Shown here: in pieces, positions 1 through 45,598 of the stretch
Layout of the letters: the number at the start of each line of letters is the position of its first letter
Position numbering within the stretch: the first letter of the stretch is position 1
DNA from: Bacillota bacterium
GTDB lineage: Bacteria; Bacillota; SHA-98; UBA4971
Reading direction: 5' to 3'
DNA length: 45,598 bases
Assembly (NCBI GenBank): GCA_012516125.1
Contig: JAAYXB010000016.1
Span: 1 to 45,598, forward strand
Made by a program: the position numbers and the translations under genes
The notes under the pieces: generated by a model
Database searches by the model: none
What the model saw: the letters and a program-made list of their open reading frames with translations, nothing else
Told to the model about the DNA's origin: nothing

Positions 1-2201
1 CCCGCCACCCCCGCTCCACTCGTCTCCGACGCGGCCTCGTCAGCCTTGTTGCCGCTGCCAGGACCGCCGGCATCGCGACCGCCGCGGCCGCCTCCGGCAC
101 CGTCGCCACCGCCGGAACCGCCGAGCGCGACCAGGAACCGCGCGTCCAGAGGCTCGGCGCTATGGTTGAAGACGAAGAGCAGGTGCCTCTCGTCGCTGGT
201 CCCAAGGCCGGCCTGAAGCACTCGCGCCTCCACCGTCCCGCCGGGTGCGGCGGCCTCCACGATGACGGGGCGCGCCACGTCCGCGCTCCGCGCGAAACTC
301 GCGAGGAACCTCCCCGTGCCGGCATGCCGCCGGGTCTCATACGCAAAGCTCAGGAACGTGCCTGCAAGCACCGCAAGCCCCTTGCCGTAGCGGTTCGCCA
401 CCACAGCCGGGGTGCCATCGTCAAACGTCGCCACCACCGCAGCGGTAGGCTCCGTCACCTCCAGCACCTGCCTGATGCCGTATCCTCCGAGCTCGTCCCC
501 GCTCCGGACGCACGGGATACAGTCAAGGGTCGCCGTCACCACCAGTTTCACCACGTCATCCACCTTGCGAGCGCCGACTTCCCTGCACCCGAACACCTCA
601 GCGAGCCCAAACCCGGGGACGGCCTCGCCGCACACGCCCGCCTCGTCGTTCCAGCCGGTCCGCGCTTCGGCCACCACCGTGCCGCCGTCTCGCACGAACT
701 CGGCTATCCTCCGGGCAGCTTGGCGTGTGATCATGAGCGAGAAAGGCATGTAGAGGACTTTGTACCGGGCGAGGGCTCCTGCCTCGATCTCCTCCACGTG
801 AACGTAGTCCGCGGGGATATTTTCCTCGAAGAGCGGCCTGTAAGCCCCCGCCAGAGACCTCGATGGGATGTAGGTGGACTTTTCCCGCATGGCCGTCCAC
901 ATGATGTTCGCGAAGACGTTGTAGAGTATCGCCACGTCCGCCTTCGGAGGCTTCGCATTAAGGAAGAGGTCCATGTTGGCGCTAACGACCTTCGCCGCCG
1001 TCCCCGCGACCTTCGCGCGCTCGCTCGGGGTGCCGTCCAGGTTGGCAAGGCCGAAGCCCGCGGACTCATATCCGCGGGTCATCGGGTACCAGGCGTAGAA
1101 ACACAGGCCCTTCGCCCCGTGGCTGATGGGCTGCCATGTCCACTCAGCCTCGTCCTGGGCGGTGGCATTTATGGCAAATGACCCGACATACCCGTGGCCG
1201 CCCTGAAGCTCCCCCAGCCAAAACGGACTTCCCACCGACGCGCATGCCGAGCGCGTCGAGCACAGCATGGCCGAGCGCAGTGAGGGGTCGTTGGTCTCCT
1301 TTGCGCCCACGTGCTTCGGGTAGAAGGACGTCCCCCAGATGTCCACGACCTTCGCCATCCGCCAGTCGTCGGGCGCGCCCTGGCCCAGCATTGGGAGGGT
1401 CATAAGACAAGGGATGTCTGAGTGGCTTGTGACAATATGGTCGGGATCGACGGCTTTCACCGTCTTTGCCCGCCACGCAAGGTCCTGGGCAATCTTGTCG
1501 AGGATGAACTCTTGCCAGTCGATGAAGTCAGCGTAGGTCATGAGCGAGATGAAGCGCGGCGCGTCCACCACGTCCCAGCTGGAGAACGTGCGGTACCACG
1601 CCTCGTTCAGGGCGTCGATCGTGCCGTACTTGGCCTTCAGCCACTCACGGAAGCGCCTCACGGTGTAGTGACAATAGCAAAACACGGCAGGCTGCGGAAG
1701 GTAGTCGAAGTAAGCCCACTGCACCACGTGCGGCTCGCTCCAGAGGTCCCATCCAAAGAACTCCTCGCGGTCCTTCACATGTGCCGCGAGGGCCGTCATG
1801 AACTCTTCGGCCTTGCGCCGCACGCCCGGGTGATCGTAGCAGTAGCCGGGAGAGCTCTGCGAGATGATCCTGTTCCCGCCCTGCGATACATATGCGGAGT
1901 CCGGAAACTCGTCGAGAAGCCAGTCGGGCGCAGAATCCAGGTAAAGCTGGATGATGACCTGAAGGCCCATCTCACGGGCGAGGTCCATGACGAGGTCCTG
2001 GGCGTCGAACCTGTACGCGCCGGGCCGCGGCTCGCTCGCCGCCCAGTCCACCCAGCAGCGCACGGTGTTGAACCCACATTCCTTGATGTTCGCAATGTCG
2101 CGCCGCCACTCGTCGGCCGCACCGGGCCAGGGGTGCCTGACCATGGTGGCCCGGGTGCGGCCACCTCCATACCAGACAGCCATGGGAAAGTGTCTCTTCA
2201 C
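1..2201 (-). CDS. GH42 beta-galactosidase (C-terminus cut by window edge)
   Basis: Hydrolyses terminal beta-galactosides, probably on sugars brought in by the importer just upstream. The reading frame is open from a GTG at 2201 to the window edge, about 733 codons. GAGGAGG lies 7 nt before the GTG. No signal peptide is seen, so it is probably cytoplasmic. The fold and motifs are those of GH42: a TIM barrel starting around residue 20, a WSEPH motif with the presumed acid/base Glu near residue 156, the family segment KAKYGTIDALNEAW, and an ELQGG nucleophile motif near residue 332, followed by the trimerisation and beta domains. Near the 3' end (about 1-126) the protein becomes a run of Gly, Ser, Asp and Ala that is unusual for the family. 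It is the last gene of the importer operon that begins at 5679. Confidence 0.88.
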   Translation of the reverse strand, partial: MKRHFPMAVWYGGGRTRATMVRHPWPGAADEWRRDIANIKECGFNTVRCWVDWAASEPRPGAYRFDAQDLVMDLAREMGLQVIIQLYLDSAPDWLLDEFPDSAYVSQGGNRIISQSSPGYCYDHPGVRRKAEEFMTALAAHVKDREEFFGWDLWSEPHVVQWAYFDYLPQPAVFCYCHYTVRRFREWLKAKYGTIDALNEAWYRTFSSWDVVDAPRFISLMTYADFIDWQEFILDKIAQDLAWRAKTVKAVDPDHIVTSHSDIPCLMTLPMLGQGAPDDWRMAKVVDIWGTSFYPKHVGAKETNDPSLRSAMLCSTRSACASVGSPFWLGELQGGHGYVGSFAINATAQDEAEWTWQPISHGAKGLCFYAWYPMTRGYESAGFGLANLDGTPSERAKVAGTAAKVVSANMDLFLNAKPPKADVAILYNVFANIMWTAMREKSTYIPSRSLAGAYRPLFEENIPADYVHVEEIEAGALARYKVLYMPFSLMITRQAARRIAEFVRDGGTVVAEARTGWNDEAGVCGEAVPGFGLAEVFGCREVGARKVDDVVKLVVTATLDCIPCVRSGDELGGYGIRQVLEVTEPTAAVVATFDDGTPAVVANRYGKGLAVLAGTFLSFAYETRRHAGTGRFLASFARSADVARPVIVEAAAPGGTVEARVLQAGLGTSDERHLLFVFNHSAEPLDARFLVALGGSGGGDGAGGGRGGRDAGGPGSGNKADEAASETSGAGVA

Positions 2202-2247
2202 AACACCGCCTCCTCATCCTCATCGTCCGCTCATCCGCGCAGTCGGC

Positions 2248-3276
2248 CTACTTGAACCCGCTCAGGACGAATCCTTTGATGTAGTAGCGCTGGAGCGCCA
2301 GGAACACGCATACCGAGGGCGCTATCGCCATGACGGTCGCCGCGAGGAGCTTGTTCATGTTCACGGCCGTGCTGTATGCCGTCCCAATCAGCCGGAGGCC
2401 CACCGGCACCGTCATCAGGTGCGGCGCCGATGTCGTCACGATCATCGGCCACAGGAAGTAGTTCCACTGTCCGATGAACGTGAATATCGCGAGCGTGGCC
2501 AGAGCGGGCTTGACCAGGGGCGTCACCACCATGCCGAAGATCCCCAGGTCCGAAGCGCCGTCTATCCTGGCGGCGTCGATGAGTTCGTCGGGAATGGTCA
2601 TCATGAACTGCCGCATCAGGAATATCCCCCAGGCGCTCACCACGAACGGTATGATAAGCGCCACATACGACTGGAGCGCCCCCGTGCCGCCCATCCCGAG
2701 GATGTCGTTGCCACCGAGAAGCGGGAACCGTTTCAGGATGTAGTACACAGGGATCAGAAACAGAAACACCGGGAACATCATGGTCGAGAGGGTGAACGTG
2801 AATATGGCATCGCGCCCGGGGAACTTGAGCTTCGAAAGGGCGTATCCCGCGAGCGAGCTTGTCAGGAGCACCGCCACGGTCACCGCGGTGGAAACGAGGA
2901 AGCTGTTCTTGAAGTACTTGAAGAGCGGTACGTTAGGATCGCGCAGCACCGCGGTGTAGTTGCCCCACTGCGGGTCGGCAGGCCACCACCTGGGTGGTAT
3001 CGCCGTGACCTCCTCGTAAGTCATCACCGACGCCGACAGGATCCAGTAGAACGGTAGGAACATGGCAAGCCCGATGATGACCACCGATACATGGACGAGC
3101 AGCCTCCGAAGGACCCGTCCTCGCTGTCCGCGTTGTCCACCCCTTTGCCCACGTTGTCCACCCCTCTGCGTGACAACACGCTTCCCGGCCCCGGCGCGAC
3201 CTGGCTCCATGTCCTCGTTCTTGTCCGTGTCCTTGCCCGCGGGCGACACACGTGGTAAAGCCAGTGGTTCACTCAT
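2248..3276 (-). CDS. Carbohydrate ABC transporter permease, MalG type
   Basis: Inner-membrane permease of a CUT1 sugar importer, partner of the permease ending at 3269. The 342-residue protein has six hydrophobic segments and the cytoplasmic EAA loop that contacts the ATPase (IDAARIDGAS). The ATG at 3276 has GGAGGGG 9 nt upstream and overlaps the end of the previous gene by 8 bp, so translation is probably coupled. The start implies a charged N-terminal extension of about 55 residues carrying repeated Gln-Arg-Gly units, encoded by a 21-bp tandem repeat at 3131-3172. MalG proteins are usually about 280 residues, so this extension is extra. The gene is followed after 46 bp by the GH42 gene. Confidence 0.93.
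   Translation of the reverse strand: MSEPLALPRVSPAGKDTDKNEDMEPGRAGAGKRVVTQRGGQRGQRGGQRGQRGRVLRRLLVHVSVVIIGLAMFLPFYWILSASVMTYEEVTAIPPRWWPADPQWGNYTAVLRDPNVPLFKYFKNSFLVSTAVTVAVLLTSSLAGYALSKLKFPGRDAIFTFTLSTMMFPVFLFLIPVYYILKRFPLLGGNDILGMGGTGALQSYVALIIPFVVSAWGIFLMRQFMMTIPDELIDAARIDGASDLGIFGMVVTPLVKPALATLAIFTFIGQWNYFLWPMIVTTSAPHLMTVPVGLRLIGTAYSTAVNMNKLLAATVMAIAPSVCVFLALQRYYIKGFVLSGFK
3131..3172. repeat. 21-bp tandem repeat (2 copies) inside permease gene
   Basis: Two adjacent 21-bp units starting CGTTGTCCACCCCT, with a partial third unit just before them. The unit length is a multiple of three, so the frame is kept and the minus-strand protein reads as repeated Gln-Arg-Gly groups. Confidence 0.85.
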
Positions 3277-4201
3277 AGGATTCGACCCCTCCCTTCCTGA
3301 GGACTTTCAGCACTATAAAGGAGAACCCCAGCACGATCAGGAAGAGGAGGAACGCTCCCGCGCACGCCCTTCCCATACGAAGGTTCTTGAAGGCCATCTG
3401 GTACAGATAGAGTGCGAGCACGATGACGCTCCTGACCGGGCTCGTGCCCGCCTCTGTGCCCCCCACGGCCAGCATGAATATGAGGTCGAAAGCCTGCCAG
3501 GCGCCGATGAGGCCGGTCACCGAAAGGAACAGGATGGTCGGCTTCAGCATAGGTATGGTGATGTGCTTGAACTCCGCCCATGGTCCTGCGCCGTCCAGCT
3601 TTGCGGCGTCATAGTAGACATCGGGGATGCCCTTGAGGCCCGCGGTGAACACGATCACCGTCGCGCCGATCCCGCCCCATATCGCTATCAGCATTATGGA
3701 GTACAAGCAGATGTTCGGGTCCGCCAGCCACTGCTGAGGCGGGAGGTGAACCATCCTGAGGATGGCGTTGGCGAGGCCTTCCGCGGGCCGGTAGAGTCCT
3801 CCCCAGATCCGCGCCACCGCCACGGAGGGCGTCACAACCGGCGCAAACATCACAAACCTCCAGAAGGTGGCACCACGCACCCGCAGGAGAAGAATGGCGA
3901 TACCGAGTGCGAGCACCATCCCGACAAACACCGTCCCCGTGGCGTAGATGATCGTGTTCTTCACCGCGATGAGGAAAAGCTCATCCCTGGTAAGAAGGTA
4001 GGTATAGTTCTTAAGCCCCACGAACCGCGAACTCGTTAGCGGGACGAGCATGTTCCAGTCCCGAAACGATATGTACAGGGACATGCCGATGGGTATCACG
4101 AGGAAAACGAGATAAAAGACGAGCGCCGGTGAAAGAAACAGGTAACCCGTGAGCGTCCGTTTGAGAAGCCTCCTCCTGGCGGAAGCTGCACCAGGGCTCA
4201 A
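3269..4201 (-). CDS. Carbohydrate ABC transporter permease, MalF/UgpA type
   Basis: First permease of the CUT1 importer whose binding protein is encoded at 4360-5679. About 310 residues, with an N-terminal membrane segment around residues 15-38 and the EAA loop YYDAAKLDGAG near residues 205-215. I chose the TTG at 4201 because GGGAGG sits 8 nt upstream. The GTG at 4210 is in frame but directly abuts that Shine-Dalgarno sequence. The gene overlaps the next permease by 8 bp. No ATPase is encoded in this operon; the MsmX-type ATPase at 12886-13986 is the likely energiser. Confidence 0.92.
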   Translation of the reverse strand: MSPGAASARRRLLKRTLTGYLFLSPALVFYLVFLVIPIGMSLYISFRDWNMLVPLTSSRFVGLKNYTYLLTRDELFLIAVKNTIIYATGTVFVGMVLALGIAILLLRVRGATFWRFVMFAPVVTPSVAVARIWGGLYRPAEGLANAILRMVHLPPQQWLADPNICLYSIMLIAIWGGIGATVIVFTAGLKGIPDVYYDAAKLDGAGPWAEFKHITIPMLKPTILFLSVTGLIGAWQAFDLIFMLAVGGTEAGTSPVRSVIVLALYLYQMAFKNLRMGRACAGAFLLFLIVLGFSFIVLKVLRKGGVESYE

Positions 4202-4274
4202 CGCCCTCACCTCCCGGCGACCTGTGACATGTGGTTGCGCGCGTCCCAGTCGCGCCGTGTCAGCCTCGGCCGCG

Positions 4275-4311
4275 CCGCGCAGGAGGCAAACCTTCGTCGC
4301 CCCCTGCGCGG
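4275..4311 (-). promoter_or_regulatory. Intercistronic stem-loop after binding-protein gene
   Basis: CCGCGCAGG and CCTGCGCGG form a perfect 9-bp stem with a 19-nt loop in the gap between the binding-protein stop and the permease start. No T tract follows. Such structures commonly stabilise the upstream mRNA so that binding protein is made in excess over permease. An equivalent structure lies at the same position in the second importer operon (16139-16177). Confidence 0.55.
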
Positions 4312-4359
4312 GGCCGCCGCAAATGACGCGCTGCCCTTTTAGGCATCACCGTTCAGGCA

Positions 4360-5679
4360 TCAATAGAACTCCGCAAGGATCTCGTTGATCTTGCTCGCGG
4401 CGTCGTCAAGCGCCTGCTTCGCGGACTTTCGCCCATGCCATGCTTCCACGATCTCGTTGGCAAGGATCGTCTTGATCTCGGCGCCCTGCGCCACGTTGGG
4501 CTCGGGCCTCGAGTTCTTGAGCTGCTCCACGAAGGTCTTCGTGTACAGATCGTTCAGGGCGTCCGGGTGGTTCGCAAGGTCGATCTCCCTGCACGGCAGG
4601 CTGCCTATGGTCTCCGCCATCAGGTCTCCGAGCCGCGTGGTATTCTTCGGCTTTTGGACCTCGGCGGTGAGCCACATCAGGAAATCCCAGGCGGCTTTCT
4701 TGTTCTTCGAGGCGCTGTCCACCGCGAGGAACCAGGTGTAGCCCGCGTTCACCGGCTTCTTTATGTACGGGACCGGCGCCACGCCTACCACCTTGTCATA
4801 CTTGTCACCCAACCCCTGCTTCAGGCTCTGCTCGTACCACGAGGCCATGATCATCATGGCAACCTTCTCCTGCGGGAACGTCCAGACGCTCCCGGCGGGA
4901 TCGGTGCCGCCCGTCTTGAAGAGCTGCAGCTCGGCCTCGAGCGCCTGCACACCCTCGGGGCTGTTAACCACGCACTTCTTGAAGTCGGGCGACAGGAACT
5001 CACCACCCACGTCCCAGAGAAGCCCGAGATACGGGTGGACCACGGCCGACTCCCAACCGGCCAGGAAAGCGAAGCCGTACTGGGTGATGATGCCGGACTT
5101 GTCACGTATCGTGAGCTTAGAAGCCATGTCCACGAGTTCTTTCCACGTCTTCGGCGGGGCGGCGAAGCCCTTCTTCTTGAGGAGTTCCTTGTTGTAGACC
5201 AAGCAGTAATTGCCCACTTCCATCGGGATACCCCAGACCTTGCCGTCGATGGTCGCACCGGCCACCGACACCGGGGTGTAGTTTTCGCGGACGTCCTTCA
5301 TGACCGCAGCGGGCGGGGCGTCAAGAATGCCGTTCTGGACGAGCTGGACGCCCCAGAGCGAGTATATGCCGTAGATATCCGGCGCGACACCGGACGACCG
5401 CGCGACGAGCACCTTCTGAAGGTACTCCTCCATCGGAACGGACTGGATCTCGATCTCGACGTCGGGGTGCAGCTTCATGTATTCCTCGACATACTGACGC
5501 AGCCCCTTGCTCACGAGCTTCCTGTCAGCGCCCTCACCCTTGTAGACGCCCTCCACCTGGAAATCGCTCCAGTGCACCTGCCAGACGAGTTTCGTCTTCG
5601 CCGCCGCGACGCTTCCGGTGGCTGCCACAAGCCCAAGCAACATGCAAAGGCAAACGACGAGCACCACACACCTTCTCAT
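4360..5679 (-). CDS. Sugar ABC transporter substrate-binding protein (family 1)
   Basis: Captures a sugar outside the inner membrane and delivers it to the permeases at 2248-4201. 439 residues. It has a clear signal peptide (Arg-Arg, then a hydrophobic core to about residue 22, cleavage likely after an Ala-Ala stretch near residue 27) and no lipobox cysteine. Firmicutes binding proteins are normally lipoproteins, so a free form suggests a periplasm. The mature region has the family 1 pattern (VWQVHWSDF at the start, DIYGIYSLWG, YNKELLKKKGF). The ATG at 5679 has AAAGGAGG 12 nt upstream. It is the first gene of the operon ending with the GH42 enzyme, so the ligand may be a galactoside; that is inferred from context only. 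Confidence 0.92.
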   Translation of the reverse strand: MRRCVVLVVCLCMLLGLVAATGSVAAAKTKLVWQVHWSDFQVEGVYKGEGADRKLVSKGLRQYVEEYMKLHPDVEIEIQSVPMEEYLQKVLVARSSGVAPDIYGIYSLWGVQLVQNGILDAPPAAVMKDVRENYTPVSVAGATIDGKVWGIPMEVGNYCLVYNKELLKKKGFAAPPKTWKELVDMASKLTIRDKSGIITQYGFAFLAGWESAVVHPYLGLLWDVGGEFLSPDFKKCVVNSPEGVQALEAELQLFKTGGTDPAGSVWTFPQEKVAMMIMASWYEQSLKQGLGDKYDKVVGVAPVPYIKKPVNAGYTWFLAVDSASKNKKAAWDFLMWLTAEVQKPKNTTRLGDLMAETIGSLPCREIDLANHPDALNDLYTKTFVEQLKNSRPEPNVAQGAEIKTILANEIVEAWHGRKSAKQALDDAASKINEILAEFY

Positions 5680-5851
5680 GGTCCGTTACAGCCTCCTTTA
5701 CCTTAGGTGCCTTTCGTTCGGCTGAACCCTGAAACCGTCAACCGGTCGGAACCCCTCGAGACCGCCGCGTCGCGTCCGCAAGCTCGCTAGCTCGACAGTG
5801 CTAGGCCTCACCCCCTTCGCACCCGACCGGGCTCACAAAAGCTGCGCCGCT

Positions 5852-5900
5852 CACTCTCTGAGTCACCGGCAACCCCTCCCAAAAGTCGGGAGCATTCCTT
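5852..5900 (-). promoter_or_regulatory. Conserved leader element, copy A
   Basis: This stretch lies 170-220 nt upstream of the binding-protein start and resembles 45496-45549 upstream of nadE, with about six mismatches over some 45 aligned bases plus small gaps. On the minus strand it can form a hairpin CTCCC-loop-GGGAG, then GGGTTGCCGGTGACTC, then a second hairpin with ACTC paired to GAGT. The length difference between the copies falls mainly in the loop of the second hairpin, as expected for a structured RNA. I do not recognise it as a known riboswitch class. Confidence 0.5.
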
Positions 5901-5909
5901 CAGCCTCCC

Positions 5910-7805
5910 CTAGCGGCCCATGCTCGGTGCATCGCCCGGTACGTACACCTCGATCTCCCACAGGGAGAACCCCCATGTGGTCCAGAGCGAGTGGCCGAAC
6001 TTCGTCCCGATGTCCTTCGGACGTTCATAGAGCAGAAGCTTCACGTATCTTGCTTCACGGGGAGCAAACTCGACAACCTCCCAGCCAGCACCGCTGGACG
6101 TCTTCTCAGCCACAGTCTCCCAGGCCGTCCCGTCCTTCGAGACCTGAACGGTGTACCTGGTTGCGCCAAGCTCCCAATGAAGGACCACAGAGCCTACGGT
6201 CTCCTTGCTGCCCAGGTCCACCTGGAACCACTCGGGCACCTTCTGCCATATCCGTGAGGCCCACCTCGTGCGCATGCTGCCGTCCACAGCGCTCTCTGGC
6301 CTGAACATCCCGTCCACCTCGGCCGTGGATGAGGCCGTCACCTTCGCCCGCAACGCAAGGTTCCGCAGGCGGGGCGGTGGTGCAGCCCTGCCCGGGATCG
6401 TGACCGCGACGACGGACCGCGATGGTAACCTCAGCCTAGCGTGCCCGTTCGTCACAACAGCATCGCTGATGCGGGCCGGCGGACCCCCGCCCGCGCCGAG
6501 AACCCAGACTTCTGCCCTGGGTCCACACGAGAAGCCTGCCACCCGCAGGTCCGCATACGCGTCTTCGGACGCCCTGTTCACTACAATGAGGTGAATGGTC
6601 CCGCGGGTAGAGTCGCCTTTCGCGGATGCGTGAACCACCACGCGGTTGTCGCTGGAGCTTGACCGCAGGTACACGTCGCCGAAATGGTCCTTGAAGAGCT
6701 GGAAGACGTGGTAGGTGGGATACGGCGCGTTCTCGGGGGTCGAGGTGATGATTCCGTAATCTCCCTGGCGCGGAGGATACACGTTGTGGAGGGCCCAGAA
6801 CCCCGCGGCGTCTACCCCGGCGCCCGCCATGGTCCCCAGGACATCCGCGAGCCACAGGGCGTTGACATGTGATGTGGTCTGGGGACCGGGAGCGTAGCTG
6901 ACCGAGTTGTACCCGCCGATGTGCACCTTGATTTCGTTCGCCCGGGCTGGCACCTCATCCTTCAACATCTTCCTGATGGCTGCCACATCCTGCGCGAGCC
7001 GGGGCGGGGTGGAAAGAAGATAGGTATCGTCCTCCTTCCTGGGGCTCTGAGGATACCAGTTGTGTACAACGAAATCTATGTAGCTCCCGGCGTCGCGGAG
7101 CACCCGGCGCGACCAGTCAGGCCGCGAGGGCGAGATGTTCGCCCCGACCTTTATGGACGGATCCTGGGCCTTCATGGCCCGGGCGAAGTGGCTAAATCTG
7201 GCAGCGTACGATCCGCCATCCACAAGGAAGTACTCCTCGTCTCCGACCTCCCAGTAGCGTACCCCGTAGCCCTTTACCCGGTTCGCGTAGCGTACCCATT
7301 CGGCGGCGAGGTCAGGCTTTTCGGTGTAGTTGACCGTAATCGATGGAGTCGCCCCGACGAGCTTGCAGAAGGTCATGAACTCATCGGTGTCCATGCGAAG
7401 CGGGGAGTTCGAAGGCGAGTTCCAGATGTAATCGTCGCCGTCACGACCGCCCGGGAAGCGGAGGAACCGGATCCCGGCGTCTTTGACCCGCCTTACCCCG
7501 ACCTGATCGAACGTGAGCTCCCAATTGTCGGCGGTACCGGGGAAAAGCTGCTCGTCCCAGCAGGCTGTGTTCACGCCGAAGATGAGCGGGCTAACCTTTG
7601 CGACCTCCGTAGCCCGGTCTACTGCTATGCTTACCGCGGCACCACTTCCTTGTGCCAGTGTGGTTATCATCACGGTTATCAGCCCGAACATCGCTACCAA
7701 CAGTATCGCCAGGAGGCACGAGGCGCCGCCACGAGGCAAGCGAGAGCCATCAGGAATCAGACTCCTGCCTCGTGGCGCCGCTAGTGGCCCCGATGACAGC
7801 ATCAT
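5910..7805 (-). CDS. Secreted clan GH-A glycosidase-like protein with CBM32-type domain
   Basis: About 631 residues from an ATG at 7805, which has GGGAGG 9 nt upstream. A longer GTG start at 7862 lacks such a site. A hydrophobic segment at about residues 28-50 is a signal anchor or signal peptide. The middle resembles alpha-L-arabinofuranosidase-like enzymes (GH51/GH39 type): RFLRFPGG, WEVGDEEYF with a possible acid/base Glu near residue 190, and VHNWYP. A beta-sandwich follows, then a discoidin-like F5/8 type C domain from about residue 490 (SAVDGSMRTRWAS, WFQVDLGS). Where the family normally has the nucleophile in an ITE-[YW]-N motif, this protein reads HIGGYNS near residue 297, with no Glu. 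It may be inactive or use another residue. The likely role is binding or cutting plant polysaccharide outside the inner membrane. Confidence 0.75.
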   Translation of the reverse strand: MMLSSGPLAAPRGRSLIPDGSRLPRGGASCLLAILLVAMFGLITVMITTLAQGSGAAVSIAVDRATEVAKVSPLIFGVNTACWDEQLFPGTADNWELTFDQVGVRRVKDAGIRFLRFPGGRDGDDYIWNSPSNSPLRMDTDEFMTFCKLVGATPSITVNYTEKPDLAAEWVRYANRVKGYGVRYWEVGDEEYFLVDGGSYAARFSHFARAMKAQDPSIKVGANISPSRPDWSRRVLRDAGSYIDFVVHNWYPQSPRKEDDTYLLSTPPRLAQDVAAIRKMLKDEVPARANEIKVHIGGYNSVSYAPGPQTTSHVNALWLADVLGTMAGAGVDAAGFWALHNVYPPRQGDYGIITSTPENAPYPTYHVFQLFKDHFGDVYLRSSSSDNRVVVHASAKGDSTRGTIHLIVVNRASEDAYADLRVAGFSCGPRAEVWVLGAGGGPPARISDAVVTNGHARLRLPSRSVVAVTIPGRAAPPPRLRNLALRAKVTASSTAEVDGMFRPESAVDGSMRTRWASRIWQKVPEWFQVDLGSKETVGSVVLHWELGATRYTVQVSKDGTAWETVAEKTSSGAGWEVVEFAPREARYVKLLLYERPKDIGTKFGHSLWTTWGFSLWEIEVYVPGDAPSMGR

Positions 7806-7906
7806 TCGAGGATCCCTCCCGTTGCCACTAATGCCACCGATACTCGTGATACCTCTCTGCACCGGGTGCTGGCTCAGAACGATCCCGCTTTCTGCATCAC
7901 GAACCC

Positions 7907-8704
7907 CTATTCCATTTCCGTCCCTGTTCGTGGGGGTCCCTCCTGGCCCGCCGTCCTGACCTGAGCCACCGAAGGCTGGCCCTGGAGCTCGACGCTGAGC
8001 GTGTACCTGTCCGCGCGCAGGATGGAAACGACGTATTCAAGGGTCCTGTTGTCCGCAAGGTAGGCCATACGCTCGGCGAAAAGCGCCGGCGAACCTTCCG
8101 GCACCTCGAGAAGCCTGGCGTCGTACGAATCAAGGATGATGGCGGTATAGTTCTCGACGGCCCGGGCGGGTGCTAGCCCATACCTGGTCCTCAACAGCTC
8201 ATAAAGGGACACGTTGTCCTTCAGGAAGTCGGCGAGATCAGGACATATGTCGACGGGCACGTACGCCGTCTGTACCCCCATGATCTCGCCGTCGGCAAGC
8301 CGAAGGCGGCGGACCTTCGTGACGAGGGTGCCCTCGGCGATCGCGAGAGCCTCACGCACCCGACCCCTTGCCGCCACTATCTCCACCTCGAGAACCTTCG
8401 TAGAGGGTTCCATCCCTCGGTCGCGCATCTGCTGGCTGAAACTGGTGATGCGGTTCAGGCTGTGTGCGACCTTGGGACGCGCCACGAACGTTCCCTTTCC
8501 CTGCATCCTGTACAGCAGACCCTCCTGGACCAGGCTCTGGATGGCCTGCTTGACGGTTATGCGGCTTACCCTATATCTCGCGCTCAGTTCCGCCTCCGAG
8601 GGAATCTTCTCGCCCGGTTTGAAGCTCCCGTTCTGCAACTCGCCCCGCAGGAAATCGCGGATCTGATGATACAGCGGGGTCGAGATGTTCCTGTTTGGGA
8701 TCAT
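7907..8704 (-). CDS. GntR/HutC-family transcriptional regulator with UTRA domain
   Basis: DNA-binding repressor responding to a small effector, probably a sugar or sugar phosphate. About 265 residues. The winged-helix domain covers roughly residues 5-75 (GEKIPSEAELSARYRVSR, RMQGKGTFV) and a UTRA effector domain covers about 90-250. I chose the ATG at 8704 because AAGGAGG lies 8 nt upstream; the GTG at 8767 would put translation start at the predicted transcription start. A 17-bp inverted repeat sits inside its own promoter (8779-8795), pointing to autoregulation. It lies between the ECF pair and the GH-A gene and may control either. Confidence 0.92.
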   Translation of the reverse strand: MIPNRNISTPLYHQIRDFLRGELQNGSFKPGEKIPSEAELSARYRVSRITVKQAIQSLVQEGLLYRMQGKGTFVARPKVAHSLNRITSFSQQMRDRGMEPSTKVLEVEIVAARGRVREALAIAEGTLVTKVRRLRLADGEIMGVQTAYVPVDICPDLADFLKDNVSLYELLRTRYGLAPARAVENYTAIILDSYDARLLEVPEGSPALFAERMAYLADNRTLEYVVSILRADRYTLSVELQGQPSVAQVRTAGQEGPPRTGTEME

Positions 8705-8773
8705 CCTGCGGACCTCCTTCCAAGTCTTCAGAAGAGAGGGCATGTCTTTTCTCGGTTCATCCTCCACGGTTGA

Positions 8774-8801
8774 TATAGCAACATTGTGTATGTTGTCATT
8801 A
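8774..8801 (-). promoter_or_regulatory. Promoter and operator of the GntR-family gene
   Basis: On the minus strand ATGACA (-35) and TATATC (-10) are 16 nt apart, and an inverted repeat CAACAT-TGTGT-ATGTTG (8779-8795) fills the spacer. A repressor bound there would block RNA polymerase. Identification of the palindrome as the binding site of the adjacent regulator is inference from position. Confidence 0.6.
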
Positions 8802-8844
8802 TCATATATACGACGCGCGTCTCCGAATTCCTCCTGCGTGGAAG

Positions 8845-8876
8845 CGAAAACGCCCGGCCGGGTCCGACCGGGTGTT
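8845..8876 (-). terminator. Rho-independent terminator after ECF S-component gene
   Basis: AACACCCGG and CCGGGCGTT pair over nine positions (one G-T) around a 10-nt loop on the minus strand, followed by TTTTC. It lies between the ECF S-component stop and the GntR promoter. Confidence 0.7.
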
Positions 8877-8958
8877 CATTCACAGCGCCACCCTCGGGAG
8901 CGGTGCCCCTCAGGAGGCGTTGGGCCGCAGATCTGGCAGGCCCGTCGGTTTGTCTTGG

Positions 8959-9453
8959 TCAGTTTGTCTTGGCGAAAGGTCGCTGCGCCAATCCAACGGC
9001 CTTCACCACCGCAAGGGCGATCCCGGCGTCAACCAGGTGATGCATGGCGGTACCGAGGCCGACCACGACGCCTGCCCTTTGCAGCGTGAAGCCGAAGGGC
9101 AGCACAATCAACGCTTCGGTGAAAGCATGGATCGGAAGCGTCCACACGAGCGCTTTCCAGAACGGCATGCCTCTCCTCACCATCACAGCGCCGCTCCCGG
9201 CGAACACCGCGTGCATCGCAGCCCTCGCCGCGATGATCGGCCCTAGTTTTACGAGGAAGCCCAAGGCGGAGCCCGCGCCTACCAGCACGGCCACCCATGG
9301 CCCGAGGAGCATGGAGATCATCACCGGCACGTGTGACGCGAGTGTCGCAGAGAACGGAGGTATTACAACGCCGAGAAATCCGCCGAACGCCAGCGGGATG
9401 ACCAGCGCCAGCGCTGTGAGTAGAGCTCCAAACACAACCTGCTTTGCCCCCAT
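8959..9453 (-). CDS. ECF transporter S-component-like membrane protein
   Basis: A small membrane protein of about 164 residues with five or six hydrophobic segments, resembling the substrate-binding S components of energy-coupling factor vitamin or metabolite importers. The ATG at 9453 has GGAGGT 6 nt upstream; longer in-frame starts read into the upstream gene. An N-terminal pattern with small residues and a G-x-x-L-T-A-L segment fits the face that docks to EcfT. No EcfA or EcfT gene is in the window, so it would have to share a distant energising module. The substrate cannot be read. It follows the glucodextranase-C-like gene after 26 bp and is probably co-transcribed with it. Confidence 0.7.
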   Translation of the reverse strand: MGAKQVVFGALLTALALVIPLAFGGFLGVVIPPFSATLASHVPVMISMLLGPWVAVLVGAGSALGFLVKLGPIIAARAAMHAVFAGSGAVMVRRGMPFWKALVWTLPIHAFTEALIVLPFGFTLQRAGVVVGLGTAMHHLVDAGIALAVVKAVGLAQRPFAKTN

Positions 9454-9479
9454 GCCAACACCTCCACGAACCATCAGCA

Positions 9480-10412
9480 TCATCCGCGGGGCGGCGCAGT
9501 TGGCCGGCGGCGTCTTACCCACCAGGCGACCGTCCCCGCGGCCACGAGGACGACGATGGCAGCCGCGATGGCAACCGGGGATGTCGCCTGGCCCCCTCCA
9601 GCCGCCGCGAACACAGGCACGAGAATCGCGAGCGACCCCCTCTCCAAATTGTAGGACCCCAGCAGCCGCTCCTGCGAGCCACGCCCCCGCGCCGGGGCGA
9701 GCATATCGATGACATTGGGGTCTACCTCGAGGTCGCTGCCGCCGCCGAATACCCACGACCCGGCCTTCTCCATCACCGGGCGGAAGTCATCGTCCCCAAA
9801 CGCGTCCTGCGAGCCAACAAGCACGTAATAGGCCCAGCTTCTGGCCGGCTCGCCTATCACAACCTTCGGAACCGCGATCCTCACGGTCTTGCCGTCCGCG
9901 AGCACGCTCGCCGAGAGGCCATCGGATATACCCCTGGCCTGCGCGGCGTCCTGGGCTGTGAAGACCCTGCATCCGCCCCAGCCGATGGCCTTGATGAACA
10001 GGTCCCACGCGTATTTCCTGTCGAAGGCAACAAGGGCGCCCTTCCGGAGTGTGTCCGTCCGCCCGGCGCCGGGCGTCGTGTCGATATATATGTTGACGAG
10101 CTGGTGGCTGAACCCCTCCGGCGCGTTCCAGGGGTTTGTGACCTCCTGGAACGTGGCGTCGAAGTAGACGTATTCCGGATCGTGGCTCACCTTGAAGTGC
10201 GTGAGATCAAAAAGACCCGGCACGAAGGCCTTGTGCGTCGGGTACACGTACGTGCCGGGCCCGTAATCATCGCCCACGGGATCGTCCATGTCGAGGACCA
10301 CCACGGGCTCGGCCAGCGCTGCACCAGGCACGAAGCCGCCCGCTTTCGCGATAACAAGCGCTGTCACGACAATAGCCATCACAGCCAATGAGGTTCGCCG
10401 CATTGCACACAT
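9480..10412 (-). CDS. Membrane-anchored glucodextranase C-terminal-domain-like protein
   Basis: About 310 residues: a signal peptide (RRTSLAVMAIVVTALVIA), one domain resembling the C-terminal binding module of glucodextranase (DPVGDDYGPGTYVYPT, FDLTHFKV, VNIYIDTTPGAGRTDTL), then a C-terminal hydrophobic segment ending in RRRR. This gives an extracytoplasmic carbohydrate-binding-like domain tethered to the membrane. No catalytic domain is present; in glucodextranases and pullulanases this module sits behind a hydrolase. The start is uncertain: the ATG at 10412 (GGAG 9 nt upstream) or the ATG at 10403. It leads a two-gene unit with the ECF S component. It may bind oligosaccharide at the surface. 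Confidence 0.72.
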   Translation of the reverse strand: MCAMRRTSLAVMAIVVTALVIAKAGGFVPGAALAEPVVVLDMDDPVGDDYGPGTYVYPTHKAFVPGLFDLTHFKVSHDPEYVYFDATFQEVTNPWNAPEGFSHQLVNIYIDTTPGAGRTDTLRKGALVAFDRKYAWDLFIKAIGWGGCRVFTAQDAAQARGISDGLSASVLADGKTVRIAVPKVVIGEPARSWAYYVLVGSQDAFGDDDFRPVMEKAGSWVFGGGSDLEVDPNVIDMLAPARGRGSQERLLGSYNLERGSLAILVPVFAAAGGGQATSPVAIAAAIVVLVAAGTVAWWVRRRRPTAPPRG

Positions 10413-10579
10413 GCCCCCCATCTCCGCTAGAGAGTCGCGCCCCGCCCCGGGACCAGGCCGCAAGCTCATCCCCTGGGGCGCTCTTGCCCTAATGTACATA
10501 TTCAGGCATGCACCGTGTAATGCGGACTTCCCAAGTGAGATGCGACGCCGCTACGACCCGCAAGTGCCCACCGGTCTGG

Positions 10580-11587
10580 TCAGTTGCCTGCTCCAGCCCT
10601 GCCTGCACCCGCACCCGTCCGCAGCCTGGACAGCACGAGGCTCACAGCGCCGACCACGCCGGCGTCGGGGCCAAGCTCCGCCTGGACTATCCTCACCGCC
10701 TCAAACGCCGGTTTCAGTGCGCGCTCGGCCACGACCTCCCGCACCGGCTTGAGAAGTATCTCGCCCACCCTGGAGACTCCGCCCCCTATCACCACGGTAT
10801 CCGGGTTCAGGATGTTGACGAGATTGGCGATCCCTATACCGAGGTAATCGGCGGCCTTGCCAAGGATGGCTATGGCGGCCGCATCGCCCGCCAGCGCCGC
10901 CCTCCCAACAACCTCCGAGGTTACAAGCTCGATATTCCCATGGACGAGGTCCACTATCATTGTCTCCTCGCCATGGCGTATCAGCTCCCGGGCCATGCGC
11001 GCGATAGCGGGACCTGACGCGAGGGCCTCAAGGCATCCGTAATTACCGCAGCCACATTGCGGGCTCCCGTCCTCGTCGGTGATGGTCATATGCCCGACCT
11101 CCCCCGCCACAAACGAGGAGCCGCTGTAGATCTCCCCACCCAGGATAAGCCCTCCACCGATACCCGTGCTCACCGTAATGTAGACCATGTTCTTTGAGCC
11201 ACGGCCTGCACCGTAGCGGGCCTCCCCGAGGGCAGCAAGGTTCGCGTCGTTCTCGAGATACACAGGCACTCCCAGCGCCTGTCTCATCAGCGCCACAAGT
11301 GGCACGTCGTGCCACTTGAGGTTGGGCGCGAAGACCACAACGCCGGTCTCAGGGTTCAGCGGGCCCGGGCTTCCCACCCCCACCCCGGCCACATCGTCCA
11401 GCTTCGAACCAGCCTCCGCCACAGCCTCCCTAACCGAATCGATTATGGTAGCCACCACCGCATCGACCCCGCGTTCAGGCTCCGTCGGCCTCGTCACTCG
11501 CGAGACGATCACGGCATCGGAGCGAGCGACGACCGTCGCGACCTTGGTGCCTCCCAGGTCTACCCCAACCACAAGCGGTTCCGCCAT
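10580..11587 (-). CDS. ROK-family sugar kinase (glucokinase-like)
   Basis: Phosphorylates a hexose with ATP in the cytoplasm, most likely glucose or a related sugar released from imported oligosaccharides. 335 residues, the usual size. It shows the ATP phosphate-binding DLGGT at residues 10-14, ENDAN near 112-116 with the catalytic Asp, and the ROK zinc motif C-x-C-G-x-x-G-C at 178-185 with a nearby His (GEVGH). The ATG at 11587 has GGGAG 6 nt upstream. There is no N-terminal DNA-binding domain, so it is a kinase rather than a NagC-type repressor. The isomerase upstream (11668-12759) would convert its product to fructose 6-phosphate. Confidence 0.92.
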   Translation of the reverse strand: MAEPLVVGVDLGGTKVATVVARSDAVIVSRVTRPTEPERGVDAVVATIIDSVREAVAEAGSKLDDVAGVGVGSPGPLNPETGVVVFAPNLKWHDVPLVALMRQALGVPVYLENDANLAALGEARYGAGRGSKNMVYITVSTGIGGGLILGGEIYSGSSFVAGEVGHMTITDEDGSPQCGCGNYGCLEALASGPAIARMARELIRHGEETMIVDLVHGNIELVTSEVVGRAALAGDAAAIAILGKAADYLGIGIANLVNILNPDTVVIGGGVSRVGEILLKPVREVVAERALKPAFEAVRIVQAELGPDAGVVGAVSLVLSRLRTGAGAGRAGAGN

Positions 11588-11667
11588 CTCTAACTCCCAC
11601 GTCTCCTCTCCACGGATGATCGAGCCTCCTCGCCCGCGCCCCTTCCCAGAAACAAACCCAGGAGCAT

Positions 11668-12759
11668 CTAACTCCTGGCGAGTTCGCTCTTCAGGTAGTC
11701 TATCACCTTCACAGGCTTCGGATCCACCCCATAAAGGAAGGCCAGGTAAAGGCTGGCAAAGTCCCCGACATACACCAGGGATAGCAGCCGCGCCACCTTC
11801 GACCTCCCGAGGCTGTGAACCTCGTCTATCCCAGCCGCGCCGCCCATGAGCGTCGCGGTTATCTCCATCCTCCGCTGCACCCTGAGATGGTCCCCCTTAT
11901 CTTTCAGGAGCACCACCCGCAACGCCTTCGAGATGTCCTCCCTCGCGCCCCATCCGACGGTCTCGTTATGGTTGAGCTCGGGAAAGGCGTTCCAGAACGC
12001 GTGAGTCTTGCTGTTCTCGTTGATCTGTGTCTTCCACCTGAGAGCCGCCGCTCCCGTGATGCCAGACGATCCGTAGATAAGCGGGATTTTCCCGTGCATC
12101 GCAAGCGCCAGGCGTTTCGCCTGGTTGACCGAGGCGGGAGACTCGGGCCCGAGCACGACCGCAAGGTCGCGAAGGATGAGCTCCGCCTCCTCGAAGCCCT
12201 CGGCCGCATCTCTCACATACCCCAGCCGCCCCAGAGCAACCAGCATCGGCACGAACAGGTACCCCAGCGCGGTCCGGGGTGGGAACCCCTGTGGGATTGT
12301 GACAAGGGGCACCCCGTCGCGCGCTGCGAGCTCCGCAAGGCGCCCTCCGCTCGTGATGCACACCATCCGGGCGCCCCGTTCACGGGCGATGCCGTACGCG
12401 CTCAGCGTTTCCTCGGTATTCCCCGAGTAGCTGGATACGAACACCAGCGTATCCCTGTCCACGAACGCAGGCAGGTCGTAATCCCGCACGACCACCATGG
12501 GCACTTTGAGTTCGTCGGCGACAAGCTCCCGAACCACGTCACCGCCGATGGCCGAGCCTCCCAGCCCTGCCGAGACGATGCAGCGAGCCCCGGCGAGGCT
12601 CGCCGGGAGGTCCGCCTGCCCCGCGATGCCCAGCGCGTCCCGTATCTGCCGGGGGAGGTCGCTCACTATCTTCAGCATCCCGCCCGGGTCAAGCCGTGCC
12701 ATGTCTTCGGCACTGTCGAGAACCGCCTTGCGTTCAACGTCGCTCGTGCTGGTCGTCAC
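11668..12759 (-). CDS. Bifunctional phosphoglucose/phosphomannose isomerase (SIS domain)
   Basis: Interconverts glucose 6-phosphate or mannose 6-phosphate with fructose 6-phosphate. 363 residues from a GTG at 12759; the in-frame ATG at 12873 would add a non-family extension. The first SIS domain shows GLGGSAIGGDVV and SSYSGNTEETL near residues 65-120. The second half carries the family pattern INENSKTHAFWNAFPELNHNE. The archaeal-type bifunctional enzymes are of similar length. It lies between the importer ATPase and the ROK kinase, making a simple import-phosphorylate-isomerise route into glycolysis. Confidence 0.9.
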   Translation of the reverse strand: MTTSTSDVERKAVLDSAEDMARLDPGGMLKIVSDLPRQIRDALGIAGQADLPASLAGARCIVSAGLGGSAIGGDVVRELVADELKVPMVVVRDYDLPAFVDRDTLVFVSSYSGNTEETLSAYGIARERGARMVCITSGGRLAELAARDGVPLVTIPQGFPPRTALGYLFVPMLVALGRLGYVRDAAEGFEEAELILRDLAVVLGPESPASVNQAKRLALAMHGKIPLIYGSSGITGAAALRWKTQINENSKTHAFWNAFPELNHNETVGWGAREDISKALRVVLLKDKGDHLRVQRRMEITATLMGGAAGIDEVHSLGRSKVARLLSLVYVGDFASLYLAFLYGVDPKPVKVIDYLKSELARS

Positions 12760-12885
12760 CTCATTGACCCCCTCACCCGAACCCCATCTGTCATGAAAAG
12801 GGGGATAGCTGGAGATATTCTCCCCAACTATCCCCAGGCGCAGTCTCTCTCGCCATGGGAACGCTGGGCGCAAAGTAGCGCCAGG

Positions 12886-13986
12886 TTACCTGATGGCCTT
12901 CTGGGTTTTCTTGTCGAACAGGTGCGCTTTGTCAGTGTTGAACACGAGCTGATGGGACGAGCCGTCCCTCGCGGTTGTGCGCGCATCCACCCTGGCTATG
13001 AACGAGTGCGGCCCCACCGTTGCGTAGAGATACACCTCGGAACCCATCGGCTCGGTCACATCGATGTCGGCCGTGACTATCCGGTCAGGAGGCGCATTGG
13101 GGACAAAATCCTTGTCGTCGATGTCCTCGGGCCTGATACCGAAGATGACTTCCTTGTCGATATACTCGCCGACCGTCTCGAACCTGGTCAGAGGCAGCTT
13201 CACCCTGAAGCTCTTGGCATCGACCCAGAGATCCCCGTCCTCTCTCAGGATGACGGCATCAAGGAAGTTCATGGCCGGGCTTCCAATGAACCCTGCAACA
13301 AACACGTTGTCAGGATGATCGTAGATTTCCATCGGCGCGCCCACCTGCTGGATGAAGCCGTCTTTCATGACGACTATGCGGTCGCCCATGGTCATGGCTT
13401 CCGTCTGGTCGTGGGTAACGTAAATGATCGTCGTCTGGAGCCTGTTGTGCAGCTTGGCGAGCTCTGCCCTCATCTGGACGCGGAGTTTCGCGTCGAGGTT
13501 CGAGAGAGGCTCGTCCATGAGGAACACCTTCGGCTCGCGCACGATTGCCCTTCCCAGCGCCACTCGCTGCCTCTGGCCTCCCGAAAGCTCCTTGGGCTTT
13601 CTCTTCAGCAAGTTCTCTATGCCAAGGATCGCTGCGGCTTCCTTGACGCGCTTGTCGATCTCTGCACGCGGGAACTTGCGCAGCTTGAGGCCGAACGCCA
13701 TGTTGTTGTAAACATCCATGTGGGGATACAGGGCATAGTTCTGGAAGACCATCGCGATGTCCCGATCCTTCGGCGGGATGTCGTTCACGATGGTGTCGCC
13801 GATATAGATGTTCCCCTCGGTGACCTCCTCGAGGCCGGCCACCATCCGGAGAGTCGTGGACTTACCGCATCCGGACGGGCCAACGAGAATCAGAAACTCC
13901 TTGTCCTTGATCTCGAGCGTGGCGTCGTTCACCGCAACGACATTACCGAACTTCTTGGTCACATGCTCCAGGTAAACTCTTGCCAT
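12886..13986 (-). CDS. Sugar importer ATP-binding subunit, MsmX/UgpC type
   Basis: Hydrolyses ATP to drive CUT1 sugar importers. 366 residues, with Walker A GPSGCGKST (36-44), Q loop QNYALYPHM, signature LSGGQ (134-138), Walker B FLMDEP (155-160), H loop VTHDQTEA, and a C-terminal regulatory OB-fold region (about 235-366) as in MalK and MsmX. The ATG at 13986 follows GGGGGT. It is the only such ATPase in the window although two complete sets of permeases and binding proteins are present, so it probably energises both, as MsmX does in Bacillus. It lies downstream of malEFG-type genes and separated from them by about 237 bp. Confidence 0.95.
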   Translation of the reverse strand: MARVYLEHVTKKFGNVVAVNDATLEIKDKEFLILVGPSGCGKSTTLRMVAGLEEVTEGNIYIGDTIVNDIPPKDRDIAMVFQNYALYPHMDVYNNMAFGLKLRKFPRAEIDKRVKEAAAILGIENLLKRKPKELSGGQRQRVALGRAIVREPKVFLMDEPLSNLDAKLRVQMRAELAKLHNRLQTTIIYVTHDQTEAMTMGDRIVVMKDGFIQQVGAPMEIYDHPDNVFVAGFIGSPAMNFLDAVILREDGDLWVDAKSFRVKLPLTRFETVGEYIDKEVIFGIRPEDIDDKDFVPNAPPDRIVTADIDVTEPMGSEVYLYATVGPHSFIARVDARTTARDGSSHQLVFNTDKAHLFDKKTQKAIR

Positions 13987-14159
13987 CTCTTGCTTACCCC
14001 CTGTGCCGTCTTATGGAGCCGTGCGTAACGCACTCCCAAGGCAGCGTAATTCGAGAAAACGAGTCACATATGCCACAGACACCAGCACAAAAACCACGGA
14101 CCACCACGACATGTGCCACGAAAACCCCCGATCATCACCTCCGCCGGCCGTGTGTCGGA

Positions 14160-14178
14160 AGCTCTTCTGCCAAGAGCT
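14160..14178 (-). promoter_or_regulatory. Stem-loop downstream of MalG-type permease gene
   Basis: AGCTCTT and AAGAGCT form a perfect 7-bp stem with a 5-nt loop, 46 bp past the permease stop. There is no T tract, so it is more likely an RNA-stabilising or processing structure than a terminator. Confidence 0.3.
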
Positions 14179-14223
14179 CTCGAGAAGTATTCAACAAACG
14201 AGCCCACAATCCTTCTTTGAGCC

Positions 14224-15093
14224 CTATTCCTTCACCCCGCCCAGCGTCATGCCGGACACCAGCCACTTCGACGAGTACAGGAACAGCGCAAGGGCCGGGA
14301 TGGCAACAAGCACCGAGGCCGCAGCGAACTGCCCCCATGCCGTCTGGAACTGGTCCATGAGCTTCTGGAAGCCCACCGGCCAGGTAAACATGTTCGGCTT
14401 CTGCAGCATCACCCGGGCCATCATATAGTCGTTCCAGGCGGTCATGAAGCTGAAGAGCCCTGCGATGGCGAGCGCCGGGGTGGATAGAGGAATCACAACC
14501 CGGTAGAACGCCACGAGCGGGCTCGCCCCGTCCACCAGCGCCGCCTCCTCCAGCTCCCGGGGTATTGTATCATAGTACCCCTTGAGGATCCAAATGGAGA
14601 ACGGCACCGACCCTACCGAGTAAGCGATTGCCATGCCTGTGTACGTGTTGAACAGCTTCAGCCTCACAACCATGATGTATATCGGGAGTAGCAGCATGCC
14701 CGCGGGGATCATCTGTGTCGTCAGCAGGAATAGTAGCCCCTGCCTCCGACCAGGGAACTTCCACCGTGAAAACGCGTACGCGGCTGTCGCGGCAAGCATG
14801 AGGCCCACGAGCACCGATGCCGCGCTTACGACGAGGCTGTTCCACAGCCATATGGTGAAGTCCCTCTCAAAGATGAGCGCGCGATAGTTCTCCAGGCTCG
14901 CCCCAGGCGGTATGAGCGCAAGGTCTGTGGAGAGCAACTGGTTGCTCGGCCGAAGCGAGACGCTCACGACCCGGAGGAATGGGTAGACGGACATGACGCA
15001 CGCCAGGATGAGAACAGCGTGAATGACCGCCCTCTTGGCCGGGCTGTCCCCCCTCGCCCTGCGGAAGACGCTTCGTCTCGAACCAGTCCTCAT
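14224..15093 (-). CDS. Maltose-type ABC transporter permease MalG
   Basis: Second permease of the first importer, 289 residues with six membrane segments. The EAA loop reads LEEAALVDGAS. The ATG at 15093 overlaps the stop of the upstream permease as ATGA, so translation is coupled. A longer upstream frame (to 15384) only shadows the MalF gene. The C-terminus SKWLVSGMTLGGVKE is typical of MalG. Works with 15090-16127 and the binding protein at 16200-17459. Confidence 0.94.
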   Translation of the reverse strand: MRTGSRRSVFRRARGDSPAKRAVIHAVLILACVMSVYPFLRVVSVSLRPSNQLLSTDLALIPPGASLENYRALIFERDFTIWLWNSLVVSAASVLVGLMLAATAAYAFSRWKFPGRRQGLLFLLTTQMIPAGMLLLPIYIMVVRLKLFNTYTGMAIAYSVGSVPFSIWILKGYYDTIPRELEEAALVDGASPLVAFYRVVIPLSTPALAIAGLFSFMTAWNDYMMARVMLQKPNMFTWPVGFQKLMDQFQTAWGQFAAASVLVAIPALALFLYSSKWLVSGMTLGGVKE

Positions 15094-16127
15094 GACTCCC
15101 AGGCCCCCTTGAAACCACCGCTCAGCCGCAGATACACGGCGGAAAATATGAACAGGAACACGAAGATGACCATGGCATAGGCCGCTCCGAACCCGTACCG
15201 GTAGAACTCGAACACAGCCTTGAACATGGACGTCACCAGGAGGTCGGTGCCCTCCATCGGGCCGCCCCTCGTCACAAGATAGATAACGTTGAAGTTGTTG
15301 AACGTCCACACCACTCCGAGGATCACGGCGGGCGTTAGCACCGGTTTCAAGAGGGGCATCGTGATGGACCGGAACTGCTGCCATCCGGACGCCCCATCGA
15401 TCTGGGCCGCGTCATAGTACTCCTGGGAGATGCTCTGCAACCCGCCCAGCAGCACCACCATCATGAACGGGATCCCCAGCCACACGTTGACCAGCACCAC
15501 GGCGACGAAGGCCCACCTGGGATCGCTCAGCCACGGGACCGGTCTCAAGCCCAATCTCTCCAGCATGAGGTTGACGAAGCCGTACTGGAAGTGGAACTCA
15601 CCACGCCAGGCAAGCGCCGAGATAACTTGCGGGAGCGCCCACGGCACGACCAGCAGGGTCCGGTAAACGCCCTTGCCCCTCATCGGCCTATTGAGAAGGA
15701 TGGCAAGCCCGAGGCCGCCGAGCACGTGGCACACCACGTTCACGACCGTCCATAGGATCGTCCGTCCGAGCAACTGGAAGAAGGTCACTTTCTGAAGCAC
15801 CGGCAACCTGAACACGTCCAGGAAGTTGGTGATGCCGTATGATAGGCCCACCGAAAAGTCCTTGAACCGGAACATGTTCATGTTGCTGAATGCAAGGTAG
15901 ATGTTGAAACCGAACGGATATATGATGAGCGCCATCACTCCGACGAGCGCCGGAAGGAGCAGCATGAATGGCAATGAGTATTTGTACTTTAGAAGCCTGT
16001 GAAGGATGAGGTAAGCCAGGGCTTCGAGGACGACGACGATCACAGCGACGATCCCGAGCAGCCTACCGATTTCGCCAAGCCCCCGCGCGACAATATCCCA
16101 GGTCAGAGGGATCAATGCTTTCACCAC
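15090..16127 (-). CDS. Maltose-type ABC transporter permease MalF
   Basis: First permease of the MalE-F-G importer. 345 residues with about eight hydrophobic segments; the first two, at residues 20-42 and 50-75, precede the core. The EAA loop is YYDAAQIDGASGW near residue 240. It begins 72 bp after the binding-protein stop, beyond a strong stem-loop, and overlaps malG by 4 bp. The ligand is probably a maltodextrin-like oligosaccharide, judging by family resemblance and the glucose-handling genes nearby. Confidence 0.93.
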   Translation of the reverse strand: MVKALIPLTWDIVARGLGEIGRLLGIVAVIVVVLEALAYLILHRLLKYKYSLPFMLLLPALVGVMALIIYPFGFNIYLAFSNMNMFRFKDFSVGLSYGITNFLDVFRLPVLQKVTFFQLLGRTILWTVVNVVCHVLGGLGLAILLNRPMRGKGVYRTLLVVPWALPQVISALAWRGEFHFQYGFVNLMLERLGLRPVPWLSDPRWAFVAVVLVNVWLGIPFMMVVLLGGLQSISQEYYDAAQIDGASGWQQFRSITMPLLKPVLTPAVILGVVWTFNNFNVIYLVTRGGPMEGTDLLVTSMFKAVFEFYRYGFGAAYAMVIFVFLFIFSAVYLRLSGGFKGAWES

Positions 16128-16138
16128 CTTGGAAGCGG

Positions 16139-16177
16139 GCAGGCCCGGACGAAACCTGCAAGCTCACCCGGGCCTGC
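16139..16177 (-). promoter_or_regulatory. Intercistronic stem-loop between MalE- and MalF-type genes
   Basis: GCAGGCCCGG and CCGGGCCTGC form a perfect 10-bp stem with a 19-nt loop, without a T tract. The position matches 4275-4311 in the other importer operon, suggesting a shared way of raising binding-protein levels over permease levels. Confidence 0.6.
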
Positions 16178-16199
16178 CTCAAGCCTGGCTGTTCGCAAC

Positions 16200-17459
16200 C
16201 TACTTGGTCATCTCGCGTATGGCCTTCTCAGCTGCCTCCTGCATCGCCTTTGCAGCGTCCTTCGGGGACATCTTGCCGGCCATCACAGCCTCCTGGTTGG
16301 GCCTCATGGCATCCCAGCACGCCCGCATCTCGGGCACTGTGGGCATGGGCCTGCCGACGACCATCTGGTCAGACGAGCCCTTCAGGATCGGATCTTCGGT
16401 CACCAAGGGGTTCTTGAGCGCACTGGCGGTTGCCGGCAGCCTCTTGAACTTCTCGAGGAACCTGAGCTGGATCTCGTCCGAAACCAGGAAGTCCACGAAT
16501 CCCTTCACAGCGTTCAGCTTGTCGCCCTCGAGGTACTCGGGGAACATGAGGTAGATGCCGCTCGTCATGGGCGAAGGCCACTTGCCGGTCTTGGTGACCT
16601 TCGGGATCCGTGCAATGCCGAGATCGACGTTCTTCTTGACTTCGTCGCTCTGGTAAGCGCCCAGGGACCAGTCGCCGTTGATGATCATGGCTGCCTTGCC
16701 TTCCTTGAAGAGGGAGTCGGCAGCGTTGTAGTCGGCCTCCATCGGGACTATCTTGTGCACGAACTTCAAATCGTGCAGGAACTGCAGAGCATCGACCATA
16801 GCCTGGCTGTCGAGAGTGGGCTTCGTCCCATCAAGCGGCCAGCCGCCGAACCCGCCGAGCCACGGCGCAAGCCAGAAGGGCTCGTTCAGGTTGTAGACGA
16901 GGCCGTACTGGTCGGGCTTGCCGTCGTTGTTGAGATCCTTAGTGAGTTCCTTGCCGATCTTGATGAGCTCGTCGGTGTCCTTGGGCGGAGTCTTGATGAG
17001 CTTCTTGTTGTAGAGAAGCATCAGGTGGTTGCCGACGCTGAGAGGAACTCCCCAGATCTTGCCGCCAAGCTCAACAGCCTCGATGCCTGGCTTGACGAAT
17101 TTATCCATGTACCCAGCGGGGAACACCTGGTCCACGGACTTGATGAGCTTCATCGCTGTGAACGGACCGGCGTGGTCGGAGACGGTCCAGAGGAGATCGG
17201 GGCCTGTGCCTGCGAACGCCGCTGACTGGAAGTTCTGGCGCAGGTCCTCCACGCCATAGTTGACCACTTCGAATGTCACGCCCGGATGGCTCTTGGAGTA
17301 CTCCTGCGTGAGCGCGATGATCTCCTGCAAAACACCCTCCGCCTCGCCCTCCTTGGTCCAGATGGTGAGAGACACCTTCTTCTGGGCCATTGCGCCGGCG
17401 GGCACAATCAGGGCAACCAGCGTCAGAAGAACCAGCCCCGAGACAAACGTCCTTCTCAC
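16200..17459 (-). CDS. Maltose/maltodextrin-binding protein MalE type
   Basis: Extracytoplasmic sugar receptor of the MalF-MalG importer, 419 residues. The signal peptide (RRTFVSGLVLLTLVALIV, Ala-Met-Ala cleavage near residue 25) has no lipobox cysteine. The mature protein opens with VSLTIWTKEGEAEG and has GKIWGVPLSVGNHLMLLYNK and MIINGDWSLGAY, characteristic of maltose- and trehalose-type binding proteins. The start is GTG at 17459 with AAAGGAGGG 8 nt upstream. First gene of the operon; the LacI regulator next to it is the likely controller, although I see no copy of that regulator's palindrome in this gene's own 5' region. Confidence 0.94.
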   Translation of the reverse strand: MRRTFVSGLVLLTLVALIVPAGAMAQKKVSLTIWTKEGEAEGVLQEIIALTQEYSKSHPGVTFEVVNYGVEDLRQNFQSAAFAGTGPDLLWTVSDHAGPFTAMKLIKSVDQVFPAGYMDKFVKPGIEAVELGGKIWGVPLSVGNHLMLLYNKKLIKTPPKDTDELIKIGKELTKDLNNDGKPDQYGLVYNLNEPFWLAPWLGGFGGWPLDGTKPTLDSQAMVDALQFLHDLKFVHKIVPMEADYNAADSLFKEGKAAMIINGDWSLGAYQSDEVKKNVDLGIARIPKVTKTGKWPSPMTSGIYLMFPEYLEGDKLNAVKGFVDFLVSDEIQLRFLEKFKRLPATASALKNPLVTEDPILKGSSDQMVVGRPMPTVPEMRACWDAMRPNQEAVMAGKMSPKDAAKAMQEAAEKAIREMTK

Positions 17460-17590
17460 TGTGGGTTCCCTCCTTTATCGTTTCGCGTGTCCCGCAACCG
17501 CCGCTTACCGGCATCCATCAAACCGCGAGCTACCGTCAACCGCAAGAGCAAACTGTTCCCGCCTTCAAGCCGCCACACACCGCACACGAG

Positions 17591-17625
17591 TCACTGGTCA
17601 CTAGTCACTGGTCACTGGTCACTGG
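17591..17625. repeat. 7-bp tandem repeat (5 units) over the 3' end of the LacI gene
   Basis: Five consecutive heptamers of TCACTGG (one is TCACTAG). The array covers the LacI stop codon at 17619-17621, so the last residues of that protein come from the repeat. Confidence 0.9.
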
Positions 17626-18674
17626 ACCCGCGCTTCCGCCAGCATATCACCCCCCTCAGAGGACCCCATCCTGGCACCACATGACTCCCTCACCACAAGG
17701 TCGGTGGGGAGAACGATCTTCTTCGGCTTCCTGGCAGGGTTGCCGATAAGCCTCAGCACCTCTCTGGCCGCGCTCCTCCCCATGACTTCACCTTGCTGCT
17801 TTACGGTGGAGAGCGCAGGCCTCACGTACGACGCCGCCTCGATGTCGTCAAACCCTACAACTGCCACGTCGCGCGGGATCTTCCGCCCCGCCTCGCGCAG
17901 CGCCTTCATGGCACCTATGGCCATGAGGTCGCTTGCTGCGAAAACCGCGGTAATGTCTGCAGAAGCTTCAAGGATGCGCCTCATGGCGACCCACCCGCCC
18001 TCCTCGGTGAAGTTGCCGCTGGCGACGAGCCTCGGGTCCAGCGGCAGGCCGTGACGAGCGAGGGCTTGCTTGTAGCCAAGGAATCTGCCCTCTGAAATGG
18101 CGGACGGGGTGTGCCCGTCTATGTACGCAATCCGGCGGTGACCAAGGGATATGAGATGTTCCACTGCAGACGTGGCGCCGCCGATATTATCGGACGTGAC
18201 GTAAGTCATTCTTGGGCCTTCGTAGGGGATATCGATGAGGACGGTGGGTATGCCGCTGGAGGCAACCTCGTCGAGTATGGCGCGCCCCGGGAGGGTGCCC
18301 ATGAGGAAGAGGCCCTCCACCTTGGACTCGTAGCACCTTCTGAGGCTTTCCCGCCAGCGCCTGTCGCCGCTGTCTTTAACGCTGAGCACCAGGTCGTAGC
18401 CGGCTTTCTCTATCTCCGCGGTGATTCCACATATGACCTCGTAGAAAAATGGATGGCGCAGGCCCTCGACGGAGAAGAGCATCAGCTCCAGGACATAGCT
18501 CCTCTTCCGCACGAGCCGCCGCGCCAGGGCGCTCGGGTGATAGTTTAACTCTTTCATGACGGCGCGCACGCGCTTCTCGGTCTCCGCGCTTATGTCGCCG
18601 TACCCGTTCAGCACGTGGGACACGGTGCTGACGGACACGCCTGCCTTGCTCGCGATGTCCTTTATCGTCGCCAC
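17619..18674 (-). CDS. LacI-family transcriptional regulator
   Basis: Sugar-responsive repressor, 351 residues. The N-terminal helix-turn-helix (TIKDIASKAGVSVSTVSHVLN, about residues 3-22) and hinge are followed by a periplasmic-binding-protein-like effector domain from about residue 60. I chose the GTG at 18674, with AAGGAG 8 nt upstream; the ATG at 18710 adds 12 non-family residues. Its promoter carries a perfect 16-bp palindrome just after the -10 box, so it probably represses itself. It stands between the porin-like gene and the MalE operon and is the natural candidate to control them. Confidence 0.93.
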   Translation of the reverse strand: MATIKDIASKAGVSVSTVSHVLNGYGDISAETEKRVRAVMKELNYHPSALARRLVRKRSYVLELMLFSVEGLRHPFFYEVICGITAEIEKAGYDLVLSVKDSGDRRWRESLRRCYESKVEGLFLMGTLPGRAILDEVASSGIPTVLIDIPYEGPRMTYVTSDNIGGATSAVEHLISLGHRRIAYIDGHTPSAISEGRFLGYKQALARHGLPLDPRLVASGNFTEEGGWVAMRRILEASADITAVFAASDLMAIGAMKALREAGRKIPRDVAVVGFDDIEAASYVRPALSTVKQQGEVMGRSAAREVLRLIGNPARKPKKIVLPTDLVVRESCGARMGSSEGGDMLAEARVQ

Positions 18675-18730
18675 GCTTCTAGCTCCTTCTGCCGTGCGTT
18701 TCGCTGTCAATAGAAGCCAGGCCTCTGCGG

Positions 18731-18784
18731 GCTACAACGTTGTAGCATGCTTTCATTATAGGACCCGACCCCGGGCAATGTCAA
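18731..18784 (-). promoter_or_regulatory. Promoter and palindromic operator of the LacI-family gene
   Basis: On the minus strand TTGACA (18779-18784) and TATAAT (18755-18760) are both perfect consensus boxes, 18 nt apart. Eight nt downstream of the -10 lies GCTACAACGTTGTAGC (18731-18746), a perfect 16-bp palindrome with the central CG usual for LacI-family operators. It would cover about +2 to +17 of the transcript. Confidence 0.85.
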
Positions 18785-18999
18785 GAAGTATCTGCTAGAT
18801 CTCGCGGAGATGTGCAACATATGCTGGCTCGACCAACTTTGCCTGCAACTGGATACGCAGGGCTCCACCAGCCGGTATCATATAGATGCCCAAGTCCAAA
18901 ATTGAAGGATACGCACGTGCTCAACCGCGCGGGGGCGCCCACGTGAGCGTAGCATGCGCAAAGCCATTCGTCATTGTGGCTTCAAACCTGGTTGCCTGT
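18785..18999. other. Intergenic stretch with no recognised gene
   Basis: The gap between the LacI and porin-like genes runs from 18675 to 19090. The LacI leader and promoter fill 18675-18784 and a terminator fills 19000-19033. In between I see no credible coding sequence or RNA gene on either strand. Confidence 0.6.
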
Positions 19000-19033
19000 G
19001 GAAAGAGACCCCCGGGCCGGGGAGGCCCGGGGG
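19000..19033 (-). terminator. Rho-independent terminator after porin-like gene
   Basis: CCCCCGGGCC and GGCCCGGGGG form a perfect 10-bp stem with a 5-nt loop on the minus strand, followed by TCTCTTTCC. Confidence 0.85.
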
Positions 19034-19090
19034 CGTTGCCGGGTTTGACGCACCCGGCGGCGTGACAAGTGAGAAGGTGGGTTTTCTGTT

Positions 19091-20566
19091 TTAGAACTCG
19101 ACCTTCATGCCGGCCGTCAGGCAGAACCCGTCCGGTCTCGTGTCGGAGTATCCCTTGTCGTAGCTCGCGACGAACTGGACACCATTGGGCGCGGTGTACT
19201 CGGCCTTGCCGATGTATGTCGCGTTACCCTCCGCCCACTTGAGGTTCCCGGACAGCCCGACGCCGGAGAACATCGGAGCGTCGAAGGTCGTGGACGCCGC
19301 CAGCTCGTGGACGGCCGACTTTATGCTGGACATGGTGACATCATACTCGGTGTTGACCAGCACCGGCCCGATCGGGATGTCGTAGCCGAGACCGAGGGTA
19401 ACGGTGGTCTCCTTTTCAGGGTCGGCCTTCTCCTGGCGGTCGAGGATGGCGTAGTCTGCGTTCACCGTCGACCACATGGTCTTCACACCCGCCTCGATGT
19501 CGAGGCCCGCGTACTGGGTAGCGGCGGTTGCTCCGACGGTCTTCCTCTCGCCTACGAGCTGGCGATCGGCATTCCTCTGCTCGTGCCAGTCGGCTGTGCC
19601 AACGAGCTTCACGCCGCTAATGGTGGTGGCGACTTCGCCGTTCACGCCGCGCTTACCTGCGTTGAGGTCCACGACGTTGATGTCGTTGCCGTCGTCGTCC
19701 TTCCTGTCATCGCGGTAAAGCGGGTTGAACTTCGGGTCGAAGTTCCGGAAGCCCAACTTCGCGCTTACGCCAGGCAGCATCGGGATCTCACCGATGCCTG
19801 CCTCGACCTTCACGGCCGAAGCTTCGTTCGCGCCATCCCACGCGGCCGCGCCGGTCAGATCGACACCGGGTACCGGTGCGAACTGAACGGTCCCGGCAAG
19901 AGCCATGTCATCGCCTGTCTTCAGAGCAGCGCCGGCCAGGCTGATGCCCTGGATGTCCGCCTTCGCGGCGATGCCGCGGTCAATGTGGCGAACGTCATTC
20001 TCTTCGGCGTCTTTGTGTGTCGCCCACCCGTAGAACGCGCCCAGCTCGACCGGACCAAAGCGCACGCCGCTCACCTGCGCGCCCTCAATCACGCCGTCAG
20101 TCTCAGAGACATGCGCGATGTAGGGCGAGTAGTCAACGGCAAGGTCCCCGAACCTGGTGGTAACGTCCTGCCCCCCTGTGAGGAACGGGCCGGTGGTCTC
20201 GAGGTATGCCTTTTCGATGGTGAGTTGTGCCGCGCCAAGCGTCACCGGCGTTAGTACTTTCTTGTCCATGTTGCCGCTCTTTTCGACGTCCGACCCGGGG
20301 TTCGGGCTTTGCGACTCGCCGAAAGGAGCGTAGTTTATGGGCTCGAAGCCCACGAACGCCCGGATCTGCTGGCCGCCGGCCATCTCCATGGAGAGGTTGA
20401 GACGAAGGTCCGATGTAGCGCTAATCCCCACGTTGCCTGCGTTTTCAGGCATCACCTGGAACGTGGTCTCGAGGGACCCGCCCAGGTCGATGGTGGGGGC
20501 CGCCCACACCGGCGCCGCTATGGCTATCGCCATGATGGCGGCTAGTGCAGCGACTGTTCTTCTCAT
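19091..20566 (-). CDS. Outer-membrane porin-like beta-barrel protein
   Basis: 491 residues. A signal peptide (RRTVAALAAIMAIAIAAPVWA) is followed by a long run of alternating polar and apolar strands rich in Gly, Thr and Val, with acidic loops and no internal hydrophobic helix. The last residues are TAGMKVEF: a C-terminal Phe after alternating hydrophobic residues is the classic signal recognised by the BAM outer-membrane assembly machinery. I know no firm family name. The ATG at 20566 has AAGGGG 7 nt upstream. Placed directly upstream of the LacI and MalE genes, it could be the outer-membrane channel for the imported sugar, a LamB-like role inferred from position only. Confidence 0.72.
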   Translation of the reverse strand: MRRTVAALAAIMAIAIAAPVWAAPTIDLGGSLETTFQVMPENAGNVGISATSDLRLNLSMEMAGGQQIRAFVGFEPINYAPFGESQSPNPGSDVEKSGNMDKKVLTPVTLGAAQLTIEKAYLETTGPFLTGGQDVTTRFGDLAVDYSPYIAHVSETDGVIEGAQVSGVRFGPVELGAFYGWATHKDAEENDVRHIDRGIAAKADIQGISLAGAALKTGDDMALAGTVQFAPVPGVDLTGAAAWDGANEASAVKVEAGIGEIPMLPGVSAKLGFRNFDPKFNPLYRDDRKDDDGNDINVVDLNAGKRGVNGEVATTISGVKLVGTADWHEQRNADRQLVGERKTVGATAATQYAGLDIEAGVKTMWSTVNADYAILDRQEKADPEKETTVTLGLGYDIPIGPVLVNTEYDVTMSSIKSAVHELAASTTFDAPMFSGVGLSGNLKWAEGNATYIGKAEYTAPNGVQFVASYDKGYSDTRPDGFCLTAGMKVEF

Positions 20567-20902
20567 TGTTCATCCCCCTTGGTGTGTCTTCTGGTTCGAA
20601 CTTGCTGCGGCTTGTGTTGCGATGGGGGCTTTCAGCAAGTATCCTTGTTTCCTTGCTTCGGTCCCCGGCTGCGTTGTCTGGTGCGTATCATATATCCCGG
20701 CCTCTGGCGCTTTTCGGGGTCCACCTCCTTTCTGCCGCCTGCCGGGTCTGGAATTCGCGCTACATCTAATGCGCCGAAATGTGCTTTATACAGTTGTCAA
20801 GCCTCACGGCCGGTTGTGCGGCCCCTCTGCTTCCCCTAATTCTCCGCGTTACTCGTTATTCCTCCATGAAGCTCGTGCTTGCGCCCATGTAAGTGATGGC
20901 AT
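20567..20902. other. Long 5' region of porin-like gene, no gene seen
   Basis: About 336 nt between the porin-like start and the lysC terminator. On the minus strand it has TTGACA and TATAAA at about 20788-20802, but only 4 nt apart, so they cannot be one promoter. A strong AAAGGAGGTG near 20724-20733 has no well-spaced start codon. No coding sequence is supported. Confidence 0.5.
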
Positions 20903-20950
20903 CGCAGGAATGAGAATGCCAGGACAGGGCCTTGCTTCCTGTCCTGGCAT
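20903..20950 (-). terminator. Rho-independent terminator after lysC
   Basis: ATGCCAGGACAGG and CCTGTCCTGGCAT form a perfect 13-bp stem with a 9-nt loop on the minus strand, followed by TCTCATTCC. It lies about 112 bp past the aspartate kinase stop. Confidence 0.8.
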
Positions 20951-21062
20951 CACATCCCCCGGGCGGCCGAGCACGTGCTTCCCATGCTGCAAGCCACCAG
21001 GCAGAGAAAAGGCGAAAGGCCGACTCAACCGCAAGGTGTTCCTGGCCTTCAAGCCTGCGCCT

Positions 21063-22268
21063 TCACGTGCCAGGCGCGCCGAGGTCGAACTCGTCGTACA
21101 GCGCGCGGACCGCCTGCGCCACGCTTGCCTGGTCGATGAGGCACGAGATGGTGATCTCCGAGTCAACCGTTTGCATGATATGAACGCCCGCACGATGGAG
21201 AGCTTCGACCACCCTCGCCATCACGCCGGGCACTTCCTGCATGCCCGCGCCAACCACCGACACCTTGGCGCACTCGGCCATGACATGGCATGCGAAACCC
21301 TCGGATCTGAGTGCCTCTTCCGCAGCCTTGGCGAACTCATCCTTCACGGTGAAAAGAATAGCCCGCGGAGTGACGTTGATGAAGTCCACGTTGATCCCGA
21401 TGGTGCTTATGGCCTTCAGTATCGCCACCCTCGCCCTGGACGGCTCCGCAGGGTTCGGATACACGGCCTCGATGCGGGCAAGCCCGTCCACGTGGGCGAT
21501 GCCGGTTATCACCCGTCGCGCAACGTCGTCGGTGATGAACGTGCCCTCGGACTCCGCGAAGGTGCTCCTCACCCTCACCGGAATGCCGCCCTGCTGCGCT
21601 ATGTGGACCGCCCTCGGGTGGACCACCTTCGCACCGTTGTTGGCGAGTTCCTCAACCTCGAAGTAGGTGATGGCCGAGATGAGCCTGGCTTCCGGAACGA
21701 TCTTTGGGTCAACGGTCATGACGCCCTCGACGTCGGTATAGATCTCCACGCACTCGGCTCTCAACGCGACCCCAAGCGCGGTCGCCGTGGTGTCGCTCCC
21801 GCCTCTGCCGAGCGTCGTGATCTCGCCGTCATCGGTTACCCCCTGGAAGCCCGCCACCACCGGGATCTGCCCGGAGGCAAGCACGTCCAGCAGCCGGGCG
21901 GTGTTGATACCCTGGATGCTCGCGTCGCCGAATTGGCCATCAGTTCGTATCCCGGCCTGTGCCCCTGTGAGCGGAACGGCCTCGTACCCTGCCGCCTTGA
22001 GATAACCCGCCATCACCACACAGCTTATGACCTCTCCGCACGACGCAAGGAGGTCAAGGCTCCGTGCGTCCACGGGTAGCCCTTTGCTCCTCACGAGGTC
22101 CAGCAGCGAGTCGGTGGCATACGGTCCAGGACGCCTCCCCATGGCCGACACAACGACGACGGGATCGAACCCCTGTTTCTTTGCGGAAATCACCCTGTCC
22201 CGCGCCTTCAGGCGCGCTTCCTCATCCCCGACGGATGTCCCCCCGAATTTCTGCACGATTATGCGCAC
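21063..22268 (-). CDS. lysC: Aspartate kinase
   Basis: Catalyses ATP-dependent phosphorylation of aspartate, the first step to lysine, threonine and methionine, and to diaminopimelate for the wall and spores. 401 residues. The kinase domain shows VQKFGGTSV at the N-terminus, GRGGSDTTA near residue 155 and EIYTDVEGVMTVDP near 176. Two ACT domains follow (about 255-400), which usually bind lysine or threonine for feedback control. The start is a GTG at 22268, with AGGAGG 13 nt upstream, a long spacing. It is separated from the arg operon by a terminator. No lysine riboswitch is evident upstream. Confidence 0.96.
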   Translation of the reverse strand: MRIIVQKFGGTSVGDEEARLKARDRVISAKKQGFDPVVVVSAMGRRPGPYATDSLLDLVRSKGLPVDARSLDLLASCGEVISCVVMAGYLKAAGYEAVPLTGAQAGIRTDGQFGDASIQGINTARLLDVLASGQIPVVAGFQGVTDDGEITTLGRGGSDTTATALGVALRAECVEIYTDVEGVMTVDPKIVPEARLISAITYFEVEELANNGAKVVHPRAVHIAQQGGIPVRVRSTFAESEGTFITDDVARRVITGIAHVDGLARIEAVYPNPAEPSRARVAILKAISTIGINVDFINVTPRAILFTVKDEFAKAAEEALRSEGFACHVMAECAKVSVVGAGMQEVPGVMARVVEALHRAGVHIMQTVDSEITISCLIDQASVAQAVRALYDEFDLGAPGT

Positions 22269-22522
22269 CGTTTGCTACGAACCTCCTGCAGTTTTCATGT
22301 GGGGCAGCGCCGTCCGTGCGGCCCTCCGCGGTCCGTTGTGGTCCGGCGGTGATTCGTCGTTGTTCGACGGTCCCCGTTGTCCGACGGTCCCCGCATCTGC
22401 CACCCGTTCCGTCACCGCGCGGCCTCCGCCCCCGGTTGTGTGCTATTCTGAACGCGCGTGAATATTGGATATGGATACGCCGAAAAGCAGCGTTATCCTG
22501 CCGGCCTATGAGCCGGAAGCAG
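22269..22522. other. lysC 5' region, no gene seen
   Basis: About 254 nt between lysC and the arg terminator. It contains GC-rich duplicated stretches (GACGGTCCCCG-like units near 22366-22392) and a small CCGG hairpin, but no supported coding sequence. The conserved core motifs of the lysine riboswitch are not visible. Confidence 0.5.
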
Positions 22523-22567
22523 AAAAATGAGCGACCGGCATTGAGGATAGCACAACCGGTCGCAGAC
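22523..22567 (-). terminator. Rho-independent terminator of the arg operon
   Basis: GCGACCGG and CCGGTCGC form a perfect 8-bp stem around a 17-nt loop on the minus strand, directly followed by TCATTTTTC. It lies about 250 bp past the argH stop. Confidence 0.75.
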
Positions 22568-22718
22568 GTGGACATGCAATTTGTGGCATGTTCGCTCGGA
22601 GGACGCCCGGAAACCGCACCTGGCGCGCTTTCACAGCCTGCTCTGCGGCGCTCGACCTTGCGGACAAGCGCCGGCGGCCACGCGAGCAGCCGGCCCGCAC
22701 GCCTTCAAGCATGCTCCG

Positions 22719-22807
22719 CGCCCTGCGGCGCCCCGCGGCACCCTTCGGCGCCCTGTGGCGCCCTTCGACACCCCGGGCACCCTTCGGCACCCTGCGGCGC
22801 TCCCTGG
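22719..22807. repeat. 10-bp degenerate tandem repeat just downstream of argH
   Basis: Nine consecutive units of about 10 bp with consensus CGCCCTGCGG or CACCCTTCGG (one unit is 9 bp). The array ends 8 bp before the argH stop codon and would be transcribed as the 3' untranslated part of the arg mRNA. Confidence 0.8.
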
Positions 22808-22814
22808 CGAGCGG

Positions 22815-24365
22815 CTACCCGGCATCCATGCTCCCGGCGCGGCGCCCCAGCATGGTACGGCGCCCGAGCATGGCCCTGGCCTCCTCGAGGGCCGCCCTGA
22901 CCTGGGCCGGCGCCGTGCCGCCCCGGACCGCGCGGGCCTCCAGGGACGCCTCAACCCGGACGATCTCGAGCACGTCCTCGGACACACCCGGGGCGAGGGT
23001 CTTCCACTCGTCGAGAGTGAGCTCGTCGAAGCTCTTCCCCTCCCGGACGCATTTCAGCACGAGCCGCCCCACGGCCGCGTGGGCTTCCCGGAACGGGATG
23101 CCTTTGCGCACCAGGTAGTCCGCGAGGTCGGTTGCGGTTGTGAACCCCCGCCCCGCGGCTTCCCGCATGGCCCCCGCGTTTACCTTCATGGTCCGCACCA
23201 TGGGGGCCATCACCTCGAGGCACGATGCGACGGTGTCCACGGCGTCGAAGAGGCTCTCCTTGTCCTCCTGCATGTCCCGGTTGTAAGCAAGCGGCAGCCC
23301 CTTCATGACGGTGAGCACTGCCACAAGGTCGCCTACGACCCTTCCGACCTTGCCCCTTATGAGCTCCGCCACGTCGGGGTTTTTCTTCTGCGGCATCATG
23401 CTGCTGCCCGTGGCAAAGGCGTCGTCAAGCTCGATGAATCCGAACTCCTGCGATGACCACAGCACGATCTCCTCCGCAAGCCGGCTGAGGTGCACCATGA
23501 TGATGGCGGCCGAGGCGAGGAACTCCATGACGAAGTCCCTGTCGGAGACCGCGTCGATGCTGTTGCGAGTGACACCGGAGCACCCTAGCTCGCGCGCAAC
23601 CGCCGCACGGTCCACCGGGTGTGCGGTGCCCGCGAGGGCACCCGAGCCGAGGGGCGAGACGTTCGCGCGGCGCGCCGCGTCCGCGAGCCTTTCCATGTCC
23701 CTGGTCAGCATCTCGAAGTACGCGAGCAGGTGGTGGGCGAAGAGGACGGGCTGAGCGTGCTGCATGTGGGTATAGCCCGGCATGACCACGCCCGCATTGG
23801 CGTCGGCTACATCCACGAGTGCCCGCCGGACGTCGTCGATGAGCCCGGCGAGGCGCTCGGCCTCCTTCCTCACGTACAACCTCATGTCGAGGGCGACCTG
23901 ATCGTTGCGGCTCCTGCCCGTGTGCAGCTTTTTCGCGACGTCCCCCACCTTTGCAGCAAGCATCCTCTCGACCGCCGTGTGGATGTCCTCATCGGACGCG
24001 GAGAAGTCTACAGCGCCGGACTCGATGTCCTGAAGGACCTCGCCCAGGCCCGCGATGAGCGCATCGGCCTCCGCACCTGATATGGCGCCGCATGCCGCGA
24101 GCGCGCAGGCATGCGCGATGCTTCCTGCTATGTCCTCCCGATAGAGCCTCCTGTCGAAGTGGATGGACGCGGTGAACTCCTCGACCTGTCTGGCTGTGCC
24201 CTTCTCAAATCTCCCCGCCCACGGCTTCAAAGGCTTCGCCTCCACGCTCCGTGCCGCGCGCCCCATGCTCCATGTCCCATGCTCCGTGTTCCGTGCTGCA
24301 CGTTCTACGACCACAGGCTCCGCGCTCGTTGCTCCGCGGCTCGAAGCTCCGTGTTCGATGCCCAT
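22815..24365 (-). CDS. argH: Argininosuccinate lyase
   Basis: Splits argininosuccinate into arginine and fumarate, the last step of arginine synthesis. The core begins at about residue 47 (PWAGRFEKGT) and has the superfamily signature GSSMMPQKKNPD and HTGRSRNDQ. The full frame of 516 residues starts at an ATG at 24365 with no good ribosome site. Family members start close to the WAGRFEKGT motif, so the first 35-45 residues are doubtful; the ATG at 24266 is an alternative. This N-terminal stretch is encoded by 7-bp repeats. The C-terminus also has a short duplicated tail (MLGRRTMLGRR). Last gene of the arg operon. Confidence 0.94.
   Translation of the reverse strand: MGIEHGASSRGATSAEPVVVERAARNTEHGTWSMGRAARSVEAKPLKPWAGRFEKGTARQVEEFTASIHFDRRLYREDIAGSIAHACALAACGAISGAEADALIAGLGEVLQDIESGAVDFSASDEDIHTAVERMLAAKVGDVAKKLHTGRSRNDQVALDMRLYVRKEAERLAGLIDDVRRALVDVADANAGVVMPGYTHMQHAQPVLFAHHLLAYFEMLTRDMERLADAARRANVSPLGSGALAGTAHPVDRAAVARELGCSGVTRNSIDAVSDRDFVMEFLASAAIIMVHLSRLAEEIVLWSSQEFGFIELDDAFATGSSMMPQKKNPDVAELIRGKVGRVVGDLVAVLTVMKGLPLAYNRDMQEDKESLFDAVDTVASCLEVMAPMVRTMKVNAGAMREAAGRGFTTATDLADYLVRKGIPFREAHAAVGRLVLKCVREGKSFDELTLDEWKTLAPGVSEDVLEIVRVEASLEARAVRGGTAPAQVRAALEEARAMLGRRTMLGRRAGSMDAG
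24263..24297. repeat. 7-bp degenerate tandem repeat at the 5' end of argH
   Basis: Five heptamers of the type CCATGCT, CCATGTC, CCATGCT, CCGTGTT, CCGTGCT. They lie inside the open frame just before the conserved argH core and supply each of the nearby candidate start codons. Boundaries are approximate by a few bases. Confidence 0.75.
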
Positions 24366-24396
24366 TGCTTCATACTCGGGTCATAGCCATGCCCGT

Positions 24397-25701
24397 TCAC
24401 GTGCCCGCCGCCGTGGCTCGCGCTCCGGCCGATGTGGCGGTCGGCGCCGTAGCTGGCGCCACGGCCGGCGGCATTGCCCCCGAGCCAGCAGCCCGGCTTC
24501 TCGCCCTCGCAGCGACCACGGTCGGCAGCCCGAAGATCTCGATGAACCCCTCGGATGCGCCGTGGTTGAACGCGTCACGCCTGTCGTAGGTGGCGAGCGA
24601 GTGGTCGTACAGCGAATACGGCGACGTGCGTCCGACCACCACAACGGACCCCTTGAAGAGCCGCAGGCGCACCACGCCCGTCACAGTCTCCTGAGTCTTG
24701 TCGATGAACGCGTCGAGAGCCTCGCGAAGCGGTGAGAACCAGAGGCCAAAGTAAGCGAGCTCGGCGTACTTCTGATCTATGCTTTGCTTCATATGGTAGG
24801 TCTCGCGCGGCAAAGTCAGGCTTTCCAGGTCCCTGTGGGCCGCGATGAGCGCGACCGCCGCCGGGGCCTCGTAGACCTCCCTGGACTTGATCCCCACGAG
24901 CCTGTTCTCGATCTGGTCGATCCTCCCGACGCCGTTTGCGCCGCAGAGCATGTTGAGGCGTGTGACCATCTCCACGGGATCGACGCTCACCCCGTCGAGA
25001 GTCACCGGCACCCCGGCCTCGAACCCGACCTCCACATACGTCGGGCTGTCGGGGCAGCGGTCCGGCGCGGACGTCCACATGAAGGCGTCCTCCGGCGGCT
25101 CCTGCCACGGGTCCTCGAGAACGCCGCACTCGATGCTCCTGCCCCAGAGGTTCTCGTCAATGCTGTACGGGCTCGCCGACGTTACGGGAACGGGTATGCC
25201 GTGCTGCCTCGCGTACGCTATCTCGTCCTCGCGCGACATGGGCCACTCGCGCACCGGCGCTATGACCCGAAGGTCAGGGGCGAGCGCCGCTATGGACACG
25301 TCAAAGCGTACCTGATCGTTTCCCTTTCCCGTGCACCCGTGGGCGACGGCGTCCGCGCCTTCGGCCCGCGCGATGTCGACCAGGATCTTCGCTATGAGCG
25401 GTCTCGACAACGCGGCACTCAAAGGATACTTGCCCTCGTACAGCCCGTTCGCCTTGAGACTCCTGAACGCATAGTCCCCCAGGAATTCCCGCCGCGCATC
25501 GATCACATACGAGCGCGACGCGCCTACTTTGAGAGCCTTCTCCCTGATGAAATCGAGGTCTTTCTTCGCGCCGACGTCCACCGCCACGGTGATGACCTCG
25601 GCGGAGTAACGCTCTTTTATCCATCGGATGGCCACGGAGGTATCGAGGCCCCCCGAGTAGGCCAGCACAACCTTGTGAGCCGACTTACAAGCCGCTTTCA
25701 C
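24397..25701 (-). CDS. argG: Argininosuccinate synthase
   Basis: Joins citrulline and aspartate using ATP. 434 residues. The N-terminal PP-loop [10 protein letters not shown] (14-23), the citrulline-site region [13 protein letters not shown] and [11 protein letters not shown] are all present. The GTG at 25701 has GGAGG upstream and overlaps argF by 17 bp. Beyond the family's usual end at about residue 400 there is an Ala/Pro/Thr-rich tail of about 35 residues. The stop is 31 bp before the longest argH start. Confidence 0.97.
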
Positions 25702-26686
25702 CGGCCTTCCTCCTCCCTTGCATTAGCAGGACGAGGATGGCCTTCTGAACGTGGAGGCGGTTTTCGGCCTCATCGAACACCACCGAGTGGGGACCGTCCA
25801 TCACCTCGTCGGTGATTTCCTCCCCCCTATGCGCGGGCAGGCAGTGCATTACCATAACGTCCTTCTTGCCCGCCGCCTCAATGAGCGCCTTGTTCACCTG
25901 GAACCCCGCGAGGGCCTGGGCCTTCTTCTCGCGCTCAGCCTCCTGGCCCATACTGGCCCACACGTCGGTGTATATCACATCGGCACCCTTCACAGCTTCG
26001 TGCGGATCGTGCGCTATCTCGATGGTGGCGCCCGTGGCCTTCGCGTCCTCCCGCGCCAGCTTCACAATATCAAGAAGGGGCTCATATCCCGGTGGGCATG
26101 CCACGGTGACGTCCATGCCGACCTTCGCGCCGCCGAACATGAGGCTGTGCGCCACGTTGTTGCCGTCCCCCACGTAAACCATCTTGAGGCCCTTCGTCCT
26201 GCCTCTTTTTTCATACACAGTGAAGTAGTCAGCCAGAACCTGGCAGGGATGCAGGAGGTCCGTCAGGCCGTTTATCACCGGAACCGTGCCGTACCTGGCG
26301 AGGTCCTCCACGTCCCTGTGATCGAACGTGCGTATCATGATGCCGTCCACGTAGCGCGAAAGGACGCGCGCCGTGTCGGCTATTGTCTCTCCCCTGCGGA
26401 GCTGCAGCTCCTGCGCGCTCAGGAAAAGCCCGTACCCGCCGAGCTGCCATATTGCCACCTCGAACGACACCCTCGTGCGGGTGGAGGGCTTCGTGAATAT
26501 CATTGCGAGCGTCTTTCCCTCCAGCAGGTGGTGCTCCACCCCAGCCTTCGTCTCCTCCTTCAGCCTCGCCGCAACCTCGAAGATCTTCTCGACCTCAGCG
26601 ACGGAGAGGTCGTGGATGGATAGAAGGCTTCTCCCCCTCATGCCAAGAGCAACCTCGTCATACAGGTAATCCCGTTTTTCCGTCAC
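25685..26686 (-). CDS. argF: Ornithine carbamoyltransferase
   Basis: Makes citrulline from ornithine and carbamoyl phosphate. About 333 residues. It shows the carbamoyl phosphate site STRTR near residue 69, the LHPCQVLAD segment, and the ornithine-site HCLPAHRG near 290. I chose the GTG at 26686, with AAGGA 11 nt upstream; another GTG at 26695 has the site too close. The 3' end overlaps argG by 17 bp, so the two are translationally linked. Confidence 0.96.
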
Positions 26687-26867
26687 GCTGCACACCGTCC
26701 TTTTCGCGAAGTGCTATGCCCGCCGTTTGTATCCCGCGGCGCACCGACATATATTCAAGGACCGGAGGAAAACTCCTTCCCGCCCAAGCGCAGGACGGCG
26801 CTGGCGTGTTGCAGGTCCTCACCTCCCGACTGCGCGTTCAGAGACAACCGCCGCGTAGCGTAGTCTG

Positions 26868-28205
26868 TCACCCGAACACGCCTGCCATGGCCTTCTCGAG
26901 AATGGCGACAGCCGCGTCGATGTCCGCCTGGCTTACTACCAGCGGCGGTAAGAAGCGCAACGTGGTGTCGCTTACGGCGTTCACGAGGAGCCCGCCGCCG
27001 AGGCAGGCCGCGGCCACCGCGCGCGCAGGCGCCTCCGGGCCGCGCCCGTCGCACGGCCGCAGTTCCATGCCGATCATGAGGCCCTTGCCCCTCACCTCGG
27101 CCACCTGCGGGAACCTGCCTGCGAGCGCCCCCAGCGCCCCCGCGAAGTATCGGCCCACCTCCGCGGCGCGCTCAACCAGGCCCTCAGCCCTGATTGTCTC
27201 CACGACGGCAAGCGCCGCCGCGCAGGCCAGGGGATTCCCGCCGAACGTGGACGCGTGCGTGCCCGGGGTGAACGCTGAGGCAACCTCGTCCTTCGCGAGG
27301 AGGGCTCCGATGGGGACGCCTCCGCCCAGGGCCTTCGCGAGCGTTATGGCATCGGGCTCGATCCCGTAGTGCTCGAAGGCGAACATCTTCCCTGTCCTCC
27401 CCATACCCGTCTGGACTTCGTCCAGGATGAGCAGGGCCCCGCGCTCGTCGCAGACCTCTCTTGCGCGCTTGAGGTAGGCTTCGTCGGCCACGTGGACCCC
27501 TCCCTCGCCCTGGATCGCCTCGAGGAGGACGGCGACCGTCCGGTCGCTGACAGCCCTGTCGAGGGCAGGTATGTCATTGAACGGCACGTATCTGAATCCC
27601 GGCGGCAGCGGCTCGAAGCCTTTCTGGTATTTGGCCTGCCCGGTCGCGGTGACCGTCGCAAGGGTGCGCCCGTGGAACGAGTTGAGCGCGGTGACGATCT
27701 CGTAGCGCTCTTCCTCGTGCCTGACGGCCCTCGCGTATTTCCGGGCCAGCTTGATCGCGGCCTCGTTGGCCTCCGCGCCGCTATTGCAGAAGAACGCCTT
27801 GCCAAATGGGCTGCCGTCCAGAAGGGCCTTTGCAAGAAGCGCCTGCCCCTCGATGAGGTAGAGGTTGGAGCAATGAAGCAGCATGGCGGCCTGCTTCTGG
27901 ACGGCAGACACCACGGCCGGGTGCGAGTGCCCCAGAGCGCACACTGCGATTCCGCCGAGGAAGTCCAGGTACTCCCTGCCATCTGCGTCCCACAGGCGCG
28001 CGCCGGACCCCCGCACAGGCGCTATCGGCGCCCTCGAGTATGTGTTCATAAGGTACATGCGGGATAGCTCCGCGATTCTGTCGGTCGCAAAGCGTGCCCC
28101 GAACGTAGCTTCAGGCTCCGAGGCTCCGCGGGACATCACCGTCGCTGCCTCTAGCGCCTCCGGAGTCGCGCAGGCCCCGGAGGCCGCGCACGGGAATGCC
28201 ATCAT
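26868..28205 (-). CDS. argD: Acetylornithine aminotransferase
   Basis: PLP enzyme that makes N-acetylornithine from the acetylglutamate semialdehyde. 445 residues from the ATG at 28205, which has AGGAGG 7 nt upstream. Motifs: FCNSGAEANEAAIKLAR, FHGRTLATV, LILDEVQTGMGRTGK, and TLAKALGGG with the PLP lysine. An Ala/Cys-rich extension of about 35 residues precedes the usual start (RIAELSRMYLMNTYSR). A gap of about 180 bp without a gene separates it from argF. Confidence 0.95.
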   Translation of the reverse strand: MMAFPCAASGACATPEALEAATVMSRGASEPEATFGARFATDRIAELSRMYLMNTYSRAPIAPVRGSGARLWDADGREYLDFLGGIAVCALGHSHPAVVSAVQKQAAMLLHCSNLYLIEGQALLAKALLDGSPFGKAFFCNSGAEANEAAIKLARKYARAVRHEEERYEIVTALNSFHGRTLATVTATGQAKYQKGFEPLPPGFRYVPFNDIPALDRAVSDRTVAVLLEAIQGEGGVHVADEAYLKRAREVCDERGALLILDEVQTGMGRTGKMFAFEHYGIEPDAITLAKALGGGVPIGALLAKDEVASAFTPGTHASTFGGNPLACAAALAVVETIRAEGLVERAAEVGRYFAGALGALAGRFPQVAEVRGKGLMIGMELRPCDGRGPEAPARAVAAACLGGGLLVNAVSDTTLRFLPPLVVSQADIDAAVAILEKAMAGVFG

Positions 28206-28289
28206 TCTTCCGCCTCCTGGTTCCGGCACCCCTTCTCATGCCAGCACCGGAACCAGCGGCACCCCCCTCCTTTCCACTGGAGATACCTG

Positions 28290-28310
28290 CCCTATGCCCT
28301 ATGCCCTATG
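28290..28310. repeat. 7-bp tandem repeat (3 units) between argB and argD
   Basis: Three perfect copies of CCCTATG in the argB-argD gap, followed by a partial fourth. They would lie in the operon mRNA upstream of argD. Confidence 0.9.
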
Positions 28311-28354
28311 CCCCACGTAATGCGTCTGGTGGGCCACTTTCCCCGGCGCCCTGG

Positions 28355-29350
28355 TCAGCGTCGCGCTGCCGCGGCCGCCGAAGATGCGCCCGGGCCGCCC
28401 GGAGAAGGAGTCGCCGCCTCAGGCAGCCAACCCTGTCCGCCGATGATCATGGTGCCGATCCCCCTGTTCGTGAACATCTCGAGCAGGAGCGAGTGGGGCT
28501 TTCGGCCATCGATTATGTGGGTCCTGGGCACGCCCCGCTCGAGAGCGGTGATGCACGCGTCCACCTTCGGAATCATGCCCGATGCGATGCGTCCGCTGGC
28601 GATCATCTCTCTTGCCTCGGCGATCGTCACCTGCTGGAGAAGCGATCCTGGATCTTGCGGGTCAGCAAGGATCCCCTCGACGTCGGTGAGGACGACGAGC
28701 TTATACGCCCCGAGCGCGCCGGCGAGGTGCCCGGCCAGGTGGTCAGCGTTTATGTTGAGCGTGGCACCGGTGTCATCGGATGCTACGGGCGATATCACCG
28801 GTATGAACCCCTCGCGGCACACCACGTCGATAATCTCGGTGTTGATCGCCACCACGCTGCCCACATACCCCAGGTCAATCCCCTTCTCCCCGTGCGGCTC
28901 CAGGCCTTTTCGCCGCGCCACGACGAGGTTCGCGTCCTTTCCCGAAAGGCCCAGCGCCTTGCCGCCGCCCCGGTTGATGAGGGTGACGATGTCCTGGTTG
29001 ATCCTGCCGGTGAGAACCATCTCCGCTATCTCCGCGGTCTCGCCGTCCGTCACGCGCAGGCCGTTCACGAAGACAGGCTCCTTGCCGAGGCGCCTCATGA
29101 CGCCGGTGATCTCCTTGCCGCCGCCGTGGACGATGACGGGATTCATGCCGATGTATCTCAAGAGGACGATGTCCAGAGCCACCATCTCCTTGAGCGCGGC
29201 ATCGGTCATAGCGGCGCCGCCGTACTTGATGACCACCGTCTTGCCGAAGAATGTCCTTATGTAAGGCAGGGCCTCAACGATCACCTCCGCCTTCTCCGCG
29301 CTCGAGAGGCCGTTCGTCGCAGGGCCGCTCCCTGTCGTAGAGCAGCTCAT
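28355..29350 (-). CDS. argB: Acetylglutamate kinase
   Basis: Phosphorylates N-acetylglutamate, generally the arginine-inhibited step in the cyclic pathway. 331 residues from the ATG at 29350, with GAGAGGGG 8 nt upstream and 14 bp after the argJ stop. Motifs: VVIKYGGAAM, IVHGGGKEI, INADHLAGHLA, and VLTDVEGIL. The N-terminal helix (AEVIVEALPYIRTFFGK) is the type found in hexameric, arginine-sensitive enzymes, which suggests feedback control. The C-terminus carries an extra tail of about 25 Ala/Pro/Gly residues. Confidence 0.96.
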   Translation of the reverse strand: MSCSTTGSGPATNGLSSAEKAEVIVEALPYIRTFFGKTVVIKYGGAAMTDAALKEMVALDIVLLRYIGMNPVIVHGGGKEITGVMRRLGKEPVFVNGLRVTDGETAEIAEMVLTGRINQDIVTLINRGGGKALGLSGKDANLVVARRKGLEPHGEKGIDLGYVGSVVAINTEIIDVVCREGFIPVISPVASDDTGATLNINADHLAGHLAGALGAYKLVVLTDVEGILADPQDPGSLLQQVTIAEAREMIASGRIASGMIPKVDACITALERGVPRTHIIDGRKPHSLLLEMFTNRGIGTMIIGGQGWLPEAATPSPGGPGASSAAAAARR

Positions 29351-29364
29351 AGGTCTCACCCCTC

Positions 29365-30603
29365 TCAGGTCCTGTAGCTTGCGTTGATGCGCACATACTC
29401 GTAGGTCAGGTCGCACGTGTAGGCGCACGCGCTTTCAAAGCCCGCATGCAGGTCCACGGCAATGAGCACCTCCCTGGAGGCCAGGGCACCCCTCGCGCGG
29501 GCCTCGTCGAACTCCACCGCCGCGCCGGCCCGGGCCACGGGGACGTCGCCGATGAAGACGTCTGCAAGGCTCGCATCGAACTCCACTCCCGCGCGTCCCG
29601 CGGCCGCGAGCACCCGGCCCCAGTTGGGGTCGGCGCCGAACACTGCGGTCTTCACCAGGTTGGAGGAAGCGATGGTCCTCGCGATTTGCCGCGCGTCCTT
29701 CTCCGTTCTCGCACCGTGGACCTCTACCCTGATGACCCGGGTCGCGCCCTCGCCGTCCTCCACTATCATGCGGGCCAGCCTGCCCGTGACGTAGTCCAGC
29801 CCTTCTGCGAACGCATCGAAGCCTGGGCCTTCTGATGTGATGGTGGGGTTGCCCGCGAGCCCGCTTGCGAGCGCCACGGCCATGTCGTTCGTGCTCGTGT
29901 CGCCGTCAACGGTGATCATGTTGAAGGATCTTTCCACCGACCGCACGAGGGCCCGTCGCAGCATGCCGGGGGTTATGGCGGCGTCGGTGGTCACGAACGC
30001 GAGCATGGTGGCCATGTTGGGATGGATCATCCCCGACCCCTTGGCTATGCCGCCGATGCGCACCGGGCGCCCGCCTATCTCCCCCTCCACCGCGACCTCC
30101 TTCACAGTGCGATCCGTGGTGAGGATGGCTTCGGCAGCCGCCCTCGAGCCGCCGGAGTCAAGCCCCGCCGCAGCCAGACGGATTCCCGCGCACACCTTCT
30201 CGATGGGCATCGGCACCCCGATGACACCTGTCGAGGCCACCACCACCTCGCCCGGGGGGATGCCCAGAGCCTCGCCGGTCACGCTCGCCATTGCCCGCGC
30301 GTCCTCAAGGCCTTTCGGGCCGGTGCACGCGTTGGCGTTCCCGCTCGCCACCACCACGGCCCGGCACCTTCCGGACCGGAGATGTTCCATGCTGACCAGC
30401 ACCGGCGCAGCCTTCACCTGGTTAGTAGTGAATACGGCCGCGGACGTCGCCGGCACATCCGAGACAATGAGGGCAAGGTCGGGGCGGGCCCGCTTTATCC
30501 CGCAATGCAGGCCGGCGGCGCGAAATCCCACGGGGGCAGTGATCCCGCCGGGAATCTCCTGCCAGGCCGCGTCAGTCGTACGTGCTGGTTCGATAGCGAT
30601 CAT
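29365..30603 (-). CDS. argJ: Bifunctional ornithine acetyltransferase / N-acetylglutamate synthase
   Basis: Recycles the acetyl group from acetylornithine to glutamate, and may also acetylate glutamate from acetyl-CoA. 412 residues. The self-cleavage site is the Ala-Thr bond in PNMATMLAF (residues 198-199), which yields alpha and beta chains. The oxyanion-hole region ASTGVIG lies near 123-129. The ATG at 30603 has AAAGGAG 8 nt upstream. No argA or separate argE is in the window, so the cyclic pathway operates here. Confidence 0.97.
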   Translation of the reverse strand: MIAIEPARTTDAAWQEIPGGITAPVGFRAAGLHCGIKRARPDLALIVSDVPATSAAVFTTNQVKAAPVLVSMEHLRSGRCRAVVVASGNANACTGPKGLEDARAMASVTGEALGIPPGEVVVASTGVIGVPMPIEKVCAGIRLAAAGLDSGGSRAAAEAILTTDRTVKEVAVEGEIGGRPVRIGGIAKGSGMIHPNMATMLAFVTTDAAITPGMLRRALVRSVERSFNMITVDGDTSTNDMAVALASGLAGNPTITSEGPGFDAFAEGLDYVTGRLARMIVEDGEGATRVIRVEVHGARTEKDARQIARTIASSNLVKTAVFGADPNWGRVLAAAGRAGVEFDASLADVFIGDVPVARAGAAVEFDEARARGALASREVLIAVDLHAGFESACAYTCDLTYEYVRINASYRT

Positions 30604-30631
30604 GCTGCATTCTCCTTTCGACCGGGCCGAC

Positions 30632-31870
30632 TCACGGCCACACAGGAGGAGTCTCGAGGCCTATCGACTCCTCCAGCCCGAAGAGGATGTTCATGTTCTG
30701 GATGGCCTGCCCGGCTGCGCCTTTCACGAGGTTGTCGAGGGCGGAGATCACGACCACCCGCCCGGTCCTTGTGTCGGCTCTCACCGCGATGTCGCAGAAG
30801 TTCGACCCACGCACCGCCTTTGTCTGAGGGAGGTCATTCCGAAGCACTCTCACGAACCTCTCCCCCGCATAGAACTCCTCGTACAGGGCAGTCAGGGCGC
30901 GAGTGTCCGGGATCGCGTTAGCGCTCATGTTTGGGTTTGGGCCGGGCCGCTCCGTCTCGGCTCCGTTTGCGCCTCTTAAGGCCGCCCTGATCGGTCTTGT
31001 GCCCTCAGCGCCGGCCTCGTGTGCGCTGTTGCCTTCAGCCCCATCTCCGCAGGCCTGCGGCAGGGCTTTCAGCGAAGCGTACGCCGTGACCAGGATCCCG
31101 CGGCTCATCGGGACGAGGTGTGGCGTGAAGCTGACGGCAACATCCGCCCCGCCCCCGGAGCCCGGCCCTCCCGCGCCACCGTCCCCGCTGCGGCGGACCA
31201 CCCGCTGCAACTCCTGTTCTATCTCAGGTGTGTGGCGGTGGCGCAGGACCCCGTAAGGGCGAAGGTTCTCCTCGCACTCGGGAAAGTGGTAGCCTGGCGA
31301 AGGCGTTCTCCCGGCGCCTGACACCCCGGACTTCGCGTCTATGACGACGCTTCGCAGGTCAACGAGGCCGCGGGCCGCGAGCGGGGCCAGCGCAAGCAGC
31401 GCCGCAGTGGGATAGCAGCCCGGGTTGGCTACGATACGGGTATGCCTTATCTCGTCGCGGCACAGCTCAGGAAGGCCGTACGCGGCCTCCGCAATGAGGT
31501 TCGGGGCCTCGTGGGCCATGCCATACCACTCCTGGTACAGCGCCGGGCTTTTCAGTCTGAAATCCGGACCGAGGTCGATGACCTTCGTGGAAGGAGATGC
31601 CGCCAGGATCTCCCTTACGAGCGACATAGATGCGCCCGCCGGCGCTGCGATGAACACCACATCGCACTTGCGCGCGAGGTCGTCTGCCTGGACGTCAGAG
31701 ATGCGCGGGAGGTCATACCCGCGAAGGCCCGGGTACACCTCGAAAGCCGTCTTCCCCGCGCTCCCGCGCGAGGCAAGGACCACGACAGCCGCCTCCCTGT
31801 GCCCGAGGAGAAGCCGCACAAGCTCTCCACCGGCGTACCCGGACGCTCCCGCTACTCCTACTCGAATCAC
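30632..31870 (-). CDS. argC: N-acetyl-gamma-glutamyl-phosphate reductase
   Basis: NADPH-dependent reduction of acetylglutamyl phosphate. 412 residues against a usual 345 or so. The Rossmann motif GASGYAGGELVRLL (8-21) and the catalytic Cys in NPGCYPTA (C152) are intact, as are SFTPHLVPMSRG and the C-terminal NLVKGAAGQAIQN. The extra length comes from a Gly-rich insert before SFTPH and one of roughly 45 residues after it, rich in Gly, Ala, Glu and Pro. The GTG at 31870 has GGAGGT 7 nt upstream. First gene of the arg operon. Confidence 0.96.
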   Translation of the reverse strand: MIRVGVAGASGYAGGELVRLLLGHREAAVVVLASRGSAGKTAFEVYPGLRGYDLPRISDVQADDLARKCDVVFIAAPAGASMSLVREILAASPSTKVIDLGPDFRLKSPALYQEWYGMAHEAPNLIAEAAYGLPELCRDEIRHTRIVANPGCYPTAALLALAPLAARGLVDLRSVVIDAKSGVSGAGRTPSPGYHFPECEENLRPYGVLRHRHTPEIEQELQRVVRRSGDGGAGGPGSGGGADVAVSFTPHLVPMSRGILVTAYASLKALPQACGDGAEGNSAHEAGAEGTRPIRAALRGANGAETERPGPNPNMSANAIPDTRALTALYEEFYAGERFVRVLRNDLPQTKAVRGSNFCDIAVRADTRTGRVVVISALDNLVKGAAGQAIQNMNILFGLEESIGLETPPVWP

Positions 31871-31937
31871 TGCCCCGACCTCCAGGGTCCCTGCCCGTGG
31901 TTTCCTCGCCAGCCAGGTTTGGGCAGGGGTTGTGGTA

Positions 31938-31967
31938 ATTATACATCATTGATGCATATCCATGCAA
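31938..31967 (-). promoter_or_regulatory. arg operon promoter with ARG-box-like palindrome
   Basis: A perfect TATAAT (31938-31943) has TTGCAT 18 nt upstream as a weak -35. Across the -35 and spacer lies TGCAT-GGAT-ATGCA (31953-31966). The ArgR/AhrC box has the form TGAAT-4-ATTCA, so each half differs at one base. ArgR control of argC is well known in Firmicutes; the assignment here is by pattern and position. Confidence 0.6.
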
Positions 31968-31977
31968 TAGCGCCGGC

Positions 31978-32014
31978 AAAAAATCCACGGCCATTCTCAC
32001 GGGAACGGCCGTGG
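31978..32014 (-). terminator. Rho-independent terminator after ald
   Basis: CCACGGCC and GGCCGTGG form a perfect 8-bp stem with a 14-nt loop on the minus strand, followed by ATTTTTT. It separates alanine dehydrogenase from the arg operon promoter. Confidence 0.85.
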
Positions 32015-32330
32015 ACAAGATTGTGCCTGGATTCACAAGCTCCGGGACGATCAAATGGCCGGATGCGCGCACTCATCCACTGGCAGACCGTTTCCGGGGG
32101 AAACCGGGAAGCCCCCTAGAGCGGCCTGCATCGCGCCCGGTCGGCCCGGTGTGCCGGTTGTTGGTGCCGGTTGTCGCCCTCTGTTTTCCGCCTTCCGGCT
32201 CGCTTCCCGCCACCCATCTCGGGTCTACCGGTAAGCCCCTTTTGCGCTCGCGTTGCGCGTTGCAGGCGCCACAAAGCCGCGCTCCGAAGCGGCGCCTGCC
32301 GTCACCCGACGTGGCTGGAAAGCGTTTACC
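32015..32330. other. ald 3' untranslated region, no gene seen
   Basis: 316 nt between the ald stop and its terminator. It holds an inverted repeat GCAGGCGCC/GGCGCCTGC (32262-32270 and 32291-32299) without a T tract. No credible coding sequence is visible on either strand. Confidence 0.55.
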
Positions 32331-33446
32331 TCAGCCGAGCACCTCTTCGGGGCAATGATATTCGATCCCAAACGCATCGGCCACGCCCTTGCACGTGAGC
32401 TTGCCCTTGTATGCGTTCAAGCCGAGCCTGAGGGCCGGGTCACGCCTCATGGCTTCCTCGGCGCCGAGGTCCGCGATCTTGATCGCATACGGGAGCGTCA
32501 CGTTTGTCAGGGCGAATGTGGACGTCCTCGGGAAGGCGCCGGGCATATTCGCGACCGCGTAGTGCAACACTCCGTCCACGAAGTAGGTGGGATTCGCGTG
32601 CGTGGTCGGATGGATGGTCTCGATGCATCCTCCCTGGTCAACCGCGACGTCCACAATGACCGCGCCCTTCTTCATAAGCTTGATCATGTCTCGGGTGACC
32701 AGCTTCGGCGCCTTCGCGCCGGGTATCAGGACGGCCCCAATTACGAGGTCAGCGTCTGCAAGAGCCGCCTCTATGGAGTGCCTGTTGGAGTAAAGGATCT
32801 TCACGTTCTTCGGCAGTATGTGGGACAGGTACCGCATGCGGTTGATAGAGACCTCGAACACCGTGACCTGCGCGCCGAGGCCAGCGGCCATCAGGGCCGC
32901 GTTCGTGCCGACTGTGCCGCCGCCGATCACGACCACATGGGCCGGTTCAACCCCCGGGATGCCGCCCATCAGCACGCCGCGCCCGCCATGCGGCCCCGCG
33001 AGGTAGTTCGCGCCCACGATGGCGGCCATCGCGCCCGCTACCTCGCTCATAGGCGAGAGAAGGGGCAGACTGCCGTCGGGAAGCTGAACGGTCTCGTAGG
33101 CGATCGCCACTATGCCGGAGTCAAGCACCGCCCTGGTCAGAGTTTCATCAGACGCGAGATGGAAATACGTGAACATCACCTGGCCGTGCCGCATAAGCGT
33201 GTACTCAGGCGGAAGGGGCTCTTTGATCTTCATGATCATGTCAGCCTGAGCCCACAGGTCGGCCACGTTCTCGATCATGCGCGCGCCCGCACGAGCATAG
33301 TCCTCGTCGGGTATACCGCTTCCCATCCCAGCCCCCTTTTCCACGAGCACCGTGTGGCCCCTGTCGCAAAGCGCCATCACGCCCGACGGCACGATGGCCA
33401 CGCGGTTTTCGTTGTCCTTGATCTCCTTTGGGACCCCGACTATCAA
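32331..33446 (-). CDS. ald: Alanine dehydrogenase
   Basis: Reversible NAD-dependent deamination of L-alanine to pyruvate; in spore formers it supports sporulation and germination on alanine. 371 residues from a TTG at 33446, with GGAGGT 7 nt upstream. That start gives [16 protein letters not shown], the typical family N-terminus, whereas the ATG at 33461 adds five residues and lacks a site. Conserved features: KIKEPLP with the substrate Lys, TYFHLA with the catalytic His, and VVIGGGTVG for NAD. Single gene, with its own terminator. Confidence 0.96.
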
Positions 33447-33561
33447 CTCAACCACCTCCATGATAACGTCACGAAAACCCGGGATCCGCCCGCTTGTTGT
33501 ATGATTCTACTTCGGATATCATAATCCTTCCAGCTCAGAGCGAAACCCTGCCGTGGAGCAG

Positions 33562-33615
33562 CCCGAAAACAACGCCAACAGGCTGCGCCCCGCAGCAAGC
33601 GCGACGCAGCCTGTT
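33562..33615 (-). terminator. Rho-independent terminator after small barrel gene
   Basis: AACAGGCTGCG and CGCAGCCTGTT form a perfect 11-bp stem with a 17-nt loop on the minus strand, followed by GGCGTTGTTTTC. Confidence 0.8.
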
Positions 33616-33680
33616 AATCGCTGATCCACCCGGGTCCACTCGCCGCAGCCGGGGCCTCACCCTGGCCGAGAAGCGTGACC

Positions 33681-34202
33681 CTAGAAGTTCATCCCGACCA
33701 GCAAGCGGAAAGCCGTGCCGTCAGCACCCTCCTGGCTGCTGTAGAGCGCCTCGCCCGCGAGCCAGAACGGCGACATAACGTTGGCCTTGAGGCCACCGAG
33801 CACTTCAAACCACGAGTTGGCCCCCCTCTTGAACGCCACTCCGCCCCTTGCGTACACATCGATCTGCGGGCTGACCGGCTGCTGGCCGTACACGCCGATC
33901 TTGAAGGTGTTGGCGTTGTCTCCCTCGACCAACTTCACTCCGCCGAACGCCCCCACCGAGGTGGAGCCGAAGCTCTGGAGAGCGAGTTTGCCGTAGAGCT
34001 CGGTCTCGCTCTCACCCTTGTGGCCGATGTAGTCAAACCCGAACGCCATCTTGTCAGACAGGCTCAACTCACCTGCGAGCGTCAAGACCGAAGAGTCCCC
34101 CTTGAAATAGCACCCCACTCCGATCTTGTTCTCCGCGGACGCGACCCCCGCCACGGCCATCACCATGACCATGGCGACCGCCAGGCAAATTGCCTTCCTC
34201 AT
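33681..34202 (-). CDS. Small outer-membrane beta-barrel-like protein
   Basis: 173 residues. A signal peptide (RKAICLAVAMVMVMAVAGVASA) precedes about eight predicted amphipathic strands separated by Gly-rich turns, and the chain ends RLLVGMNF with the C-terminal Phe of outer-membrane barrels. The size fits an eight-stranded OmpW/OmpA/Opa-like barrel. I cannot assign a family or ligand. The ATG at 34202 has AAGGAGGG 6 nt upstream. It is a single gene bracketed by terminators at 34275-34303 and 33562-33615. It shares the C-terminal signature with the larger barrel at 19091-20566. Confidence 0.72.
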   Translation of the reverse strand: MRKAICLAVAMVMVMAVAGVASAENKIGVGCYFKGDSSVLTLAGELSLSDKMAFGFDYIGHKGESETELYGKLALQSFGSTSVGAFGGVKLVEGDNANTFKIGVYGQQPVSPQIDVYARGGVAFKRGANSWFEVLGGLKANVMSPFWLAGEALYSSQEGADGTAFRLLVGMNF

Positions 34203-34274
34203 TGATATCCCTCCTTATTCGAGTTGGGTCCAAAATCTGATTCGACGAGCAGAACGAAACTCCTCCCCTGCCCG

Positions 34275-34303
34275 GGAAAACATTCTCAGGAATCAGCTGA
34301 GAA
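34275..34303 (-). terminator. Rho-independent terminator overlapping the GH18 stop codon
   Basis: TTCTCAG and CTGAGAA form a perfect 7-bp stem with a 7-nt loop on the minus strand, followed by TGTTTTCCC. The stem includes part of the stop codon of the GH18 gene. Confidence 0.7.
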
Positions 34304-35258
34304 ATTCCCTCTGAACCACCTCCCACATCCCCGGGTCTTCCGAGCCAAGCCGCCAGAAGGCTATTCCGTCGATGCCACGCTCCCTGACGAGCCTGAGCTT
34401 GAGCCCGAGGCTCTCGACGTCCTCATAGTATATGACGTGTTCTGTGTCGCCGTCATAGTATCGGATGACGGGGCACGCCGCCCGCTCGTCCCACGACGGC
34501 AGAAGGCCAGGTCGGGCAAGCAGCTCTTTTGCCTTCTTCGCGTCGAACCCGCGGCCCTGCGATGGCACCCCCTTTTCGATGGTCCAGTGACGCCCGTAAA
34601 ACGGGAGACCCATCACGATCTTCTCCCTCGGGACCCACGTGAGCGCGTAGTCAAGCACCTTCCCAAGCCACCACAGCGGCGCCACCGGCCCCGGAAGGCC
34701 TCCCGCCGGAGAGTAGTCGTACCCCATAATGACCAGATGGTCTACGATGGGCGCAAGGCCTGGGTAGTCGTACGCCTGGGCCCATCCTGTGTCGTCCGGG
34801 CCTGGAGGCGCGGTTTGCGCTACCGCGTCCACCGAAAGGTGCTTGCCGTGGGGCTTGAGGAGGCGCGCGATCTCGGCGATGAGCAGGGTGTACCTATCCC
34901 GGTCCCCCTTCAGGAAGGCGCCCTCGAAGTCCATGTTGATCCCGTCGAAGCCGCGCTCCAGGACGAGCGAGGCGATGTTCTCGGCCGCGCGCCGCCTCGT
35001 ATTCTCGGTGAGGAGTATCTCGTGCGCGACCTCAGGGCTGAACTTCTCGTTCACGATGAGAGGCACGACGACGGTTCCCGACGCCCTCGCGAAGCTGATG
35101 GTATCCGCTGCTGCCCTCTCCTCGCTCTTGATGTTCCCGTCCGCGTCCATTGAGTACCAGCACGGACTGATGTGGGTTATCACATCCGCGTGCTCCCTGT
35201 ATGACCGGATGCTGTCATCAGCGTACGGCACCTGCCAGCCCAAGACCATCTTACCCAC
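34293..35258 (-). CDS. GH18 family glycosidase, spore peptidoglycan hydrolase type
   Basis: 321-residue single-domain GH18 barrel without signal peptide, LysM or membrane segment. The catalytic motif DGINMDFEG (105-113) keeps the general-acid Glu at 112. The closest relatives by pattern are the YaaH/YdhD/CotE-like cortical fragment or spore-coat N-acetylglucosaminidases of Bacilli, here without LysM repeats. The GTG at 35258 has GGGAGGT 11 nt upstream. A chitinase-like role cannot be excluded. With the CwlD-GerM gene at 42346-43692 it points to spore biology. The leader contains a CGTCCGC/GCGGACG inverted repeat near 35295-35330. Confidence 0.85.
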   Translation of the reverse strand: MGKMVLGWQVPYADDSIRSYREHADVITHISPCWYSMDADGNIKSEERAAADTISFARASGTVVVPLIVNEKFSPEVAHEILLTENTRRRAAENIASLVLERGFDGINMDFEGAFLKGDRDRYTLLIAEIARLLKPHGKHLSVDAVAQTAPPGPDDTGWAQAYDYPGLAPIVDHLVIMGYDYSPAGGLPGPVAPLWWLGKVLDYALTWVPREKIVMGLPFYGRHWTIEKGVPSQGRGFDAKKAKELLARPGLLPSWDERAACPVIRYYDGDTEHVIYYEDVESLGLKLRLVRERGIDGIAFWRLGSEDPGMWEVVQREFLS

Positions 35259-35409
35259 GGGAAATGCCTACCTCCCTTGTGCAACATGGCCCGCCGTCCG
35301 CCCCCCATACAGCAAAACGAGCGGACGCGACGGACGTTCCTATACTTCGAGAGATACCTGCGGAAACCTCCTTATGTGTCGAACCGTATCCATAGGACCG
35401 CTGAACAGC

Positions 35410-35438
35410 CCGAGCAAGGGTGCGGGGGTTTTTTGACT
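35410..35438 (+). terminator. Possible plus-strand terminator without a known gene
   Basis: CCC and CGC arms around CGAGCAAGGGTG pair loosely and are followed by GGGTTTTTT on the plus strand. The stem is weak. It could end a short unannotated transcript, or simply insulate the divergent GH18 and codY regions. Confidence 0.3.
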
Positions 35439-35590
35439 CTAATTACGAGGTCATTAGTTTTTTCTCGTTTTCCGAGGTCTTGGGTTGCCGGTGATTGCAC
35501 GAGGGGTGTCAGAATCCGGCCACTCGCCCAACGGGCCGGCTTCGAGTCATGTCACAAGCCAACACCAACCGCGACATTCTTGTGTATTGG

Positions 35591-35619
35591 TTGACAATTG
35601 ACTACTCATGTCGTACAAT
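35591..35619 (+). promoter_or_regulatory. Sigma-A-type promoter upstream of codY
   Basis: TTGACA (35591-35596) and TACAAT (35614-35619) are 17 nt apart on the plus strand. Transcription would start near 35626, leaving a leader of about 450 nt before the codY start. Confidence 0.75.
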
Positions 35620-35625
35620 GTGTGC

Positions 35626-36077
35626 GGCAATGTGGACAGTTCCCCCATTCCTGGTTAACCAAGGCTATGTGCTCTCGAGAGGCCATGGGTAGCATGTGGT
35701 CTCCGCCCGGGAGGGGCAGGACACCCGGGAGGGCCGGTTGGTTCCTGGCTGGACGATGCGGTGCCACCGCCGCCCCATGTCATGGCCGCGGAACTCATCG
35801 AAACCGAGGACCGGAAGGCTGCGGCCGGAAGCGCGGTCCGAAGGTAGTCCATGGCGCGGACACAGCGGGGCAGTCCACAGCTCGCCTTCGATCCGAGACC
35901 GGTAGGTGAAAAGCGGGTTACCACTCCAGGCTAGCGCCGTGGCAAAGCAGTTGAGTGGGAGTGCTGGCGAAATCTTTTTGCCATCGCGAGCCGCTGGAGA
36001 AGCGCCGGTTATCTGTGCGCTCACACTCAAGGGAACAGCTCACACTCAAGGGAACAAACGAGAGGGGGAGGATCGAC
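35626..36077 (+). other. Long non-coding leader of codY or separate RNA
   Basis: About 450 nt with no convincing ORF on either strand. It has several potential helices, such as GGACCG with CGGTCC (about 35808-35839) and CCCGGG repeated near 35707 and 35724. I looked for the conserved cores of RNase P RNA, tmRNA, SRP RNA and cobalamin riboswitches and did not find them. Near the end, a direct duplication AGCTCACACTCAAGGGAACA lies at about 36016-36057. Confidence 0.45.
36017..36056. repeat. 20-bp direct duplication before codY
   Basis: Two adjacent near-identical copies of GCTCACACTCAAGGGAACA. They end about 20 nt before the codY Shine-Dalgarno sequence. Confidence 0.8.
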
Positions 36078-36950
36078 GTGACGTGCCAGCAAACACTCAA
36101 AGCCATGGTGGAGATCCTTCAGCAGAGCTTCCCTGGGTCAGGGGGCAACGAAGTGTGCTCCGTGATCAGCAGACTCCTCGAGGGCGTCCGCGTTTACTTT
36201 GTGAACAGCGGAGGATACGTTGCCGGCGACTCCATCGGGACAGATGGCCCGGACATGGAGGCAGATGAGTGGCGATTCGGGAACACCCTCATGCCTCGCA
36301 CCGTCGCCTCGCTCTGGGCGGCGGTTGCAGGAGGGTCAGGCGCTGCATCGGTCACGATCAACGGCGAGACGTACGCGGCGGCCCCTGTAACAGTGCTGCG
36401 GGAAACCCTTGGCCTGCTGGTTGCCCGGCTGACCCGTGAGCCTTCGCGAGACGAGCTGGAAATGCTGGGCCCGCTCGCCGCGGCCGCCGGAGCGGTGCTT
36501 GCCCTCAAGTACCAGAGAGAGGAAGACGAGCGCGAAAGGAACCGGGACACCGCGAGGTCTGCCATCCAGAGCCTATCATACTCCGAGATCATAGCCGTCC
36601 GCGCCATCCTTGACGCCCTGGACGGCGACCAGGGATTCCTGGTGGCAAGCAGGATCGCCGATAACGCGGGGATGACGCGTTCTGTGGTGGTCAACGCCCT
36701 CCGGAAGCTGTCCTCCGCCAACCTCGTCAGGACGAGATCCCTCGGGATGAAGGGCACTTTCGTAAGGCTTCTCAACCCCGAACTTCGAACGGAGCTCGGA
36801 AGCACCGGCCTCGGACGCGAGGCCCTGCCGGGGCCAAGGGCCGTGGCCGTAGAGGCGGAGGCAGGCGCACCCGCACCTGGCAACGGCGAGGAGACTGCCG
36901 CAACAAGAGGGAGCGGCCCAGTACCTGACCACAGGGTGGTTCATGCATAA
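36078..36950 (+). CDS. codY: CodY-family GTP/branched-chain amino acid repressor with divergent sensor domain
   Basis: Global repressor of nutrient-starvation genes in Firmicutes. 290 residues. The C-terminal half is unmistakable: SAIQSLSYSE, LDGDQGFLVASRIADNAGMTRSVVVNALRKL with the helix-turn-helix at about 187-212, then SLGMKGTFVRLLN. The N-terminal region (1-155) has helix and strand patterns of a GAF sensor but is shorter and lacks recognisable isoleucine-pocket residues of Bacillus CodY. A tail of about 50 Ala/Pro/Gly-rich residues follows residue 240. I chose the GTG at 36078, with GGGGAGG 6 nt upstream; a longer frame from 35955 reads into the duplicated leader. It may regulate arg, lysC or ald here, but no site has been shown. 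Confidence 0.93.
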   Translation: MTCQQTLKAMVEILQQSFPGSGGNEVCSVISRLLEGVRVYFVNSGGYVAGDSIGTDGPDMEADEWRFGNTLMPRTVASLWAAVAGGSGAASVTINGETYAAAPVTVLRETLGLLVARLTREPSRDELEMLGPLAAAAGAVLALKYQREEDERERNRDTARSAIQSLSYSEIIAVRAILDALDGDQGFLVASRIADNAGMTRSVVVNALRKLSSANLVRTRSLGMKGTFVRLLNPELRTELGSTGLGREALPGPRAVAVEAEAGAPAPGNGEETAATRGSGPVPDHRVVHA

Positions 36951-37095
36951 CAACAAACCGCCCGTAGGAACATACATCATGAGCGCACAGCCGGCTTCAC
37001 CAGTGGCGCCGGCAGCGGCGACCCGCGAGAGGAGGAGAGTGGCCGCTCCGGCCCGAACCATAAAGCCGGAAGTGCCACGCAAGGTCCATGGCTAA
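36943..37095 (+). CDS. Possible 50-residue Pro/Ala/Arg-rich protein between codY and ferredoxin
   Basis: An ATG-to-TAA frame of 50 codons that overlaps the codY stop by 8 bp at its start and the ferredoxin ATG by 8 bp at its end. The product begins MHNNKPPVGTYIM and has a basic centre (TRERRR) and a Pro/Ala-rich composition, with no membrane segment or known motif. The ribosome site is weak (AGGGTGG close to the ATG). The double overlap suggests translational coupling of the three genes, but it could be chance in GC-rich DNA. Confidence 0.35.
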   Translation: MHNNKPPVGTYIMSAQPASPVAPAAATRERRRVAAPARTIKPEVPRKVHG

Positions 37096-37276
37096 AGTGA
37101 CGGTTGACGAGAACCTGTGCATCGGGTGCGGGCTATGCTCCGAGATATGCCCCGAAGTGTTCGAGATGGGAGACGACGGGCAGGCGCACGCGGCTCATCC
37201 CGAGAAATGCGATGGTCTTCGGTGTTGCACCGAGGCGGCGGAGTCGTGCCCCGTGGAAGCCATCAAGATCGAATAG
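37088..37276 (+). CDS. 4Fe-4S ferredoxin
   Basis: Small cytoplasmic electron carrier of 62 residues. CIGCGLCSEICPEVF supplies three cluster cysteines (11, 14, 17), and the fourth is Cys54 in ESCPVEAI. Two more cysteines, at 21 and at 46 or 47, match the disulfide-forming positions of the single-cluster ferredoxins of the Thermotoga maritima type. Possible partners include the radical SAM enzyme encoded close by on the opposite strand, which needs reduced electron carriers; this is inference. The ATG at 37088 has only a short-spaced AAGGT, consistent with coupling to the preceding frame. Confidence 0.9.
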   Translation: MAKVTVDENLCIGCGLCSEICPEVFEMGDDGQAHAAHPEKCDGLRCCTEAAESCPVEAIKIE

Positions 37277-37371
37277 CCTGGTTGCGATTGGGTCTCGCAG
37301 CAGGGTGCGGGCACGCTCAACGCACGCTCAACGCCGGACGCCTCGAAAGGATCTCACCTGCAGGAAGGAGG

Positions 37372-37459
37372 GGCGGCTTCCTTCGGTGGCCCGGCGCCGC
37401 CGGTGGTCCCGACGCGCTAAGGAAGCCGCCAGGATACGCGCTAAGGAAGCCGCCAGGAT
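37372..37459 (+). repeat. 24-bp tandem duplication forming alternative hairpins before CopZ-like gene
   Basis: Two perfect copies of a 24-bp unit (37412-37435 and 37436-37459) each contain AAGGAAGCCGCC. A single complementary arm GGCGGCTTCCTT lies upstream at 37372-37383. The upstream arm can pair over 12 bp with either copy. The second copy lies directly before the CopZ start codon and includes its AGGA. Confidence 0.8.
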
Positions 37460-37466
37460 GTCATGA
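37386..37466 (+). CDS. Possible 26-residue basic leader peptide upstream of CopZ-like gene
   Basis: A GTG-to-TGA frame that encodes a strongly basic peptide with a repeated RAKEAAR unit. Its stop overlaps the CopZ-like start as ATGA, the classic coupling overlap. AAGGAGG lies 14 nt before the GTG, longer than usual, and inside the upstream hairpin arm region. It could be a leader peptide whose translation opens the hairpin. No function is known and it may not be expressed. Confidence 0.25.
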   Translation: MARRRRWSRRAKEAARIRAKEAARMS

Positions 37467-37702
37467 ACGCTAATGCTTCAAGCTCTGGTCACGAGAGCAC
37501 GCTTGTGCTCCACATCGATGGAATGAGCTGCAACCACTGTCGCATGGCAGTGGAAAAGGCGCTCCTCAAGGTCCCCGGAGTAAGGGGCGCAGAAGTGGAC
37601 CTCAGAGCTGGAACCGCGAAGGTAACGTTCGACCCGGCCAGGGCCACCCGCGACGAGATGGTAAAGGCAGTTGAGGACGAAGGCTACCGGGTTTCCTCCT
37701 GA
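37463..37702 (+). CDS. Heavy-metal-associated (HMA) domain protein, CopZ-like
   Basis: A 79-residue metal-binding protein with one ferredoxin-like HMA fold. The metal site is GMSCNHC (Cys23 and Cys26), which typically binds Cu(I), and the C-terminal VEDEGYRV is normal for copper chaperones. The N-terminal 12 residues are extra and polar. No P-type ATPase is in the window, so its partner must be elsewhere. The 3' end overlaps the convergent radical SAM gene by 19 bp. The start is preceded by AGGA at 4-nt spacing, within the duplicated 24-bp unit. Confidence 0.88.
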   Translation: MNANASSSGHESTLVLHIDGMSCNHCRMAVEKALLKVPGVRGAEVDLRAGTAKVTFDPARATRDEMVKAVEDEGYRVSS

Positions 37703-38742
37703 AACGGAGGTCCCGCGACCATAGACGGAGGCGCCCCGACGACGTGGATCTCCGCTCTGCACGTCGGGCACTTGCCGTCTTCTACTCTGTACGCCACAAG
37801 GTCGAATCCGCTCCGCTCGATGAGCGACTCCCCGCACCCATAGCAACGCGTGTCGTTCCCCTCGCCGCCCGGCACATTTCCCATGTAGACGTACTTAAGC
37901 TCCTCGCGAGCGACCTCAACCGCCGCGCGTAGCGTGGCGACGGGCGTCGGCGGCGCGTCGAACTTGTATGCCGGGAAGTACCTGGAGAAATGCAGGGGGG
38001 TATCGTCTCCCAGCGATGAGGCTACCCAATGCACTAGCCTCTTTATCTCGTCCGGATGGTCGTTGTGGCCGGGAATGATGAGGTTCGTGATCTCGATGTG
38101 GCATCCCGCCGCCTTCGCCAGTTCGGCCGTGTGAAGGACGGGAGCGAGCTTGCCATGGCATATCTTCGCGTAAAACGACTCGGTGAACGCTTTCACGTCG
38201 ATGTTCATTGCGTCGATATGCGGAAGGAGTTCTTTCAGTGGATCCTCGTTGATCTCGCCGTTCGTGACAAGGACGTTTTTCAGCCCGCGCTCGTGCACGA
38301 GCTTCGCGGCATCCACCACGAACTCATACCAGATGAGCGGCTCGGAGTACGTGTAGGCCACGCCGATCGACCGTCGGCGCCGACCGTACTCGACCGCCGC
38401 CCCGGCAAGCTCTTGGGGCGTGAGCCCCTGGGTCTTCGCATCCGCCTGGGAGATGTGCCAGTTCTGGCAGAACCCGCACGCGAGGTTGCACCCTCTGGTG
38501 CCCACCGAGAGGATGTCCCACCCGGGGTAGAAGTGGTAAAGCGGCTTTTTCTCGACCGGGTCGAGCCCGAAAGACGTGACCTCGCCGTAAATGAGAGAAT
38601 ACAGCCGGCCGTCTATGTTCTTCCGGGCCCTGCACACCCCGACCCGGCCGGGCCTGATCTTGCAGTACTGTGGACAGAGGAGGCACGTCACCACGCCCTC
38701 CTCTTCGTTCTCCTTTCGCCAGTAGGACGCTTCACGCATCAC
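37684..38742 (-). CDS. amrS: AmmeMemoRadiSam system radical SAM enzyme
   Basis: 352-residue radical SAM protein. The cluster motif C-x3-C-x2-C reads GCNLACGFC (Cys85, 89, 92). An N-terminal cysteine set (Cys20, 23, 27, 37) and a C-terminal set (CYGCGES, CPTC) may hold extra clusters or zinc. The sequence [21 protein letters not shown] is diagnostic for the AmmeMemoRadiSam family, related to pyruvate formate-lyase activating enzymes. The GTG at 38742 overlaps the stop of the LigB-AMMECR1 gene, so the two are coupled. The substrate is unknown. The neighbouring fused protein is its usual companion. Confidence 0.93.
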
Positions 38743-40208
38743 GTATACCTCTTGACCCGGAACCTGAAGAGCTCCACGTCCTCTTCCTCCGGCGCTATCC
38801 CAGCTTTTCGCTTTGCTATCGCCACCTGCTCGCGGGCGTCGTCGATGCCTTCGAGATCCGGAAGGAGAAGCCCGCTTCTTGCGCCTTTCTTGACGATCAC
38901 TCCATAGATCTTCGGGTCTAGCTCATCGATGCTGGAAATCCGCTCCGCCGGCGTCAGGACGTCTACGGAGTATACAAGATCATCGAGTTCGTCAGGCTCC
39001 ACAGGCATGAACCTGGGATCGTCGGTGGCAGCGGCGATGGCGTTTCTGATTATCTCCTCAGCAATGCTACGTGTCGTAGGGTGGATCGTCCCGATGCATC
39101 CCCGAAGCTGGCCGGCTTTCTTGATGGAGCAGAACACCCCCGCCCTCCCCTGCATCTCTTCCGGCAGGTCCTTCGGGGGATCGATCACCCGCCTGTTCCT
39201 TGTGTACTCCTCGACCGCCCTGCGCGCAAGGCGCACGAGGGGGCTCTCTCCCTCCCTCGTCTTCAGCATCGTTTCCCTGCGCCTGGCGATGAGCCTCTCC
39301 AGGATCGCTCTCCCCTCCGCCTCCTCGCCAGGGTGGAAAACCGCGACAGCGTAGCCCACGCCGAACGGCCCTTGGTACGACAGCACTTCCGGCTTGAACC
39401 TGCGCCCGTCGAGAGTCCCGAGAGCCATGATGAGCGACCTGTACCCGCACTCCCCCGCCCGCTCTACGAGCACGTTGTCAAGCGACAGGATCCCCTCCAC
39501 GTCGCCTGCCCGGAGGAGCTCGACTATCCGCGCATCGAAGTCGGCGCCGCGCGGATCGTAGCCGGCGGGCGCGCCCCGGGTGAGCCGGTGTGACATGTCG
39601 CCGCTGGCGATGACCACAGCCCTCCGCCCCAGCCCCTTCACAGCCTGCGCTATCGCCTTCCCGAACATGTAGAGTTTCTCACGGGGCAAGAGCGCCATCC
39701 CCATGGCGACAATCGGAACCCTCACCCCTGCTTCCACCATGAAGTGCATCGGAACCAGAACCCCGTGGTCCAGGCGGCTGTCTACATGGTACGCGCGCCC
39801 CTCGCGCTCGTCGAGGAGGACCGCGGCGACGCCCATGGCGTCGGCCTGGCGGGCGATCTCGCGAGCGAGAGCAAGGTCATTATCGAACGAATACCTGACC
39901 TCCTCCGCCATGAAGAGGGAGAAATCACCTGAAAGGGGGCCGTCCGTATGTATGGCAACAGCGTCCTCGAAGAGAGGCGAATGGGGGCTGATGACGACCA
40001 TGACTTCCGGCAGGGCTTCCCTCACCATGGCCGCCAGCCTCTTCATGGCATCTACCGTGTCGCGCACGGCGTCGAGGTCATGCCTGGAACCGATCTCTGG
40101 GATAAGAAGCGGTGGGTGTGGCGCAAGCGCACACAACACTATGTCGCCGGCTTTCGTCACTGGCAACCCCTCCCCAAGCGCGACATACGCGCCTTGCGTC
40201 AGGTTCAT
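38739..40208 (-). CDS. LigB-type dioxygenase fused to AMMECR1 domain (AmmeMemoRadiSam protein A)
   Basis: 489 residues. The N-terminal 290 or so residues are a class III extradiol dioxygenase-like (LigB/Memo-related) domain with [18 protein letters not shown] and SGDMSH, the His-bearing metal-site motifs of that fold. Residues from about 310 form an AMMECR1 domain with its LRGCIG signature near 360. These domains occur together with the radical SAM enzyme downstream in many anaerobes and archaea as the AmmeMemoRadiSam system, whose reaction is unknown. The ATG at 40208 overlaps the racemase stop as ATGA. No signal peptide is seen, so it is cytoplasmic. Confidence 0.93.
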
Positions 40209-41296
40209 ACAACGACCTTGTGAACATAAGGCGACGTCATGGCGGCCAGGAGACAGCCATAACTCATTGTGAACCTGACCTCATCGCCGACCCTTATCTC
40301 GCGGTCCGAGTCCTCCACATCAAGGATCAAATGGTCGCTGGACGCTCCAAGCACTTCGATGCCCGACTCCAGCGGCCTCAGGCCCTCCGGATCGATGTCC
40401 TGCCTGCCGCACGCCAGGATGGCTCTCCGCCTTATGCCCCTGTCTCTGAACGTGCGCACCTTACCGAAGGCGTCTTGCCCGATCTCGCCCTGTGGCACCG
40501 AAGGCTTCCTCGCCACCTCGATGGCCTCCGCCGCAAGCACGAACGCGTCAAGGTGCATGCCGGGAAGGGGACGCCGGTACGTAACGTCCCGCCCCAGCAG
40601 CATGGACTCGCCAATGCGGAGTTGGTTTATGCCTTGCGGCACCTGGCCCGCGGCGACCAGCGGAAGGGCGCTGGAGTTGCCGCCCGATATCACCTCAAGA
40701 TCAACCCCAAGGTCATTGCGGATCCGGTCCCGCAGGCGTAGGAGCACGCTCATGTTCTCGTACGTCGGGACCACCCCGCCATAGCATGCTACGTTCGTCC
40801 CGATGCCATACAGCCGGACGCCCTCCACGCGCGCTATGCGGGCTGCCGTGTCGAGGGCCGCGTCGGGCAACACCCCTTCGCGGAGGTCCCCCACGTCCAC
40901 CATGAGAATGACCCTGTGCTCCGCGCCCCGAGCGCGCGCCGCTTCGCCGAGGGCCCTCGCGGTTTCCATCGACGAGATGAGGCTCATATCGGCCAGACGC
41001 ACGGCATCCGCGGCCTCATCGAGCATGGGAGCGCGCAAGAGGATGGTCTCGCAGGAGATGTCTGCGTCGCGCAGACGCCCAAGATTCGCGAGGCGCGAGT
41101 CGGCGATCCACCTTACCCCGCCCCTCAGCATGGCTCTAGCCACCTCGGGGTGGCCGCAGGTCACCTTGGTAACCCCCGCTACCTCGATGCCGCGCCTCCC
41201 ACACATCTCCACGACGGCTCTGGCGTTCTCTTCGATCTTGTCCAGCGATATCTCGAGCCTGGGCGCCCCCCTGGAAGTAGAGACTGCCACGTTCAC
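40205..41296 (-). CDS. Alanine/ornithine racemase-family PLP enzyme
   Basis: 363-residue fold type III PLP enzyme. The Schiff-base Lys is in AGVTKVTCG (Lys44) and the C-terminal beta domain is present. Patterns such as [24 protein letters not shown] and the final [17 protein letters not shown] resemble ornithine racemase-type enzymes rather than classic alanine racemase. It would interconvert L- and D-forms of an amino acid such as ornithine; the substrate is inferred. The GTG at 41296 is used here, and a GTG two codons later has better site spacing. Its stop overlaps the LigB-AMMECR1 start, so it is translationally coupled to the AmmeMemoRadiSam genes. Confidence 0.85.
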
Positions 41297-41315
41297 ACCA
41301 CCCTCGCCGTCCCGG

Positions 41316-41342
41316 TTCTTCAGACGTCTTGAGACGTCTTGC
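41316..41342. repeat. 10-bp direct duplication upstream of the racemase gene
   Basis: AGACGTCTTG occurs twice in immediate succession. Each copy contains the palindrome AGACGTCT. It lies in the short gap between the SIS gene and the racemase gene. Confidence 0.8.
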
Positions 41343-41364
41343 CCACCCCCGAGCCCGGCCTGAT

Positions 41365-42105
41365 TCAGAAGCTCTTAACCTGCCGCCTGTAGTGCGAGAC
41401 CAGCCAGGCGTTCCTCTCAGCGCTGCCCGGCACGTTGGCGCTGGTGAACACCGGCGGCTCCTGGCCCGTGGCGGCGAGCTTCTCCACCGCCCGCACGATG
41501 ACGTTGTTCAGGATGTATGCCCCCAGTATGGTCGAGACAGGCCCCGTCCTGAGGCCTGGGTAGCCGGGCACGTCCACGAGGGCATCCCCAGGGGGCGCGT
41601 GGTTATCCAGCACAATGTCGGCAAGCTCGTAAAGCCGGTATCCCGAGGGGTGCCTGGGTCGCGCTGCGGCCGAGGCCTGAACCGATGTGAGGGCGACGAG
41701 GACGAGGCTCCTGGCCCGTGCCTCCAGGGCCATCTCGATAGGCACGGGATTGATGCCGGAATAGGAGACGATGATAATGGGCTCACCTGCCGAGGTCTCG
41801 TGATCTCCCATGATGGCCGCCGCATACCCAGGCAGCCGCTCCAGGATCGTACTCTTGGCGGCCCCGTTGTGCACCATAAGCCCGGAGTCGAATATGGCGT
41901 TCACTGGCACAAGGCCGCCCGCGCGGTAGAAGATCTCCTCCGCGAGCATGTGGGAGTGACCTGCACCGAAGACGTGGAGCACGCCACCGGCAGCCACCGT
42001 CGTCGCGATGGCGTCGGCGGTTTTCTCTATGCCTTCCTGTTCAGCCGAGTCGATCTCGTCCATGAAGCGCCTTATCATCGTGGAATACTCGTCTCTCAGG
42101 CTCAC
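41365..42105 (-). CDS. SIS-domain sugar-phosphate-binding protein, UPF0309 type
   Basis: 246 residues with one sugar isomerase (SIS) domain: HVFGAGHSHMLAEEIFYRAGG near residues 44-64 and IIIVSYSGINPVPIE near 110. This arrangement matches the UPF0309 family of putative phosphosugar isomerases or binding proteins. The precise reaction is not established for the family. The GTG at 42105 has GGAGGAG upstream. It lies 68 bp upstream of the racemase gene in the same direction and could be co-transcribed with the AmmeMemoRadiSam genes. Confidence 0.85.
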   Translation of the reverse strand: MSLRDEYSTMIRRFMDEIDSAEQEGIEKTADAIATTVAAGGVLHVFGAGHSHMLAEEIFYRAGGLVPVNAIFDSGLMVHNGAAKSTILERLPGYAAAIMGDHETSAGEPIIIVSYSGINPVPIEMALEARARSLVLVALTSVQASAAARPRHPSGYRLYELADIVLDNHAPPGDALVDVPGYPGLRTGPVSTILGAYILNNVIVRAVEKLAATGQEPPVFTSANVPGSAERNAWLVSHYRRQVKSF

Positions 42106-42142
42106 AGCGCTCTCCTCCTACTATCTCGTCTCCTGCGAAAGC

Positions 42143-42190
42143 CCTCCCTGGCTGGTCGCGTCTGCCCGCCTGGGCCAGAGGTCAGGGAGG
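42143..42190 (-). terminator. Possible terminator or leader hairpin between amidase and SIS genes
   Basis: CCTCCCTG and CAGGGAGG pair over 8 bp on the minus strand around a 32-nt loop with further GC-rich pairing, followed by GCTTTCGC. The tail is weak. It may terminate the amidase transcript or shape the SIS gene leader. Confidence 0.3.
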
Positions 42191-42285
42191 CTGTCCTGGC
42201 TCCCTACGGTATTCTACACAGCACGACCATATCCTTTTTATGCTATTCATGGTCCCTGCGAAATCGGCGCGCACCCGTCGGGAGA

Positions 42286-42305
42286 AGTCGGGAGAAGTCG
42301 AAGAG
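42286..42305. repeat. 10-bp direct duplication downstream of amidase gene
   Basis: Two adjacent copies of the unit GGGAGAAGTC in the amidase 3' gap. Boundaries are approximate by a few bases. Confidence 0.7.
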
Positions 42306-42345
42306 GGGCGATATTCTGAGGGGCGGCATTCCCGGCGCCGGAGGG

Positions 42346-43692
42346 CTACTTTGCGAACCTCACGAGATCGTAGTTGGGCTCGAGCGGCGTGTCAAGGACG
42401 ACGTGCCCGGCGATGGTCACAGGCCAGGCGCCGTCGACGAGGATCTGGACGCGCTCCACCTCGGGCAACTCCGCCAGTGTGTCGACGATCGAGTAAACCG
42501 TGATCTCCTCTGCCCTGCTTCCTCCCCAGTGGCTTGACGCAAGCTCCCGGCTGAAGTCAACGTAAGCCACGCCGTCTACGATGCTGAGCGACCTCAGCCG
42601 CGTTCCCCTCGGGATCGTAGGACACAGCACGCTCCCGCCGGCGGGCCCCTTGAGAAGCTCGCCGATGATCTTCGAGGCGCGCTCCTCGGGCGAGGTGGCC
42701 CCGCCCATCCCCGGAATCTTGCGTATCTCGGGCATGAGGTCGTCGTCGAAGTTCGTGGGGCCGGCGAAGTAAAGTATGGCTTCGTCCTCGCCGGGGTTCA
42801 GGGCGGCGCGCACCTTCGACCTAAGGACCGATTCAACCCCTTCCCGCGGCACCCCCTCCGCCCGGATGTCGATGTCTGAGACCGGCTCCGCCCCCTGCCC
42901 TTGCTCTTGTCTATGTCCCTCGCCGTCCCTGCGCCTCTTGTAGGACTCCACGAGGTAGCTCACGGTCCCGCGGAAGATCGCCTCGGCCACGCGCCTCCGG
43001 TAGTCAGGCTGAGCCAGAAGGGATTCCTCGCGCGGGTTTGAAAGAAAGCCCACCTCCACGATGACAGCGGGCATCTTCGATTTTCTGAGCACGAAGTAGT
43101 CATCGCCCGGCTTGGCCTTCCTGAGATTGGGGCCGAGGCGGGCCACAAGCTCTTTCTGAATGGCCTGAGCAAGGGCCTTGCTCTCCTCGGACCTGCTATG
43201 GTAGAACGTCTGGGCCCCCGACCACACAGGCTCGGGGAAACTGTTCGCGTGGATGCTGATGTAAAGGTCCGCCCCGCTCCGGGTCGCAAGGTCCACCCTG
43301 CTCTCGAGGTCCAGGCGCTTGCGCTGCATGGGGCCGAGGGATCCGTCTCCGGCCAGGTCCTCGTCCTCATCCCTTGTCATGACCGTATAGACTGCCACGC
43401 GATTGAAAAGACCCGCAAGGTGGCGCCCGATGTCAAGCACCACGTCTTTCTCGGCAAGCCCAGAGCGGCCGCGCGCCCCGCAATCGTCCCCGCCGTGCCC
43501 GGGATCGATGACTATGACCTTTCCGCACACGGCGTCGGAGAGCGGAGCGCTCACCCTCACGGCCGCGCGGGCAAGCACAAGCAGCATGACCACCACCGCT
43601 CCTATCGCAGCGGTGGTCACAATCCATGCCTTCGGGGTCCATATGACCACGACGGGCTTCTTCAACAGGGCTTCACCCTCTGTGACGAGCAT
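42346..43692 (-). CDS. N-acetylmuramoyl-L-alanine amidase fused to GerM domain (CwlD-GerM)
   Basis: 448 residues. A membrane anchor (about 22-42) is followed by an Amidase_3 domain with zinc ligands His66 (IDPGHGGDD), Glu81 and His148 (SIHANS), and the catalytic Glu in VEVGFLSNP near residue 216. It cuts the stem peptide from muramic acid, the first step to spore-cortex muramic lactam in CwlD homologues. A charged linker (KRRRDGEGHRQEQGQG) leads to a GerM domain (about 290-448: ILYFAGPTNF, GVAYVDFSREL). In Bacillus, CwlD works with the separate lipoprotein GerD or GerM-type factors; here the two are one chain. The ATG at 43692 has a weak site, and a TTG about ten codons on is possible. Confidence 0.9.
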   Translation of the reverse strand: MLVTEGEALLKKPVVVIWTPKAWIVTTAAIGAVVVMLLVLARAAVRVSAPLSDAVCGKVIVIDPGHGGDDCGARGRSGLAEKDVVLDIGRHLAGLFNRVAVYTVMTRDEDEDLAGDGSLGPMQRKRLDLESRVDLATRSGADLYISIHANSFPEPVWSGAQTFYHSRSEESKALAQAIQKELVARLGPNLRKAKPGDDYFVLRKSKMPAVIVEVGFLSNPREESLLAQPDYRRRVAEAIFRGTVSYLVESYKRRRDGEGHRQEQGQGAEPVSDIDIRAEGVPREGVESVLRSKVRAALNPGEDEAILYFAGPTNFDDDLMPEIRKIPGMGGATSPEERASKIIGELLKGPAGGSVLCPTIPRGTRLRSLSIVDGVAYVDFSRELASSHWGGSRAEEITVYSIVDTLAELPEVERVQILVDGAWPVTIAGHVVLDTPLEPNYDLVRFAK

Positions 43693-43824
43693 CCCGGCGC
43701 GGCCCGCGCCGGCGCCCGGCGCTCGGCGCCCGGCCGCCCCCGACGCGCGCCCCGCCCGCTACCACAGTTATGCGTGCCCGCCCTGAAAAATGCCCTTCGT
43801 GCCCTTTGCGAAGGCGGAAGAGCC

Positions 43825-43863
43825 GCGCCGGGCCCTTACGGCTTCTGCGCTACGGCCCGGCGC
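43825..43863 (-). terminator. Strong stem-loop after methyltransferase gene
   Basis: GCGCCGGGCC and GGCCCGGCGC form a perfect 10-bp stem around a 19-nt loop on the minus strand. The following GGCTCTTCC is only moderately T-rich, so termination is likely but not certain. Confidence 0.5.
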
Positions 43864-43887
43864 TCCCCTGCGTGGTGTCTTCCTCCG

Positions 43888-44502
43888 CTATTCCCGGTTC
43901 ATTCGTTCCGTTATTCCTTCCATAACGCGGTAGCCGCTCCCCTTCTCCACCTCACGCGCCGCCGAAAACACCTCGGCCAGCTTGCGAAGGAGGCTCTTCG
44001 CCCCCTGCTTCGTCCGGGCCACGAGGACGAGCCTCCCCCCGGGTTTGAGATGTCGGGCAGCCTCCTCGATGATCTCGAACACGACCCGCTTCCCCGCCCT
44101 GATGGGCGGATTGGAGAGGACGAGGTCGAACTTCATGCCTTCCACCGGCTGAAACCCGGCGCCGCACCGGACCTCGACGTTGGCGGCACCGTTCAAGGCG
44201 GCGTTTCTCATGGCAAGCCCGCACGCCCGTTCGTTTACGTCAATCATGTACACCCGGCACGTCGGGCATAGAACCGCCGCGGCAATCCCGATGGGTCCGT
44301 AGCCACAACCGAGGTCGAGGACAACGCTCCCCTCGGGGATGTCCACGGCCTCGATGAGAAGCCGGGTGCCCCGGTCCAGCTTGCCCCTGGCAAAGACGCC
44401 GGCGTCCGTCACGAACCGGAAGCGCCGACCTTTGAGCTCAACCGCTATCTCCTTCTCGGCGTGGGCCGAGGTCGGCGCCTCCGTGAAGTAGTGCTCTCCC
44501 AA
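43888..44502 (-). CDS. Class I SAM methyltransferase, RsmC/small-domain type
   Basis: 204 residues, a single Rossmann-like domain. SAM-binding motif I is LDLGCGYGPIG (about 61-71), and LSNPPIRAGK supplies the NPP[YF]-type motif used for base N-methylation. Family relatives such as RsmC methylate guanine in 16S rRNA. This short form lacks the duplicated N-terminal domain of E. coli RsmC. A TTG start at 44502 is used with GGGGGGTG about 10 nt upstream. The first 58 bp overlap the nadE gene, an unusually deep overlap implying tight coupling or an out-of-place start. Confidence 0.88.
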   Translation of the reverse strand: MGEHYFTEAPTSAHAEKEIAVELKGRRFRFVTDAGVFARGKLDRGTRLLIEAVDIPEGSVVLDLGCGYGPIGIAAAVLCPTCRVYMIDVNERACGLAMRNAALNGAANVEVRCGAGFQPVEGMKFDLVLSNPPIRAGKRVVFEIIEEAARHLKPGGRLVLVARTKQGAKSLLRKLAEVFSAAREVEKGSGYRVMEGITERMNRE

Positions 44503-45392
44503 TATCGGAAATCACCCCCCACTCCGTAACGCATGACCCGGGCGATCACCGGCATGCGCGCCTTGAAGCGCGTCGCGGCAACGCGCTCCCTCACGGCATC
44601 GACGAACTCAGGGCTAAACCCCATGGCGACAAGCTCCGGCCTTTTCTTCCTCTCGTCGATCATCAGATAGAGCAGCTTATCAACATCATCGTAGCTGAAA
44701 CCAAGCTCTTCCTCGTCTGTCTGGCCGACCCACAGGTCCGCGCTGGGCGGTTTGGCGATGATCCTCGCCGGCACACCGAGATGGTGGGCGAGCGCGCGCA
44801 CCTGCGTCTTATAGAGATCGCCGATGGGGTCGAAAGCGAACGCCAGATCCCCGTGCAGCGTGCCGTAACCCAGGAGAAGCTCCGTCTTGTTGCTAGTCCC
44901 GGCCACAAGCCCACGCTTTGCCGCCGAGATGTCGTAAATGGCGGCCATCCTTTCACGGGCTATCCTGTTGCCCCGCCTGAGCCTGTCGGCGTTGGGCTCC
45001 GCCTCGCGCGGCAGGGCTGAAAAGTAGGCGTCAACCGGCCCCGTGATATCGATGACGCAGTGCTCGATGCCCAGGATAGCGGCGACCTCCTTTGCATCGG
45101 CAAGGCTCGCCGGGTCAGATGTGCGGTAGGGCAGCATCGCCCCGAACACGTTCTCCGGCCCGAGGGCCTGGACGCACAGGTACACGACGACGGAGGAGTC
45201 GAGCCCTCCGGAGAGATTGATGACCACCTTTCTGTAGCCTGCGAGAGCCACCTGCACCCGCACGAACTCAACGAGGGTGGCCTGGACCTCGTCCAGGTCC
45301 AGCTCGAGCCCTGGCACCTTGACGGATTCGTACCGCATCGGTCTTCTGGAGCCTCCCCGTGCGAATGGCGCTGATATGGGTTCACCAGTCAT
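44445..45392 (-). CDS. nadE: NAD synthetase (ammonia-dependent)
   Basis: Amidates deamido-NAD with ATP and ammonia, the last step to NAD. About 315 residues. The PP-loop INLSGGLDSSVVV near residue 55 and GTSNKTELLLGYGTLHGD are diagnostic, and KPPSADLWVGQTDEEELG is the usual C-terminal region. There is no glutaminase domain. The start is uncertain: ATG at 45392 (AAGGAG, short spacing) or ATG at 45338 (closer to the family start); the open frame extends to 45521. It ends with an Arg-rich tail in the overlap with the methyltransferase gene. The leader carries copy B of the conserved element. Confidence 0.93.
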   Translation of the reverse strand: MTGEPISAPFARGGSRRPMRYESVKVPGLELDLDEVQATLVEFVRVQVALAGYRKVVINLSGGLDSSVVVYLCVQALGPENVFGAMLPYRTSDPASLADAKEVAAILGIEHCVIDITGPVDAYFSALPREAEPNADRLRRGNRIARERMAAIYDISAAKRGLVAGTSNKTELLLGYGTLHGDLAFAFDPIGDLYKTQVRALAHHLGVPARIIAKPPSADLWVGQTDEEELGFSYDDVDKLLYLMIDERKKRPELVAMGFSPEFVDAVRERVAATRFKARMPVIARVMRYGVGGDFRYWESTTSRRRRPRPTPRRR

Positions 45393-45495
45393 TGCTCCTT
45401 GTACAGGGATACCCGGTGTCCGGTCCGGGTTCCCACTAAGTGGGGATGCATTAGTCCCCGCCTCATCTCCAGTAGTTACCGGGTCGCCAGTGCTG

Positions 45496-45549
45496 CACTC
45501 TCTCTTTGAGTCGCCGGCCAACCCGTCCCAAAGGTCGGAAGCGTTTCTG
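45496..45549 (-). promoter_or_regulatory. Conserved leader element, copy B
   Basis: Resembles 5852-5900, in the same orientation relative to the downstream minus-strand gene. Here it lies about 105-155 nt upstream of nadE. On the minus strand it has the TTCC-loop-GGGA hairpin, a GGGTTGGCCGGCGACTC linker and an ACTC/GAGT hairpin with a longer loop. A long inverted repeat GTCGGAAGC/GCTTCCGAC (45534-45587) joins it to sequence nearer the window edge. Confidence 0.5.
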
Positions 45550-45598
45550 GACTCCCAACTAGGAGAGGCAAACGCCCCGCTTCCGACAGGTCCCTGGC

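Follow-up and report, generated by a model that had tools for sequence, protein, structure and literature searches.

Two alignable sequences at positions 5852-5900 and 45496-45549 of contig JAAYXB010000016.1 (Bacillota bacterium, assembly GCA_012516125.1) are found upstream of the genes for a sugar-binding protein and NAD synthetase (nadE), respectively, which raises the question of whether they represent a new cis-regulatory RNA common to a sugar-importer operon and nadE or copies of a mobile repeat. Both possibilities came from a sequence-only reading of the window, i.e., the whole stretch of 45,598 nucleotides that was analyzed. We conclude that they are almost certainly copies of a non-autonomous miniature transposon (MITE) and not a gene switch.

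Related sequences in the window

The two sequences are present as described, and their similarity is far beyond chance, as judged by the E-values of searches with profiles made from intact copies of the element (Table 1). The families of both downstream genes, which are on the minus strand, are confirmed by Pfam, and so is the identity of codY (HTH_CodY), upstream of which a 13-mer, GGGTTGCCGGTGA, had been noticed to recur; this 13-mer occurs 2 times in the window, compared to 0.01 occurrences expected from shuffles. The extents first assigned to these sequences are, however, too short. The similarity over ~45 bases is real, but the nadE-side copy is a mutated but whole element of 126 bp that has a terminal inverted repeat at each end, and the codY-side 13-nt piece at 35482-35494 belongs to a fragment that runs on to 35543. 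The two small hairpins proposed for these sequences are parts of a palindrome spanning the whole element. Both copies occupy leader positions as stated, but the start of the 5852-5900 copy coincides with the TAG stop codon (5912-5910) of the gene before it, so that this copy could equally well be called a 3'-end insertion.

Table 1. Copies of the element in the window and their parts, with profile matches where a profile was used
Feature	Position	Strand	Basis
Complete but mutated short-form copy upstream of nadE, including flanking CT and AG	45436..45562	-	Short-form profile (E=7.6e-26, profile positions 5-126 of 126); own-genome BLAST
Right terminal inverted repeat of the nadE-side copy, TGCATCCCCACTTAG, well kept	45436..45450	-	Sequence; repeat defined from copies
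Left terminal inverted repeat of the nadE-side copy, decayed (CTAGTTGGGAGTCCA for CTAAGTGAGGGTGCA)	45548..45562	-	Sequence; profile alignment
Core palindrome GGGTTGgCCGGCG...CACTGGCGACCC, approximate span, part of the joined hairpins of the sequence-only reading	45485..45525	-	
Left-half fragment of the short form, starting at a CTAG whose TAG is the stop codon of the upstream 650-aa ORF	5848..5913	-	Short-form profile (match 5848-5909, E=3.2e-13, profile positions 5-66 of 126); sequence
Internal part of a long-form copy, located between codY and a divergent gene	35482..35543	+	Long-form profile (E=3e-15, profile positions 39-100 of 199)

Anatomy, copy number and taxonomic range

Intact copies of the element are found in two sizes, a short form of ~126 bp and a long form of 197-200 bp, with both ends common to the two. 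In both forms the ends are the inverted repeats CTAAGTGAGGGTGC...GCACCCTCACTTAG; the terminal inverted repeats AAGTGAGGGTGC and GCACCCTCACTT, about 14 bp in length, are a hallmark of MITEs. Copies are bounded as CT-AAGTGAGG...CCTCACTT-AG, outside which the flanks differ without relation between copies, and the sequence between CT and AG measures ~122 bp in the short form and 193-197 bp in the long form. The consensus consists of a small hairpin, CTCCCGACTTTTGGGAG, followed by the arms GGGTTGCCGGTG and CACCGGCAACCC, which enclose ACTCAAAGAGAGAGTGCAA in the short form and a longer structured segment in the long form. No gene is found inside the element.

A profile census of 1.56 Mb of the 3.24-Mb genome to which the window belongs (G000) identified 150 copies (82 in 801 kb and 68 in 760 kb), which extrapolates to ~310 copies in the whole genome, while the same search detected no copy when the first 801 kb were reversed. 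Terminal-repeat ends number 244 genome-wide, whereas the reversed pattern occurs 2 times. A BLAST search of the genome with its nadE-side copy returned at least 40 scored matches, and one with a long-form copy at least 40, with identities of ≥89% for all among the matches listed. High copy number, short length and lack of a transposase gene are thus combined in this element, as in MITEs. Since several contigs start or stop inside the long form, the assembly has probably been broken by the element; near-identical copies probably cause such breaks, and the true copy number may exceed the count. Many G000 contigs, including C5, C14, C16, C27, C48, C57, C59, C64, C65, C71 and C74, start or end in or beside a copy, within their first or last ~140 bases.

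In a collection of 85,000 species, an exact 22-base signature of the element is found only in three uncultured Bacillota MAGs, MAG-64, Yes71-24 and UBA6811, and among 20 relatives the occurrence in many copies is restricted to the same genus. A related subfamily of ~207 bp with the ends CTAAGTATGGCGCCA is abundant in G002, and relatives of this subfamily are present in all six genomes of the genus. Related subfamilies have the same core arms and internal hairpins but sequences that partly differ. This retention of hairpin structure exceeds what a minimal MITE needs and is counted against a plain MITE reading.

Insertion scars and the search for a transposase

Twelve occupied sites of G000 were joined in silico, as if the element were absent, and searched in three relatives. 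In G004, the closest relative, a single uninterrupted CTAG is found at the L110 and L007 sites (98-99% identity), and the L132 site is contiguous. The L003 site is intact in G001, where its CTAG is also uninterrupted, and the L116 and L119 sites are contiguous but mutated in relatives. Three of the 12 tested insertions (L006, L009 and L137) are occupied in G004 too, hence the element has undergone turnover. As filled sites read CTA-element-TAG and empty ones CTAG, TA is duplicated, which is the target duplication of a MITE. The exceptional sites aTAt and gTAc (L079, L107 and L065) also center on TA. Duplication of TA at a TA target, with CTAG preferred, is what elements of the IS630/Tc1-mariner type leave behind. 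With its terminal inverted repeats, its TA duplication opposite empty sites in relatives and its ~300 copies, the mobile-repeat alternative of the earlier reading is borne out. The tetranucleotide CTAG itself is ~six-fold under-represented in G000, with 475 occurrences in 801 kb compared to ~2,750 expected from base composition.

A parental insertion sequence was sought with the DDE_3 Pfam model, the NCBIfam IS630 model and a scan for paired terminal repeats 0.5-3.5 kb apart, in assemblies that are incomplete and with the paired-end scan covering part of the sequence. No mobilizing transposase was found, which also counts against the MITE reading: the IS630-family matches in the six draft genomes of the genus are fragmentary and score under the curated NCBIfam cut-off, and the terminal repeats of the element do not convincingly flank any of them. 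The sole pair of terminal repeats at a distance of 1.5 kb (L069, 1509-3015) was rejected as the parent, as it encloses a non-transposase ORF. This segment looks like a composite unit without a transposase: on one side of a 412-aa ORF, which by eye is peptidase-like, there is a left half-copy, and on the other a damaged long copy in opposite placement. From the scar alone, we infer that the putative enzyme belonged to the IS630/Tc1-mariner group.

Placement relative to genes

The positions of copies relative to genes were determined with gene calls made by a simple codon-usage model, for which the window served as the training set; distances to starts are therefore approximate. Only two of the 150 copies are inside predicted genes. 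In tandem gene pairs of G000, the copy starts within 30 nt of the upstream stop codon in 58 of 108 cases and ends within 30 nt of the downstream start codon in 13 of 108; further copies were thus found, but they are not kept to leaders as a cis-regulatory RNA would require. The same lean towards stops over starts is observed in G004 (19 vs 7) and G002 (10 vs 4). Copy density in divergent gaps, which contain leaders only, is below that in tandem gaps in all four samples, and in convergent gaps, which are without leaders, it is comparable to or above the tandem density in three samples and below it in the remaining one. A preference for leaders was therefore rejected on both gene-context class and distances to starts and stops.

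The association with gene 3' ends in three genomes favors another possibility, in which the element is a mobile repeat and some copies have been recruited as RNA elements, either as 3'-end stabilizers or terminators or as a domesticated nadE leader; we regard such recruitment as unlikely. Of the 34 copies with both ends readable, 10 form the stop codon of a neighboring gene, which is always TAA. In 801 kb, 239 CTAG sites lie outside both the elements and the interiors of genes, and 39 of these are TAG stop codons. Given that CTAG is rare and that this share of its non-coding sites are stops, stop-codon formation by the copies is probably passive, and the CTAG target together with purging from genes explains the 3'-end placement at least partly (39/239 vs 10/34). 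Recruitment also gains some support from the sense orientation of copies in tandem gene pairs of the first G000 sample (43:14, p=0.00015, post hoc), but this bias was not replicated in the second G000 sample (29:22, one-sided p=0.20), is weaker in G004 (28:16) and is absent in G002 (14:15). With the fresh sample failing to confirm it, a sense-strand bias is not claimed. Moreover, a scan of one intact copy revealed neither a terminator-like nor a promoter-like signal. The hairpin architecture common to the subfamilies and the frequent occupancy of the nadE leader described below also speak for recruitment.

Orthologous loci

The orthologues of the sugar-binding protein in G001, G002 and G005 (91-94% protein identity) are without the element, and the leader downstream of the element remains alignable. 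This remaining leader (5680-5836, minus strand) shares 78-89% identity, over stretches in which the gene start is contained, with its counterparts in three further species of the genus and has no Rfam match; it could contain a genuine cis element that is unrelated to the repeat.

At nadE, the G004 leader (95% protein identity) does not align with the window copy. In four of five species (that of the window, G004, G001 and G002; L143, L144 and L146), the nadE leader contains a member of the superfamily, which likewise counts against a plain MITE reading, and the members in G004, G001 and G002 are themselves repeats. The members in G001 and G002 lie at a CTAG-type site that is apparently uninterrupted in G005, and they may represent one old shared insertion. 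The recurrent occupancy of this leader could reflect an old shared insertion, a site tolerant of insertions or, less likely, a useful site. Conservation in the leaders of orthologous genes, as expected of a riboswitch, is found at neither locus, given that the binding-protein orthologues are without the element and that the nadE copy is unalignable between G000 and G004.

Structure, covariation and Rfam

These loci bear directly on the proposal that the element is a structured cis-regulatory RNA, i.e., a riboswitch-like leader common to the sugar-importer operon and nadE, which we consider highly improbable. The two window copies are indeed upstream of genes, and their folds are stable. As the earlier reading had claimed, no known riboswitch is recognizable: the Rfam comparison gave no match at the gathering threshold in the window and nothing credible at a relaxed threshold, which argues against the proposal. 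The covariation that was to be looked for is weak. In 32 short-form copies, pairing is maintained in 94.1% of cells vs 93.6% after shuffling, two-sided changes occur in 8 cells vs 3.7 expected in shuffles, and the 12-pair core stem is without any compensatory change. Copies that decay from a palindromic ancestor show this pattern. When subfamilies are compared, some inner-hairpin pairs do change on both arms, e.g., from U-A to C-G and from G-C to C-G, which is in favor of an RNA; because conversion between the arms of palindromic DNA can produce the same two-arm changes, they are no proof of RNA function. The binding-protein orthologues lacking the element despite an otherwise conserved leader, the unalignable nadE leader of G004, the preference of copies for stops and avoidance of starts, and the exact insertion scars are all contrary to this proposal. 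As a general explanation, a cis-regulatory RNA is already refuted by the empty sites and the placement of copies.

Origin of the copies

Returning to the MITE, we propose that the element was cut and pasted in trans by an IS630/Tc1-mariner-type transposase that recognized its terminal repeats and whose gene lies elsewhere or has been lost. Selection may then have purged insertions from coding sequences, so that those at gene ends and in intergenic regions would have remained. Since TAG is part of CTAG and the first bases of the element are (T)AAGTGA, a TAG stop codon that is hit by the element would be replaced by a new TAA stop, and the insertion could therefore be tolerated. The effect on nadE or the sugar importer, if any, would be incidental and would come from the transcribed hairpin; nothing found here points to a dedicated switch. 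A broader version of the recruitment considered above, which we likewise regard as unlikely, is that of a genus-wide superfamily of structured MITEs, of which some hairpin copies have been retained for their action on mRNA 3' ends or as a domesticated nadE leader. A palindromic repeat of the REP/BIME or IS200/IS605 type, mobilized in single-stranded form by a RAYT-like tyrosine transposase, would also be palindromic, intergenic, of high copy number and near gene 3' ends, but it is very hard to reconcile with the terminal inverted repeats and the duplicated TA at the scar, as to our knowledge elements of the IS200/IS605 type lack terminal inverted repeats and do not duplicate their target.

These results remove a false riboswitch candidate and replace it with a repeat family defined by its consensus, boundaries, target, copy number and taxonomic range, which annotators of these MAGs can mask and which probably explains many contig breaks in this assembly. 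The filled and empty pairs between sister species would permit a direct test of the effect of a MITE insertion on the neighboring transcript.

Comparison with known systems

Duplication of TA upon insertion is the rule for IS630/Tc1-mariner elements (PMC2170065), and the title of a study cited there (Tenzen and Ohtsubo, 1991) gives TA within CTAG as the preference of IS630. The element described here is like them in both the duplicated TA and, as far as that title tells, the preference for CTAG; it differs in encoding no transposase, and its membership is deduced from the scar alone.

The element is a new family of a well-known kind, which in size and behavior is most like RUP, Correia and ERIC (PMC2229807; PMC3049150), a relation in sequence being undemonstrated. 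The repeat unit of pneumococcus (RUP) is an intergenic MITE of about 107 bp with ~108 copies, TA ends and IS630-Spn1-like ends (PMC2229807). Both RUP and the element are short and intergenic, have TA ends and occur in many copies, but the element is found in another host, has two size forms, is G+C-rich and is without a matching insertion sequence in the genomes searched. Correia elements, or NEMIS, of Neisseria exist as 107- and 155-bp forms that differ by an internal segment, carry terminal inverted repeats and TA termini and are transcribed into stem-loops, and their filled and empty sites have been compared (PMC2229807). Compared by features and not by sequence, the element differs from them in targeting CTAG and in having forms of about 126 and 200 bp, and shares with them the two size forms, the terminal inverted repeats, the TA at the termini and the filled and empty sites. 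ERIC, or RU-1, of enterobacteria is a 127-bp intergenic element with TA ends and target duplication (PMC2229807; PMC2759123). Although its terminal repeat is listed as 7 bp vs about 14 bp here, ERIC, again compared by features and not by sequence, resembles the element in size, intergenic placement, TA ends and target duplication.
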